A stretch of 64,000 nt of DNA from Megaustenia siamemsis. Its lineage: Eukaryota; Mollusca; Gastropoda; Stylommatophora; Ariophantidae. Both the position numbers and the translations under genes were made by a program. Under the pieces are notes generated by a model. That model did not search any database. It was not told the origin of the DNA and saw only the letters and a list, made by a program, of their open reading frames with translations. How positions within the stretch are numbered: position 1 is the first letter of the stretch; each line of letters begins with the position of its first letter. The DNA lies in assembly GCA_032433765.1 (NCBI GenBank), contig JAVIAB010000160.1:32577852-32641851 (forward strand), read 5' to 3'. Below are positions 1 through 64,000 of the stretch, in pieces.

Positions 1-169
<169 letters not shown>

Positions 170-612
170 GGACACGGTTATTGAAAACATGGAGCGATGT
201 TTGTTATCTAGAGGGGACGCTAGACGCAGGCCATGTTCAGGAATTAAAAATTGAAATTTGGGATTAGGATCAGTGACCAAAAACTAACCAAGATCTTACT
301 CTACCTATTCGTAGTAACGATAAACACTGACGACTTAGTCTGGCCAAACGAGTAATGATATTTGTAGAGGGAAGGCAAATCTGGCACGCAGTATGTGGTG
401 CTGAATTCAGATGTTCTGGGTCAAAGAGCTTATATAGTTATCACTGCTGTAAACGGCTACAACACAAATCACGCTCATTTAACAACTTTATATTTGTGGA
501 CAAAGAAAAGAAGTAGCCTTTGAGCGAAAGAAGAACAAGAGATTAGTAATTATATTTTAAGTAAAAGAATAACACATTGTAAATCATCATTGATTGTCCT
601 TTAGTTCTGCAG
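170..612. other. Intronic sequence 5' of first visible gene A exon
   Basis: No gene is recognised. Around 330-345 a short piece (agtctggccaaacgag) resembles the dispersed repeat better preserved at 21225-21600. The stretch ends in a splice acceptor (ttctgcag) at 605-612. Confidence 0.5.
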
Positions 613-693
613 TTCATTCGAGGTCGTACTGACGTCTCAGATGACTTCAAACAAATTCACCAGGAAATGGCGGACTTTGCCAACCAGTCGCAG
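613..693 (+). CDS. Gene A exon a: end of central cytoplasmic loop of SLC2-type transporter
   Basis: Acceptor ttctgcag at 605-612 and donor gtagga from 694 bound 27 codons in phase 0, reading FIRGRTDVSDDF through FANQSQ. The pattern LRGxxDVxxEL is typical of the loop between TM6 and TM7 in GLUT proteins. The preceding exons, encoding TM1-6, would lie upstream of the window. Confidence 0.8.
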
Positions 694-876
694 GTAGGAA
701 TAAGACACTTTGTCAACAGCTGGGGTGTGTTGTTATATTCATATGAACCTGTAAGACTAAACATAACATTATAGTTAATTGTTTAATTATGTAGTATTTG
801 TGCAAGACGTTTTGGCACGAAGTCACTCTTGATGATTGAGATAGAGAAAGAGAATTTAAAAGATCCAGTGTAGCTT

Positions 877-1788
877 TAAAACTGGACGGCCAACCACCGA
901 TATGGGGTATTAAAGCTGGACGGGCAACCACCGGTATGGGGTATTAAAGCTGGACGGCCAACCACCGATATGGGGTATTAAAGCTGGACGGCCAACCACC
1001 GATATGGGGTATTAAAGCTGGACGGCCAACAACCGATATGGGGTATTAAAGCTGGACGGCCAACCGCCGATATGGGGTATTAAAGCTGGACGGCCAACCG
1101 CCGATATGGGGTATAAAAGCTGGACGGCCAACCACCGACATGGGGTATTAAAGCTGGACGGCCAACCACCGATATGGGGTATTAAAGCTGGACGGCCAAC
1201 CACCGATATGGGGTATTAAAGCTGGACGGCCAACCACCGATATAAGGTATTAAAACTGGACGGCCAACCACCGATATAGGGTATTAAAGCTGGACGGCCA
1301 ACCACCGATATAGGGTATTAAAGCTGGACGGCCAACCATCGATATAGGGTATTAAAACTGGACGGCCAACCACCGATATAAGGTATTAAAGCTGGACGGC
1401 CAACCACCGATATAGGGTATTAAAACTGGACGGCCAACCACCGATATAGGGTATTAAAACTGGACGGCCAACCACCGATATGGGGTATTAAAACTGGACG
1501 GCCAACCACCGATATGGGGTATTAAAACTGGACGGCCAACCACCGATATAGGGTATTAAAGCTGGACGGCCAACCACCGATATAGGGTATTAAAGCTGGA
1601 CGGCCAACCACCGATATAGGGTATTAAAACTGGACGGCCAACCACCGATATGGGGTATTAAAGCTGGACGGCCAACCACCGATATAGGGTATTAAAACTG
1701 GACGGCCAACCACCGATATAGGGTATTAAAACTGGACGGCCAACCACCGATATAGGGTATTAAAACTGGACGGCCAACCACCGATATG
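877..1788. repeat. 34-bp minisatellite, about 27 copies, in gene A intron
   Basis: Unit taaagctggacggccaacca plus ccgatatggggtat, with few substitutions: gctgg/actgg, and tatggg/tatagg/tataagg. Variants cluster: tatgggg units dominate the left part and tatagg units the right, which suggests local amplification. Frames open across it on the - strand are repeat artefacts. Confidence 0.97.
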
Positions 1789-1809
1789 AATTTGACTCTC
1801 CGCCATGTG

Positions 1810-2640
1810 TACAAGAAGTGCAAGGAACAGGGAAAAACCTCCTCCTATTTATTTCGTGGATTTCACAAAGGTTTTTATTTTTGTTTTTGTGAACAGAGAC
1901 CGATCAATACAGGGTGCTGGACAATGTAGCTGCTCACCTACATTACTCAAGATGAAGAAGTCATTTCACAATGGCTGGCACTGTTCAGTTCTATGGGAGG
2001 TTATCTGAGACAATGAAAGTTAAATGTGGAGTCAAGCAGAGTAGTGCCCTTGCTCCTACACTGTACATCATTATGTTACTTTACCTTTTGCACACCACTT
2101 CTGAAGCAGAGACATTTTCATCCTGAGAAGATGCGATAGCTCCTTAATCTATCGCGCTGGAGGCCAACATTTAAAACCACTAAGGTTATGATAAAGCAGC
2201 TTATGTTCGTTGAAGATGCAGCACTAGTTGCTCACGATGAAATTGTTCTGCAGTCAATGATCGACAATCTGGTTAAATCAGGCAACTTATTCTCTTTGTC
2301 AATAATCATCCTGAAACTGTGGTACTCATTAAGGTGTAGTCAGACTATAACACTAAATAGCACACCCATCGAATCTGTGTGGAAGTTTCTCTGCCTTGGT
2401 TCTGTGGTCATAGCCGCCATCTCACTTGATGAAGAGGTAAACTCCCGGTTCGAAAAAGCAGCTTCAACATTTGGGAAAAAAACTAAACGTAGAGCATGGG
2501 CTAACGCAGGGCAACGATTCTATTTTACCAAAGTTGTGTGCTTAGCTTCTCTGTTCTCTTCTACACTTTTCAGCTCCCCGTGGAGCATAGGTCTTGAACA
2601 AACACTTTCCAAGTCGTCCTGTTTCTTGCCATTGTTTTAA
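1810..2640 (+). pseudogene. Degenerate LINE reverse transcriptase fragment
   Basis: Pieces of a non-LTR RT are readable in order: IYFVDFTKVF (RT block with the first catalytic Asp), VKCGVKQSSALAPTLY (the GVKQGCxLAPTLF block) and LMFVEDAALVAH (a decayed FADD/YADD box, here VEDA), then the KFLCLGSVV and SLDEEVNSRFEKAASTFGKKTKR thumb region at 2188-2470. Frames shift between blocks and the catalytic box is damaged, so it is inactive. It lies in an intron of gene A in the same orientation as the gene. Confidence 0.8.
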
Positions 2641-4290
2641 GATCATTCCATGTCTTCCCCATCACCTTCATCTCTGCTTCTATCTGTCTTCTCCAAGAAT
2701 TCCTTGGTCTTCCTCTTTGTCTTTTCCCCTGGGGATTTAAAAAAAGGGCCTGTTGTGTAATACTCTCAGTTGGCTTCCGCAGTGTGTGTTATATCCAGCG
2801 CCATCGTCTTCGCTGTATTTCTTTATCCACTGGTATTTGACTGGTACATTTCCATAATTCTATGTTAGTGAATTTGTTCTGCCATTTCCATCCCTTTATT
2901 CTGCGTAAGCATCCATTAATGAAAGTTTGCATCTTCATGGTTGTCAATTTTGTTGTTTTCCATGTTTCACATCCATATAATAGGACTGACTTAACATTGG
3001 AGTTGAATATTTTTATTTTTGTATTTAACCTAATTTCTTTGGACTTCCATATGTTTTCCAGTGCAACAAAAGCTCCTTTTGCTTTTGATATTCTTATTTT
3101 GGTATCATTTTCTGCTCCTCCATCTTTATCTATATTACTACCCAGATATGTGTAAGATTGTACGTCTAGTAGAGGTATTTCTCCTAATTTTATTTGATTA
3201 TTGCCAACTGATTACTTCTCATAATGTTGGTCTTATCTCTATTAATTTTCAGTCCTAGCTTTTGTGATCTATCATCAAGTATGTTCATTTTATCCTGCAT
3301 CTGTTGATGGCTGTGTGATAGGAGGGCTATATCATCAGCAAAGTCTAAATCATCAAGTTGTTTGGTCAGTGACCACTGGATTCCATTTCTGTTGTTTTGA
3401 GTTATTTTCATAATCCAATCTATGGCCTGTAGAAAGAGAAATGGAGGCAGAAGGCATCACTGCCTTACTCCTGTTCTTATTTCAAATGCTTCTGTAAGCT
3501 GTCCTTCATGCACCACACTACATTTCGTTCCTTCATACATTGTTTTTATCAGGTTAATAAATTTTATGGGGATTCCGTAATGACTTAGCAACATCCAAAG
3601 CATTCTTCTGTCTAAACTATCAAATGCCTTTTCGTAATCTATGAATCCAATATAAAGTGGGGACTGTAGTTTTAAACTTTGTTCAACTATTATACGTAGA
3701 GTAGTTATTTGATCAACACATGATCTGTTCTTCCTAAAACCTGCTTGTTGATCTCTCAAATGTTTCTCTATGGCCTCTTTTAGTCTCGCCAGAATGATTC
3801 TGCTTAATATTTTTCTGGCACTGATAGTAGCATAATTCCCCTATAATTTGTGCACTCCTGTAAACTTCCTTTCTTTGGTAGTTTGATAATGTAACCTTCT
3901 TTCCAGTCTTTAGGTATTTCTTCCCTCTTCAATATTTTATCTAATAGATTATGTAACATCTTGGTAGAGGTGTTAATATCTGCTTTGATGGCTTCCGAAG
4001 GAATTTCATCTGGTCCTGTGGTTTTACCATTTTTTAATAGTTTGATGGCTTTCATTATTTCTTCTTTGCTTGGTTTTCCACAGTTAATGTGTAACTCTTC
4101 TTCTGTTGGTAGTATATCTGGAGGATTATTTGAGCCGGGTCTGTTCAAAAGTTCTTCAAAATGCTCTTTCCACTCTCCATTTGTTCCCTTATATTACTTA
4201 GCAGATTTCCTTTCTTATCTTTAATAAAGGCATCGATCTGTTTGTATTTTCCAATTAATTTCTTTGTGCTGCTGTACAGCTCTTTCTTGC
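2590..4290 (-). mobile_element. LINE (non-LTR retrotransposon) RT domain, frame-shifted relic
   Basis: On the minus strand, from high to low coordinates: a linker with KPSKEEIMKAIKLLKNGKTT then GPDEIPSEAIK (3804-4148), then QQAGFRKNRSCVDQITTLR and IGFIDYEKAFDSLDRRMLW (3457-3759), then LDFADDIALLSHS, the catalytic FADD box (3190-3411), then a C-terminal part down to about 2590 including LLYGCETWK and GKRQRGRPRNSWRR. Block order is that of a complete RT with its tail, but at least three frame breaks separate the pieces. The same family recurs at 62410-64000 on the + strand, where the endonuclease and the same linker are seen. It is antisense to gene A. Confidence 0.9.
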
Positions 4291-4295
4291 TTAGC

Positions 4296-4600
4296 TTAGT
4301 TGTGTGATATAGGGATCAGAAACTTGGACTACCTATACAGGGCAGCAAAGAAGGTTAAACAAATTTTACGCGCCTTGCAAGATAATGAACATCAAATAGC
4401 AGGGCAAAATAACCAACTCTAACGTCTTGCAACAAGACAAACTGCCATCCATCATGGCAACACTTAGGAGTCGGAGATTAAGGTGGGTGAGTCACGTGAC
4501 AAGAACGGGAAACAATCGTATTCTCAAACAATTATTTTGTGGAGAACTTAGAAATGGAAAGAGACCAATTGTGCTTCCCAAGACTCGGAACCCTCTTTCC
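4296..4600 (+). pseudogene. LINE C-terminal fragment
   Basis: The + strand reads KLPSIMATLRSRRLRWVSHV then TRTGNNRILKQLFCGEL (from 4427), preceded by a decayed GSxTWTTYTxxQRR and NEHQ/NIK region with a frame shift. This matches the C-terminal tail of invertebrate LINE ORF2 proteins, in which a HVxRMxNxRIPKQ-type motif recurs. It is a 5'-truncated copy ending about 170 bp before gene A exon b. Confidence 0.65.
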
Positions 4601-4767
4601 CACCCTCTTTTCTTCACTTTCCGTCATAGCGGTAAAGTCCATAGGAACATGAGTGTAAACTATTTGCTAAGATGTATCAATTACTTCTATACAACTGACA
4701 ACTACCCCTTCCCAAGCAGACTACAGCGACACACAAGAACTAACTTTAAACATTTTTCTTATTCAAG

Positions 4768-4866
4768 TTATCCATCTATAAACTGTTCCTATCAAGCACG
4801 ACTAGAAGACTCCTCTTCGTGGCCGCAATGATGGGACTCTATATCAACTTCAGCGGATTTGGTGCA
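4768..4866 (+). CDS. Gene A exon b: TM7 region of SLC2-type transporter
   Basis: Acceptor ttcttattcaag ends at 4767 and donor gtaagt starts at 4867. The 33 codons (phase 0 both ends) read LSIYKLFLSSTTRRLLFVAA then MMGLYINFSGFGA. This fits the family stretch between the central loop and TM7, where xLRRPLLxAxxLQLFQQLSGIN is usual. The QQLSGIN position is occupied by YINFSGFGA. It lies immediately downstream of a LINE fragment, so naive gene finders may miss it. Confidence 0.8.
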
Positions 4867-4889
4867 GTAAGTAATAATTGTTAAAGTTC

Positions 4890-6170
4890 ACATTCTTCTC
4901 TTTCATTCCTTCCTCATTTCCCTTTCAGCGTCGTGGGGGAGATATAATTTGCAGTCTTTTGCTCTTCTGTTCTAGGGTTTATAATATTCTGTCAATCCAA
5001 TCTTTTCGTGGTCGACCCTTGGGTCTGGTGTTCTCGCAAAGTTTATTGAAGGCTAGTCGTTTAGTGTGATGATCTTTCGGCCTTGTCACGTGGCCAAGCC
5101 ATTTTATTTGTTGTTTCTTTATATATTCCAAGGCGGCGGTTATTCCTAACTTTTTTCCTCAGTTCTTCATTTCCGATGTTGCCTCTCAGTGTGTTTCCTG
5201 TCATTCGTCAAACACATTTCCGATGTTGCCTCTCAGTGTGTTTCCTGTCATTCGTCAAACACATTTCCGATGTTGCCTCTCAGTGTGTTTCCTGTCATTC
5301 GTCAAACACATTTCCGATGTTGCCTCTCAGTGTGTTTCCTGTCATTCGTCAAACACATTTCCGATGTGGCCTCTCAGTGTGTTTCCTGTCATTCGTCAAA
5401 CACATTTCCGATGTTGCCTCTCAGTGTGTTTCCTGTCATTCGTCAAACACATTTCCGATGTTGCCTCTCAGTGTGTTTCCTGTCATTCGTCAAACACATT
5501 TCATCTCAAGTGTTGTTGTTTTTTTCTTATTGTTCTTGCATCTAGGCTCCAGGACTGGCATTAGTAGCACAACGTTGGGATGAAGATTGTTTTGTAGAGT
5601 GCCAGCTTTGCCTCTAGAGTTATTTCCTTTGTGGACAATAGTGGCGGTAACTGTCCAATGATTTTACAAGCTTTGATGTATCTTGTGTCAATTTCTGCTG
5701 TTCATGAATTGTCGTTACTAGACTTCCTAGGTGTGTATATTCCTCTACTTGTTTTAGTTGCCTGCCGTCTATCGCTATGTTGATGTTCTTGTTTCTCTTT
5801 TGCGATACTCATGACTTCTCTCTTCTGTTGATGTTGATTTTTGATGTTGTATTTTGTGCCTGTAATGTTGAGTCTATTTAAGTGTTCTTGTATGTCTTCT
5901 ATTTGTTCGTGTATTTGTGCCTGATCGTCTTTAAATAGAAGTTCTTTGATATCCGCTGTCTCCGAAGGGTTGGCTAACTTGCATATATAAACCATGGATG
6001 TAATAAGCAATAGAGGGGATAGTACGCACTCCTGTCATACACCCGATCTAACTTCGAAGTGGTGTGTGTAGCCTGCTGCTGTTCTGATTGTGCAGCTGCT
6101 GCTGATGTAGAGATGTTTAATTAGGTTGGTTAGATATAGGCTTACTCCGTATGTTGTTAGTATCTCCCAT
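4890..6170 (-). mobile_element. LINE RT C-terminal relic interrupted by an internal minisatellite
   Basis: Minus-strand reading gives IKELLFKDDQAQIHEQIEDI then QEHLNRLNITGTKYNIKNQ (5702-6010; a decayed FADD-type block, here FKDD, with the following helix), then KEITLEAKLALYKTIF (about 5580-5690), then a tail down to 4890 with LARTPDPRVDHEKIG. Related minus-strand tails occur at 21850-22195 and 35640-35870. An array of 47-bp units at 5169-5507 has expanded inside the element. Multiple stops make it inactive. Confidence 0.7.
5169..5507. repeat. 47-bp minisatellite, 7 copies, inside a LINE relic
   Basis: Unit ttccgatgttgcctctcagt plus gtgtttcctgtcattcgtcaaacacat. Copies are almost identical (one gttgcc/gtggcc variant), indicating recent expansion. 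A single-copy relative of the unit is seen in the LINE copy near 22150-22190, so the array grew from LINE sequence. Confidence 0.95.
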
Positions 6171-6329
6171 AATTATTCTCCCACATTGCTGTGTAGAAGG
6201 CTGTAATAAATTTCCCTTCTTTTGTATCTACCTACCTCTAACTTCACTTAACTAATATTTCTCACTAAAACACTATACTATATGTCACTTTTTCGTCACA
6301 TTCTCGTTTGTCTGTGTTTCATGAACATA

Positions 6330-6545
6330 TTCTCGTTAGTCAATAAATAAATAAATACATTTTCGGCTGTCACATTTCATGAATGCATTCTCGGTTGTCT
6401 AATTTCATGAATGCATTCACGGTTGTCTAATTTCATGAATGCATTCTCGGTTGTCTAATTTCATGAATATGTTATCGATTGCTTTTATTTCATGAAAACA
6501 TGAAATCAAGTCCTGTCTTTTTTCATGAATCCATTCTCAGCTGTT
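6330..6545. repeat. 28-bp minisatellite, about 7 degenerate copies
   Basis: Unit catgaatgcattctcggttg plus tctaattt. Three central copies are near perfect and the flanking ones decay into sequence with the same ttctcgttngtctg theme. Confidence 0.85.
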
Positions 6546-6734
6546 TTTGGTTTCATAGTCTTATTTTGGCCGTCTGTGTTTACATTGGCTCATTCACACC
6601 TTACTTTGGTTTCATAAACTTATTCTCACTAATGCGTGCTGAAGCCCTCGTTCTTAATTTCAGAACTTTTTTATGAATAGAAAATATTTGAGAAACTTTT
6701 AATGAAAAGAAAAAATTATTTATTACAGAATTGT

Positions 6735-8058
6735 CTTATCTCTGGGTTGTTGGAGATAAGTGAATGGTTATTGAGGGGCTGGTACTTGGTGTCTTATCTC
6801 TGGGATTGTTGGAGATGAGTGAATGGTTATTGAGGGGCTGGTACTTGGTGTCTTATCTCTGGGTTGTTGGAGATGAGTGAATGGTTATTGAGGGGCTGGT
6901 ACTTGGTGTCTTATCTCTGGGATTGTTGGAGGTTGTGGATGGTTATTGAGGGGCTGGTACTTGGTGTCTTATCTCTGGGGTTGTTGGAGATGAGTGAATG
7001 GTTATTGAGGGGCTGGTACTTGGTGTCTTATCTCTGGGATTGTTGGAGGTTGTGGATGGTTATTGAGGGGCTAGTACTTGGTGTCTTATCTCTGGGGTTG
7101 TTGGAGATGAGTGAATGGTTATTGAGGGGCTGGTACTTGGTGTCTTATCTCTGTGATTGTTGGAGGTAGGTGGATGGTTATTGAGGGGCTGGTACTTGGT
7201 GTCTTATCTTTGGGGTTGTTGGAGGTGAGTGAATGGTTATTGAGGGCTGGTACTTGGTGTCTTATCTCTGGGATTGTTGGAGGTAGGTGGATGGTTATTG
7301 AGGGGCTGGTACTTGGTGTCTTATCTCTGGGGTTGTTGGAGGTGAGTGAATGGTTATTGAGTGGCTGGTACTTGGTGTCTTATCTCTGGGATTGTTGGAG
7401 GTAGGTGGATGGTTATTGAGGGGCTGGTACTTGGTGTCTTATCTCTGGGATTGTTGGAGGTAGGTGGATGGTTATTGAGGGGCTGGTACATCGTGTCTTA
7501 TCTCTGGGATTGTTGGAGGTAGGTGGATGGTTATTGAGGGGCTGGTACTTGGTGTCTTATCTCTGTGATTGTTGGAGGTAGGTGGATGGTTATTGAGAGG
7601 CTGGTACTTGGTGTCTTATCTCTGGGGTTGTTGGAGATGAGTGAATGGTTATTGAGGGGCTGGTACTTGTTGTCTTATCTCTGGGGTTGTTGGAGGTGAG
7701 TGAATGGTTATTGAGGGGCTGGTACTTGGTGTCTTATCTCTGGGGTTGTTGGAGGTGAGTGAATGGTTATTGAGGGGCTGGTACTTGGTGTCTTATCTCT
7801 GGGGTTGTTGGAGGTAGGTGGATGGTTATTGAGGGCTGGTACTTGGTGTCTTATCTTTGGGATTGTTGGAGGTAGGTGGATGGTTATTGAGGGGCTGGTA
7901 CTTGGGGTCTTATCTCTGGGATTGTTGGAGGTAGGTGGATGGTTATTGAGGGGCTGGTACTTGGGATCTCATCTCTGGGATTGTTGGAGGTAGGTGGATG
8001 GTTATTGAGGGGCTGGTACTTGGTGTCTTATCTCTGAGATTGTTGGAGTTGAGTGAAT
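6735..8058. repeat. 59-bp minisatellite, about 22 copies, in gene A intron
   Basis: Core tggttattgaggggctggta then cttggtgtcttatctctggg and a variable linker ttgttggaggtaggtgga or gagatgagtgaa. Two linker types (agatgagtgaa, aggtaggtgga) alternate in places, implying a higher-order organisation. Open frames across it (LLRGWYLVSYLWDCWR type) are artefacts. Confidence 0.97.
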
Positions 8059-8557
8059 CCCCGCGTAGCGTACATGCTACACATTTATGTTTCATTAATT
8101 ATAGATAAATCTTGAAACTACCTGTAGTTTAGCCACGCCGATTTAATCAACAAACACCTGGGTTAATCCAATTCGCTTCATTAGTTTCCCATAATTCATT
8201 TTTACTATTGGCTATACACTGCTGCAAAGTAATTGCACATTTACAAGTCTTCGCCAATCTAAACACGATTTAGAAATTCTTCTAGTATAAACCAGAAAAA
8301 AAAGACAAAAAATAATAAATTGTTTAACAGCGTAATATTTTCAGAGTCGTTATGTGATTCAAATGCCAACGAAAAATAGAAATGAAATTCAAAACTGTCG
8401 CAACGTTACACAACAGGATAATTATAAGAGTATCTAGTCACACAAAATCACATACCTAGAAGAAAAAAAAACATTAAGAAATGTACGGGTCAATCATAGT
8501 GACTTGTAAGCATTTGCATAAAGATGAGATAAGGGGCACAATAACAATAATAATAAT
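8059..8557. other. Unassigned intronic sequence
   Basis: AT-rich unique-looking sequence. No coding, RNA or repeat signature is recognised on either strand. Confidence 0.5.
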
Positions 8558-8559
8558 TA

Positions 8560-8617
<58 letters not shown>
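8560..8617. repeat. (TA)n microsatellite abutting a SINE
   Basis: About 28 TA units end directly at the 5' boundary of the SINE at 8618. Confidence 0.98.
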
Positions 8618-8620
<3 letters not shown>

Positions 8621-8876
8621 GGGGAGCCGAGTTAGCTCAATGGTTAGTGAACTGGACTACAATGGACTAGAGATCGGTTTCGATCCTGATCGACGGCTTC
8701 CGGGTTCACCCAGTCGTAAATGGGTACCGGATTTTTTTCTGGGAAAATAAAGCGGCGCGGGCGTAATACCGACCACATTACCCCAAAATCATGTGCCGTA
8801 GGTCTATAACATTTATGGTCACATATACCATATTCCCTATACGCCACTTGGCGTGACGGGGCTCTTTACTTTTTTT
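8618..8876 (+). mobile_element. tRNA-derived SINE, near full length
   Basis: The head shows RNA polymerase III-like boxes: A box in gttagctcaatggttagtg and B box in ggtttcgatcc, about 35 nt apart as in tRNA genes. The body contains cggcttccgggttcacccag, a cca-rich centre, and a 3' part ccacttggcgtgacgggg before a T-rich end. Related partial copies are at 20460-20675 (+), 30984-31160 (-), 35327-35424 (-), and a short piece at about 11930-12002. No acceptor-stem pairing is seen, so it is not a functional tRNA gene. Confidence 0.85.
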
Positions 8877-8879
8877 AAA

Positions 8880-9365
8880 AATACATATAATAATGATGAA
8901 GATGACAATTATAAAGAATAATAATAATAATACACATATTGATAAGACACAGATAATGGAACTCCAAAGAACATGTACATCAAAGCGATCCATGAATAAA
9001 ATCACAATTTATCACACACTGGACTCCGCAATAGGTAAAAGAAAGGAGAATCAACGTGAACCCGGAGGAAAAACATTAAAGGCAGATGTATAAACATGGT
9101 CACATTCTATACGAGAGATATTGTAACAAGGATTCGCTCGGACCAAGCCTTGCGTGGAGTTTATTTTCTTAAATATTGCTCTGAATGATGTATCACGGTG
9201 TGTCAGCTATTGATTTCTCTGATTTTTTATTGTCAATGACATGGAGTGGAGGAACTATTTGAGAATAAGAATGTATCTACACAAACAGTTGAAGTTCTCT
9301 GTGTGTTCAAGAGATGACTACCACACAATGAACGCAGGAATGGTATAAGAGTGGGTTTTTGAAAC
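8880..9365. other. Unassigned intronic sequence
   Basis: Starts as an A/T-rich tail of the SINE (taataat motifs), then unique-looking sequence. No gene is recognised. Confidence 0.45.
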
Positions 9366-10250
9366 TTAGGACAAGTAGATAAAATATTAGTGTCTGATTG
9401 AGTTTGTGAGAGTTAGGACAATTAGATAATAAATTAGTGTCTGACTGGGTTTGTGAGAGTTAGGACAATTAGATAATATATTAGTGTCTGACTGGGTTTG
9501 TGAGAGTTAGGACAATTAGATAAAATATTAGTGTCTGATTGGGTTTGTGAGAGTTAGGACAATTAGATAATATATTAGTGTCTGATTGGGTTTGTGAGAG
9601 TTAGGACAATTAGATAATATATTAGTGTCTGATTGAGTTTGTGAGAGTTAGGACAATTAGATAATAAATTAGTGTCTGACTGGGTTTGTGAGAGTTAGGA
9701 CAATTAGATAATATATTAGTGTCTGACTGGGTTTGTGAGAGTTAGGACAATTAGATAATAAATTAGTGTCTGACTGGGTTTGTGAGAGTTAGGACAATTA
9801 GATAATATATTAGTGTCTGATTGGGTTTGTGAGAGTTAGGACAACTAGATAATATATTAGTGTCTGATTGGGTTTGTGAGAGTTAGGACAATTAGATACT
9901 ATATTTGTGCCTGAATGGGTTTGTGAGAGTTAGGACAATAAGATAATATATTAGTGCCTGGTTGTGTTTATGAAACTTAGGACAATTAGATAATATATTA
10001 GTGCCTGGTTGTGTTTATGAAACTTAGGACAATTAGATAATATATTAGTGCCTGGTTGTGTTTATGAAACTTAGGGCAATTAGATAATATATTAGTGCCT
10101 GGTTGTGTTTATGAAACTTAGGACAATTATATAATATATTAGTGCCTGGTTGTGTTTATGAAACTTAGGACAATTAGATAATATATTAGTGCCTGGCTGT
10201 GTTTATGAAACTTAGGGCAATTAAATAATACATTAGTGCCTGATTGGGTT
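9366..10250. repeat. 47-bp minisatellite with two subfamilies, about 18 copies
   Basis: Left subfamily: gggtttgtgagagttaggac plus aattagataatatattagtgtctgact. From about 9950 the unit changes to tgtgtttatgaaacttagga plus caattagataatatattagtgcctggt. The switch is abrupt and the array stays in register, so two neighbouring variants expanded separately. Confidence 0.96.
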
Positions 10251-10479
10251 TCAGTCATTGCGTCTGTTTGGAGGGGGATATTGACATTTACCCGTAGCGT
10301 GGTGGTGCCGTGGAACAGAAGATGAGACCCCATAGCTTTATGACGCAGCTCCACTGCGGTGTTGAAGGGCAGAGGGGTTAGTACACTGCCCAAGCTTGTG
10401 TTCGTCTCGTCGACGGGTTGTTTCTGCGATCAAAGTAGAAACGGTTTAGTATCTTTAATGAAAATGTAGAAAGAGAGTT

Positions 10480-10935
10480 CAATAGAAATGAGAAAGAGAG
10501 CTCATCGGTTCTATATAGAACCAATTCTGACCTATGGAAGCGAATCATGGATAGTAGACAAACAAATGAAAAGACGATTAGAGGCCACAGAGATGGAATT
10601 TCTCAGAAGAAGGTTCAAAATTCTGTGGACAGCTAAAAAGAGCAATGAGGAAGTTCTCAAAGAGGCCAACACAAAAAGAGAGCTTCTAAAAACATCAGAA
10701 AGAAACAATCAACAATTTTGGGGCACATCATGAGAAGAGGAAAGTTGGAATACTTGGTTACAACTGGCAAAATGGAAGGAATGAGAGATCGCGGACGACA
10801 AAGAGAGAAAATACTGGATAGCTTGGTGTCATGGCATGGAAAACAGTCAACAACAGAACTGATACGATGCACTGTAGATAGAAGACTGTGGAAGGACATG
10901 ATCGCCTACGCCAACCGGTATGGCACATGATGATG
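10480..10935 (+). pseudogene. 5'-truncated LINE copy: RT C-terminal tail
   Basis: Two frames join after a single break near 10720: RKRAHRFYIEPILTYGSESW ... KMKRRLEATEMEFLRRR, then GHIMRRGKLEYLVTTGKMEG ... DSLVSWHGKQSTTELIRCTV and a terminal YANRYGT stop. A closely similar copy on the minus strand (32417-32930) keeps the whole tail in one frame. The end YANxxGT followed by gatgatgg repeats marks the LINE 3' end. Confidence 0.85.
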
Positions 10936-11262
10936 GTGAATGAAAATGTATAATAGATACCTTGTTAGAAGGTTCGAAGGGATCGTTAACCGTTGGGGTA
11001 GGATGTTGAGAAACGCGCAGCTGTTAGGTCTCTTGAGTCAAACAGCTAAAACCAGGTTGTGAACGCAAAGAATGGCCATCGGTGTAATTTATATACCACA
11101 GACATGATTTAATTGTGTCATTCGTTGACGGGTTAATGATAATGCTGGAGACTTGTTAAAGGCAAACAGTGTGTGAACTTGATTGTTCCTTCTCTTTTAG
11201 ATGATCACATTATTCACTTTCCTCTATTTATAATAATTCACTAATTTCGTTCCAACACTCAG

Positions 11263-11475
11263 CTTCTACTCTTCTCCGGAACACTGTTCAGAAATGTGGG
11301 CGTGTCGAAAAGAAGCTCCAGGTACGCCATTGCTGGAGTTGGAACCGTTTATTTGCTCAGCAACATCGCAGGTGTCTTTGTCTTGCCACATTTTAAACGT
11401 AAGACCCTGTTTGTTGCCGGTGCAGCATCCATGAGTGTATTGACTGCAGTTTTTGCGTTAACCTCCCTATTCCAG
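11263..11475 (+). CDS. Gene A exon c: TM7 end, TM8 and TM9 of SLC2-type transporter
   Basis: The acceptor ccaacactcag ends at 11262 and the donor gtaagt starts at 11476. The 71 codons (phase 0) begin LLLFSGTLFRNVGVSKRSSR; a hydrophobic TM8 (YAIAGVGTVYLLSNIAGVFV) follows, then LPHFKRKTL at the cytoplasmic loop where GRRxL is usual, then TM9 (LFVAGAASMSVLTAVFALTS). The family counterpart is FYYSxxIFxxAGV. The KRKTL loop keeps the basic charges. The donor is strong. Confidence 0.88.
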
Positions 11476-11589
11476 GTAAGTGAGTACTAAATGTTGCTTC
11501 TAATTATTAAACTTTACTTATTCGTGAGTGAGTAATGAACGTATGAAAGTTATTGAGTTTTTCCGTTTTAATTTCATAAGAACAAGTGT

Positions 11590-12005
11590 AGGCCTAGGCG
11601 ACCATCTGCTTCTGGGCTAAACTCGGTCAACAACTCATAGCTGACTGCTTGCTTCAGGATAGGCAAACATCAGAGCTGATCAAGACCCTACCCCACTTCG
11701 ATGTGGTGCTCTTGCAAGCAGATTAACCTGCATGACCAAGCGAGGAGAGATATTAAAAGAAGGGGAAGACTACTCTGTACTCAAAAATGCGCTTCCGAAG
11801 TCGCATGTGCTAAACTGAACGGCGCGAATATTACAACCTGACTGCAGACGGCAATGTAGTCCACCATTAACAGAAATGAGAGCCGTGGTAGTTCAGTTAT
11901 TATTGAAATGGCCAATAACAAGAGGGTCGGTATCAGTCTCAAGTGGCAGCTCCTCAATTCACCCAGCCTTAATGGGTACAGGATTTGTGAAGTAAAGTAG
12001 GGTGA
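11590..12005 (+). repeat. Dispersed repeat copy (family also at 21225 and 60440) with SINE-like end
   Basis: Shared blocks with 21225-21600 include agaccctaccccacttcgat, aacctgcatgaccaagcgag and tactcaaaaatg. The right part (about 11935-12002) carries a SINE-like ttcacccagccttaatggg and a degenerate aagtaaagtagggtgacccc. No coding content is seen; it is non-autonomous, of unknown class. Confidence 0.65.
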
Positions 12006-12039
12006 CCCCATCCCTCATCGAATTTAGAGATAAACTCAA

Positions 12040-12590
12040 ATACCAAATATACAACATATCATAAATACAACTTATAAATATAATATGTCATAGATAAACA
12101 TGTCATAAATACAACATATTTTAAATACAATATATCATAAATACGACATATCATAAAACAACATATAAATACAAGATGCTATAAATAAACATGTCATAGA
12201 TACAACATACCATAAATACAACATATCATAAATACAACATATTATAAATACGACATATCATAAGTAACATATCATAAATACGACGTATCATAAATACAAC
12301 ATATTATAAATACGACATATCATAAGTACGACATATCATAAATACGACGTATCATAAATACAACATATTATAAATACGACATATCATAAGTACAAAATAT
12401 CATAAATACGACGTATCATAAATACAACATATCGTAAACATGACATTTCATAAATACGACATATCATAAGTACAACATATCATAAATACGATGTATCATA
12501 AATACAACATATCGCAAATACGACATTTCATAAATACGACGTATCATAAATACAACATATCGTAAATACGACATTTCATAAATACAATGT
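12040..12590. repeat. AT-rich satellite of 14-16 bp units
   Basis: Degenerate tandem units built on ataaatacaacatatc and ataaatacgacatatc. Alternating taca/tacga variants give a second-order periodicity of about 30 bp. Confidence 0.93.
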
Positions 12591-12599
12591 GGGGCCTCG

Positions 12600-13075
12600 A
12601 ATAAAGCCACAGAGAACATGTAAAATAAACATAAAGTGGTATGGACCAGCTATAGTAACAGAAAGACATGGCAAACTACGACGTTACGGCAAAAACCTTC
12701 ATCAGATATAACACACAAACTATTACAATTAAACAAAGAAATCCAAGCACGAAAACAAAAAAACATAAAAAGATGGAAAAATAAAATTTGTTGTCGGTCA
12801 ATTGAAAATATTGATATTAACAATATAATCTTCAAACCTTCAAAGGCGTTTAGGGAAACCTTTCATTATTTTTGTTTTTAACAGAAGAAAATTGAGTGCT
12901 CATTGTAAAGATTAAAAACAAACCAACCAAAAGATTCTTGAAGAGGACAGCACGAAAAGAGAATTCCTAACAAAAATGAGAAAGAAGAAATCAAACTTTA
13001 TTTGTCATGTTACAATAAGACGGGAACACGAACATCAAGTAACTGGGGATGGAAAATATGGTTTGCAAGTATAAT
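12600..13075 (+). pseudogene. Mostly unassigned; weak LINE tail relic at 12930-13070
   Basis: From about 12930 the + strand reads DSTKREFLTKMRKKKSNFIC with a following HVT and REHEHQVTGDGK, resembling the LINE tail pattern (HIMRRGKLEYLVTTGKM) at 10730. Heavily decayed. The sequence from 12600 to 12930 holds nothing recognised. Confidence 0.4.
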
Positions 13076-14220
13076 TGTAAAATGTATTCCTAATTAACGG
13101 CTCGTGTTTACTCGGCTCTTGCCCGATGTTTCTGGTGTGGGTGGTCGTTGAATCTCTGGCTCTCGCACACGTGACAACCTCAGCTTCGTCGATCGCCACA
13201 GCATATATACTAAGTCGTTAGTGAAACCTGTTACGACCTCTGTACTTCGCGTTATCTCACTTTTCACTTCTATCAGGCTCGGATACAACACACACGTTTC
13301 ATGGTACACACAAGTCTCTCTGAATAAAACATCTTAAGACTTTATTGATAGAGTCCACTATAACAAGTCCTTAACAATAAATAACCCAGCGGTTTAACAT
13401 TCCCGCTCGGGTATCCAAGTAAAACAAACTAAGTGCACATGGTTCCGGAACTCATTTTACACTGCACTCTCCTCATGCATACAGTTGCTTCTCCTCTTGA
13501 ATGTTGGCTGATTATACTGCTCTCAACCTATTCTTGAAAAGTATTGCTACAACAGCCCCATAGTTGCTCTCATCGTAAGAGTTCTCTTCTAGTTTGTCTG
13601 TCATCTAAAACTATGTGAGTCTTCATGATAACAAAGTTCAACTCACTGTTACTATCTAGTCACTGAACATGTCTCCACTATGCTATCTTTCTCGTTTTAC
13701 CTGTGTTCTCCCTTACCTCTCGAACCCTCTACATGCCTTTAAATCTCTCGCCCCTCAGCCAATCAACAAACACTTCCTTAATTTCCCATCCAATGGATTC
13801 TCTTAACGTCCTCCCCTCTATTTCCCCTTCACCTCCCCCCTCCCCTATCTACTCACTTCTCCGTGTTTGTCACCTGTCTCTACAATCATAAGACTCTCCT
13901 CTCTACTTAAACAACCACATTCGCACTTCTCGGAAATGTCACTTTCCCAAACATACGGTGTTTTTCAACTCTCTCCACACTGTCCCTACTCCCCTTATTT
14001 CCTAACATTCCTACATTCTCGTTTACATGGACAACATGTAAGGATAGGGAGCACTGGTAATAGAGATAGAAGATACTGGATAACTTGACATTGTGGACCT
14101 GCAGACTGTTGCTAGCGGAGTCGATGCCCTTCTAATGTGAGATTACTATGAAAGATGTGAGCACCTCCCCCAATCGGTACGACAAATGAGTAAACATATT
14201 TAAACACCGTAATTGTTGTA
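13076..14220. other. Unassigned intronic sequence, C/T-rich from 13.6 kb
   Basis: No protein family is recognised in any frame. An aataaa-like site near 13325 and a cacacacgtttcatgg stretch could belong to an old retroelement terminus, but no repeat partner or target duplication is seen in the window. Confidence 0.4.
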
Positions 14221-14221
14221 T

Positions 14222-14330
14222 TTCAGCCGGTAGCTCAGTGGTTGCTGAATTAGACTACAATAGAAAAGAGGTTGTGTTCGATTCCTATCCACGGCATCTT
14301 TGTTCATCTAATTGTTTTGTTGCTAGGTGT
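14222..14330 (+). mobile_element. tRNA-derived SINE head, fragment
   Basis: A-box-like gccggtagctcagtggttgc and B-box-like gtgttcgattcc with a tactac-type linker. The head matches the SINE at 8618 but the body is replaced after about 90 nt. Confidence 0.65.
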
Positions 14331-14389
14331 AATGAGTTGTTATGCTCTTGCTAATGTGGCGTGTTACTAGCAACTGTGAGGAGGCTGAG

Positions 14390-14475
14390 GTGACTGCGTG
14401 GTTCAGAGGTAAGACGTCGGCCTAAGTACTTGAAGTTCCCATGTTCGAATTTCATAGATGATGAGACTTTTTCCA
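14390..14475 (+). mobile_element. Second tRNA-like SINE head, different family
   Basis: gtgactgcgtggttcagagg carries an A-box-like block and ccatgttcgaatttcatag a B-box-like block, at tRNA-like spacing. The sequence differs from the 8618 family. No acceptor-stem pairing is visible. Confidence 0.5.
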
Positions 14476-15169
14476 CTTCGAATTCTTGCTTTCTACGTGG
14501 CTACATTTTCTCCCGATCTCTTGGCAATAGGATCCGAAGTCTAGTTCTCTAACGGCGAAAAAACACGAAATCAAGAGTGGATTCTTCACATGTTAATGAA
14601 TCCATTGAGGTAGAAAAATGAAAAGAGTGTGTCAAAATGGTCGCTGCTCAGGCAAAATTAATAGGAATATTCTACCCCCAAATAAAAGTCAAAACTCGCG
14701 ACGATGAAAAAAAAAAAATCTGAGAGTAGCTGTGAGGTCTGACAATATTTGGTGGGTGGGCAAAGATGAAACCGCCTAATATGGTGTTGACAACATCACT
14801 GATACATATTTCGACGGTCTTTAGAAACAAGGGCACTAACTCTAGATTCCTGCTCGAGATTGGCGAAAAATTCTTTACTTTATCACAACATTTGTTCAGT
14901 CATAGACTTTGGAAACCACTGATATAAGGTGTCACTATATCAAGTCTTAGTTTATATCCTTTAAGAGGAACGGATTTCAGGGAACAATGATACTGTTACT
15001 GCTGTTTGTAGGGAAGTCCCTTGACAAACTTTGAGAACCCCTTTTAGAAAAGAAGCAGGGCCAAGACTTAGCGGAAACCCTTCAGGTGGGAAGTGACTTC
15101 AATCATCGAAATAATGTGAAATATTTTATATGTTCTGAAGCATTCTTCTTTGCTCTCTGTTATCCACAG

Positions 15170-15245
15170 GAGCAGGTGGACTTCTTGAAATATGTTACTG
15201 TTGCTGTGGTGCTATTGAGTACATGTGCAATTGTATTAGGTCCAG
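15170..15245 (+). CDS. Gene A exon d: first half of TM10
   Basis: The acceptor tgttatccacag ends at 15169 and the donor gtttgt starts at 15246. It reads [20 protein letters not shown] then IVLGP and leaves one base of the next codon (phase 1), which exon e completes as Val. The donor GTTTGT is weak, and a 600-bp tetranucleotide array begins within 10 bp of it. Confidence 0.85.
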
Positions 15246-15249
15246 GTTT

Positions 15250-15866
<617 letters not shown>

Positions 15867-15869
15867 TTA

Positions 15870-16400
15870 CAAACACTTAAAGCAAGTAAAAACACGTGAC
15901 CTCAAATATTTAGAAGGTCAGCTATCAGTGAAGGATAAAAATAGAGGCCTTAGTAGATAACAGAAGAAATAATGCAAACCACATACCTGAACAATGACAA
16001 CCAATTTTTTAAGGAAGAAATATGTTACGTTCATAAAATATAAAAATTACAATATTACAACAATAACAACAGTTTTATGACTGTACTGGTGTATCAATGA
16101 CATTGGCATTAAAACATAAATGTGAAATAAAAGTAATAACTACCAAAATGAAATGTGTGAAAAAATTACTGAAATTAAGATGAGGAGATAAAAATTAAAC
16201 GATAAATTAATAGAAGAAGTTATATACCAAAAATATACTGGTATATATAGTATAATGTTATACTTCATCGTCGCTCCTTTTTTCTGTTGTCAGTACATGT
16301 GCTTCATTATTTTTAGATTTTAGCTGTTTTCTAAAAGTGTAATTATTTCTTCATGTTTTGTTTTATTAAATGCTTTGAGGTAGTCTATAAAATATAGGTT
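15870..16400. other. Unassigned AT-rich intronic sequence
   Basis: No gene is recognised. Short TA-rich runs only. Confidence 0.45.
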
Positions 16401-16730
16401 TATATAGCGCTGTCGTTGAAGGGGGTCACCCAATGGATCGAACGGACGTCATCAATGCCCTCCGAGATGTGGGAAGGGCGCAGGACTTCGACAACCATGA
16501 GTCCACGTCACGGCTTTGGATGAAAGAGATGGCAGTTAAGATGGGCACAGTCAGGAACGAGAAACTTAGTGGGCGCATAAGAGGACTTATCCACCAACAC
16601 AGAACTGGAGTCGTCAGTCGCTGGACACTGAGGGACGTGCTGAGGAGGGGATCTAAGCATCTATGGACATGTTCGGAGCACAATGATGATGACTCGCAAA
16701 TAACTCAATACCAAACGAAATAATTTAGTC
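16400..16730 (+). pseudogene. LINE RNase H C-terminal tail fragment
   Basis: The + frame reads GVTQWIERTDVINALRDVGR, later LSGRIRGLIHQHRTGVVSRW, then SKHLWTCSEHNDDD. Copies at 19186-19400 and 37020-37320 share this tail; the 37-kb copy carries an upstream PGxGNERTDRLA motif that identifies it as downstream of RNase H in a non-LTR retrotransposon. The Cys/His-containing WTCSEHNDD end is a conserved tail. Confidence 0.75.
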
Positions 16731-17437
16731 AAAATCCTCTCACATGTTAATTGGATAACTAATTGCAAGAGATTGAGTTCGATCCAAATCGCTTTATTCG
16801 TTATTTAATGGGTGCGGGAATTCTCTACGAAAAGTTGTTTTTTATTGCCATGATGATGCACGATATGCTAACGGGAGACTGTGGGTTCGAAACGTGATGA
16901 GGCCAGAACTTGATAGCTGATAGCATTACATGTACATCAATGCATAGAGTCGTATATACTTACAGGATATTACTTAACAGCAAATTCACTTCTGCCGGTC
17001 AATATAGGATAGGCGGCAGGAACCACTGATGATCTGTTTGAAAAGTATTCCTTGTTGCAGTTTCCTTATATTCCAAGTCCGGCTTGCTAACGGAGCTACT
17101 GAGTCTAGTGCTCTGTGCGCATCGTGAGCTGTGTTTTTCATCCGGATCGTGTTCCGATATTCCGATTGTTTACAATGAACGATAATATGGAATGACGAAG
17201 GACAGTTGCGCTGTGTTTACTTTCTGTGCCGCTTGGCCTTATGTCTTTTGGCGTGTGCTGTAGCTGCTATGAAGGGGACTGCATCTGCCTTTCTTTGTTT
17301 GGATCTTTGAATGAGATGAATTTTAATAGGTTTGATTCTATTGGCACGAGGGGTTGAGCAAATGTGGATTTTAATTCGTTTGCAGTGATACCGGGGCCGT
17401 CGATTAACCATAACCATAAATTCACTTCTATTTCCAG
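16731..17437. other. Intronic sequence with decayed SINE-like pieces
   Basis: gattgagttcgatccaaatc near 16772 and gactgtgggttcgaaacgtg near 16880 resemble SINE B-box regions. Nothing else is recognised. The stretch ends in the polypyrimidine acceptor cttctatttccag at 17437. Confidence 0.45.
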
Positions 17438-17565
17438 TGTGTGCGTACTATGTGATCCTGGGAGAGATGTTTCCTCACAATGCCCGAGGGACTGGCTTTT
17501 CTGTTTCCATCTTGTTCCTGTTTGTTTCCTTCTTCCTGCAGTGTTATGCTATGCCCGTCATGATT
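17438..17565 (+). CDS. Gene A exon e: TM10 end, ExxPxxxRG loop and TM11
   Basis: Two bases complete the split codon (Val), then 42 codons read CAYYVILGEMFPHNARGTGF ... FFLQCYAMPVMI up to donor gtaagt at 17566. EMFPHNARG is the conserved cytoplasmic signature (ExxPxxxRG) of the sugar porter family. The residues before it, LGPVCAYYVILG, replace the usual GPGPIPWFIVAE. TM11 is strongly hydrophobic. Confidence 0.9.
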
Positions 17566-18404
17566 GTAAGTACGGTAGTCTACATTGACGTATTTGATGA
17601 TCGGTGGTGGTGTTTAGGAAGCGAAAATGGAGGAGCCAAATCAGAAACTCTCATTCACACCCATTTCACTGAAATAAATCAATGAAATGGGTCTGAATGA
17701 GAGGTGAAAGAATTAGGCGGAGAGTAGGACGGATGGGGAAGATGAATAATCGTCTATTATTTGTTTTGAAAAAAAAAAAAATGAAAAGACGAAAGTAAAG
17801 AAATATAAAATTCTTTAAAGAGAATGGCAGAAAGGAGAGAAAAGGTAAAAGAAAAGAGAAGAAGAAAGATGGAGTGGTAAAACCTAATAGAAGAAAGAGA
17901 GGCATAGGGAGAGAAAGGAATCATAGCTGATCGACCAACGTGGGAATGAATAGATTGTGAGGAGGAGGAGGAGGAGAACATATATTGGCTATTCTGAGAT
18001 CCTGTCTTTCAGGAAGGAGATAACAAGCCAGCTACAGTGACGATAGGCTTGTGGTAAAGACAAAGCAGGAAGTGTAAGGAAGGTGGAAGGAGACGAGTGA
18101 AAGGAAAGAAGTGGTATAAACAATGAAGACTAATACAAAAAAACAGAAATCGTGACTAAAGAACTGCTTAAAACAAAGTACAAAGAGGATATACACATTG
18201 TGATAGTAAGGAGAAGCTGAAGTTGGATAAGACACGTGTTCAGAGTTGGTGCAGAAATCAATTGTGAACGCCCACGTGCTTGTCATTGGAGAGATAGTGA
18301 AGGAGAGACCGACCAAAGGCAACTTAATGAGAATGGAGATATATAAGTGCACCCGGGATTTGGGCATTCTGCGAAGAGTGCTCACAGATCTAGCTAAATG
18401 AGGA
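17566..18404. other. Unassigned intronic sequence, purine-rich on + strand
   Basis: A long A/G-rich stretch (17700-17990) then sequence with weak LINE-tail character (about 18190-18395). Minus-strand open frames here reflect base composition. Confidence 0.4.
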
Positions 18405-19185
18405 GATGTTACTGTCTTTTTGTTACTGATGATTTTTTTTTGTTACTGATGTTGTTGCTGCTACTGATGTTTTTGTTACTGATGTTTTTGTTGCTGATGT
18501 TGTCTTCGTAACTGATGTTGTTTTTGTTATTAATATTGTTGTTGTTACTGTTGCTGTTTTTTGTTACCGATGTTGTTGCTGTTACTGATGCTGTTTTTGT
18601 TACCGATGTTGTTTTTGTTATTAATATCGTTACTATTGCTGTTTTTGTTACCGATGTTGTTTTTGTTATTACTATCGTTACTATTGCTGTTTTTGTTACC
18701 GATGTTGTTTTTGTTATTACGATCGTTACTATTGCTGTTTTTGTTACCGATGTTGTTTTTGTTATTACTATCGTTACTATTGCTGTTTTTGTTACCGATG
18801 TTGTTTTTGTTATTACTATCGATACTATTGCTGTTTTTGTTACCGATGTTGTTTTTGTTATTAATATCGTTACTATTGCTGTTTTGTTACCGATGTTGTT
18901 TTTGTTATTAATATCGTTACTATTGCTGTTTTTGTTACCGATGTTGTTTTTGTTATTAATATCGTTACTATTGCTGTTTTTGTTACCGATGTTGTTTTTG
19001 TTATTAATATCGTTACTATTGCTGTTTTTGTTACCGATGTTGTTTTTGTTATTAATATCGTTACTCTTTCTGTTTTTGTTACCGATGTTGTTGCTGTTAC
19101 TGATGCTGTTTTTGTTACCGATGTTGTTTTTGTTATTAATATCGTTACTATTGCTGTTTTTGTTACTGATGTTGATTGTGTTACA
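18405..19185. repeat. 48-bp minisatellite, about 11 full copies plus degenerate edges
   Basis: Unit gttactattgctgtttttgt plus taccgatgttgtttttgttattaatatc. Its length is a multiple of three and it lacks stops in several frames, so it is open on both strands (VFVTDVVFV on +, NKNNIGNKN on -). It abuts the LINE tail at 19186, whose left part is lost. Confidence 0.96.
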
Positions 19186-19400
19186 GATCTTACTCCTTTG
19201 GATGAAAAAAATTGGACTTAAAATGGACACAGTCAGAAACAATCGAGTTAGTGGCCACATAAAAGGACTTATCAACCAACACAGAACGGGAGTCGTTAGT
19301 TGTTGGAGGCTGCTGGGCTTGCTGAGGAGAAGATCTGAATATCTATGGACATTCTCTGAGATCAATAATGATAACCTGCAAATAATTCAGTAACTCAAAG
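19186..19400 (+). pseudogene. LINE RNase H tail fragment, truncated by the 48-bp array
   Basis: The + frame reads LLWMKKIGLKMDTVRNNRVS then LINQHRTGVVSCW and EYLWTFSEINNDN, a copy of the 16400 tail. Two Cys/His positions of the tail have changed. Confidence 0.7.
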
Positions 19401-19411
19401 AGAACAATTTC

Positions 19412-19497
19412 CACCGCCTCTGGTGAGATTCGAACTTGTGCTTTCTTTGTCCAGACACCGATGTCTTACCGTTTAGACCATCCACTCCCGCAGTTTC
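19412..19497 (-). mobile_element. tRNA-like SINE head next to gene A last exon
   Basis: The minus strand has gcgggagtggatggtctaaa (A-box region) and agttcgaatctcacc (B box). The ends do not pair as an acceptor stem, so it is a SINE or tRNA pseudogene. It ends 70 bp before the acceptor of exon f. Confidence 0.55.
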
Positions 19498-19569
19498 TTA
19501 CCAATAAAATTACGGATTACAAATTTCCTAAGCCACTCCTGAACACTGTATTTGTTTTTTATTTTGCAG

Positions 19570-19896
19570 AGAACCATGTCATCATACACGTATTTCTTCT
19601 TTTCCGGCATTAACGCAGCCATGGTCGTTTTCTGTATCTTCTGCGTGCCAGAAACCAAAGATAAAACTTTCGAGGAAATATCCAAAAACTGGACAAAGAC
19701 TAAACATGTTGACAGTAGCCAACAGTGTTCTACCAATACAAACTTAACAGACAGCCAGTCAAACGTTCAGAAAGACAATCAGAAAAATGGAGTTTATCTG
19801 GTTAACGTGACAGACTTTGATGTTAGAGGAGATAATGAAAGAAACCATATTAAAGAAACCAAGAAAAATGAATATGATATATGTACACATTTGTGA
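19570..19896 (+). CDS. Gene A terminal exon f: TM12 and C-terminal tail
   Basis: The acceptor gtttttattttgcag ends at 19569. The exon reads RTMSSYTYFFFSGINAAMVV ... CIFCVPETKDKTFEEI, the TM12 plus PETKxxxxEEI signature of GLUT proteins, then a 70-residue hydrophilic tail rich in Asn, Lys and Ser ending at TGA 19894-19896. The tail is long for the family and looks disordered; no di-leucine signal is obvious. Confidence 0.92.
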   Translation, partial: RTMSSYTYFFFSGINAAMVVFCIFCVPETKDKTFEEISKNWTKTKHVDSSQQCSTNTNLTDSQSNVQKDNQKNGVYLVNVTDFDVRGDNERNHIKETKKNEYDICTHL

Positions 19897-20459
19897 CACG
19901 TTTAAGGTAAATTATTTGATATTTTGTGATGTTATTTATTCACAAGAGCCAATTTATTCTTCGCATTTTCTTCTTCATAAAAAATAACGTCTATGTTGGC
20001 CAGGTCTATAGAAAGTGCGATTATTAAAATCGTTTTTCAGCTGTTAGGACAGTTCTAATGTGGTTTTTTCCCTGTATTTGAGTTAATTGGAAATTGAAAT
20101 TGTCGCCTATGTAGCCAAATAAGACATTCACTGAGTTCGACATAAACCACCGTTATAACTGCAGACCAGTTTGGAATCGTCGCTTATGCAGGTGAATAGG
20201 GCGTGTACGGAGGTTGACCTTGTCTACAGAATTTAACGACTCACGTGGGAAATACTGAGACAAGTGGTGGAGCGGATATTAAGAATTTTTAACTGCAATG
20301 AAACTGTTACCATGTATATAATTGAATTCTTCTTCTATTTCCTCTGTTTCTTTTTTCTACCTCATTTGTCTATAAGTGGCGAAGGGAGACATGGTCGCAA
20401 GTCTTTTATTATTTCAAAGGTTTTATATGCTGTACTATTTCTCTTTGAACTGAACTGCA
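19897..20459 (+). other. Gene A 3' flank / probable 3' UTR
   Basis: No coding content. The 3' UTR end cannot be fixed: the closest clean AATAAA followed by T/G-rich sequence is near 20898, which would place the SINE at 20460 inside the 3' UTR. Confidence 0.4.
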
Positions 20460-20675
20460 AAGAACAAGAGGTAGGGTTCGATCTCAACCCACGGCTTCCG
20501 GTTCACCCAGCCTTTAATGGAAATAGTTTTTTTCTGGAAAAGTAAAGCTCACGGGGGTAATACCAGCCACGTTACTCAAAAGAAATCATGTGCCGAAGAT
20601 CTGTAAAATTTGTGGTGACTAACACCATATTCTTTATACGCCACTTGGCGTGACCGGGGTACTTTACTTTTTTAC
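20460..20675 (+). mobile_element. SINE copy, 5'-truncated
   Basis: Starts near the B box (gtagggttcgatctcaaccc), continues with cggcttccggttcacccagc and ends in gccacttggcgtgaccgggg and a T-run. It matches the SINE at 8618. Confidence 0.8.
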
Positions 20676-21224
20676 AATTTCTCTTTGACTTTTCCTGCAT
20701 TTCGTTTACCCATCTTTTTTTTCACGGACTTCATTTGACAGAGGTCATGTCCTATCTATATAGAGATGTCCGTGCTATGCTCTTTATAAATATAAAAAAA
20801 ACCTACAATATCGCCTGTCTGATGTAATGTCGTTTCCACATTCTGTAAATGTTCATCTTCCATATACAATTATGAGCGTCAATTTTGTGATAAAAAAATA
20901 AAGTGATATGTAATGGTTTGTCCAAAAATTATGGTTGTTTAATTTTCTATTCTTGTAAGAAATGATGATACATAACATTCTTGCTAAATATTAACAATCG
21001 TCTCACAACTTGTTTAGAATGTGATTATTGTGTAATAAACGTTAACCAAATTGATTTTACTGAGAACTTATTTTGTTCATGTGATTTATTTATTGCTAGC
21101 TTTTTAAATTCTTTATTGACAGCAGTCATCACTATGTGATCATTTTTACGTCTTCTTTTTCTTATTTAATATTTATTTTCCCTTCACCTCTGGCATGCTT
21201 TGAATACAACTTCAGTTTTGGAGG
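20676..21224. other. Unassigned AT-rich sequence with possible poly(A) signals
   Basis: AATAAA at 20898-20903 and taataaac near 21031 are candidate polyadenylation signals for gene A. No coding potential is seen. Confidence 0.35.
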
Positions 21225-21600
21225 GAGGTGATGGCGCACCTCACAGCAGCAGAGCTGGAAGGGACCCACAGCTAATGACTTGCGCCAAGATTGGTGAACC
21301 AGAACCATCCAGACCCTGCTCCACTTCTCCGCGGTGCCTTTAGTAACAGACTAACCTGTCTAGTCTGGCCAAGCGAGTAGGGATCGAAGAGTGAAGACAA
21401 CCCGGTACTCAAAAATGTCGTGCTGAGGTCGGATGTGTTGGGCCGAAAGGCGCAAATATCACAGTTATACTACAAACCACAACACAACGCACACACACCC
21501 ACTTAATGTCCTTTTTAAGGACGGATGATGGAAGAGGAATTCTATAGTATATTAGAATACTTTAGTCATCGAGCGAACGCAAGCAAATATTGGATGTTTT
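21225..21600 (+). repeat. Dispersed non-coding repeat, best-preserved copy
   Basis: Blocks shared with 11590-11830 and 60470-60690: agaccctgctccacttctcc, tagtctggccaagcgagtag, cccggtactcaaaaatg, gttgggccgaaaggcgcaaatatcac (split), cacaacacaacgcacacaca and tcctttttaaggacggatga. No ORF. It could be a SINE, MITE or LINE 3' part. Confidence 0.7.
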
Positions 21601-21849
21601 GATTTTGTTCCTCCTTTGGTTTACATCGAAATGCAGCCGTGACCTGTACATTGTTGTAGAATTTTAAAAGATGTTCAGTATATCAAGTTGGTAACATAAT
21701 GCTCTATCTGCAATATTGACAGTATTGACACCAGTCAACAGTCAACCGACTGTAAAGTCAGAAAGATCAAATAAGAAAAGAGCAATTTTAAAAAAAGATT
21801 CATTACAAATACCAGTCCTTATTAAAAAAATCTAAATTTTCCAGCCGAT

Positions 21850-22195
21850 TGGTTACATCTTTTTTTCCTCATTTGCCTCTCACCGTCGAGAGGATATATA
21901 CCTCGCGGTCTTTTATTCTTCTGTTGGCCTCACCTGATTTTATGTTTCCTAGTATTTCATTATTATTCCATCATTTCATCTGTTTCGTTTTCGACCCTTG
22001 AATCTGGTGTTCTCGTAACGTTTATTAAAGGTTAGTTGTGTTTTGATCTTTCCTTCTCTCATTACGTGACCAAACCATTTTGTCTGTTGTTTCTTTATCT
22101 ATTCAGTGACGGAAATTATTCCTAACTTTTTTCTCAGTTTTCATTTCTGATCTTACCTCTATGGCTTTTTTTCTGTAATTCGTCTAACAGATTTG
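21850..22195 (-). pseudogene. LINE C-terminal tail relic
   Basis: Nucleotide similarity to the tail at 4890-5170: cgacccttgaatctggtgtt, ctcgtaacgtttattaaagg, gtgaccaaaccatttt and cctaacttttttctcag. Stops throughout. Confidence 0.65.
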
Positions 22196-22425
22196 ATATA
22201 CCATATAATGAATAGGGAACAGCTAAAATATATTATCACAAGTGGAAAAATTGAGGAACGAAGAAATAGAGGGAAGCAAAGAGAAAAGATACCAGACAGC
22301 TTAAGAGAATGACTTGACAGAAGGTCAACAGAAAATGATAAATAACAGTCGAGATAGAGAATTGTGGAGAGACATGATCACCTACGCCAACAAGCACGGT
22401 ACTTGATGATGATGATGATTATGAT
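22195..22425 (+). pseudogene. LINE 3' tail fragment
   Basis: The + strand reads MNREQLKYIITSGKIEERRN then KQREKIPDSLRE and ends ELWRDMITYANKHGT stop, followed by gatgatgat repeats. It has the same 3' end as the copies at 10480 and 32417. It is in the opposite orientation to the adjoining relic. Confidence 0.75.
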
Positions 22426-22529
22426 GATGTATTATTATCCCTTACCTGCGTGTGTGAAAGCTGGAAAACAACAAAAGTGATTGTGAGGTAACAACACTTT
22501 TGAAGACAAATGCCTAATTAGAATACACT

Positions 22530-22860
22530 GTGTACAATGACATGGATTCAAGACTCATTTAGAAATAATAGAAATGGACATGCAGCCTACAATTAGGGAG
22601 AGAAGGTGGACATATGTCGGCCATGTTTTGAGAAGCGACAACAAACGAATTTTAAAACAGTTTCCTCTATGGGAAACATCTGGATACAGTAAACGAGGAA
22701 GCTCTTGAGAGATGCTAAAAACAACACTTATAAGAGAAGCAAAATTGGCAGGCATAGACTATCAGATAAGATCAATCATCTCGCCAAGAACAGAGATGGG
22801 TGATGAAAAACACTACAGGCCCTATGTGAAATCTAGCATACATTGAATAATATGGAGATC
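22530..22860 (+). pseudogene. LINE 3' tail fragment from which a satellite has grown
   Basis: Readable pieces: MQPTIRERRWTYVGHVLR, then ETSGYSKRGSS, then SPRTEMGDEKHYRPYVKSSI and a stop. The terminal nucleotides (cactacaggccctatgtga, catctagcatacattgaata) are the first unit of the array that follows. Confidence 0.75.
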
Positions 22861-23634
22861 TCAATATAACACTACAGGCCCTATGTGACATCTAGCATAC
22901 ATTGAATAATATGGAGATCACAATATAACACTACAGGCCCTATGTGACATCTAGCATACATTGAATACTATCGAGATCACAATATAACACTACAGGCCCT
23001 ATGTGACATCTAGCATACATTGAATAATATCGAGATCACAATATAACACTACAGGCCTATGTGACATCTAGCATACATTGAATAATATCGAGATCACAAT
23101 ATAACACTACAGGCCCTATGTGACATCTAGCATACATTGAATAATATGGAGATCTCAATATAACACTACAGGCCCTATGTGACATCTAGCATACATTGAA
23201 TAATATGGAGATCTCAATATAACACTACAGGCCCTATGTGACATCTAGCATACATTGAATAATATGGAGATCACAATATAACACTACAGGCCCTATGTGA
23301 CATCTAGCATACATTGAATAATATCGAGATCACAATATAACACTACAGGCCCTATGTGACATCTAGCATACATTGAATAATATGGAGATCACAATATAAC
23401 ACTACAGGACCTATGTGACATCTAGCATACATTGAATAATATGGAGATCACAATATAACACTACAGGCCCTATGTGACATCTAGCATACATTGAATAATA
23501 TGGAGATCACAATATAACACTACAGGTCCTATGTGACATCTAGCATACATTGAATAATATGGAGATCACAATATAACACTACAGGCCCTATGTGACATCT
23601 AGCATACATTGAATAATATGGAGATCACAATATA
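22845..23634. repeat. 59-bp satellite, 13-14 copies, derived from a LINE 3' end
   Basis: Unit acactacaggccctatgtga plus catctagcatacattgaata plus atatggagatcacaatata. Copies differ at few positions (tatgg/tatcg, gatcac/gatctc, one missing c). Confidence 0.97.
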
Positions 23635-23705
23635 TAGGTGTGTGTGTTTGCGCGCGTACATGTATGTGTGTGTGCGCGCGCGTGTGCGTATGTATGTGTG
23701 TGTGT
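23634..23705. repeat. (TG)n/(CG)n-rich microsatellite
   Basis: Alternating purine-pyrimidine run of tgtgtg, gcgcgc and tatg blocks, with Z-DNA-type composition. Confidence 0.9.
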
Positions 23706-23753
23706 GGATAGTTACAACTGAAGAACTTCTCCAACGTCATATTTGATTTTGTC

Positions 23754-23855
23754 GGCGATACTAAAAAAAAGGAAGAAAAAAAGTGGTATGGTGACAGCTT
23801 TACGTGGTAATGGTCACCATACCACTTTTTTTCTTCTTTTTTTTTTAGTATCGCC
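23754..23855. repeat. Hairpin-forming inverted repeat, arms about 42 bp, spacer 17 bp
   Basis: The left arm (23754-23795) starts ggcgatactaaaaaaaagga and ends aagtggtatggtgac. The right arm (23813-23855) is its complement except for one or two A/T-run differences. The sequence accaccat/cataccactttt and the spacer's agctttacgt match the 43-bp satellite unit at 59755-60435, so the hairpin is an inverted pair of that unit. Confidence 0.9.
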
Positions 23856-24311
23856 ATTATCATCAGCTTTACAGCAGCTTCGCATCTCTACGCATCTTGG
23901 TGCATCTTGATGCCTTTACCTCTATTTGATTTTGTGCTGTCCCACACAAACATAATACAGTAACGATTCCATTTTTATATCGATATATATTATTCTTTTC
24001 AGCTTTAATTTCCATAGTTTTATTTAATCTTCAACTCTCTGTACAATGCAGAGATACATCGACTAAAAAGTTGAGAAAAAAATGTGTTATTTGTTTTAAT
24101 CCACGTAAATATTTAATATTTTAAAACTTGTATTTTACCATTTCTATACTTTTAAAAATGCTTTTAACTTTTTGTCAATTTTCCTGGAACACAATTTTGT
24201 CCTCTCATTGTTGCGTAGTTAAGATCTAAGGGAGCTCAGTAGCTGTAATTAACCTATACTTTAAGGGGAAATAAGCAGATATTTTATCGGTCTGTCCACC
24301 TCCCTGTGGAG
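23856..24311. other. Dispersed repeat piece then unassigned sequence
   Basis: atcatcagctttacagcagc and gcatcttgatgcctttacc (23865-23925) match 60460-60515, immediately after the 43-bp satellite. The remainder is AT-rich. The last 8 bp, ctgtggag (24304-24311), are the left target duplication of the hAT element. Confidence 0.6.
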
Positions 24312-24564
24312 CAGGGATGGCCAATTTCTTTCAAATGGCAGACCGCTTTTTAATTTTTTTTTTTTTTTTTTTTTTTGTGGCGAGCCGCGCACATAACAAC
24401 ATCAATACAAATAAACTTGGCATTTGTTTTAAGGAAATATTTTTGTTATTTATCGGCATTATTTGCTTACATAAATCATTTTGTTGCAACAGAGTTGAAA
24501 AATGCCTAGTTGATTTATAAAAATTAATAAAAGTTGCTATTTATATTGTTTAACAAACATGCTT

Positions 24565-26682
24565 TATAGCTTGTTTCATAAGTCTTGCCCAAGTTTAAAA
24601 ATCAATATCTTTTAAACCGCTTTTTGTAATTTTTTCAAAATTTGCATGTATAGTTATAATGATTAGAACCCAACAGGGAATTAATTTCATTAAAAACAAA
24701 CATTTGGTTATTATTATTGCTTATTTGATTTATATAAATTTATAACGACCCATTGATGTCGTCAAAACTTAGTGTTTACGGTATTTAAGTTAAAAATAGC
24801 GATTACAAATCTATAGACGGTCCAATTTAGGATTTTGCACGCTTTCCCCGTGAGTTCAACTGACACAAATAGACACTTGTAGTAAACACGAGACATTGTG
24901 TTTTCCATTTCCGTTAATTCAGCGGCGTATCGTGGAACAATAACATTTATCATGAGTCTTAAAATGAAATTCTGCAGTTTACAAAACATCGCAATAAAAA
25001 TGTATGACTATTTTTGCAAAGAGGCTAAACGAGGAAGATTATTTCATTCTTTAGAAAACCCAGAGAATAGGACAAGACACATTTTGGATTTATCTAAACG
25101 GTCATTTAATCGCTGGATTCAAGCACGTGACCGTCAATGTTCCAAATATACAAAATCACAAGGAAGAGCAAAAATGTTGGATAATTTCGACAGTGAACTT
25201 ATTAGAAGTGAAATTCGCAAAATGTTGGGTATGAATGAAACTGTTACAATAAGAAAATTAAAAGTATCGCTGAAAAAGAACAACAGTATTGAAATATCAA
25301 AGTCTACATTATGGAGGAACGTGAGAGCTGCAGGCTTTACATTCAGAAAGTATTCCAATGGACGAAACATCATCTGTGAGAAGCCACATATAGTAGTCAT
25401 GAGAAGCAAGTACTTACGTGAAGTAAAAGAGGTGCGCAAGCAAGGTTATGATATTGTGTACTTGGATGAAACATGGATCAATGCTCACCACACTAACCAA
25501 AGGGAATGGCAGTCATCAGATGGAAAGATTAAGAGATTAATACCTAGCAGCAAAGGACAGCGCTTGATAATTGCTCATGCAGGTAGTCGACAACATGGAC
25601 TAATACAGAATGCAGAGCTCATTTTTCTTTCAAAATCCATAGACAATCGGGATTATCACTCTGCGATGAATGGTCACATATTTAGACATTGGATTGAAAA
25701 TTCTGTTCTCCCATCACTAGATCGACCATCTTGCCTAATAATGGACAATGCAGCGTACCACAACATTGTTGCACTTGAAGATAAAGTCCCGACGTCATCC
25801 AGTACAAAAGATGCTATTAAGATATGGCTCACAAAGGAGCACATACAATTTAATAACATGTACTTAAAACCTGAATTATTATCTCTAGTAAAGCAAAAAC
25901 AGAGGACAAAGATTTTTCAAATAGATAAGATTATCCAAGAGCACGGTCATATAAGTTTGAGGCTGCCACCTTACCATGCTCATTTAAATCCAATAGAACT
26001 AATCTGGGCAAAATTAAAAGGACAAGTGGCAGATGAAAATACAACATTCAAAATATGCGATGTAAAGACTCTTGCTAATCTCGCTTTATTAAATATAGAC
26101 ACAGATTATTGGGCTAAATGTGAAGACCACGTCTTAAAACAGGAAGAGGAATATTGGAAAAATGATGGTTTGTGGAATGTTCAACCCCAAACAGTTATTA
26201 ATCTTTTAGACTCGTCTGATTCAGAATGAAAGTATATAGCCCCCACAATGTTGGCCCCTATATTACCTTAAATTATTTCAACAAACGGTCCTTTTAAGGA
26301 CCACACAACTATGAAAATTGGACATACAGGTATACCTTGATAATATCGTCCGTCCTCGAACTGAGCAGACAATAATTCTCCTGGTGTTTTGTTTTATCCA
26401 GTTATTTCCCCATTACGGCCACGCCTTTACCTAGTGAAAATTAATCGTAGACCAGCAACTACGGTAATTTCTATTCTTTAGGGCTTCACAATTTACAATT
26501 TTGACAAACATCAAAGAAATATCGCCGCTTTAAGAAAACTGCAGCTGCAAGATATTTGTTAAATATAGATTTAAAGGGTCTTTTGCATTCTAATAACATA
26601 TGGAAAATTTCAAAAGTATTTATCAAACGGTTAGAGAGTAATAGCGTTTTGAAATTGGGCAAATGTTTTGAAACGAGCTATA
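24565..26682 (+). mobile_element. IS630/Tc1-mariner-type transposon nested in the hAT
   Basis: The ends are long imperfect inverted repeats: the left tatagcttgtttcat then cttgcccaagttt, and the right, read from its end inwards, tatagctcgtttcaa then tttgcccaatttc. Similarity continues for about 100 bp on each side. TA dinucleotides stand at both outer borders, as expected for TA target duplication, although tata at each end leaves the exact border uncertain by 2 bp. It carries one intact transposase gene and interrupts the C-terminal end of the hAT coding region. Confidence 0.88.
24952..26229 (+). CDS. IS630/Tc1-type DDE transposase, intact, 425 aa
   Basis: The first ATG of the open frame gives MSLKMKFCSLQN; the frame is open further upstream without another ATG. 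The N-terminal third is basic and helix-turn-helix-like (RHILDLSKRSFNRWIQ, then VSLKKNNSIEISKSTLWRNV). The catalytic core has DIVYLDETWINAHH (D172), CLIMDNAAYHN (D265) and LPPYHAHLNPIELIWAKLKG (E349), the three acidic residues of the family. The D-to-E spacing is 83 residues rather than the usual 34-41, because about 45 extra residues (LEDKVPTSSSTKDAIKIWLT onward) separate the second D from the HI(Q/S) strand. It cuts and pastes DNA at TA sites by family analogy. The single long frame inside a decayed host element suggests a recent arrival. The C-terminus is acidic (NLLDSSDSE). Confidence 0.93.
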   Translation: MSLKMKFCSLQNIAIKMYDYFCKEAKRGRLFHSLENPENRTRHILDLSKRSFNRWIQARDRQCSKYTKSQGRAKMLDNFDSELIRSEIRKMLGMNETVTIRKLKVSLKKNNSIEISKSTLWRNVRAAGFTFRKYSNGRNIICEKPHIVVMRSKYLREVKEVRKQGYDIVYLDETWINAHHTNQREWQSSDGKIKRLIPSSKGQRLIIAHAGSRQHGLIQNAELIFLSKSIDNRDYHSAMNGHIFRHWIENSVLPSLDRPSCLIMDNAAYHNIVALEDKVPTSSSTKDAIKIWLTKEHIQFNNMYLKPELLSLVKQKQRTKIFQIDKIIQEHGHISLRLPPYHAHLNPIELIWAKLKGQVADENTTFKICDVKTLANLALLNIDTDYWAKCEDHVLKQEEEYWKNDGLWNVQPQTVINLLDSSDSE

Positions 26683-26716
26683 GTTAGGTAATTTTAAAGT
26701 TGACATGTTACAAACC

Positions 26717-28440
26717 TTAATGAGAACAATGTGGACGTTCATGTGCAGCAACAAGTTCAACAAAGTCCATGTGTAAAGATGATGATGATATTCGTAATAA
26801 ATCCTGAAGGTGGCCATCAGTGAGTCGGTTTCTTTGTGACGATTTAATCGCCTTCATTGTTGAAAAAGCGCATTGACATATATATGTGCTTCCGAACATA
26901 GAAGTTAATTTTCAAACTGAAATCACTCAATGCGGGATATTTTTCCCCTGGCACAAATTTCCAAAAGTCAACTCCTATATCCTTGATTGGAAAAAAGGGG
27001 TCACTTTGGAGGTTACATAACTTTAAATGAAAAGCGTCATGTTGTTGGAAAATGTCACACTTCATAGGGTTGTTAAACAATGCCAGTTCTGGTCGTATAC
27101 CACTGAAGTCAGAAAAACGTTAATTGAATTACTCCAATAGTTTGTCTAACAATAATACAGAAAATTTGAAATCAGTGTCACTGCGCTCCTCAATCAATTC
27201 TTTGCACGAAAGAAAATGAATGAAGTTTTCTTTGGCCAGGGTAAATCTAAAAACTTTTTGTTGACTTATAAATCCATCTAGGTGTCCTACCAAATCTGAG
27301 ACTGTTTGGGAACGTCCCTGTAGCTTCACGTTGAGTTCATTCATGTGCTGGGTGTTATCAGTTAAAAAGGCCAATACGCTGTTAAAATGTGGATCAGACA
27401 TTTTTCTGATCAGTTCTTTGTTGGTATCATGTTTCTCCAAAAACTGCTTTATCTCGTTTCTCAAAGCAAAAAACAGCCTCAAACAATTCCCTCTGCTTAG
27501 CCAGTGTACTTGTGTGTAGAGCACTAAAATCGCCATATTCTGCCTCAACATCTGATAGAAAATTAATAAACTGTCGGTGTGTCAAAGCCCGATTCCCGCC
27601 TTTTATTAAATTCACACACTTTATTACAGTTTTCCTAACATCCTCCACGTCTAGAATCTTGCCACACAGCGCCTCCTTGTGTTTAATGCAATGTAATGCT
27701 AGGCAATGGATTTCAGCCTTCCTTAATAATCCAACTAAACCTGTTTGACATAGCACCATCTGTCACTATTGCTGAAAGTCTGTTTATGTCACCGATACCG
27801 TTAATAACTTTCATAACTGAGTCATAAATGTCTTGACCTTTGGTCGTATTATGCAATGAAAAGCTAGTAGCTCTTCATTGATAATAAAGTCTTTTGAAAC
27901 AGTTCTTATGAAAATTAAAAGTTGTGCTGTGTCTGATATGTCAGTAGATTCATCCAAAGCCAGAGAACAGTAAGCGGAATTTGTAACGACACTCTTTAAT
28001 TTACTAGATATATGAGAACTTATTTCCTCAACCCTTCTAGTGACTGTCTGTTTTGATAGTGGAAACGCTCTCAAAAGACTGGCAATTTTTTCTTCCCCAA
28101 ATGCACGCGCCATGTTAATAGAACAATGCTTTACGAAGTCACCGTCACATAATGTTTTTTTTTTATTTCTCTATCTCTGCGCTTGCAGCAAACGATGCCA
28201 TTAAGGAACTTGTTTGTTTTGTTGTTGATGTAGTAAAAACATATTTCTGAGCACTAACCTTTTTCTTCCAATCGCACACAAGTGTAGAATGTATTGTGCC
28301 AATGTAGTCCTTGCATTTAGCGGCGTGGTGCTGTGTGTAATGCCATTTAAGATTATACTCTTTATTTACAGACAACACTTGCAAACACACAGGGCACTGC
28401 GGTTTGCTATCCTTATTGTTGATAAATAAAAAAGCATGTT
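26717..28440 (-). pseudogene. hAT transposase (ZBED5/GTF2IRD2-like type), frame-shifted
   Basis: Minus-strand pieces from high to low coordinates: a BED-like zinc-finger region (KWHYTQHHAAKCKDY, 28163-28390), SLALDESTDISDTAQLLIFI with the first catalytic Asp region (27811-28113), GLLRKAEIHCLALHCIKHKE (27427-27759), TQVHWLSRGNCLRLFFALRN then MNELNVKLQGRSQTVSDL (27129-27551), KYPALSDF (26844-27080), and the hAT dimerisation end TYICQCAFSTMKAIKSSQRN then RLTDGHLQDLLRIS (26717-26899). The DEST(D) and C..FS.M..IKS..R..L motifs are characteristic of the vertebrate domesticated relatives named in the call. At least four frame breaks show it is dead. Confidence 0.9.
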
Positions 28441-29156
28441 CCCTTTCTCATGAAAAAAATCGTATTTTTTTCATTTAATTGACGTTTATTGCTCATATTA
28501 TACCACGACCGAAGCAACAGACAATGAAAACACAGATTACAACAATAGCACTGTTTCCTGTTTAAAATAGAACTGTTCACTGTAACTCGAAAAAATCAGA
28601 ATGATCACTGATCAGATCGGATATCGGATATACAATTTTTGACTGACAGAAAGAGGATTTGAGAGAAAGAAACTGAAAGTAAAATAATTGTTGGGTGAAT
28701 GTGTTGGGGAGGAGGAGGTGGGTGATTGACAGTATTTCTTGGCGGAAACTGTTTGAACTCGCCTAACAGAGAGTCGGTTCTAGAACCATTCGTCGGCTTC
28801 TTCCTTTGTTTCAGTCGATCGCAGGTTGATCAAACAGAAAAAAGGATGGGTCGGGAATGACGGGAATGCGACGTTAAACTAACTACTAAAATGTTCCGAG
28901 TATTAAACATAGGTCTACTTGTACTATTATTCTTCTTTGAATTTACCTCGGATGTTTCCACCAATAATTATATTTTATTTTAAAAAACTACAAGGGAATA
29001 TTTGAGTTAGCTTTCTCCAAGGTAGAAGTTAATGTAACAAATTTTTAATCAATTTTACCCAGGACATTTTGCTCAATGCAATCTGATTTTATTTTTTATC
29101 CGCCGCGGGCCAAAAAAAAGAATATGGTCACCATATTGGCCATCCCTGCTGTAGAG

Positions 29157-30180
29157 AATACAACAAAGGATAATAATTGAGCATTACTTTCAAGGCGTGT
29201 GATGGAACTAATTGGTGATTAATATTCATGACCATGTACTGTAAACTGTTTTGCTATCTCGGTGTCCTAACGTCGGAGAATCGCCTGTTAAAGCATTTTT
29301 GTTTGTTTGTTCAAGCAGACAAAGAGGAATATATGCATATGAGTTTTAGAGGAGCATATTAGTTACTGTGGAGAGGAAGATTATGAAGCAAATTAAGAAG
29401 AGACACATATTGTTGGTGCACCTGTGGAGAAGAGTCAGGTTCATATACCTAGCAACAGAAGGAAATTAGAATTTTGGAGCGATGTAGATTTTTAAAAAAA
29501 GGGAAAAGATTCTGATTGGTTGACTGTTTGGCACAGGAAAAGATCAACGATGGAATTATTACACAGCGCGCAAGATAGAGGGTTATGGAAGAACGTTATA
29601 TCCGACACCTTCCAGCACGTGACTTGTATGATTGGTTAGTAGTTGCGAAGGTGGTGCTTTGCTTCCGTAGGCAGATGTCTGATCACACTAAAATAGTTGT
29701 AGCATTAGAAGACAGTCTAGTTCTACAAACACCACTGAAATAGACAATAAAGAAACCGAATTATACCTGGAGAAAACAGACTGGAACAGAGATGAAGAAG
29801 ATGAGGAAGACATAGAGCGATATAAAAAGAAAAGTGGAAAGTGTTTTTGAAAACCTATGTTCATAAGTGAGTTGAAGGGTAGAAGAAGAATAAGAATAGA
29901 AGATTTAGACACTGGACTGTGACAAAAGGAGTTCAAGTGAATTGAATATCCAACTAGAGACATTCTTGGGATGGCACGTCCCCTGGTTTCGCTCCTGGTT
30001 CGCGACATTTCAAAAATTAATTATTCAAACAACTTAAAGCCTTGCATTTGTGTGTGTATTGCTGTCAATTTATGACGGTTCACTTTATTGCATCACTTGA
30101 TCTAGCTCTACCTGTAATCTTTTACTGGCCTTTTTTCATTTAACACAATTTTTCCATAGTTTTCTTACAGGTTTTTCAGC
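29157..30180 (+). pseudogene. Mostly unassigned; LINE tail relic at about 29380-29640
   Basis: Weak matches to the LINE tail: CRRVR then FIYLATEGN, REKILIG, and STMELLHSAQDRGLWKNVIS near 29550-29600. The 29650-30180 stretch has nothing recognised. Confidence 0.45.
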
Positions 30181-30305
30181 ATAGACACATTACATGTATT
30201 ATTTAGATGGTATTACAGCGAAGACTAACATCGCATTACATTAGCGCTTCGGACCTGTCAAAGACTTGGAATCTCGTGTAAAAGTTACGCAGCAACATTC
30301 CTCAG
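30181..30305 (+). other. Possible 5' untranslated exon of gene B
   Basis: A strong donor (ctcag followed by gtaagtg at 30306) and an upstream gtttttcag acceptor-like site bracket about 125 bp without a start codon in frame with gene B. Position and orientation suit a leader exon. Based on splice signals only. Confidence 0.3.
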
Positions 30306-30983
30306 GTAAGTGTTTGTAGACACAATCTTCACAAATCATCATCAACATATCTGGTTTATCGGCTCCTTTTTTTTAATTTTCGACCAGATTTTTAAAAATG
30401 TAATTATTTTTCATGCGATTTTTCTTTTTTTTTCCCTGCGGTCTTCTGAGTATGATGGTTCCCCCCCCCCCACTTTTTTCTGTTTAAAGGGACATTCAAT
30501 GGATGCTGATGCGTTAGTTTGAAAGTATTTGCTTACGCCCCCCCCCCCCCCCCTCATCACTTTTCACAATAAACAACAAAACGGTATACTCTGCAAATTA
30601 ACAAAATCAGGGACGACGGTGTATTTAGGAAAAATGTAATGGTAATGATAAATTGATAGTAATGGTAATGGCATTGGCAGTAATTGGTAATGATAGTAAT
30701 GTAATGATAGTGTTGGTAGTGACAGTAATGGTGAATGCATTAATGATAATGCTTTCGAAAAGTAACCAAGTCGATTCAGAATAAAAGTGAAAGCAAATCT
30801 AGACAGATACTAAGTTCTTCACAGGAGCAGCAGTTTATTTCGTCATTAGACGAAAGCAGCAATCATATTTTACTTTGTAAAACAATTCAGCACGTGGGAA
30901 CGAGTTGCCAGCTTACGACACATGCATCTGCTGTTTTGAACAAGATGGACTTACTGACGAAAAGCTTTGGGGAAACATAAAAA
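30306..30983. other. Unassigned sequence with poly(C) tracts and (GTAATG)-rich runs
   Basis: C-runs near 30462-30472 and 30538-30553, and a degenerate taatggtaatgatag microsatellite at 30635-30745. No gene. Confidence 0.6.
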
Positions 30984-31160
30984 GTAAAAAAGTAAAGTAC
31001 CCCGTCACGCCAAGTGGCGTATAGGGGAATATGGTGTTAGTGACCATAAATTTTACAGACCTTCAGCACCTGATTTTTAGGATAATGTGGTCGGTATTAC
31101 GCCCGTGCCGCTTCACTTTCCTAGAAAAAAATCCGGCACCCATTTAAAGCTGGGTTACAC
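30984..31160 (-). mobile_element. SINE copy, 5'-truncated, minus strand
   Basis: Complement of the 8618 SINE body and 3' end: taccccgtcacgccaagtgg, gtggtcggtattacgcccgt, and a tttaaagctgggt block. Confidence 0.82.
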
Positions 31161-31554
31161 GGGCAATATTCATGAAAACTGCAACCACGAAAATACTGGG
31201 ATTTTTACAAAACGAGAAATAACACGTGATGGGGCTGTGGTTCAGGGTGCGGAAGAGCAAATTTTGGGTAACGATTCACTGCCATTTTTGCATTAGTAAA
31301 TTAGTAAATTTTAGAAGTAGTGTTCTCTGTAATATGTGCTATTTTGACACGCAAGGTTTCTATTTTTGATATTGTAATTCTGTCCTATGTGCCGTCTTCG
31401 GTTCGAAAGAACAATATACAGACAGAAATTGAGTAATCTGTTTTAGTGGGTGCCTTTCAGAAGAACGTCTGTGATGAGATAGATTTTGCTAAATTAATCA
31501 ACCAACGATGGACTGACTAACCTACCAACTGACCGACCGACTAACCTGCCACTC
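31161..31554. other. Unassigned sequence
   Basis: No gene or repeat is recognised. A short open frame continuing from the SINE into this region is an artefact. Confidence 0.4.
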
Positions 31555-31577
31555 AATCGCCCAAATGACTGATTGAA

Positions 31578-31619
<42 letters not shown>

Positions 31620-32065
31620 TGACCGGCCGACTCATTAATAGATTGACTGGCTGACTGATTAAATGACTATCAAACCGGTTGACATGATTAAAGAATGACT
31701 AACCAATTAACTAAATAATTAATTAGCTAAGTTATTAACTAACTAGCTAATTAATTAACAGACTAACAAACAAATTAATCAACTAACTAGCTAACAAACA
31801 AATAAACTAAGCAATTAACTTACTAAACTTATAAAACTAACTAACTAACTAGCAAACAAACACACTTACTAACTAACTTACTAATTTACTAACTAACTAT
31901 TAAACTCACTTACTGCTTGACTGGCTGACTGACTAATTAACGGAGTGACTGAGTAACTGATTGATTAATTAACTGACATATTAATTGACTAAGTAATTAT
32001 CTATCTGACTAATTGTTAAATTAACTAAGTGATTAATTGTTTAATTAACTAACTGACTAATTACG
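31555..32065. repeat. Degenerate (CTAA/CTGA)n-type simple repeat with a (TA)n core
   Basis: (TA)n at 31581-31613 is followed by 450 bp of decayed four-base periodic sequence (actaactaactagc, taattaac, gactgactaa). Confidence 0.85.
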
Positions 32066-32410
32066 TCGTGCTTATCACATGGTTCTCTTGTGGCGAGCTA
32101 ATGGTTATTCTACTTGTAGTTACCGCATATGCACATCTGCCCACCTTCATTGTTTTTCGTTGGCCATTATGTTCGTTTATATGGACTGAACATAAGACTG
32201 GATGCGCAAGTAGCACTACATACACCTGACGAGTTTTCCTCTGCGCTGATGTTTGTTTCTATTACAGATAGTTTCTTTTTTATAGGTACATAACGTTGTT
32301 CACGTATATATGATTATTCCACATGTGATATATTTTCAGCACCTCTTTACCAACAAAAGAATCAGTCATCATCATAGAAACGACCGCTCAAAGCCATTAA
32401 TAGCAATTCA
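32066..32410. other. Unassigned sequence
   Basis: No gene is recognised. It ends at the LINE 3' tail, which starts with catcatcatcat on this strand. Confidence 0.4.
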
Positions 32411-32411
32411 T

Positions 32412-32925
32412 CATCATCATGTACCCTGCCGGTTGGCGTAGGCGATCATGTCCCTCCACAATCTTCTATCCACAGTGCATCGTATCAGTTCTGTTGTTGA
32501 CTGTTTTCCATGCCATGACACCAAGCTATCCAGTATTTTCTCTCTTTGTCGTCCGCGATCTCTCTTTCCTTTTATTTTGCCAGTTGTAACCAAGTATTCC
32601 AACTTTCCTCTTCTCATGATGTGCCCGAAAAATGGTGATTGCTTCTTTCTGATGTTTTTTAAGAGCTCCCTTTTTGTGTTGGCCTCTTTGAGAACTTCCT
32701 CATTGGTCTTTTTAGCTTTCCAGGGAACTTTCAACATTCTTCTGAGAAATCCCATCTCGATGGCCTCTAACCGTCTTTTCATTTGTTTGTCTACTGTCCA
32801 TGATTCGCTTCCATAGGTCAGAATTTGTTCTATATAGCGCCGATGAACTCTCTTTCTCATTTTTATTGACATAGATTTGTTGCATAAGATATTTTTAACA
32901 GCAATTAGTGAAATGTTAATTTTCA
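32412..32925 (-). pseudogene. 5'-truncated LINE copy, tail frame intact
   Basis: One minus-strand frame carries NISLIAVKNILCNKSMSIKM, RKRVHRRYIEQILTYGSESW, KMKRRLEAIEMGFLRRMLKV, GHIMRRGKLEYLVTTGKIKG and DMIAYANRQGT stop. It is the cleanest copy of the tail at 10480. Its truncated 5' end lies within about 20 bp of the gene B start-codon exon. Confidence 0.88.
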
Positions 32926-32929
32926 CAGC

Positions 32930-33039
32930 AACCAATCGTCGCTGCCAAAAAACCAAAACAGGATAAACAACGAATCAGCCAATCATTCCGCTTTCTAGAG
33001 AGAATGACCAATGATCAGACTGAGTCTGTTTCCAAGAAG
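32930..33039 (+). CDS. Gene B exon 1: start codon of SLC2/GLUT-type transporter (CDS from 33004)
   Basis: Acceptor-like ttttcacag ends at 32929 and donor gtaagt starts at 33040. ATG at 33004-33006 opens MTNDQTESVSKK in phase 0, a hydrophilic cytoplasmic N-terminus as expected before TM1. It is assigned because the next two exons continue in phase to a recognisable GLUT N-terminus. The 5' untranslated part is inferred only from the acceptor. Confidence 0.6.
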
Positions 33040-33254
33040 GTAAGTTTTAAATTAAAAATTAAATTAATAAACATATAGATGGATGGTGCAGGGACATTTC
33101 GAAAACAAGGAAGCAGTTAATATATTTTGCAGAACACATTTTTAAACTAGTACACGTGGGGAAAATGTATAGTTGCTGAGTTAATTTCAAAACAAAAATA
33201 AATATAGTAATTAGTGATTTTTTTTCTTTACAGAAACGTCAGAAATAAAATGTT

Positions 33255-34280
33255 GAAAACACACATACACATACTCACGCTGTAATGCACTTTGCAACAG
33301 ACGAGGGCACCACACACACTGACGCTGTAATGCCCTTTGCAATAGACGAGGAAACCACACGCACACACACTGACGCTGTAATGCACTTTGCAATAGACGA
33401 AGGCATCACACACACACTAACGCTACAATGCCCTTTGCAAAAGACGAGGAAACCACACACACACACACACTGACGCTGTAATGCACTTTGCAATAGACGA
33501 GGTCATCACACACACACTAACGCTACAATGCCCTTTGCAACAGACGAGGAAACCACACACACACACACACACTAACGCTACAATGCCCTTTGCAACAGAC
33601 GAGGAAACCACACACATACACTGACGCTGTAATGCCCTTTGCAACAGACGAGGAAACCACACACATACACTGACGCTGTAATGCACTTTCCAACAGACGA
33701 GAGCATCACACACACACTGGCGCTGTAATGCACTTTCCAACAGACGAGGGCATCACACACACACTGGCGCTGTAATGCACTTTCCAACAGACGAGGGCAT
33801 CACACACACACTGACGCTGTAATGCACTTTCCAACAGACGAGGGCATCACACACATACTGACGCTGTAATGCCCTTTGCAACAGACGAGGAAACCACACA
33901 CACACACACTGACGCTGTAATGCACTTTGCAACAGACGAGGGCATCACACACACACTGACGCTGTAATGCCCTTTGCAACAGACGAGGAAACCACACACA
34001 TACACTGACGGTATAATGCACTTTGCAACAGACGAGGAAACCACACACATACACTGACGGTGTAATGCACTTTGCAACAGACGAGGAAACCACACACATA
34101 CACTGACGGTGTAATGCACTTTCCAACAGACGAGGGCATCACACACACTGACGCTGTAATGCACTTTCCAACAGACGAGGGCATCACACATACACTGACG
34201 GTGTAATGCACTTTCCAACAGACGAGGGCATCACACACACACTGACGCTGTAATGCACTTTCCAACAGACAAGGGCAGCA
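33255..34280. repeat. 45-52 bp minisatellite, about 22 copies, in gene B intron 1
   Basis: Core gacgctgtaatgcactttgc then aacagacgaggaaaccac, with a variable (CA)n/cata linker that sets the unit length. Variants (gccctttgc, gcactttcc, agggcatcac/aggaaaccac) alternate in blocks. Confidence 0.96.
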
Positions 34281-34540
34281 AAAACATCGTTTCATTGAAT
34301 TATTTAACAACTTTGCTGTTGTCTGTACCCTATAACTGATTGTAAACTTTATTTTTTATGAAAGTAGAGTTGCTTGATATGTTTACGGACCACGTAATCC
34401 ACATAATGTTATGTTTGTCTTGCAAACTGTTTCACCCCAACATCATAGTCAACATAGGTCTTCACACATGCAGGGAAGCCCTGTTTACTTGTTCCTGTTC
34501 ACAGTAACTTGTATTTGTTTGTGTTTGTTTGTTTACTCAG

Positions 34541-34639
34541 TCAGGGTGGACTTTTCGGATGGTCTTTGGCGTAGCCGTGTCGTATATGATCGTTCCTGTC
34601 ACAGTTTATTCTGCGAGTTGTGTGAACGCTCCTAGTGAG
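34541..34639 (+). CDS. Gene B exon 2: TM1 and NAP motif of SLC2-type transporter
   Basis: The acceptor gtttgtttactcag ends at 34540 and the donor gtacgc starts at 34640. The 33 codons read SGWTFRMVFGVAVSYMIVPV then TVYSASCVNAPSE. TM1 followed by VNAP matches the GLUT pattern FGYNTGVINAPxxxI; the QFGYNTG part is replaced by IVPVTVYSASC. The overlapping larger ORF in another frame (from 34411) is not the gene. Confidence 0.8.
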
Positions 34640-34653
34640 GTACGCACTTACAC

Positions 34654-34737
34654 ATCATCATCATCGCCATCATCATCATACTCACCATTATTATAATCAC
34701 CATTATCATCATTATCATAATCATCACCATCATCAAA
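34654..34737. repeat. (ATC)n/(CATTAT)n microsatellite
   Basis: Imperfect trinucleotide array starting 15 bp after the donor of gene B exon 2. Confidence 0.93.
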
Positions 34738-34739
34738 TA

Positions 34740-35326
34740 ATTTTCATGCTGGGTTAAATGGTCATGTCTATCCACGTGCAACCCAGATGTGTTGAGGCGT
34801 CTGGGTCCGTCATTCATCATAACCATAACTAAGTGTTTTTTTGTGTGTTATTTATTATTCTTTGATTAATTTTTATTTTGTTTTCCAACGGATTCTGTGC
34901 GGTCTTCCTAGAAACTACTTGCTTTTTCTTCTAAAACGTGTATCTCCATTCGACAGCTTTACCGGAGTCCTGTTCATCTTCTCTCGCGATTTCTTGTCAA
35001 TCTCACTCCACCTCCCCCCCCCCCCACGCCCTTTTTCCCCGCTACCTAAACCCAGCAAACTCCAGAAATATGCTAATTACAACTGACGTAGTTTTTAGAA
35101 TGAAAACATCTCACATGTGTACCACATATGTTATTTATAATGTCTAAATACACTTTAATGTTCGAGTGTAAAATACTGCTTAGGATGTTATAGTTTCTCC
35201 GTAGTCGTTACTTCCTGCATTTGTGGCATATCTGGAGTATGCCGGAGTGGTGTGTGTGTGTGTGGGGGGGGGGGGGGAGCTGGACAACATACATTTCTCT
35301 ATAGTTCCCCCAGTAAAAAAAAAAAG
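34740..35326. other. Unassigned intronic sequence with a C-run and a (GT)n-G run
   Basis: C-rich run near 35018-35028, gtgtgtgtgtgtgggg near 35250-35275. No gene. Confidence 0.5.
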
Positions 35327-35424
35327 AGTAAAGTACCCCCGTCACTCCAAGTGGCGCATAGGGAATATGGTGTTAGTGATCATAAATTTTACAGACCTTC
35401 AGCACATGATTTTTTGGGTAATGT
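35327..35424 (-). mobile_element. SINE 3' fragment, minus strand
   Basis: agtacccccgtcactccaag and gtgttagtgatcataaattt match the complement of the 8618 SINE 3' half. Confidence 0.8.
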
Positions 35425-35639
35425 ATAGTTCCCCCAACAATAACATAATATGTTGCCTGATTGGCTCTTGATTTCTCATTTCCTAGATATATCAATTTCT
35501 GAAGGTGTTTGTCATCCGCTGTTTCGACTTTTACTCACAGTTGTTTACAAATGTCTGTAACTTGTATATAGTTGTGTTACGCACCAACTGTGCATCTCAG
35601 TCATATCGGAGGCCTGTTGTTACATTTATATGAAATTAT

Positions 35640-35870
35640 ATCGTATTTTGCGATAATTTACTCTTTTGTTGGCCTCTCCTGCTATTATATCTCCTAATGT
35701 TTGGCCCTTTGGTCTAGTGTTTGCTGAAGACTCTTTGTGTTGGATGTTTATATCTACGTCTCATAACCTAGGTCGATAATTATAACTGTTGTTTCTTTAT
35801 GTATTCAGTGACGGGAATTATTACTAGCTCTTTACTTTCGTTTCTCATCTTATCTCTCAGACTGGTTTGT
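35640..35870 (-). pseudogene. LINE C-terminal tail relic
   Basis: ctcttttgttggcctctcct, gtttctttatgtattcagtg and acgggaattattac are shared with 21900-22130 and 4970-5160. Confidence 0.55.
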
Positions 35871-36034
35871 GTCATGTGTCTATGTTAACTAAGTATTTTG
35901 ACATGTTTTTTTGTAAAACAAATGTTTATTATGTTACAACGTCAATGTATGAACATGACAAAATACACTATACATTTTTTAATAAATTGTTTAACCAAAA
36001 ATATAGTGTTGATGATGTAAATTTGTTTGCACAG

Positions 36035-36195
36035 ATAATAAAAGAATTCATGAATGAGACTGAATTGAGGAGAACAGGACAACCAGCGTCTCAGTCCAGT
36101 TTGGATAATTTCTATGGCTTGTTGGTAGCTGTTTCAGGATTGGGCAGCGCTGTCAGTTCATTAACAGCCAATAGCATTGCGGATCGTTAAGGGAG
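36035..36195 (+). pseudogene. Gene B exon 3: TM1-TM2 segment with in-frame stop
   Basis: The acceptor ttgtttgcacag ends at 36034 and the donor gtgagt starts at 36196. Continuing in phase from exon 2 it reads IIKEFMNETELRRTGQPASQ, a hydrophobic TM2 (NFYGLLVAVSGLGSAVSSLT), then NSIADR, TAA (36188-36190), GR. In GLUT proteins this is the exon ending in xxxDRFGR. The TAA stands where Phe or Leu is expected, and the exon continues correctly (GR, then donor). Either gene B is broken, or this allele or read is in error, or splicing uses the poorer donor gttaag at 36187. Confidence 0.75.
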
Positions 36196-36590
36196 GTGAG
36201 TTTCTATTGGACAAGTTAAATCATCATCAACATCTATCATGTCCCTGTTAGGACTAATGATACAGCTACTCCGACAATTCTTTCTCCTTTGCAAGATAAA
36301 TATCCTTTATCTGCTGCAGTCGATCCTCTCTCATAGTTTCATACTACCATGGCTCCCCTCTCCCCATAATGATCATCTTCAGACCATTTTGCCCTTTTCA
36401 AAACGTTTTATTTTCCTTATTTTTTTGTAGTAACGAGTCCTCTTACAATGTTATTAATTGCTTCAAAATGGACACGGATGTTTTTTTTTTTGTTGTTTTT
36501 TTTTCTACCTTGGTATTCTGAGTATTCCTTTCTAGTATTTGTATTTTAAGGAGTTTATGGATTTGTACATTTAAAAACAATGAAACAAGA
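36196..36590. other. Gene B downstream intron/flank, nothing recognised
   Basis: T-rich sequence without further GLUT exons. No exon corresponding to TM3-TM12 of gene B is found anywhere downstream in the window. Confidence 0.5.
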
Positions 36591-37320
36591 CTCTTTTCTC
36601 CCTGGTGCTGCTGTCTCTGAAACAGGAGCTCAACGTCATTAGGTAAATAGGGATAGAAGGGGAAATGCGAAGCTTGTCTCTGAAATTTGTTGCCATGAAT
36701 TTCTTAGGGACAAAAAGCACAGATATTGTAGTTTCGCATAAGAAAAGCGTACAAAGTTTCTGCCCCAAATGGCGTTGAATGAAGTTGTCTTTTTTAGTTC
36801 TCCAGCATTCACCTCTGGCGTAGCCCCTAGAGACTAGAAACTCAATTTTGCGAGCCCATATTTTTGTTCTCTCAAACCAACATCTCATCCATGATAAGCA
36901 AGATAAGGAAAGTTGAGGCGGGCTGCGTACGCCGGCAATGGGTAGAGTCATTGCAGAAGTCACAAATACGTTAGGTCACCTTTGTTTACGTCCCTGGACA
37001 GGGAAATGAAAGAACGGACAGGTTAGCTAACTGTCCTTGAAGACGGTCAACCAATTGATCGGGCGGACATCATCAATGCCCTCGAGATGTGGATAGGGTA
37101 AAGGACTTCGACAACCATGAGTCCACGTCACTCCTTCGGATGAAAGAGATGGGCACAGCCAAAAATGAGAAACTTAGTGGGTGTGTAAGAAGACTTATCA
37201 ACCAACACAGAACTGGAGTCGTCAGTCGCTGGATACTACGGGGATTGCTGAGGAGGGGATCTGAGCACCTATGGACATGTTCGGAGTGCAATGATGATAA
37301 CCCCCAAATAACTCAATAAC
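36590..37320 (+). pseudogene. LINE RNase H and tail, frame-shifted
   Basis: The + strand shows a decayed RNase H (NSILRAHIFVLSNQHLIHD near 36840, then TxGHLCLRPWTGK and, in another frame, VPGQGNERTDRLA near 36990-37030) followed by ADIINALEM/DVDRVKDFDNHESTS and RLINQHRTGVVSRW, EHLWTCSECNDDN. It is the fullest copy of the tail at 16400 and 19186. Confidence 0.78.
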
Positions 37321-37384
37321 TCATATATGAATGATGTGGTCTATATAAGGCCAAAGTTCTCAACTTTCATAGCAAATAAAGAAT

Positions 37385-37545
37385 ATCTCTGGTACCCATT
37401 TTCAGTGACTGGATGGATCCAAAAGCCATGTTTGTCAGGAATTTCAACAAAATGGGAATTGAACCCTTTCCATATGGCCCCTCTCTGGATATCCAAACCA
37501 CTACACTACCGTAGATCTACGGTAGACTACCACACCACTATTTTC
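37385..37545 (-). mobile_element. tRNA-derived SINE, minus strand
   Basis: The minus strand has an A box in gtagtgtagtggtttggata and a B box in agggttcaattccc about 35 nt downstream, followed by a body with ggatccatccagtcactg. No stem pairing expected of a functional tRNA. Confidence 0.65.
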
Positions 37546-37990
37546 ATCCCATACGACAAAATAGAAGTGAATTTGTCTTGAAATATTTTTGTACATTTTC
37601 ATATGCACTGTCTGTCAATCTTCCTCTACATCATTACTATCTAAGATTTGTATTGACAACTCACTATTAATATCAATATTAAATAAACTCAATATTATTT
37701 ATGTTAACAGATTAAATAAGGCTTTTGACAGGGATATGTGCTATCATCAGCTTAATTTAATTAATCTTATAGTGAGATTTTACTAAGATTATTAAATAAC
37801 ATAAATGGAATGTTAGTCGCTGGTCATAATACGTACTTTGACGACACTGTTTAAATATTTTTGATAGCTGGCTTGATAAGTAACTACTACGGGGTGATTT
37901 TTGTATTAGTTCATTCACTTGGCTGAGCTTCTATTATGTGTTGTAATGCTGTTATTGTTGGTCCCTACTGTCAGGCATCTGTAGTGAAAT
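37546..37990. other. Unassigned AT-rich sequence
   Basis: No gene is recognised on either strand. Confidence 0.45.
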
Positions 37991-38789
37991 GTATGACGCA
38001 TTCATGCTCGCAGAGAGCTGTCCTTTGACGAATGATTCAGCGGCGGCCCGCACAAGCAGTGGGCCTGGGGGGAGAAATGTAGATAAAACTCAACTGTGAG
38101 TCCATCCGACCCAGGCGTTTTGTTCTTTTGCATGGCTCTCACTGAGGTCGTCAAATCCGCGAGTGTTATCTCAGCGTTCAATGATTGGCTGTCTGTTTCT
38201 GTCAATAACTTTGTGTGTTGCATACATTTATCTTTTACGTCTTCCCGTGTGTCATCTTGTGTATAGAGCTTCCGGTAGTAATACTCGAAAGCTTTGGCAA
38301 TCTCTGCTGTGTTCGTTTGTTTCTTTATTCTTTTACGATTATTGGTCTTTAAATCTATGATTCCGGACTCTCTTATGATGGCAATCTTCCTCTCTCTTTA
38401 GCTAATTTGTCTGCGCGTTCGTTTCCGTGTACATTACTGTGTGATGGTACCCACTGGTTGACCACTCTCTGGAAGTTATTGCACAGTTGGTCTAGGGTTG
38501 TTATCAAGTCATCTAGCTCACTGTTCTTGAGGATTTTAGAGCTGTTAGGATTGACAGTGCATCAGCCAGTAACACCAATATCTTGTGCACGCTATTTTTG
38601 TGTTGGATAGCTAGTTTTGCAGCGTCTTTGAGGGCTTCAGTTTCTGCTTTAAAGTTGTTTGAGAATTTCCCAGTAGCTATTGACTTTGTGATCTCTTCTT
38701 GGTTATTCTGCCTATTCAGGGGAAAAATCTTTTTAAAATGATTTTTTAGTAAATTTTTAAGTAAATTTTTGTTACTGGGATACCTAAAA

Positions 38790-38830
<41 letters not shown>
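37990..38830 (-). pseudogene. LINE debris: RNase H piece fused to an RT N-terminal piece
   Basis: Minus strand, high to low: SIATGKFSNNFKAETEALKD ... KILVLLADALSILTALKS (RNase H, 38513-38710), then WVPSHSNVHGNERADKLAKE (the RNase H end, about 38400-38465), then without a gap IAIIRESGIIDLKTN and TLADLTTSVRAMQKNKTPGS, DGLTVEFYLHF (the start of an RT domain, 38002-38223). RNase H before RT is the wrong order for one LINE, so two copies abut. A (CT)n run at 38790-38833 borders the palindrome. Confidence 0.75.

Positions 38831-38836
<6 letters not shown>
38831..38836. other. Left target-site duplication of the palindromic element (ctcgct)
   Basis: ctcgct immediately precedes agtagtatac. The identical hexamer follows the other end at 47419-47424. 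The left copy sits at the end of a (CT)n tract, so part of the match could be chance. Confidence 0.7.
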
Positions 38837-40145
38837 AGTAGTATACAATGTTCCAACTGGTCATTATTGAGGCGCTAAACTAACAAAGATATATAGGGAG
38901 GCGCGCAGCGCGCCTTTCGCGCGAAATGTACACGAGAGACAAGGGGAGTTAATCGTGATATTTCGTGTCCGGATGTCAACCTCTGGTCCCGGTGACCCCG
39001 GAAGTGACCTGTTTATGTCTGGTGTATGCTGACTTTGGAGCTCTTGGTGTACTGGCTCGATAGTGCTAGGTTAGTAGATTATACAACATCAATGAAAAAC
39101 AATCAATATAAAACAGAAGACAAAGATATATTTTATTCTTTTATTATCTCAATAGGTGTATAACATACAGTGGATATAATATAACATTACAAAAAAAAAT
39201 ATTCAGTACACGAAGTAAATATATAGTACAAGGATAACATTTATTTATAGCTATGTAGTTGGGTGTCTGCTTAGTTCTATGTCATAGATGAGTCATAATG
39301 GGTGATACTGTTAGAGATTACTGGTTAGTCTAAGCTGGTAGTGTAAATATGTTCCTCGGTGTTAGTGGTTCGCTATCTCTCTCTCTCTCTCTCCGTTTCT
39401 CTCTCTCTCTCTCTCTCTCTACTATTCCAGCCTAGATTTCCCTCCATTGAAACACTTACTCATTCTCTCCATTTATCCCTATCATCGCGCCTTCCTTCTC
39501 TCTCTCTTTCTCCCCTATCCTCTCTTAGACTTCTAACCTATCAGTCCACCCTCCGCCTCTCCCTTTAGCTCCCCGCCCTCCCTCATATTTTTAGCGTCCC
39601 TCCTATTGTAACACTTGATTATTCTCACCATTTATACCTAACATCTCCCTTCTTTCTCATACGCTTCTCTCTCTCGCTCTCTCTCTCTTCTAATCCCTAC
39701 TAGACTTCTCTTCTACCATTCCACCTTTCTTCCTCTCTCTCTCTCTCTTTACCTCGCCTAGCGTTCCGCCTTCATTCGTATTTTTACCTTACCGCCAGTG
39801 TAACACATTAATAACATTGAATATCAATTACAAAAAGACTTGAAATATCTACTTTTTAAAGAACCAATAAGATAAACATATGAAAAACGAAGGAATAATA
39901 CACGCGACAAGGCTTAACATACGTACTTTATACACATCACCATTAATACACCTGAAATTCCTTTAATGATAACCTATCACATCGTTATGAGCTAAGAGAA
40001 AAACAGAAAAAAAATTCAACTTACACCGTAAAATATTCCACTACAACACAGACCGCTAGACTGAACAGTACTATGAAAATAAACGTCCGTGAATCAAGCG
40101 CGCTTATAACACGAAGTCTCACATCCGACTAGTTTAATCTGGTAA
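38837..40145 (+). repeat. Palindrome left arm, outer unique part
   Basis: Contains gcgcgcagcgcgcc and tttcgcgcgaaatg near 38899-38928, a shorter GC-palindrome in the right arm (47349-47355), an AT-rich 39060-39320 part, and CT-rich tracts at 39375-39420 and 39490-39760. No gene is recognised. Mirrored at 46129-47418. Confidence 0.85.
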
Positions 40146-40147
40146 AT

Positions 40148-41036
40148 AAAAGTTAGGAGACAAGGGCAGAAACATAGGAGGCAAGGGCAGAAACCTAGGA
40201 GGCAAGGGCAGAAACCCAGGAGGCAAGGGCAGAAACCTAGGAGGCAAGGACAGAAACCTAAGAGGCAAGGGCAGAAACCTAGGAGGCAAGGACAGAAACC
40301 TAGGAGGCATGGTCAGAAACCTAGGAGGCATGGTCAGAAACCTAGGAGGCAAGGTCAGAAACCAAGGAGGCAAGGGTAGAAACCTAAGAGGTAAGGGCAG
40401 AAACCAAGGAGGGAAGGTCAGAAACCTAGGAGGCAAGGTCAGAAACCTAGGAGGCAAGGTCAGAAACCAAAGAGGCAAGGGCAGAAACCTAGGAGACTAG
40501 GTCAGAAATCTAGGAAGCTGTGTTAGAAAACAAGGAGGGGTGGTCAGAAATCTAGGAAGCTGTGTTAGAAAACAAGGAGGGAAGGTCAGAAACCTAGGAG
40601 GCATGGTCAGAAATCTAGGAAGCTGTGTTAGAAAACAAGGAGGCGAGGGCAGAAACCTAGGAGACAAGGGCAGAAACTTAGGAGGTAAGGGCAGAAACCA
40701 AAGAGACAAGGTTAGAAAACAAGGAGGGAGGGTCAGAAATCTAAGAGGCAAGGGCAGAAACCTAGGAGGCGTGGTCAGAAACCTAGGAGGCGAGGTCAGA
40801 AACCTAGGAGGCGAGGTCAGAAACCAAGGAGGGAAGGTCAGAAAACTAGGAAGCAAAGGCTGAAAACCAAAGAGGCAAGGTCAGAAATCTAGGAAGCTGC
40901 ATTAGAAAACAAGGAGGGAAGGTCAGAAACCTAGGAGACATGGACAGAAAACTAGGAAGCAAAGGCTGAAAACCAAAGAGGCAAGGTTAGAAATCTAGGA
41001 AGCTGCATTAGAAAACAAGGAGGGAAGGTAAGAAAC
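40148..41036. repeat. Palindrome left arm, 21-bp minisatellite
   Basis: About 42 units of ggcaagggcagaaacctagg a with tggtcag, aaggtcag and caagga variants. The period is a multiple of three, so long frames run on both strands (VRNLGGK and FLPLPPR). Mirror array at 45283-46128 with two units fewer. Confidence 0.96.
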
Positions 41037-41040
41037 CTAT

Positions 41041-42300
41041 CTACTTCCATACTGATACTAGTTAGACACATCGATCAGATAGTTACATCCAAAGTCCCAA
41101 ATAGTTAGGCCAAATCACTAACATTTTACCTCCAGAACACAAAAATTTACGCTCATGCTCAAAAAGTCGACCTCAAAACCATAAAAATCTACTCACATAG
41201 TCATACTAGTTAGACACAACGAGCAGGAAGTTATATTCAAGGTCCAAAATGTTAGACCAAATCAATAAGATTTTACCACCAGAACACACAAATTTAGGCT
41301 CATATTAGAAAAGTCGACCTTAAAACTCTACAAATCTACTCTCATACTCATATTAATTAGACACATCGAACAGATTGTTACATCCAAAGTCCCGCCAAAT
41401 CGCAAACATTTTACCCCCAGAACACAAAAATTTAGGCTCATACTCAAAAAGTCGACCTAAAAATCCCAAAAAGCTACTCACATAGTCGTAATAGTTAGAC
41501 ACAACGAATAGGAAGTTATATTCTAGGTCCATAATGTTAGACCAAATCACTAAGATTTTACCACAAGAACACACAAATTTAGGCTCATATTCAAAAAGTC
41601 GACCTAAAAATCCCAAAAAGCTACTCACATAGTCGTAATAGTTAGACACAACGAATAGGAAGTTATATTCTAGGTCCATAATGTTAGACCAAATCACTAA
41701 GATTTTACCACAAGAACACACAAATTTAGGCTCATATTCAAAAAGTCGACCTAAAAATTTCAAAAAGCTACTCACATAGTCATAATTGTTAGACACATCG
41801 AACCGATCGTTATTTCTAAAACCCAAAAAGTTTGGTCAAATCGCCAATATTTTACCCACAGAACACAAAAAATGTAGGGTCATATTAAAAAAATCGACCT
41901 AAAAACTGTAAAAAGCTACTCACATAGTCATAATTGTTAGACACAACGAATAGGAAGTTATATTCTAGGGCCATAATGTTAGACCAAATCACTAAGATTT
42001 TACCACAAGAACACACAAATTTAGGCTCATATTCAAAAAGTCGACCTAAAAATTTCAAAAAGCTACTCACATAGTCATAAATGTTAGACGCATCGAATCG
42101 ATCGTTATTTCTAAAACCCAAAAAGTTTGGTCAAATCGCCAATATTTTACCCACAGAACACCAAAAAAAAAAAAAAAAAAATGTAGACTCATATTCAAAA
42201 AGTCGACCTAAAAATTGTAAAAAGCTACTCACATAGTCATAATTGTTAGACACAACGAGTAGAAAGTTATATTCAAAGTCCAAAAACGTTATTTTAGACA
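41041..42300. repeat. Palindrome left arm, 147-bp satellite units
   Basis: Units spaced 147 bp at gtcgacct (41451, 41598, 41745), with tagtcataattgttagacac, aacgaataggaagttatatt and ccacaagaacacac blocks. Outer units are more diverged. 147 = 3 x 49, so minus-strand frames stay open (FLGRLFEYEPKFVCSCGK). Mirrored at 44035-45270. Confidence 0.93.
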
Positions 42301-43178
42301 TCCCCATAGCAAAAATGTACATAGAAAACCACTTTTAGGATTTTACCCCCTTAGCATTTCTTAGGTTTACGCCCATGAAATCGGTAAAAAAATCGTAATT
42401 TTAGCACGTAGGCTTACCTAAAACTTTATTTTAGACATCCCCATAGCAAAAATTTACATAGAAAACCACTTTTAGGATTTTACCCCTTATCATTTTTTGA
42501 GGGTTACGCCCATTAAATCGGTAAAAATCGTAATTTTAGCACGTAGGCTTACCTAAAACTTTATTTTAGACATCCCCATACCAAAAATTTACTTAAAAAT
42601 CACTTTTGAAATTGTTACCCCCTTACCATTTTTGAGGGTTACGCCCATAGAATTGATAAAAATCGTAAATTTAACACGTAGGCTTACCTAAAACTTTATT
42701 TTAGACATCCCCACACCAAAAATTTACTTAAAAATCACTTTTGAAATTGTAACCCCCCTTACCATTTTTGAGGGTTACGCCCCTGAAAGCGATAAAAATC
42801 GTTAATTTAGCACGTAGGCTTACCTAAAACTTTATTTTAGACATCCCCATACCAAAAATTTACTTAAAAATCACTTTTGAAATTGTAACCCCCCTTACCA
42901 TTTTTGAGGGTTACGCCCCTGAAATCGAAAAAAAATTGAAATATAACCTCAAGGCATACCTAAAACTTTATTTTAGACATCCCCACACCAAAAATTAACT
43001 CAAAAATCACTTTTTAAATTGTTACCCCCCTTAAAATTTTTGAGGGTTACGCCCCTGAAATTGATAAAAAATTGAAATATAACCTCAAGGCATACCTCCC
43101 ACATAATTTTTGACACCCCTACATATCAAATTCCATAAAAAAAACAACAAAAAGCTAGTAGTGATGGTGGCTGTGAAC
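42285..43178. repeat. Palindrome left arm, 136-bp satellite units (six boundaries) and inner end
   Basis: Units spaced 135-136 bp at ggcttacctaaaac (42411, 42546, 42681, 42817) and ggcatacct (42953, 43089), with tttattttagacatccccat and gggttacgcccctgaaa blocks. The inner end carries aacaaaaagctagtagtgat and ggtggctgtgaac up to 43178. Confidence 0.93.
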
Positions 43179-43273
43179 CCTAACATACTACTTCTCGTGC
43201 ATGTTTTGCACCGAAACAGTTTCGGTGCCAAATCTATTGTATTTCGGTGCATGTTATTCCACTATTCCCCAGA
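43179..43273. other. Palindrome centre, 95-bp single-copy spacer with its own small inverted repeat
   Basis: Holds cctaacatactacttctcg, then gcaccgaaacagtttcggtgc, a perfect 9-bp-arm hairpin with a 3-bp loop, and a second tttcggtgcatg copy. The hairpin is tightly nested at the point where the large arms meet. Confidence 0.88.
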
Positions 43274-44040
43274 GTTCACAGCCACCATCACTACTAGCTT
43301 TTTGTTGTTTTTTTTATGGAATTTGATATGTAGGGGTGTCAAAAATTATGTGGGAGGTATGCCTTGAGGTTATATTTCAATTTTTTATCAATTTCAGGGG
43401 CGTAACCCTCAAAAATTTTAAGGGGGGTAACAATTTAAAAAGTGATTTTTGAGTTAATTTTTGGTGTGGGGATGTCTAAAATAAAGTTTTAGGTATGCCT
43501 TGAGGTTATATTTCAATTTTTTTTCGATTTCAGGGGCGTAACCCTCAAAAATGGTAAGGGGGGTTACAATTTCAAAAGTGATTTTTAAGTAAATTTTTGG
43601 TGTGGGGATGTCTAAAATAAAGTTTTAGGTAAGCCTACGTGTTAAATTTACGATTTTTATCAATTCTATGGGCGTAACCCTCAAAAATGGTAAGGGGGTA
43701 ACAATTTCAAAAGTGATTTTTAAGTAAATTTTTGGTATGGGGATGTCTAAAATAAAGTTTTAGGTAAGCCTACGTGCTAAAATTACGATTTTTACCGATT
43801 TAATGGGCGTAACCCTCAAAAAATGATAAGGGGGTAAAATCCTAAAAGTGGTTTTCTATGTAAATTTTTGCTATGGGGATGTCTAAAATAAAGTTTTAGG
43901 TAAGCCTACGTGCTAAAATTACGATTTTTTTACCGATTTCATGGGCGTAAACCTAAGAAATGCTAAGGGGGTAAAATCCTAAAAGTGGTTTTCTATGTAC
44001 ATTTTTGCTATGGGGATGTCTAAAATAACGTTTTTGGACT
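43274..44040. repeat. Palindrome right arm, inner end and 136-bp units (five boundaries)
   Basis: Mirror of the left arm. Unit boundaries at ggtatgcc (43356, 43491) and ggtaagcc (43628, 43763, 43899). One unit fewer than the left arm accounts for most of the arm length difference. Confidence 0.92.
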
Positions 44041-45270
44041 TTGAATATAACTTTCTACTCGTTGTGTCTAACAATTATGACTATGTGAGTAGCTTTTTAC
44101 AATTTTTAGGTCGACTTTTTGAATGAGTCTACATTTTTTTTTTTTTTTTTTGTGTTCTGTGGGTAAAATATTGGCGATTTGACCAAACTTTTTGGGTTTT
44201 AGAAATAACGATCGATTCGATGCGTCTAACATTTATGACTATGTGAGTAGCTTTTTGAAATTTTTAGGTCGACTTTTTGAATATGAGCCTAAATTTGTGT
44301 GTTCTTGTGGTAAAATCTTAGTGATTTGGTCTAACATTATGGCCCTAGAATATAACTTCCTATTCGTTGTGTCTAACAATTATGACTATGTGAGTAGCTT
44401 TTTACAGTTTTTAGGTCGATTTTTTGAATATGACCCTACATTTTTTGTGTTCTGTGGGTAAAATATTGGCGATTTGACCAAACTTTTTGGGTTTTAGAAA
44501 TAACGATCGGTTCGATGTGTCTAACAATTATGACTATGTGAGTAGCTTTTTGAAATTTTTAGGTCGACTTTTTGAATATGAGCCTAAATTTGTGTGTTCT
44601 TGTGGTAAAATCTTAGTGATTTGGTCTAACATTATGGACCTAGAATATAACTTCCTATTCGTTGTGTCTAACTATTACGACTATGTGAGTAGCTTTTTGG
44701 GATTTTTAGGTCGACTTTTTGAATATGAGCCTAAATTTGTGTGTTCTTGTGGTAAAATCTTAGTGATTTGGTCTAACATTATGGACCTAGAATATAACTT
44801 CCTATTCGTTGTGTCTAACTATTACGACTATGTGAGTAGCTTTTTGGGATTTTTAGGTCGACTTTTTGAGTATGAGCCTAAATTTTTGTGTTCTGGGGGT
44901 AAAATGTTTGCGATTTGGCGGGACTTTGGATGTAACAATCTGTTCGATGTGTCTAATTAATATGAGTATGAGAGTAGATTTGTAGAGTTTTAAGGTCGAC
45001 TTTTCTAATATGAGCCTAAATTTGTGTGTTCTGGTGGTAAAATCTTATTGATTTGGTCTAACATTTTGGACCTTGAATATAACTTCCTGCTCGTTGTGTC
45101 TAACTAGTATGACTATGTGAGTAGATTTTTATGGTTTTGAGGTCGACTTTTTGAGCATGAGCGTAAATTTTTGTGTTCTGGAGGTAAAATGTTAGTGATT
45201 TGGCCTAACTATTTGGGACTTTGGATGTAACTATCTGATCGATGTGTCTAACTAGTATCAGTATGGAAGT
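44035..45270. repeat. Palindrome right arm, 147-bp satellite units
   Basis: Mirror of 41041-42300. Open + frames at 44192-44461 and 44487-44960 translate the same 49-residue repeat as on the left. No start-context, signal peptide or homologue is recognised, so coding is not claimed. Confidence 0.92.
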
Positions 45271-45282
45271 AGATAGGTTTCT

Positions 45283-46128
45283 TACCTTCCCTCCTTGTTT
45301 TCTAATGCAGCTTCCTAGATTTCTAACCTTGCCTCTTTGGTTTTCAGCCTTTGCTTCCTAGTTTTCTGTCCATGTCTCCTAGGTTTCTGACCTTCCCTCC
45401 TTGTTTTCTAATGCAGCTTCCTAGATTTCTGACCTTGCCTCTTTGGTTTTCAGCCTTTGCTTCCTAGTTTTCTGACCTTCCCTCCTTGGTTTCTGACCTC
45501 GCCTCCTAGGTTTCTGACCTCGCCTCCTAGGTTTCTGACCACGCCTCCTAGGTTTCTGCCCTTGCCTCTTAGATTTCTGACCCTCCCTCCTTGTTTTCTA
45601 ACCTTGTCTCTTTGGTTTCTGCCCTTACCTCCTAAGTTTCTGCCCTTGTCTCCTAGGTTTCTGCCCTCGCCTCCTTGTTTTCTAACACAGCTTCCTAGAT
45701 TTCTGACCATGCCTCCTAGGTTTCTGACCTTCCCTCCTTGTTTTCTAACACAGCTTCCTAGATTTCTGACCACCCCTCCTTGTTTTCTAACACAGCTTCC
45801 TAGATTTCTGACCTAGTCTCCTAGGTTTCTGCCCTTGCCTCTTTGGTTTCTGACCTTGCCTCCTAGGTTTCTGACCTTGCCTCCTAGGTTTCTGACCTTC
45901 CCTCCTTGGTTTCTGACCTTGCCTCCTAGGTTTCTGACCATGCCTCCTAGGTTTCTGACCATGCCTCCTAGGTTTCTGTCCTTGCCTCCTAGGTTTCTGC
46001 CCTTGCCTCTTAGGTTTCTGTCCTTGCCTCCTAGGTTTCTGCCCTTGCCTCCTGGGTTTCTGCCCTTGCCTCCTAGGTTTCTGCCCTTGCCTCCTATGTT
46101 TCTGCCCTTGTCTCCTAACTTTTATTTA
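45283..46128. repeat. Palindrome right arm, 21-bp minisatellite
   Basis: Mirror of 40148-41036, lacking 42 bp (two units) around 45903-45920. Confidence 0.95.
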
Positions 46129-47418
46129 CCAGATTAAACTAGTCGGATGTGAGACTTCGTGTTATAAGCGCGCTTGATTCACGGACGTTTATTTTCATAG
46201 TACTGTTCAGTCTAGCGGTCTGTGTTGTAGTGGAATATTTTACGGTGTAAGTTGAATTTTTTTTCTGTTTTTCTCTTAGCTCATAACGATGTGATAGGTT
46301 ATCATTAAAGGAATTTCAGGTGTATTAATGGTGATGTGTATAAAGTACGTATGTTAAGCCTTGTCGCGTGTATTATTCCTTCGTTTTTCATATGTTTATC
46401 TTATTGGTTCTTTAAAAAGTAGATATTTCAAGTCTTTTTGTAATTGATATTCAATGTTATTAATGTGTTACACTGGCGGTAAGGTAAAAATACGAATGAA
46501 GGCGGAACGCTAGGCGAGGTAAAGAGAGAGAGAGAGAGGAAGAAAGGTGGAATGGTAGAAGAGAAGTCTAGTAGGGATTAGAAGAGAGAGAGAGCGAGAG
46601 AGAGAAGCGTATGAGAAAGAAGGGAGATGTTAGGTATAAATGGTGAGAATAATCAAGTGTTACAATAGGAGGGACGCTAAAAATATGAGGGAGGGCGGGG
46701 GAGCTAAAGGGAGAGGCGGAGGGTGGACTGATAGGTTAGAAGTCTAAGAGAGGATAGGGGAGAAAGAGAGAGAGAAGGAAGGCGCGATGATAGGGATAAA
46801 TGGAGAGAATGAGTAAGTGTTTCAATGGAGGGAAATCTAGGCTGGAATAGTAGAGAGAGAGAGAGAGAGAGAAACGGAGAGAGAGAGAGAGAGATAGCGA
46901 ACCACTAACACCGAGGAACATATTTACACTACCAGCTTAGACTAACCAGTAATCTCTAACAGTATCACCCATTATGACTCATCTATGACATAGAACTAAG
47001 CAGACACCCAACTACATAGCTATAAATAAATGTTATCCTTGTACTATATATTTACTTCGTGTACTGAATATTTTTTTTTTGTAATGTTATATTATATCCA
47101 CTGTATGTTATACACCTATTGAGATAATAAAAGAATAAAATATATCTTTTTCTTCTGTTTTATATTGATTGTTTTTCATTGATGTTGTATAATCTACTAA
47201 CCTAGCACTATCGAGCCAGTACACCAAGAGCTCCAAAGTCAGCATACACCAGACATAAACAGGTCACTTCCGGGGTCACCGGGACCAGAGGTTGACATCC
47301 GGACACGAAATATCACGATTAACTCCCCTTGTCTCTCGTGTACATTTCGCGCGCCTCCCTATATATCTTTGTTAGTTTAGCGCCTCAATAATGACCAGTT
47401 GGAACATTGTATACTACT
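46129..47418 (-). repeat. Palindrome right arm, outer unique part
   Basis: Mirror of 38837-40145. Differences include a single base near 47150 (left caaag, right equivalent aaaag) and absence of the 16-bp GC block. Ends gtatactact at 47418. Confidence 0.87.
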
Positions 47419-47424
47419 CTCGCT
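47419..47424. other. Right target-site duplication of the palindromic element (ctcgct)
   Basis: ctcgct directly follows gtatactact and equals 38831-38836. Confidence 0.72.
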
Positions 47425-47496
47425 TTTCGATTAGGACTCAATCAGATTAGGATTCCAGACTCTCACATGAAGTCAGATGTCTGTTTAAGAGATATA

Positions 47497-47735
47497 CACA
47501 CAAAGATATGAAATGTGACTAACATAGACATACACACAAAGATATGAAATGTGACTAACATAGACATACACACAAAGATATGAAATGTGACTAACATAGA
47601 CATACACACATAGATATGAAATGTGACTAACATAGACATGCACACAACGATATGAGCTGTGACTAACATAGACATGCACGCACAAGGATATGAGATGTGA
47701 CAAACACAGACATGCCCACACAAATATATGAGATA
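47497..47735. repeat. 36-bp minisatellite, about 6 copies
   Basis: Unit acacaaagatatgaaatgtg plus actaacatagacatac, decaying to the right. Confidence 0.94.
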
Positions 47736-47749
47736 TCACTACATCAGGC

Positions 47750-49830
47750 GTATCCATGAAAAATGGCTGGGGGTAAAATTCATAAAAGTGATTTTTTTTT
47801 AAATTCAAAATCTTGCAACGAGGATGTCTAATATGAAATTTTGGGAAAACCTAGAGGTTACATTTTTTTAAACATTTTCATAGGCGTATCCCAAAAAAAA
47901 TGGTCAGGGGATAACATATATAAACGTGATTTTCAAGTAATTTTTTTCTATGGGGACGCCTAAAATAAAGTTTGAGGTAAGCCTAGAGGTTACATTTTAT
48001 TTTTTTAAACAGTTTCATAGGCGTATCCCTGAAAAATGGTCAGGGGTAAAATTCATAAAAGTGATTTCTACGTACATTTTTGCTACGGGGATGCCTAAAT
48101 TAAATTTTGAGGTAAGCCTAGAGGTTAAATTATATTTAAAAAAAACAGTTTCATAGGCGTATACCTAAAAAAATGGTCAGGGGTAAAATTAATAAAAGTG
48201 ATTTTTAAAATTCAAAATCTTGCAATGAGGATGTCTAATATGAAGTTTGAAATAGGCCTAGAGTGTAAATTTACTATTTTTAGTGTTTTCATAGTCGTAT
48301 CCATAACAAATGGTTGAGGGTAAAAATCATAAAAGTGATTTTTATTCAAAATCTTGATACGGTGATGTCTAATATGAAGTTTTGGGAAAGCCTAGAGGTT
48401 AAATTTTTTTTTTTAAAGTTCATAGGCGTCTCCTTTAAAAATGATCAAGGTTTAAAAATTCATAAAAGTGATTTTAAGTAAATTTTTTCTAGGATGATGT
48501 CTAATATGAAATTTGAGGTAAGCCTAGAGGTTAAATTAATTTTTGGTTTTACAGTTTCATAGTGGTATCCCTCAAAAATGGTCAGGGTGTTAAATTCATA
48601 AAAGTGATTTAAAGTAATTTTTTGTTACGGTGATGTCTAAAATAAAGTTTGAGGTAAGCCTAGGGGTTACATTTTATTTTTTTAATAGTTTCATAGGCGC
48701 ATCCCACAAAAATGGTCAGGGGCAATATTCATAAAAGTGATTTTTAAGTACATTTTTTTTCTACAGGGATGCTTAAAATAAAGTTTGAGGTAAGCCTTGT
48801 GATTAACTTTTATTTTTTTTACAGCTTAATATGCGTATCCACCAAAAATAGTGAGGGGGTAAAATTAATAAAAGTTATTTTTAGGTAAATTTTTCTACGG
48901 GGATGCCTAAAATAAAGTTTGAGGTAAGCCTAAATGTTAAATTTTATTTTTTAACAGTTTCATAGGCGTATCACTCAAAAATGGTCATTGGTAAAATACA
49001 TAAAAGTGACTTTTAAGTACATTTTTTCTACAGGGATGCTTAAAATAAAGTTTGAGGTAAGCCTAATGGTTAAATTTTATCTTTTAACAGTTTCATAGGC
49101 GTATCCCTTAAAAAATGGCTGGGGGTAAAATTCATAAAAGTGATTTTTTATTCAAAATCTTGCAATGAGCATGTCTAATATGAAGTTTGAAATAGGTCTA
49201 GAGTGTAAATTTACTATTTTTAGTGTTTTCATAGTCTTATCCATAACAAATGGTTGGGGGTAAAAATCATAAAAGTGATTTTTATTCAAAATCTTGCTAC
49301 GGGGATATCTAATATGAAGTTTTGGGAAAGCCTAGAGGATAAATCTATTTTTTTTTTTACAGTTTTATAGGCCTATCTTTAGAAAAAATGGCTGCAGGTA
49401 AAATTCATAAAAGTGATTCTTATTCAAAATCTTGCTACGGTGATGTCTAATATGAAGTTTTTGGAAAGCCTAGAAGTTTAATTTTATTTTATAACAGTTT
49501 CATAGGCGTATCCCTAAAAAATGATCAAGAGTTTAAAATTCATAAAAGTTATTTTTAAGTCAATTTTTGCTACGATGATGTCTAATATGAAGTTTTGGGA
49601 AAGCCTAGCGTGTAAATTTACTATTTTAAATGATTTTATAGTCGTATCCATCAAAAAATTGCTGGGGGTAAAATTCATGAAAGGGATTTTTTATTCAAAA
49701 TCTTTCCAGGAGGATGTCTAATGTGAAGTTTGGGGTAGGCCTAGAGTGTAAATTTACTATTTTTAGTTATTTCATAGGCGTAGCCATAAAAAATGGCTAT
49801 GGGTAAAACGATGTGTGATCGGTTGTGTGT
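47750..49830. repeat. Diverged 120-140 bp satellite related to the palindrome's 136-bp units
   Basis: About 16 units with ataaagtttgaggtaagcct, tttcataggcgtatcc, tggtcaggggtaaaattc and ataaaagtgattttt. These correspond in order and orientation to ataaagttttaggtaagcct, cgggcgtaaccctc-type, ggtaagggggtaa and aaaagtgatttttaag in the right arm. Units differ much more among themselves than do the units in the palindrome. Confidence 0.88.
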
Positions 49831-49859
49831 TTGTGTGTGGGTGTTTTTTTTACCTTTTT

Positions 49860-50260
49860 TTGTTTAACTATTATTACTATGGGTGTAGATTTTTAGGGTT
49901 CGAGATAAACTTTTTGATTATTAACCTAAATATGTGTGTTTTGGGGCTAATTTTTTTGCGATTTGGTCTAACTTTTTGAACCTTGAATATAACTTTCTGC
50001 TCGTTGTGTCTAACTATTATGACTATGTGAGTAGATTTTTAGGTTTTTGAGGTCGACGCTTTGAATATGAACCTAAATTTTTGTGTTCTGGGGGTAACAT
50101 TTTTGCGATTTGGCCGAACTTATTGGACCTTGAATATAACTTTCTGCTTGTTGTGTCTAACTATTATGACTATGGGAGCAGATTTTTAGACTTTTGAGGT
50201 CTATTTTTTGCTTATGAGCGGACTAACTTTTTGGACCTTGAATATAACTTTCTGACTGTG
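49860..50260. repeat. Diverged copies of the palindrome's 147-bp unit
   Basis: About three units with ccttgaatataactttctgc, tcgttgtgtctaactattat and gactatgtgagtagattttt plus gaggtcgac, in the same order relative to the preceding array as in the right arm. Confidence 0.88.
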
Positions 50261-50668
50261 CTCTAAGTACTGGATTATGGTTTGGGTATACTCACTCTCT
50301 TGTCAACTCAGATCGCAAGGTTGGAATGAGTTCAAAATTAGGGCCTACAGGCAGTTCTCGGATACACCAGAGATACACCTATCCGTTCAATGATGTACTT
50401 ACTTGACTTTCCGTGGATTAGAGTGCGACATAGATCTGTTCAGGTCCGGGCTTAGTTGAACGCAGAAAGGAACATAGTTAATCCCTTGCATTCAGGATTG
50501 GGTGTGACCAAGGGCAAGCGCCTCAATCGTGAAAAAATCCTTTATGGCTGAGTCGGAGGAGTCCACATGGAGAGTATGCAATGTGAATGACATTAGGCCC
50601 GGCTAGGATTGGACAGATGTAACAACAGAGAAAAAGAAGCTAACCAAATTAATAATTCATTTTTGCAG
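50261..50668. other. Unassigned sequence upstream of a possible exon
   Basis: No gene is recognised. gacattaggcccggctagga near 50590 has the look of an old repeat tail. Ends in acceptor catttttgcag at 50668. Confidence 0.4.
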
Positions 50669-50793
50669 GGATTGTCGCAATAGGAGCCTACAGAGCTACC
50701 GAGGTCGTAATAAGGGAATCCATCGAAAAAGTGTCCCCACCTCAGGATCTCATCGACTACACGGACGGTTTTGTATCACAACAGCTGCGATAA
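50669..50793 (+). CDS. Possible terminal exon of an unidentified gene, 40 codons
   Basis: A good acceptor (ttcatttttgcag) is followed by GG and an open frame IVAIGAYRATEVVIRESIEK then VSPPQDLIDYTDGFVSQQLR and TAA. Composition is unlike the repeats around it, and the phase is constrained by the acceptor. I do not recognise the family; it does not fit the C-terminus of SLC2 proteins. No partner exon is identified in the window. Confidence 0.4.
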
Positions 50794-50933
50794 CATGGCT
50801 GGTTACACAGAAAGTGAATCACGCAGCCTTGGTGACTAACACGAAAAGTATGTAACAGAAGATTGACAGAGAGTGTCTGCAGCAGGAGTAGATGTGACTA
50901 TTTAATAACTCTAGAGGTAGGGCGTTAACTTGA

Positions 50934-51443
50934 GTGTACTGTTCAGGGCATGCTGGTGTACTCGGTAATGAAATAGATGATAAGCTTGATGGTGTACTCG
51001 GTAATGAAACAGCCGACAAGCTTGCTGGTGTACTCGGTAATGAAACAGCTGACAAGCTTGATGGTGTACTCGGTAATGAAATAGCTGATAAGCTCGCTGG
51101 TGTACTCGGTAATGAAATAGCTGATAAGCTCGCTGGTGTACTCGGTAATGAAATAGCTGATAAGCTCACTGGTGTACTCAGTAATGAAATAGCCGATAAG
51201 CTCACTGGTGTACTCGGTAATGAAATAAACGATAAGCTCACTGGTGTACACGGTAATGAAATAGCCGATAAGCTCGCTGGCAGCTCTAATACTGAGTGTG
51301 ACCTTAATATAGGAAAAGAGGACATCGTCAAGTTTGTTTTTCACTCCTTACGAGAAGAGGAGGAGAATGAGTGGGACAATGATGTATATATTGAAAGACT
51401 AAGGAGAATGGGTGGGACAATGATGTATATATTGAAAGACTGA
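50934..51443 (+). pseudogene. LINE RNase H fragment containing an in-frame 36-bp expansion
   Basis: The frame begins CSGHAGVLGNEIDDKLDGVL and repeats VLGNEIADKLAG nine times before SSNTECDLNIGKEDIVKFVF. GHxGVxGNExADxLA is the C-terminal catalytic motif of RNase H in non-LTR retrotransposons, including its last Asp. The 12-residue core has been tandemly multiplied at DNA level (50945-51285) with the frame kept. The rest of the domain upstream is absent. Confidence 0.8.
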
Positions 51444-51449
51444 GGAGTA

Positions 51450-51885
51450 TGGCAAAATGTTATGTCTTCTCAACATTCCTATATGGTGCAGAAACATGGG
51501 TATTAGACAAGAAAACAGAACAGAGAATTTAAGCTTTTGAAATGTGGATATATAGAAGAATAGGTAGAATTGGATGGAAGGAAAAGAAAACAAACGGTGA
51601 TGTCTTAAAACAACTAAACATGAAAAAAGAACTACTAAACACAATTCAAACAAGACAAATGCGTTTTGGGGCAATGTTAAAAGACACAACAGTCTACTAA
51701 AAGTAATCCTGGAGGGGAAAATACAAGGTAAATGAGGCAGAGGCAGACCAATACTAACATGGACGTGTAACATCAAAAGATGGACAAACCAGCCTATGAT
51801 AACCTGCACCATCAAAGCAAGAGATATAGAATGGCGCTCTATGGTAGCCAACCTTCGATGCAGAGATGGCACTCGATGATGATGA
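51450..51885 (+). pseudogene. LINE 3' tail fragment
   Basis: The + strand reads AKCYVFSTFLYGAETWVLDK, WIYRRIGRIGWKEKKTNGDV and LKQLNMKKELLNTIQTRQMR, ending in ARDGTR-like CRDGTR and gatgatga repeats. Several stops. Confidence 0.75.
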
Positions 51886-52290
51886 AAATGTAAGAGTTAA
51901 GAGAGTTGAGATAGTTTATATTTCTAGCATTAAAAGTTGTCCAATTTAAAAAAACCTAGAATGATCAGAGAAACAGTTTAAAATAACCCCACCTAATTAT
52001 TATCTGTGGGGTGAGCTGAAAAAAAAAGTTTATCAAATATTCTGAAGACAGATAATAATTTGAAGACAGAAATCATTACCCTGAGCCAACATTATCTCCG
52101 GTCATTATCCAGAAGGTATTTGTAGACAAACACAGACATATCATGCGTTGTTAACATTCTACTGCCCATACCAGAACAGACTCCCTTAACAGAGGAATCT
52201 CGATTGTCAATACAAATACGTACAGAAATGAAAGGAATACTCGACAAGCAGGAATAGAATAGTCAACAGCGTAAAACAACCACTTTTAGT
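51886..52290. other. Unassigned AT-rich sequence, similar to LINE 3' tails downstream
   Basis: agagttgagatagtttatat, ttctagcat and agaaacagtttaaaat recur at 54290-54380 and 56465-56560, so it is likely the 3' end of a further tail copy. Confidence 0.55.
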
Positions 52291-54124
52291 TTCTTGGTTG
52301 AAGAATACACACGACCTATGGATTGGTGTGTACACCGATGGGTCATCACAGAATGCAATGAAGAATGGGGGAGCAGTTGTCTACATAAAGTACCCAAATA
52401 ACACAAGTGATATAAATACAAAAGCAACAGGGACATTATCGTAACAATTACGATGCAGAAATTCAAGCAATAAAGTTGGCAATAGAAAAACGGCTGAACA
52501 GCAATCTTATCCCACAACCTGTAGTGCTTTTTTAGACAGATGCAAGATAAGTACTCCAAGCACTGCAATCCAGAAAATTGCCACATCTGCAGACCTGAAA
52601 CACCACAGGATTGCCCGGCAATGGTCCCACATCACTGTGGAATACCAGGAAACGAGAGAACAGATCAGCTGGCAAATGAAGGTGAAACAGGCACACAATC
52701 AGATGCAGCGGTTACATCCATCATAAAAAAACAGATAATCAAATTAATCAGGAGACAACATGACCCAATTGGGGATACTTTCCATAATATGAATAGATGG
52801 GAACATGTTATCATTATACGCATTAGAACCGGGCACAATCGACAATCGACAGTCACCTGTATACAAAATTCAAGATCGGTACCTCAACTATATGTACATG
52901 TGGACAGGCGCCCCAGACAGCGGAACGCATATTTCAAAAATGCACTGAATATAGTAGACAGAGGGCAATCCACATATCCCATTGATACAATACCACAGAC
53001 AAAATTAGATGCATCACTGCAAGAATGACAAAAGACGGTAACATTTATACAGGAAACGACATTGCAGATATAGACAATACTTCAGGCGAACGAAAGATAG
53101 ATGTATAGATGGAGAAGGTTTTCGAAAATAGTGAGAGACAAGTCTCAGAATATCTTGAGGCCTGTGCTGGATATTTTGAACACATGCTGTAAACACAGCT
53201 TCATCGCGTGAACAGCTTCTTTACCTAATACAAGCCAGCCAATAGCAGTAGTATCTAGATGAATAACACAAATTTTATTTAAAATTTCACGTAATTTCAA
53301 AAATATGTTCACTGCACCGGATTTTATACAGCCTCGTTTTCTTATTTAAGACAGAAGTTGACTTTTCAGTGAGCAAAGGAAGATAACTTTCAATTTTTAA
53401 GAGAAATTATAGATAATTAATATTTGCAGCCACAAATTAAGGAAAGGTACATTTCTTTTAATTCGACACTTTAGAATATGTAAATTTTTAATAGAAATTT
53501 TCAAAGACATTGCACATTTGATGAGAAAATCATTTTCTGCAAAACAATATGCATATGAATAAAACTTTTGACAATTTACAATTACAATATATCGACGAAT
53601 AAAGAATTCTTAACTTTTATTTTAACAGGAGTTGCTTCCCTTATAATAAAGCAATATGGTTTTTAATTTCTAAAGCAAATAAGTTTATATTAACATTTTA
53701 TTCAACGGTAGAAAACGTTTTTGCATTTAAGTTTGATACGTTAGAACGAACCATGCCTGTAAATATTATGCAACATTTATATATATATTCTTCAAAGAAT
53801 TATTATATTTCTTAGCTAATAATCAACTGTATAAAGTTTCTAAACATTTGTATAGGTCACATGTCCAAAGAAGTTAATTTATAAAAATTAGCTGATGCTG
53901 TCTCATTACTTCACTGTAGAATCTAGAAGAGATAATGTTAGAGTGAGAGAGAGAGAGAGAGAGAGGTATACAAAAAACAATGAAACTACTATGCTGTTGA
54001 AATGTCAAAATTGTAGTAGAAAAAAGGGAGAGGAGATGAAGATACAATTGCACATAATTCATGTCACTGGAGAGGGAGAGTGGCAGTTTAAAAGTCTAAC
54101 ATTAAGAGAGAGAAAGAGCGATGC

Positions 54125-54199
<75 letters not shown>

Positions 54200-54660
54200 A
54201 AAATATAGATAGAAGAAAGAGAATGAGAGAGAGAGAGTTGGTTTAAATTTCTAGCAGTAATAGATATAGAGTAAATGTAGGAGAAGTTAAGAGAGTTGAG
54301 AGAGTTTATATTTCTAGCATGAAACGTTAACTTTTGAAAATCCTAGAATGAGCAGAGAGACAATTTGAAATACTCGCATGAAGAGAAAAGCAGTTTACAA
54401 TCTTAGTATGAAAAGAGATATAGTTGAAAAGTCTACTATTAAGACAGAAACAGTCAATAATGCTAATATAAAAATGAAAGCAGCTTAAAAACATGTTATG
54501 AAAATAGAGATAGACAATTACATCTCAAGCATTAGGATAGAGAGACAGTCATTCTTTTTTATTTTTTAATTGAGAATCAAGTTCTGAATAGTTTATCAAA
54601 CTTGTAGTAACATGTGTTATATAGAGTGTTTATAATGTCTCTGTGCGCTGACTCGATCAG
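52290..54660 (+). pseudogene. LINE RNase H domain plus 3' tail, unit 1 of a tandem pair
   Basis: RNase H traces: YTDGSSQNAMKNGGA-like text at 52330-52375 in shifted frames, then HHCGIPGNERTDQLANEGET (52631-52690) and ICRPETPQDCP. It is followed by NRWEHVIIIRIRTGHNRQST and, from 53190, an AT-rich tail with (GA)n at 53945-53965 and (TA)n at 54127-54192. Unit 2 at 54661-56680 repeats the same order. Confidence 0.82.
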
Positions 54661-56685
54661 TGTATAGAAAAGAAAGGGGGAGCAGGGGTCTACATAGAGT
54701 ACCCAAACAAATAAAACTAGGGATATGGACAAGATAGCAACAGGGAAATATAATCACAAATACGATGCAGAAATGCAAACAATAATGTTGGTAATAGAAA
54801 AACTGCTGAACAGTAATCTTAGCCCACAGCCTGTAGAGTTTTTGACAGATGCAAGATCAGTGCTCCAGGCACTGCAATTCCAGAAAGCTGCTACATCTGC
54901 AAACTTTATTGACTGAACTTTTCAAACATCACAGGATTGCCATGCACTGGATCCCATCTCACTATGAAATACCAGGAAACTTGAGAGCAGATCAGCTTCC
55001 AAAGAAAGCGCAACAGGCACACAACCAGATGCGCCGGTTACATACCATCAAAAGATACAGATAATCAAATCAATCAGAAGATCAAATGCTCCAAAAACAG
55101 GATGCAATTTCATTATATGAATAGATGGGAACAAGTTATCATTATAAGCATTAGAACAGGACACAATTGACTCCACAGTCACGTGTCTACAAAATTCAAG
55201 ATCGGTACCTCAACTACATGCACAAGTGGACAGGCGCCCAAACAGCGCAACGCATATTTCAAGAATGCACTGAATATAGTGGGCTGAGGAAAGTCCACTT
55301 ATAGCATTAATACAATACTACAGACAAGACTAGATGCACCACTGCAAGAATGACAAAAGACGGTGATATTTATACAGGAAACGACATTGCAGTTATAGAC
55401 AATACTTCAGACGAACGAAAGATAGATATATAGATTCAAAAGATTTTCGAAAATAGTAAGAGAAAAGTCTCAGAACGTCTTGGGGCCTGCAGTGGATATT
55501 TTGAACACATGCTGTGAACACAACTCCATCGTGTGAACAACTTCTTTACCTAATACAAGCCAGCCAAGAGCAGTAGTATGTAGATTAATAACAAAAATTT
55601 CTGTTACTTAAGGAAGATAACTTTTGATTTAAAAATAAATAATAAATAATTGATATTTGCAACTGCAAATTAAGGAAACATTTATTTAGTCTGATACACT
55701 AGAAGTTGTATCTTTTTATAGATTTTATCAGGAATATGCAGAGTTTATGTAAAAACTATTTTTCTGGAAAGTGATATGCATATGGCGAACATATTAGATA
55801 ATTTACAACATATCCATATAAAAATTTGTTAACCATTAATCTAACAGGAGTTGCTTCCCTTTTAATATAGCAAGATATCTTTTAATTTCTTAAGCAGATT
55901 ATATATTAACATTTTCATCAACAATTCAACGGTAGAACACTTATTTGCATTTAAGTTTGATATGTTAGAACGAACCGTGCCTGTAAATATTTATGCAACA
56001 TTTAAATATATATTCTTCAAAGAATTATTATTTTTTTTTAGCTGATAATTAACTGTTTAAAGTTTCTAAGCATTTTTATATATATCTCAGGTGCAAACGA
56101 ATTTAATTTACAAAAGTTAGCAGATATCGTCTCATCACTTCACTGTAGAGTCTATAAGAGATAATGTTAAAGAGAGAGAGAGAGAGGGGGGGGGGGGTAT
56201 CAATAGCACAAGGAAAATTCTGTGCAGTTGAAATTTCAAAATTCTAGTAGAAAAAGGGAGAGGAGTTGGAGATAGATAGTTGCACATAATTCATGTCACT
56301 GGAAGACGGAGAGTGGCAGTTTAAAATTCTAACAATGAGAGAGAGAGAGCGAAAAAGAGAGATTCAGTTATTTATAGCTAAAACTTTAAGATATAGATAG
56401 AAGGAAGAGAATGAGAGAGAGAGGCTGTTACTATTTCTAGCAGTAATAGAGAGAGATTAAAATGTATGAGTTAAGAGAGTTGAGAGAGTTTATATTTCTA
56501 GCTTCAAAAGTTAACCTTTTGAAAATCCTTGAATTACCAGAGAAACAATTTAAAATACTAATGAAGATAAAAGCAGTTTAAAATCTTAGTATGAAAAGAG
56601 ATACATTTAAAAGTCCTACTATTAAGAAAGAAGCAGATAATAATGCTAATATGAAAATGAAAGCAGCTTAAAATTCCGTTCACAT
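54661..56685 (+). pseudogene. LINE RNase H domain plus 3' tail, unit 2
   Basis: MDKIATGKYNHKYDAEMQTI then MLVIEKLL, VEFLTDARSVLQALQFQKAA (54725-54916), then HWIPSHYEIPGNLRADQL (from 54941, next frame) and RWEQVIIISIRTGHN. The tail from 55500 parallels 53190 onward (aacttctttacctaatacaa, gccagcca, gcagtagta), with (GA)n near 56170 and 56335. Confidence 0.85.
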
Positions 56686-57475
56686 TCACACATACGAGAC
56701 AAATTAATGCAATACACAAGGAAACTACCAGACGCCGACTGGGAAAAATTTTACGCAGAACTCACACTAGCTGACAAAACAGAGGCAGTACAAGAAGTGC
56801 AGAAGTACAAATCTCCGGCGCCTGACGGCCTCACAATATAATTCTTGCAACATTTCTTTCCTCTCTTAGACTCTCTTACTTCTCAGAATGTACACAGACT
56901 CATTCACAGCAAAAGCATTAACAAACACAAACCTTTCATGACAACACTCCTTCATAAAGGCCAACAGTGTAATGTACAAGAGAGAAACATTCACCAGCAC
57001 ACACACTTTATACGAGACATTATAAAGTACACTCATGACAAAGACAGCCAGTCTTCCATCCTATCTCTCGACCAAGAAAAAGTCTTCCAGAGAAGCTAAT
57101 TTCTACCCCCACAAAACACTACTGAACAACAACATATGAGGACGCTTCATACAGTGGATACACATCTTTTATTCTAGACCTCAAAGTAAAGTTATAGTGA
57201 ACCATTCATTCACAGAGATATTCAGGCTAACTAGATCGGTTCGACAGGGGTGTTCCCTCTCTCTTCTACTTTACGCGCTGACCATAGAACCGTTCCTTGA
57301 GAGTATCAGACGAGACAGTTCCATAAAGGGCACATTCATGTCAGGGAAAGGAGAGCAGAAATTGTTAGCGTATGCTGACGTCACTGTCTTCTTTCCATCA
57401 AACACTAGACCAATAGACAGCATCCTCAATACATTCACAGAATTTGGACAATTTTAAAACAAGAAAAAAGTGTTA
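56686..57475 (+). pseudogene. LINE RT N-terminal half, decayed
   Basis: The + strand reads RKLPDADWEKFYAELTLADK, YKSPAPDGLT, LLHKGQQCNVQERNIHQHTH and LTRSVRQGCSLSLLLYALTI, then LLAYADVTVF (the FADD box as YADV). The RVQGDPLSPLLF-type block is present as VRQGCSLSLLLY. Frame breaks near 56842 and 57100-57195. The family matches the piece at 38002-38223. Confidence 0.82.
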
Positions 57476-57479
57476 TGGC

Positions 57480-58085
57480 AACACTCAGGTCTGGAGTACG
57501 GGATGTTGATGCATCGTCGATAGTTGTCTCCCATATTGCAGTTGTGCAGCGTTTTCTGTAAGTAGGAGTGTACAACGCCCTGTCAAAAGTCATTTCCTGG
57601 TCCAAGGACAGAATCGATGAAGGTATGTTTCTTGTATGTGTGTAGGTGATGATGTATCGTATGAAGTGGTTATTTTTATTTTAGCCTTGGATGCTGCATT
57701 GCTGGTCTTCGGGGACGAGTGAGAACATGAACAGCTTTAGCTTATTCGTCAGTATTTTATAGTCTATGTTGAGCAGCGATATCGGTCTGTAGTTTGTTAC
57801 TTGTGTCTTCTCTATATTGTTCTTCAGGAGTAAGGAAATGTATGACACGCTGATCCTCGGAGGTAGATGTCCTTTGTGGAAGGAATCCTTAAAAACCAGG
57901 AGTGTTCATATGAAGAGGAAAAAAATGTTTATAGAACTCCGCAATGAGTCTGTCTGTTCCAGGCGTGTTATCCTTATGCGAGATTTTGAGAATTATCTTT
58001 CTTTTATATTTCTTAATACTTTCGTTTTTTCTTCACTCGTATACATTAAGTTAAGGGTGAACACTACATTTGATTAAAAAATTCT
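57480..58085 (-). pseudogene. LINE RT N-terminal relic, opposite orientation
   Basis: The minus strand shows KISHKDNTPGTDRLIAEFYK (about 57930-57990), with HFF and a later NYRPIS-like, LLNIDYKIL-type region near 57720-57800. Same domain start as at 56820, inverted. Confidence 0.6.
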
Positions 58086-58510
58086 AAGCTTTGTTTTTGT
58101 GCTGAGTAATTTTGATTACAATTTTTCGAAAGTCATTGCTGCCTTTACTCTTCAGATTCTAATGTATGTATTTGTGTCTTCTTCTTGATCTATGCAGCTT
58201 CTGATTTATATCTAGTGATTTATTTCATCAAATGGGCTTCTGTACCTTTATCTATCATCTTTCCATTAGATTACACAACAAAATACCAACCACTCCGAAC
58301 ATCTCTTGTGACGAAGCCATCAGTGTAGATGATCAGGTCTCGAACTTGGGAGTGAAGCAGCAGAAAATATGCTGCTACCAATTGATGATATGACATTTGT
58401 TTTTTTTTTTACACTGTTTTCACATACTACTAATAAGAATTATTGTGTCTACAAAGTCAAGATCCTCTATATGAGACTCAAGTAACTATTCAATGCCTTT
58501 TAAACCTGTA
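58086..58510. other. Unassigned sequence
   Basis: No gene is recognised. Confidence 0.4.
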
Positions 58511-58514
58511 AAGC

Positions 58515-58785
58515 ATCACTGCTGTATGAAGTCGATGGCACTTCCATCAAACAAGGGAGATGAAGTACACTCTTGCTTCAACCCTTTCATCAATCTGAGA
58601 CCGTTCACTAAGTCCTGCCTCTGAGTAAACTTTACAAGAGAAAGTATCATACAGATCTTTGCTTCAACCCTTTCATCAATCTGAAGCCATACACTAAGTC
58701 CTGCCTCTGAGTAAACTGTACAAGAGAAAGTATCAAACAGATCTTTGCTGACGTTTGATATGGATTGTGTTTTAACTAACATGAA
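58515..58785 (-). pseudogene. LINE RT fragment with an internal 113-bp duplication
   Basis: The minus strand reads VYSEAGLSVWLQIDERVE and then again RQDLVNGLRLMKGLKQECTS SP (a decayed GVKQGCxxSPLLF block). The nucleotide block ctttgcttcaaccctttcat to agaaagtatca is present twice, at about 58572-58650 and 58661-58740. Confidence 0.75.
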
Positions 58786-58799
58786 TTTCCCTTTGTCAA

Positions 58800-59230
58800 A
58801 GTTTTTGTTGCAAGCACTGTATTAACTGTCTTAAATTTACAATGATTAAAGTTTAGTTTGAGGTAATGTATTAACTGTCTTAAATTTACAACGATTAAAG
58901 TTTAGTTTGAGGTAATGTATTAAGGCTGTTAAATTTTCAAAGATTAAAAAGTTTAGTTTGAATTACTGTATTAATGGTCATATATACTCAAAAATTAAAG
59001 TTTAGTTTGAAGTACTGCATTAATGGTCTTACATTCCCAAAGATGAAAGTTTATTTTGATGTACTCTATGACTGTTATACATTTCCAAAGGTTAAAGTTT
59101 AAGTTATAAATACTGTATTAAATATATTAAGTTTTCCTCCATTAAAATTTAGCTTTTCAAACTTTGTAATAAATGTCTTACATTTGACTTAGCACGAGTT
59201 TAGTTGCAAGTACTCTATTAATTTAACTAT
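58800..59230. repeat. Degenerate tandem repeat, about 55-62 bp units
   Basis: About seven units around gattaaagtttagtttgagg, taatgtattaactgtctta and aatttac. The first two are near identical and the rest diverge. Confidence 0.8.
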
Positions 59231-59754
59231 GTCAAACATAGTCCAATATTGAAGGTAGGCATATTAGAGAGAAAGATCACAACAGGTGAAATGTCACAAC
59301 CATTACTGGTTACTGTAAAATACAGAATAAGAAATGGTGAAATTCAGGTGAACTGTTGAAATCACAACTAGCACTAAGTTCATAGAGACACAAACACATT
59401 TTGGATTATATGCATTAAAGCACTGAACCAGTAACTTGATGTGTACCTGCAAGAGTTGAGTTGATAGTCTGGTTTCAAAGCTCAAGGATGACCAAAAGTC
59501 ATACAGATAGACAATGTCACAGAAAACCTAGCAGCAGTAAAGGTTAATAACTGTCAAATACAAAAAACTTAGACTCAGGACAAAAATATTGCAGCTCCTC
59601 ACAATTCTTGGTGGTGCATGTGCATAAGTCAGTAAGTAATCTTTTATTTTAAGAAAATGTATTTTTGTGTAAGGTTATGCCAGCCTTTACTAAAAGATTT
59701 ATTGTTTCAGCTGAAGGCCTTCTTGGCTGAAATGTTCTACTTTTGTTTTGTTTC
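59231..59754. other. Unassigned sequence with a repeat-like end
   Basis: cagctgaaggccttcttggc plus tgaaatgttctacttttg (59708-59745) resembles 61945-61975 (gatgaaggttttcgccgaaatg), a pattern common at the ends of invertebrate retroelements. Confidence 0.4.
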
Positions 59755-60435
59755 TCACCTACGTAAAGCTATTACCATACCACTTTGGTTTTGTTTCTCA
59801 CCTACGTAAAGCTATTACCATACCACTTTTGTTTTGTTTCTCACCTACGTAAAGCTATTACCATACCACTTTTGTTTTGTTTCTCACCTACGTAAAGCTA
59901 TTACCATACCACTTTTGTTTTGTTTCTCACCTACGTAAAGCTATTACCATACCACTTTTGGTTTGTTTCTCACCAACGTCAAGCTATTACCATACCACTT
60001 TTGGTCTGTTTCTCAACTACGTAAAGCTATTACCATACCACTTTTGTTTTGTTTCTCACCTACGTCAAGCTATTACCATACCACTTTTGTTTTGTTTCTC
60101 ACCTATGTAAAGCTATTACCATACCACTTTTGGTTTGTTTCTCACCTACGTAAAGCTATTACCATACCACTTTTGGTCTGTTTCTCAACTACGTAAAGCT
60201 ATTACCATACCTCTTTTGTTTTGTTTCTCACCTACGTCAAGCTATTACCATACCACTTTTGTTTTGTTTCTCACCTACGTAAAGCTATTACCATACCACT
60301 TTTGTTTTGATTCTTACCTACGTCAAGCTATTACCATACCACTGTTGTTTTGTTTCTCACCTACGTAAAGCTATTACCATACCACTTTTGTTTTGTTTTT
60401 CACCTACGTCAAGCTATTACCATACCACTTTTACT
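59755..60435. repeat. 43-bp satellite, 16 copies
   Basis: Unit ttttgttttgtttctcacct plus acgtaaagctattaccatac plus cac. Variants: acgtcaagc, ggtttg, ggtctg. The same core forms the hairpin at 23754-23855. Confidence 0.97.
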
Positions 60436-60439
60436 TTTT

Positions 60440-60690
60440 TTAAATTTTCATTATTATAATCAGCTTTACAGCAGCTTCAAATTTCTATGCATCTTGATGC
60501 CTTTACCCAGTAACTAGTCTAATCTGGACAAATGGTTTAGGGAGGACAATCCAGTACTGAAAAATGAGGCGCTCAAGTGTTGGGCCAAAAGTGGAAATAT
60601 CAGAATTCTACTGTAAACAACATCACAACACAAGCACACTCACTTAACTTTCTTTTAGGGGTTGATGTAGAAGAGGCATACTCTTTTAGT
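60440..60690 (+). repeat. Dispersed repeat copy joined to the 43-bp satellite
   Basis: ataatcagctttacagcagc, gcatcttgatgcctttaccc (as at 23865), then agtctaatctggacaaatgg, cagtactgaaaaatgag, tgttgggccaaaag and cacaacacaagcacactcac (as at 21350-21510). Confidence 0.75.
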
Positions 60691-62410
60691 CATCACATGA
60701 TTACAAGCAGTACCAACATTGAGTAGTGGAGTAAAGGGGGCATCACTCTCTTGGTCACATTGTATATCTTCTTCTTTATGCCATTACTTCCCTCACTACA
60801 GGTCACATATCTATTTTATTCAGTTGAGATGACTGATGAGCCCAATCTCAAACCCTGGGCTCTTTGTGCAAAAAGAGCCAATTTCACCTTTTAACAAGTA
60901 GACCTACTTTGCACCTGATATATATGCTTTTGTGTAATAAAGAAATAAATTAACAATAGTTAATACAAATTAACGAAACAGATTCTTTATTTCTGAGAGC
61001 ATTAGTAACAATACAGAACATCACATCTAACAAGAGTGCTAACTGGTTGTCAGATGTCAGTAACAAATAACTGCTTTTATTTGTTAATAAAACAAATTAT
61101 TCACACACGGTAAAACACACATATTTTGTTTACTTTCAAAATTAAATATGTCTAAAAGTTTTGATAACCTTTTACAAAATTCCTTGCAAAAAATTGCATA
61201 GGATGACAAATAAAATCATATATAATGTGACATCATAAAAGCATGAAGGAAGCTAATCAACAATAAAGTTCATGAACAAGAATTGTGGGCCTCATTGATT
61301 GCCCATGTCAAGGCATGAACAACAATTGTGGGCCTCATTGATTGCCCATGTCAAGGCATGAAAAATGAAATGAACATAATCAGATATACAGCACAGCTTC
61401 ACTGAGTATTAAAGTACTTTATATTTTAAATTGCACAGCTGCTAGTTGCTATATCAAAGTGGTATTTTGGTTCTAATCTTTGAAATTTAACAGCATTTAT
61501 GTATGAAGATGTCCTGATACTAGTACATTCTCCTTATTCTTATAAAAGATATTTCATATGAGTGGTTTCAATTTGTGACACCACATACAAAATGTAAAAT
61601 GTTTAGCTAATGTAAATATTTGTGTGTAAATGATATTTTAGCAGTTAATGCTTGTAACAAAAAGATCAAAGAATGGTAAATCTGAGAGTTTTGGGGATGC
61701 AATGTTCAATTGGTAATGACAAAAGTATTTATATTTTAAGATATGACTTCTTCATCATTTTGAATGTATAACAGAAGAAATGTATTGTAACTTCTAGCAA
61801 AGACACAAATGAGCAAATTAACTAAAGTGTCAGTGATAAACAACTGTCTATGATGTTGAATATTCTTTCATGAAAAATTATAGTAGTTTATTATAAGTTT
61901 GTGAATGGTAAAGTTTTAGGATAACATTAATGCTGATGAATAGCTGATGAAGGTTTTCGCCGAAATGTTGTAGTTTGTCTCATCTTTCTATAGATTTACT
62001 TTTCTGTAACTCTTCTTGCACCATCACATGATATTCAATATATTGCATATTTTATATTTGTCCCCTACCTCCAAGCAATGGAAGAGTGGACTTATGAAGC
62101 AGAAAAGCAAGCCAAATTTTTGGCAAAACGATATCATTATTGACAAAGAAAGAAATCATAAAATATTTAAAAAAAGAACTTGAAAACTAGATTTTGGAAT
62201 AACTAATAAGTTAAATGTGCCTGTGCGCTGTGAGGCACAAAGGGGAGTTAAGAATAGTGGCGCTGTTCCTTACCATGCATATTCGTAAGAGGCGACTAAG
62301 GAGAGTTGGATTGGGACTGGCTAACCTGTACTGTAAAAAAATAAGCCTAAAAAACTTCACAAATATGGACAAGTCAAAGAAAATAATAAAAGTAAATTTG
62401 CCATCCAGGT
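60691..62410. other. Unassigned AT-rich sequence
   Basis: No gene is recognised. It holds one tandem duplication of 48 bp (61273-61367, unit aattgtgggcctcattgatt plus gcccatgtcaaggcatgaa). Confidence 0.5.
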
Positions 62411-64000
62411 AAGATAAAGGTTCTCTGTTTAAGAGATGTATGATGCAATTCAGAGAAAGCCGTAAGGAGTCCGGGTTGCTGACTCACCTTTTGTCTACCA
62501 GGAAATCCTCCAGAATTGGCACCTGGGATGTATGTACCCTAAGAAAAAGCTGCACAGGTAGCAACAGAAATTAGAAATTACAAAATAGATATTCTAGGAT
62601 TGTGTGAAACAAGATGGCTAAGAATGGAAAGGATAAAACTAAATACAGGAGAGATGATTTTATCATCAGGACACTGGGAACCTGGAGCATAACATAGTCA
62701 AGGAATTATCATAATGTTATCAAGGAATGCACAGAAGACACTGATAGAATGGGAAGCAGTAGGGTCAAGACTAATGAGAGCAACATTTAAAACAACAAAA
62801 AACAAAGTAAAAATACACATTATGCAATGGAACGCACCAACCAATGATAAGGATGATTTATTTAAAGGTGAATTCTATAAACAGTTGCAATGTCAGATGG
62901 ATAAAAGATGAGCCAAGGATAATATAATCTTGATGGGAGATCTAAATACAAAAGTAGGATCAGACAACAGAGGCTTCAAAGAGATTATGGGAAAATATGG
63001 ACTTGGAGATATAAATGAGAATAGAGATATTAGTGAACTTCTGTGCTCTTAATCAAATGAGCCTGGGAGGAACAATATTCCAACATAAAAATACATGAAG
63101 CTACATGGGTGTCATCAGATCATAGAACGGTGAATCAAATTGCCGACATATGTATTAATAATAAGTTGAAGTCAGTTTCAGAATGTAAAAGTATATAGAG
63201 GAGCAGATGTGGCTTCAGACCATCATCTTCTGTTAGACACACTTAAACTTAAACTAAAAAGATACTACAACAAATAAGGGCAGAAAGTATTTCAATGTAT
63301 AATTTCTTAAAGAACAAGGAATTAAAGACAAATTTGCAGTCACAATATCAAACAAATACCAAGTCCTCCAACAACTAGAAAACACAATCAATATAGAAGA
63401 TCATTGGAAACAGGTAAAGGATATATGGAAAGAGACATGCGAAGAAACGCTGGAGAAAAGAGAACGCTAGAATAAGGCATGGATGACAACAGAGACCCTG
63501 GATAAAATTAAAGAAAAAATAAGAAAGCAGACATAAATAAAAGCAAAATGAGAAGTAATAAAGCCAAGACACAGGAAGCTTACACAGAAGTGAACAAAGA
63601 AGTGAGAAGATGCATTAAAAGGGATAAGAGGAAATATATAGATGAACTAGCTAAAGAGGCAGAGGAAGCAGCAAATAAAGGGAATATGAAAGAACTGTAC
63701 AAAAGCACAAAGAAATTAAGTGGAAAATACAAACAGATAAATGCCTTTATTAAAGATAAGAAAGGAAATCTGCTTAGTAATATAAGGGAACTAATGGAGA
63801 GATGGAAAGAGCACTTTGAAGAACTTTTGAACAGACCCGGCTCAAATAACCCTCCAGATATACTACCAGCAGAAGAAGAGTTACATGTTAACTGTGGAAA
63901 ACCAAGCAAGGAAGAATTAATGAAAGCCATCAAGCTATTAAAAAATGGTAAAGCCACAGGACCAGGTGAAATTCCCTCGGAAGCCATCAGAGCAGATATT
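62411..64000 (+). mobile_element. LINE with apurinic-type endonuclease and RT start, runs off the window
   Basis: In order on +: a WDVCTLRKS-type endonuclease start (GTWNVRTL-like, 62520), ATEIRNYKIDILGLCETRWL (62560-62620), QKTLIEWEAVGSRLMRATFK and IMQWNAPTNDKDD (62714-62911), ILMGDLNTKVGSDNRGF (about 62930, the NxDxN-type endonuclease motif), WVSSDHRTVNQIADI (decayed SDH motif), a Lys-rich linker, EELLNRPGSNNPPDILPAEE and KPSKEELMKAIKLLKNGKAT then GPGEIPSEAIRADI at the window edge. Several frame breaks make this copy inactive. Same family as 2590-4290 (shared LNRPGSNNPPDILP). Confidence 0.9.

Follow-up and report, generated by a model that had tools for sequence, protein, structure and literature searches.

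A family of palindromic mobile elements with Polinton-like ends in the genome of the gastropod Megaustenia siamemsis

The palindrome in the window and its family

The window analysed here is a stretch of 64,000 nucleotides from the gastropod Megaustenia siamemsis (contig JAVIAB010000160.1), and it contains a palindromic element copy, hereafter W, with arms of about 4.15 kb (Table 1). An earlier note, made from the sequence alone, had described a palindrome around a 95-bp spacer at 38831-47424; the location and the spacer hold, while those coordinates include both flanking copies of CTCGCT, the element proper being 38837-47418 (8,582 bp). The claimed ends (AGTAGTATAC / GTATACTACT) and the CTCGCT hexamers beside them are exact. 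When a missing 136-bp unit is counted as a single gap, the aligned arms show two substitutions, three large indels (16 bp, GC-rich, near the end; 42 bp, or 2x21, in an array; 136 bp in an array) and six small indels of 1-2 bp each; if one half is simply aligned to the other, the 136-bp unit falls out of register and 108 mismatches result. Arrays with units of 21, 147 and 136 bp take up most of each arm's inner portion. No gene was recognised in W, no integrase-sized open reading frame (ORF) lies outside its arrays, and one long array ORF matched no Pfam family.

Table 1. Features of the palindromic element W and its flanks, in window coordinates
Feature	Position	Strand	Basis or remark
Left target-site duplication CTCGCT	38831..38836	.	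sequence
Left palindrome arm	38837..43178	+	
Terminal motif AGTAGTATA	38837..38845	+	matches Maverick (AGT)2 end motif
21-bp tandem array, left arm	40154..41039	+	
147-bp tandem array, left arm	41041..42282	+	
136-bp tandem array, left arm	42283..43070	+	
Central spacer, 95 bp	43179..43273	.	
Small hairpin GCACCGAAACAGTTTCGGTGC within spacer	43208..43228	.	
Right arm, inverted copy of left arm	43274..47418	-	
136-bp tandem array, right arm, one unit shorter	43380..44034	-	
147-bp tandem array, right arm	44043..45272	-	
21-bp tandem array, right arm, two units shorter	45274..46117	-	
Terminal motif TATACTACT	47410..47418	-	
Right target-site duplication CTCGCT	47419..47424	.	sequence

W belongs to an abundant family of mobile elements with mirror-image structure. 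A 26-bp word from its terminal inverted repeat (TIR) has 1,624 exact matches in the 2.59-Gb genome, and the reversed control word none; among the first 100 matches listed, neighbours less than 20 kb apart are oriented +- in 32 cases, ++ in nine, -- in four and -+ in none. What was first supposed to be a lone giant element has a large family around it, and the copies read range from 5 to 13 kb. Two of the larger members (12,796 and 12,926 bp) have a similar end type and 6-bp duplications, and the larger members carry the inverted pairs of polymerase-like ORFs described below. Exact 6-bp target duplications flank 20 of the 22 copies with both ends read, the exceptions being L024 (one mismatch) and L016 (no exact duplication); for this count L025 and L026 are duplicates of one event, and L027 (one end), the L021-L023 cluster, and L031 and L032 (interiors only) were left out. 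The terminal motif AGTAGTATA stands at 33 of 34 ends in 17 aligned elements. Because the same ends recur genome-wide with their own 6-bp duplications, the palindrome in the window is not a chance structure, and the earlier view of a discrete inserted unit, as opposed to a random inverted duplication, is upheld, as is the expectation of further copies with the same ends and duplications. The check for empty sites was also favourable: six copies, W not among them, align through to paralogous relatives without the insertion.

The closest comparison is with L013, on a different contig, which aligns to W with 8,534 matches, 15 mismatches and 18 gaps totalling 235 bases (99.8% identity at aligned bases). 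The two near-identical palindromes occupy two sites with different target duplications (CTCGCT for W, AAAGAT for L013), and therefore the palindrome itself moves.

Polinton-like ends and polymerase-like reading frames

Polintons (Mavericks, polintoviruses) are virus-like, self-synthesising transposons. The end motif and 6-bp duplication of the family agree with published Maverick/Polinton ends, given as 5'-(AGT)2//(ACT)2-3' with 6-bp duplications in PMC8097293, which strengthens the earlier guess of a Polinton connection. For vertebrate Mavericks, PMC8097293 gives TIRs of 46-1,447 bp and intact elements of 12.7-24.6 kb. The likeness extends to the possession of terminal inverted repeats and, in relatives of W, to a B-family polymerase-like ORF near the end. 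The family departs from Polintons in its palindromic body, in polymerase-like ORFs that are paired in inverted orientation or absent, in its 5-13 kb range in the copies read, and in that no integrase, ATPase or capsid gene was seen in the pieces read. A literature search of titles and abstract openings, with most subscription journals outside its range, returned no palindromic or polymerase-only Polinton.

The claim that the element has no gene stands for W and fails for its relatives, in many of which an ORF resembling a B-family DNA polymerase, whole or in pieces, occurs in inverted pairs. A polymerase-like piece, p29 (L029:1363-1857), lies 1,047-1,075 bp inside the terminal motif at 12 of 12 loci, which represent nine elements with L029 included. 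Among the 150 genome matches to p29 scored out of 5,189 candidates, there are 28 close pairs, all inverted (-+). p29 has 267 homologues; in an alignment of p29 and 28 homologues, nine of the 29 members match PF03175 (DNA_pol_B_2) at E <= 0.1, with a best E of 1.1e-4. In a separate table of ten proteins, the single hit lies below the curated cut-off. p29 can further be aligned, at a motif-B-like site, to L034, which matches PF03175 (0 of 14 control genomes) and lies 9.5 kb from an ATPase match; this alignment is weak (hhalign E 0.0019, probability 14%, the best of 12 p29 comparisons). The connection of p29 to PF03175 runs via homologues and weak scores, and we hold the polymerase link of the palindromic family with moderate confidence.

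Direct searches with p29 matched no family in Pfam or the PDB, nothing above chance in PHROGs and no polymerase in IMG/VR; a PDB profile search with the p29 alignment returned only weak Vsr endonuclease matches, which were set aside. For p16, a second query, Pfam yielded C2H2 fingers only, PHROGs, the PDB and IMG/VR no direct polymerase match, and a set of 5.8 billion proteins neither a polymerase nor, among candidates of its own length, a homologue. The palindrome loci are absent from the matches listed in a PF03175 profile search of the genome, and the TIR core word does not occur in the 3.3-4.5 kb around the PF03175 genome matches L033-L040.

Frames in relatives reach 1,289-1,478 codons. 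The left-arm frame at C124 (1,289 codons, C124:87882993-87886859) contains both p29 and p16 (85.6% over 326 aa); its stop comes 67 residues past the motif-B-like site, ahead of any motif C, and the frame may be truncated or spliced. At C100 (copy C100:32411251), the paired frames have 1,477 and 1,257 codons, and both matches are free of stops. Eight of the 22 frames of at least 1,000 codons, including the right arm at C124, have stops within the p29 match.

The earlier note proposed to look for Polintons with matching TIRs; none with such TIRs plus an integrase was found, nor was a helper with a W-type end. No integrase was seen in the pieces of family copies read; the half centre of the C124 copy, which matches W over 889 bp at 75.6%, contains no ORF of 100 aa and no integrase. 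Two candidate autonomous partners from among the longest intervals were rejected: L031, inside a 16.9-kb interval, has a 443-aa ORF that appears LINE-like by eye, and L032, inside a 15.6-kb interval, is without an ORF of 100 aa. ATPase neighbours are likewise absent: none of the 25 TIR loci and none of the 122 p29 loci with the best scores lies within 25 kb of the 127 ATPase-family matches. Because this ATPase family also matches two of the 14 control genomes, the case for full Polintons in this genome comes mainly from one locus, L034.

Fold-back copying and competing origins

One copy appears to preserve the origin of a palindrome in its sequence. L014 contains a fold-back template switch whose junction, CAGT, is a 4-nt microhomology with a 25-nt loop, and around this junction it is identical to L011 over 956 bp on one side and 1,294 bp on the other. 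Read from this identity, a fold-back switch turned an arm like that of L011 into a new palindrome. In L014 the axis is new, both ends are present and the target duplication is the copy's own. AGT is duplicated at the family ends, a terminal repetition that permits sliding or jumping back.

We consider it reasonably likely (about 70%) that the family consists of palindromic, defective Polinton derivatives, replicated by protein-primed copying and inserted by a Polinton integrase acting in trans, with W a gene-less member. Copying of a linear element would probably proceed from its (AGT)2 ends, with a protein-primed polymerase supplied by polymerase-bearing relatives or full Polintons and a jump back on the duplicated trinucleotide by analogy with adenovirus, which has a duplicated trinucleotide according to PMC4974454. 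Occasionally, the growing strand would fold back at a match of a few nucleotides and copy itself, turning a single arm with its end into a new palindrome; the L014 junction is a record of such a switch, and we infer that it happened during protein-primed replication. The double-stranded product, intact at both of its ends, would then be inserted by a Polinton integrase supplied in trans, giving the 6-bp duplication; the duplications and unoccupied sites are observed, and this enzyme is the presumed agent. In the lineage of the window copy, the 21-, 147- and 136-bp arrays fill the arms and no trace of the polymerase ORF was found; W, L012 and L013 all lack a polymerase remnant.

In adenovirus snap-back defective genomes and in palindromic derivatives of linear killer plasmids, one end is copied by folding back and both ends are kept. 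L014 resembles these molecules in forming a new palindrome from one end with both ends kept; the family differs from them in that its products lie in the host genome with 6-bp duplications and are mobile as a family.

The palindromes could instead have formed in the chromosome after insertion, short-TIR elements being made fully palindromic when breaks are repaired or one arm converts the other, and no special mode of replication would then be needed. In 12 of 17 elements the two arms are each other's sisters, as gene conversion would also produce, in L029 a single-copy interior lies between short TIRs of 824 bp, and fold-back copying at breaks has been described for chromosomes. This origin is nevertheless unlikely, since W and L013, near-identical over the whole palindrome, sit at two sites whose duplications differ, and the ends, new axis and own duplication of L014 are those expected of a linear molecule that folded before insertion.

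Somewhat less probable again is a classical cut-and-paste foldback family (Galileo/FB/MULE-like) with its own transposase, for which the polymerase sequence would be cargo acquired by capture and the likeness of the end motif accidental. Long inverted arms packed with tandem arrays are a foldback hallmark (Tetris, Galileo) that W fits, high copy number is shared with FB, Galileo and Tetris, and no integrase has been tied to the palindromic family. FB, Galileo and MULE elements, however, make 7-9-bp duplications and use a P or MULE transposase, whereas this family has 6-bp duplications, ends that match Mavericks and a polymerase-like ORF. The fixed position of the polymerase-like piece, 1.05-1.08 kb from the terminal motif at all 12 loci, is unlike repeated random capture, although a single old capture would also produce it.

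IS3EU/GingerRoot-type transposons share the 6-bp duplications and are a very improbable source: the AG..CT termini of the family contradict the TA..TA ends always seen in complete IS3EU families and the mostly TA..TA, occasionally TG..CA ends of GingerRoot (PMC10045372), and the gene in relatives is polymerase-like. Least probable of all is an assembly artefact or chance inverted duplication, for although palindromes are difficult to assemble, the many copies vary in length, are spread over many contigs, are flanked by 6-bp duplications of their own and have unoccupied paralogous sites.

Place among known elements and significance

Satellite-like arrays on mobile elements are also found in the tandem-repeat non-autonomous elements of molluscs (Helentron-type, oyster). 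To our knowledge, Helentrons have neither long TIRs nor target duplications, both of which are present here. A bolder and rather doubtful proposal is that the relatives form a distinct class of eukaryotic mobile element, namely one-gene palindromic Polinton relatives with a polymerase in each arm, which would replicate as fold-back linear DNA, repeatedly produce gene-less palindromic offspring through snap-back template switching and, as hyperparasites, exploit the integrase that full Polintons make. On this proposal they would be a very-high-copy, genome-fixed counterpart of the snap-back molecules that act as defective-interfering forms in adenovirus. We place it slightly lower because the ATPase family occurs in two of 14 control genomes and because of the stops in eight of the 22 long frames.

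Protein-primed copying of Polintons has been inferred mostly from gene content. A large and partly very young palindrome family, whose ends are of the jump-back type and in which one fold-back junction is exact in sequence, would record that replication in the genome and make it testable by sequence alone. Such a family would also supply one origin for foldback elements and dispersed satellite arrays, and a natural example of defective-interfering elements that have become fixed in the genome of an animal. The family also matters for genome stability and assembly because its copies are giant potential hairpins spread across many contigs.

Two IMG/VR matches to the first 18 bp of the element, L009 and L010, were rejected, as they extend no further than 20-27 bp, about what chance gives for an 18-mer by our own estimate. 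Both sit amid long ORFs that resemble phage structural genes by eye.

The window element and its family

The palindrome proposed in the earlier note is confirmed as an element (W) bounded by identical hexamers, with arms that pair over about 4.15 kb across a 95-bp spacer (table below). Between the arms there are two substitutions, a 16-bp indel close to the end, and changes in array length or of 1-2 bp; each arm carries 21-bp, 147-bp and 136-bp tandem arrays.

Coordinates of the window and of features in it and at related loci
Feature	Location	Details	Basis
Window	G000:C155:32577852-32641851	64 kb, within the 2.59-Gb genome of 155 contigs
Palindrome W	window 38837-47418	flanked on both sides by CTCGCT	sequence
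Flank arrays, right	window 47746-50266	diverged 136- and 147-bp arrays
Flank arrays, left	window 38730-38790	diverged 136- and 147-bp arrays
Tc1-like transposase ORF	window 24898-26229, +	443 aa; Pfam DDE_3, E 1.2e-13
p16 (ORF)	L016:2260-3252	C2H2 fingers
Inner motif pair	L057:1366-1501	small hairpin enclosed by a second AGTAGT//ACTACT pair
Cluster of TIR ends	C51:41859000-41888700	L021-L023
Frame with p29 and p16	C124:87882993-87886859	1,289 codons

W belongs to a large family. A search of the genome with its first 201 bp yielded 1,885 candidates at first look (40 scored), many as +/- pairs, and the further copies that the earlier note had sought are plentiful: an exact 26-bp word from the terminal inverted repeat (TIR) occurs 1,624 times (823 + 801) against 0 for the reversed control, a count that excludes copies with a variant TIR, for example the larger elements on contigs C124 and C98. 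Among the first 100 occurrences listed, neighbours less than 20 kb apart formed 45 pairs (32 +-, 9 ++, 4 --, 0 -+), with the +- pairs oriented as the two facing termini of a single element, at a median distance of 9.6 kb.

These elements insert with 6-bp duplications, which the earlier note had seen at W and which are exact in 20 of 22 copies with both ends read. The 22 comprise a first set of 17 (15 exact), three copies pieced together by eye from one-ended loci (L045/L046, ATCTAC; L044/L052, ATGGTA; L051/L047, CTCGAT) and, also by eye, the C124 and C98 elements (CTCGCG and TACCTA); they include both L025 and L026, copies of one event with identical flanks, and omit L027 (one end seen), the L021-L023 cluster and L031/L032 (interiors). 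Of the non-exact copies, L024 has one mismatch, while the flanks of L016 do not match. For six copies other than W (L011, L013, L015, L019, L028 and L030), flanks joined with one duplication copy align through related unoccupied sequence at 78-91% identity, with a 2-bp gap a few bases off the junction in L015. The sole match to the joined flanks of W is a stretch inside L024, imperfect at the junction.

The palindrome is mobile as a whole: W and L013, on contig C91 with the duplication AAAGAT rather than CTCGCT, share 8,534 of their 8,549 aligned bases, and the alignment contains 18 gaps totalling 235 bases.

Several features of the surroundings and of other loci stand apart. The flank arrays of W are diverged (~64-81%) and of the same kinds as its own, such that W lies within or next to an older relative or a satellite; those on the right follow the order of its right arm, and the left trace was also seen by eye. 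The window further holds a Tc1-like transposase ORF. In the L021-L023 cluster, several same-direction TIR ends lie ~2.27 kb apart in direct repeats of 98-99% identity, and both outer flanks read TAGGAT. L025 and L026, 122 kb apart on C107, are one element with identical flanks, representing a segmental or an assembly duplication.

Termini and the origin of the palindromes

Across 17 aligned elements, AGTAGTATA stands at 33 of 34 ends, followed by some 20 bp varying among elements and then a conserved block; the variable stretch is largely shared by the two ends of an element, with L019 as an exception. Vertebrate Mavericks share the 6-bp duplications and most often end in 5'-(AGT)2//(ACT)2-3' (PMC8097293), a likeness by which the family's ends point to Polinton. 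IS3EU likewise makes 6-bp duplications but has TA..TA ends (PMC10045372). Within the first 31 bp of the TIR, bases 10-31 vary among copies between two conserved blocks, possibly as a changing binding site or a trace of end-to-end copying.

One copy appears to record how a palindrome arises. L014 (5,209 bp, duplication CCCCTA) tracks an arm of L011 (98.9% over 2.6 kb) up to L011 base 2612 and there switches strand, resuming at base 2583; the junction has a 4-nt microhomology (CAGT) and a 25-nt loop, and the match is exact for 956 bp to one side of it and for 1,294 bp to the other. This is a template switch by fold-back, in a molecule that had retained its end. The axis of L012 differs again, and most other centres compared share one older common centre, which carries small hairpins as well as AGTAGT motifs. 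In L057 and many centres, the second motif pair gives a miniature-element-like structure mid-palindrome.

Kinship of the arms was assessed over the outer 800 bp. In 12 of the 17 elements the two arms group as sisters (FastTree), with IQ-TREE support of 56-100, and within-element divergence is 0-2.3%. Elements without sister arms are the near-identical W, L012 and L013 and the duplicate L025/L026. The pattern is weak in L016, L019 and L020, because an arm there is hardly closer to its partner than to another copy.

Polymerase-like frames in larger relatives

W has no recognised gene, and larger copies carry polymerase-like ORFs. Pieces of p16 of at least 58 aa occur in 11 of 17 elements, in the left arm in minus frame and mirrored in the right; they are absent from W, L012 and L013, reach 42 aa at most in L015, L024 and L028, and occur at one place only in L029. 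Outward of the latter lies p29 (165 aa), whose Kx3NSxY motif resembles polymerase motif B. Against the genome, p29 gave 150 scored matches among 5,189 candidates, and all 28 close match pairs are inverted. The open frames at these matches reach 1,000 codons or more in 22 cases, nine of which measure 1,284-1,294; by hand count, the p29 match is stop-free in 14 and interrupted in 8. The left-arm frame of C124 (1,289 codons) has no stop in the match and the right-arm frame (also listed as 1,289 codons) has one; the paired frames on C100 (1,477 and 1,257 codons) are both stop-free there.

Homologues of p29 number 267 (identity 44-71% in the best 120), with Exaiptasia, Styela, Mercenaria and Paramuricea among the organism names. 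PF03175 (DNA_pol_B_2) was matched by 9 of 29 alignment members, p29 and 28 homologues (E <= 0.1, best 1.1e-4), and not by p29 alone. Some homologues also contain a Vsr-endonuclease-like stretch (alignment A2).

By its coordinates, the 1,289-codon C124 frame holds both p29 and p16 (the latter region at 85.6% over 326 aa); it ends 67 residues past the motif-B-like site, so that motif C is not seen, and three more loci have frames of 1,376-1,478 codons that extend further. End positions give lengths of 12,796 bp for the C124 element and 12,926 bp for the C98 element, whose frames span 1,284 and 609 codons. Both carry AGTAGTATAC at their ends and 6-bp duplications, and their TIR core is closely similar. 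The 1,501 bp that lead up to the axis at C124, one half of the centre, contain no ORF of 100 aa; they form a 136-bp array and are a centre of the kind found in W (889 bp at 75.6%). W thus has the larger form's plan, with arrays at the expected position of the polymerase region.

Probable Polinton enzymes and possible helpers

Taken together, the family consists of palindromic elements derived from Polintons, which probably rely on Polinton enzymes. It is not filed as a Polinton, since a packaging gene was not found nearby and an integrase was not found in the parts read. The elements would be copied by protein-primed replication, which may have a role in fold-back, and an integrase supplied in trans would insert them. 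In adenovirus, whose replication is protein-primed, the terminal trinucleotide is duplicated and serves for jumping back (PMC4974454).

The earlier note had suggested a search for Polintons with matching terminal repeats. Full Polintons are probably present in the genome as possible helpers, but none is tied to the family TIR. L034, which matches PF03175, has an ATPase match 9.5 kb away, which is how a true Polinton is laid out; its alignment with p29 is weak. The packaging ATPase family PF04665, which also matches 2 of 14 control genomes, has 127 places above cut-off in this one, none of them closer than 25 kb to any of 122 p29 and 25 TIR loci (the best-scored parts of larger sets). By hand count, about two thirds of these places hold a 252-codon frame, many scoring near-equally, which suggests that full Polintons, or else another element with an ATPase, recently multiplied in a burst here.
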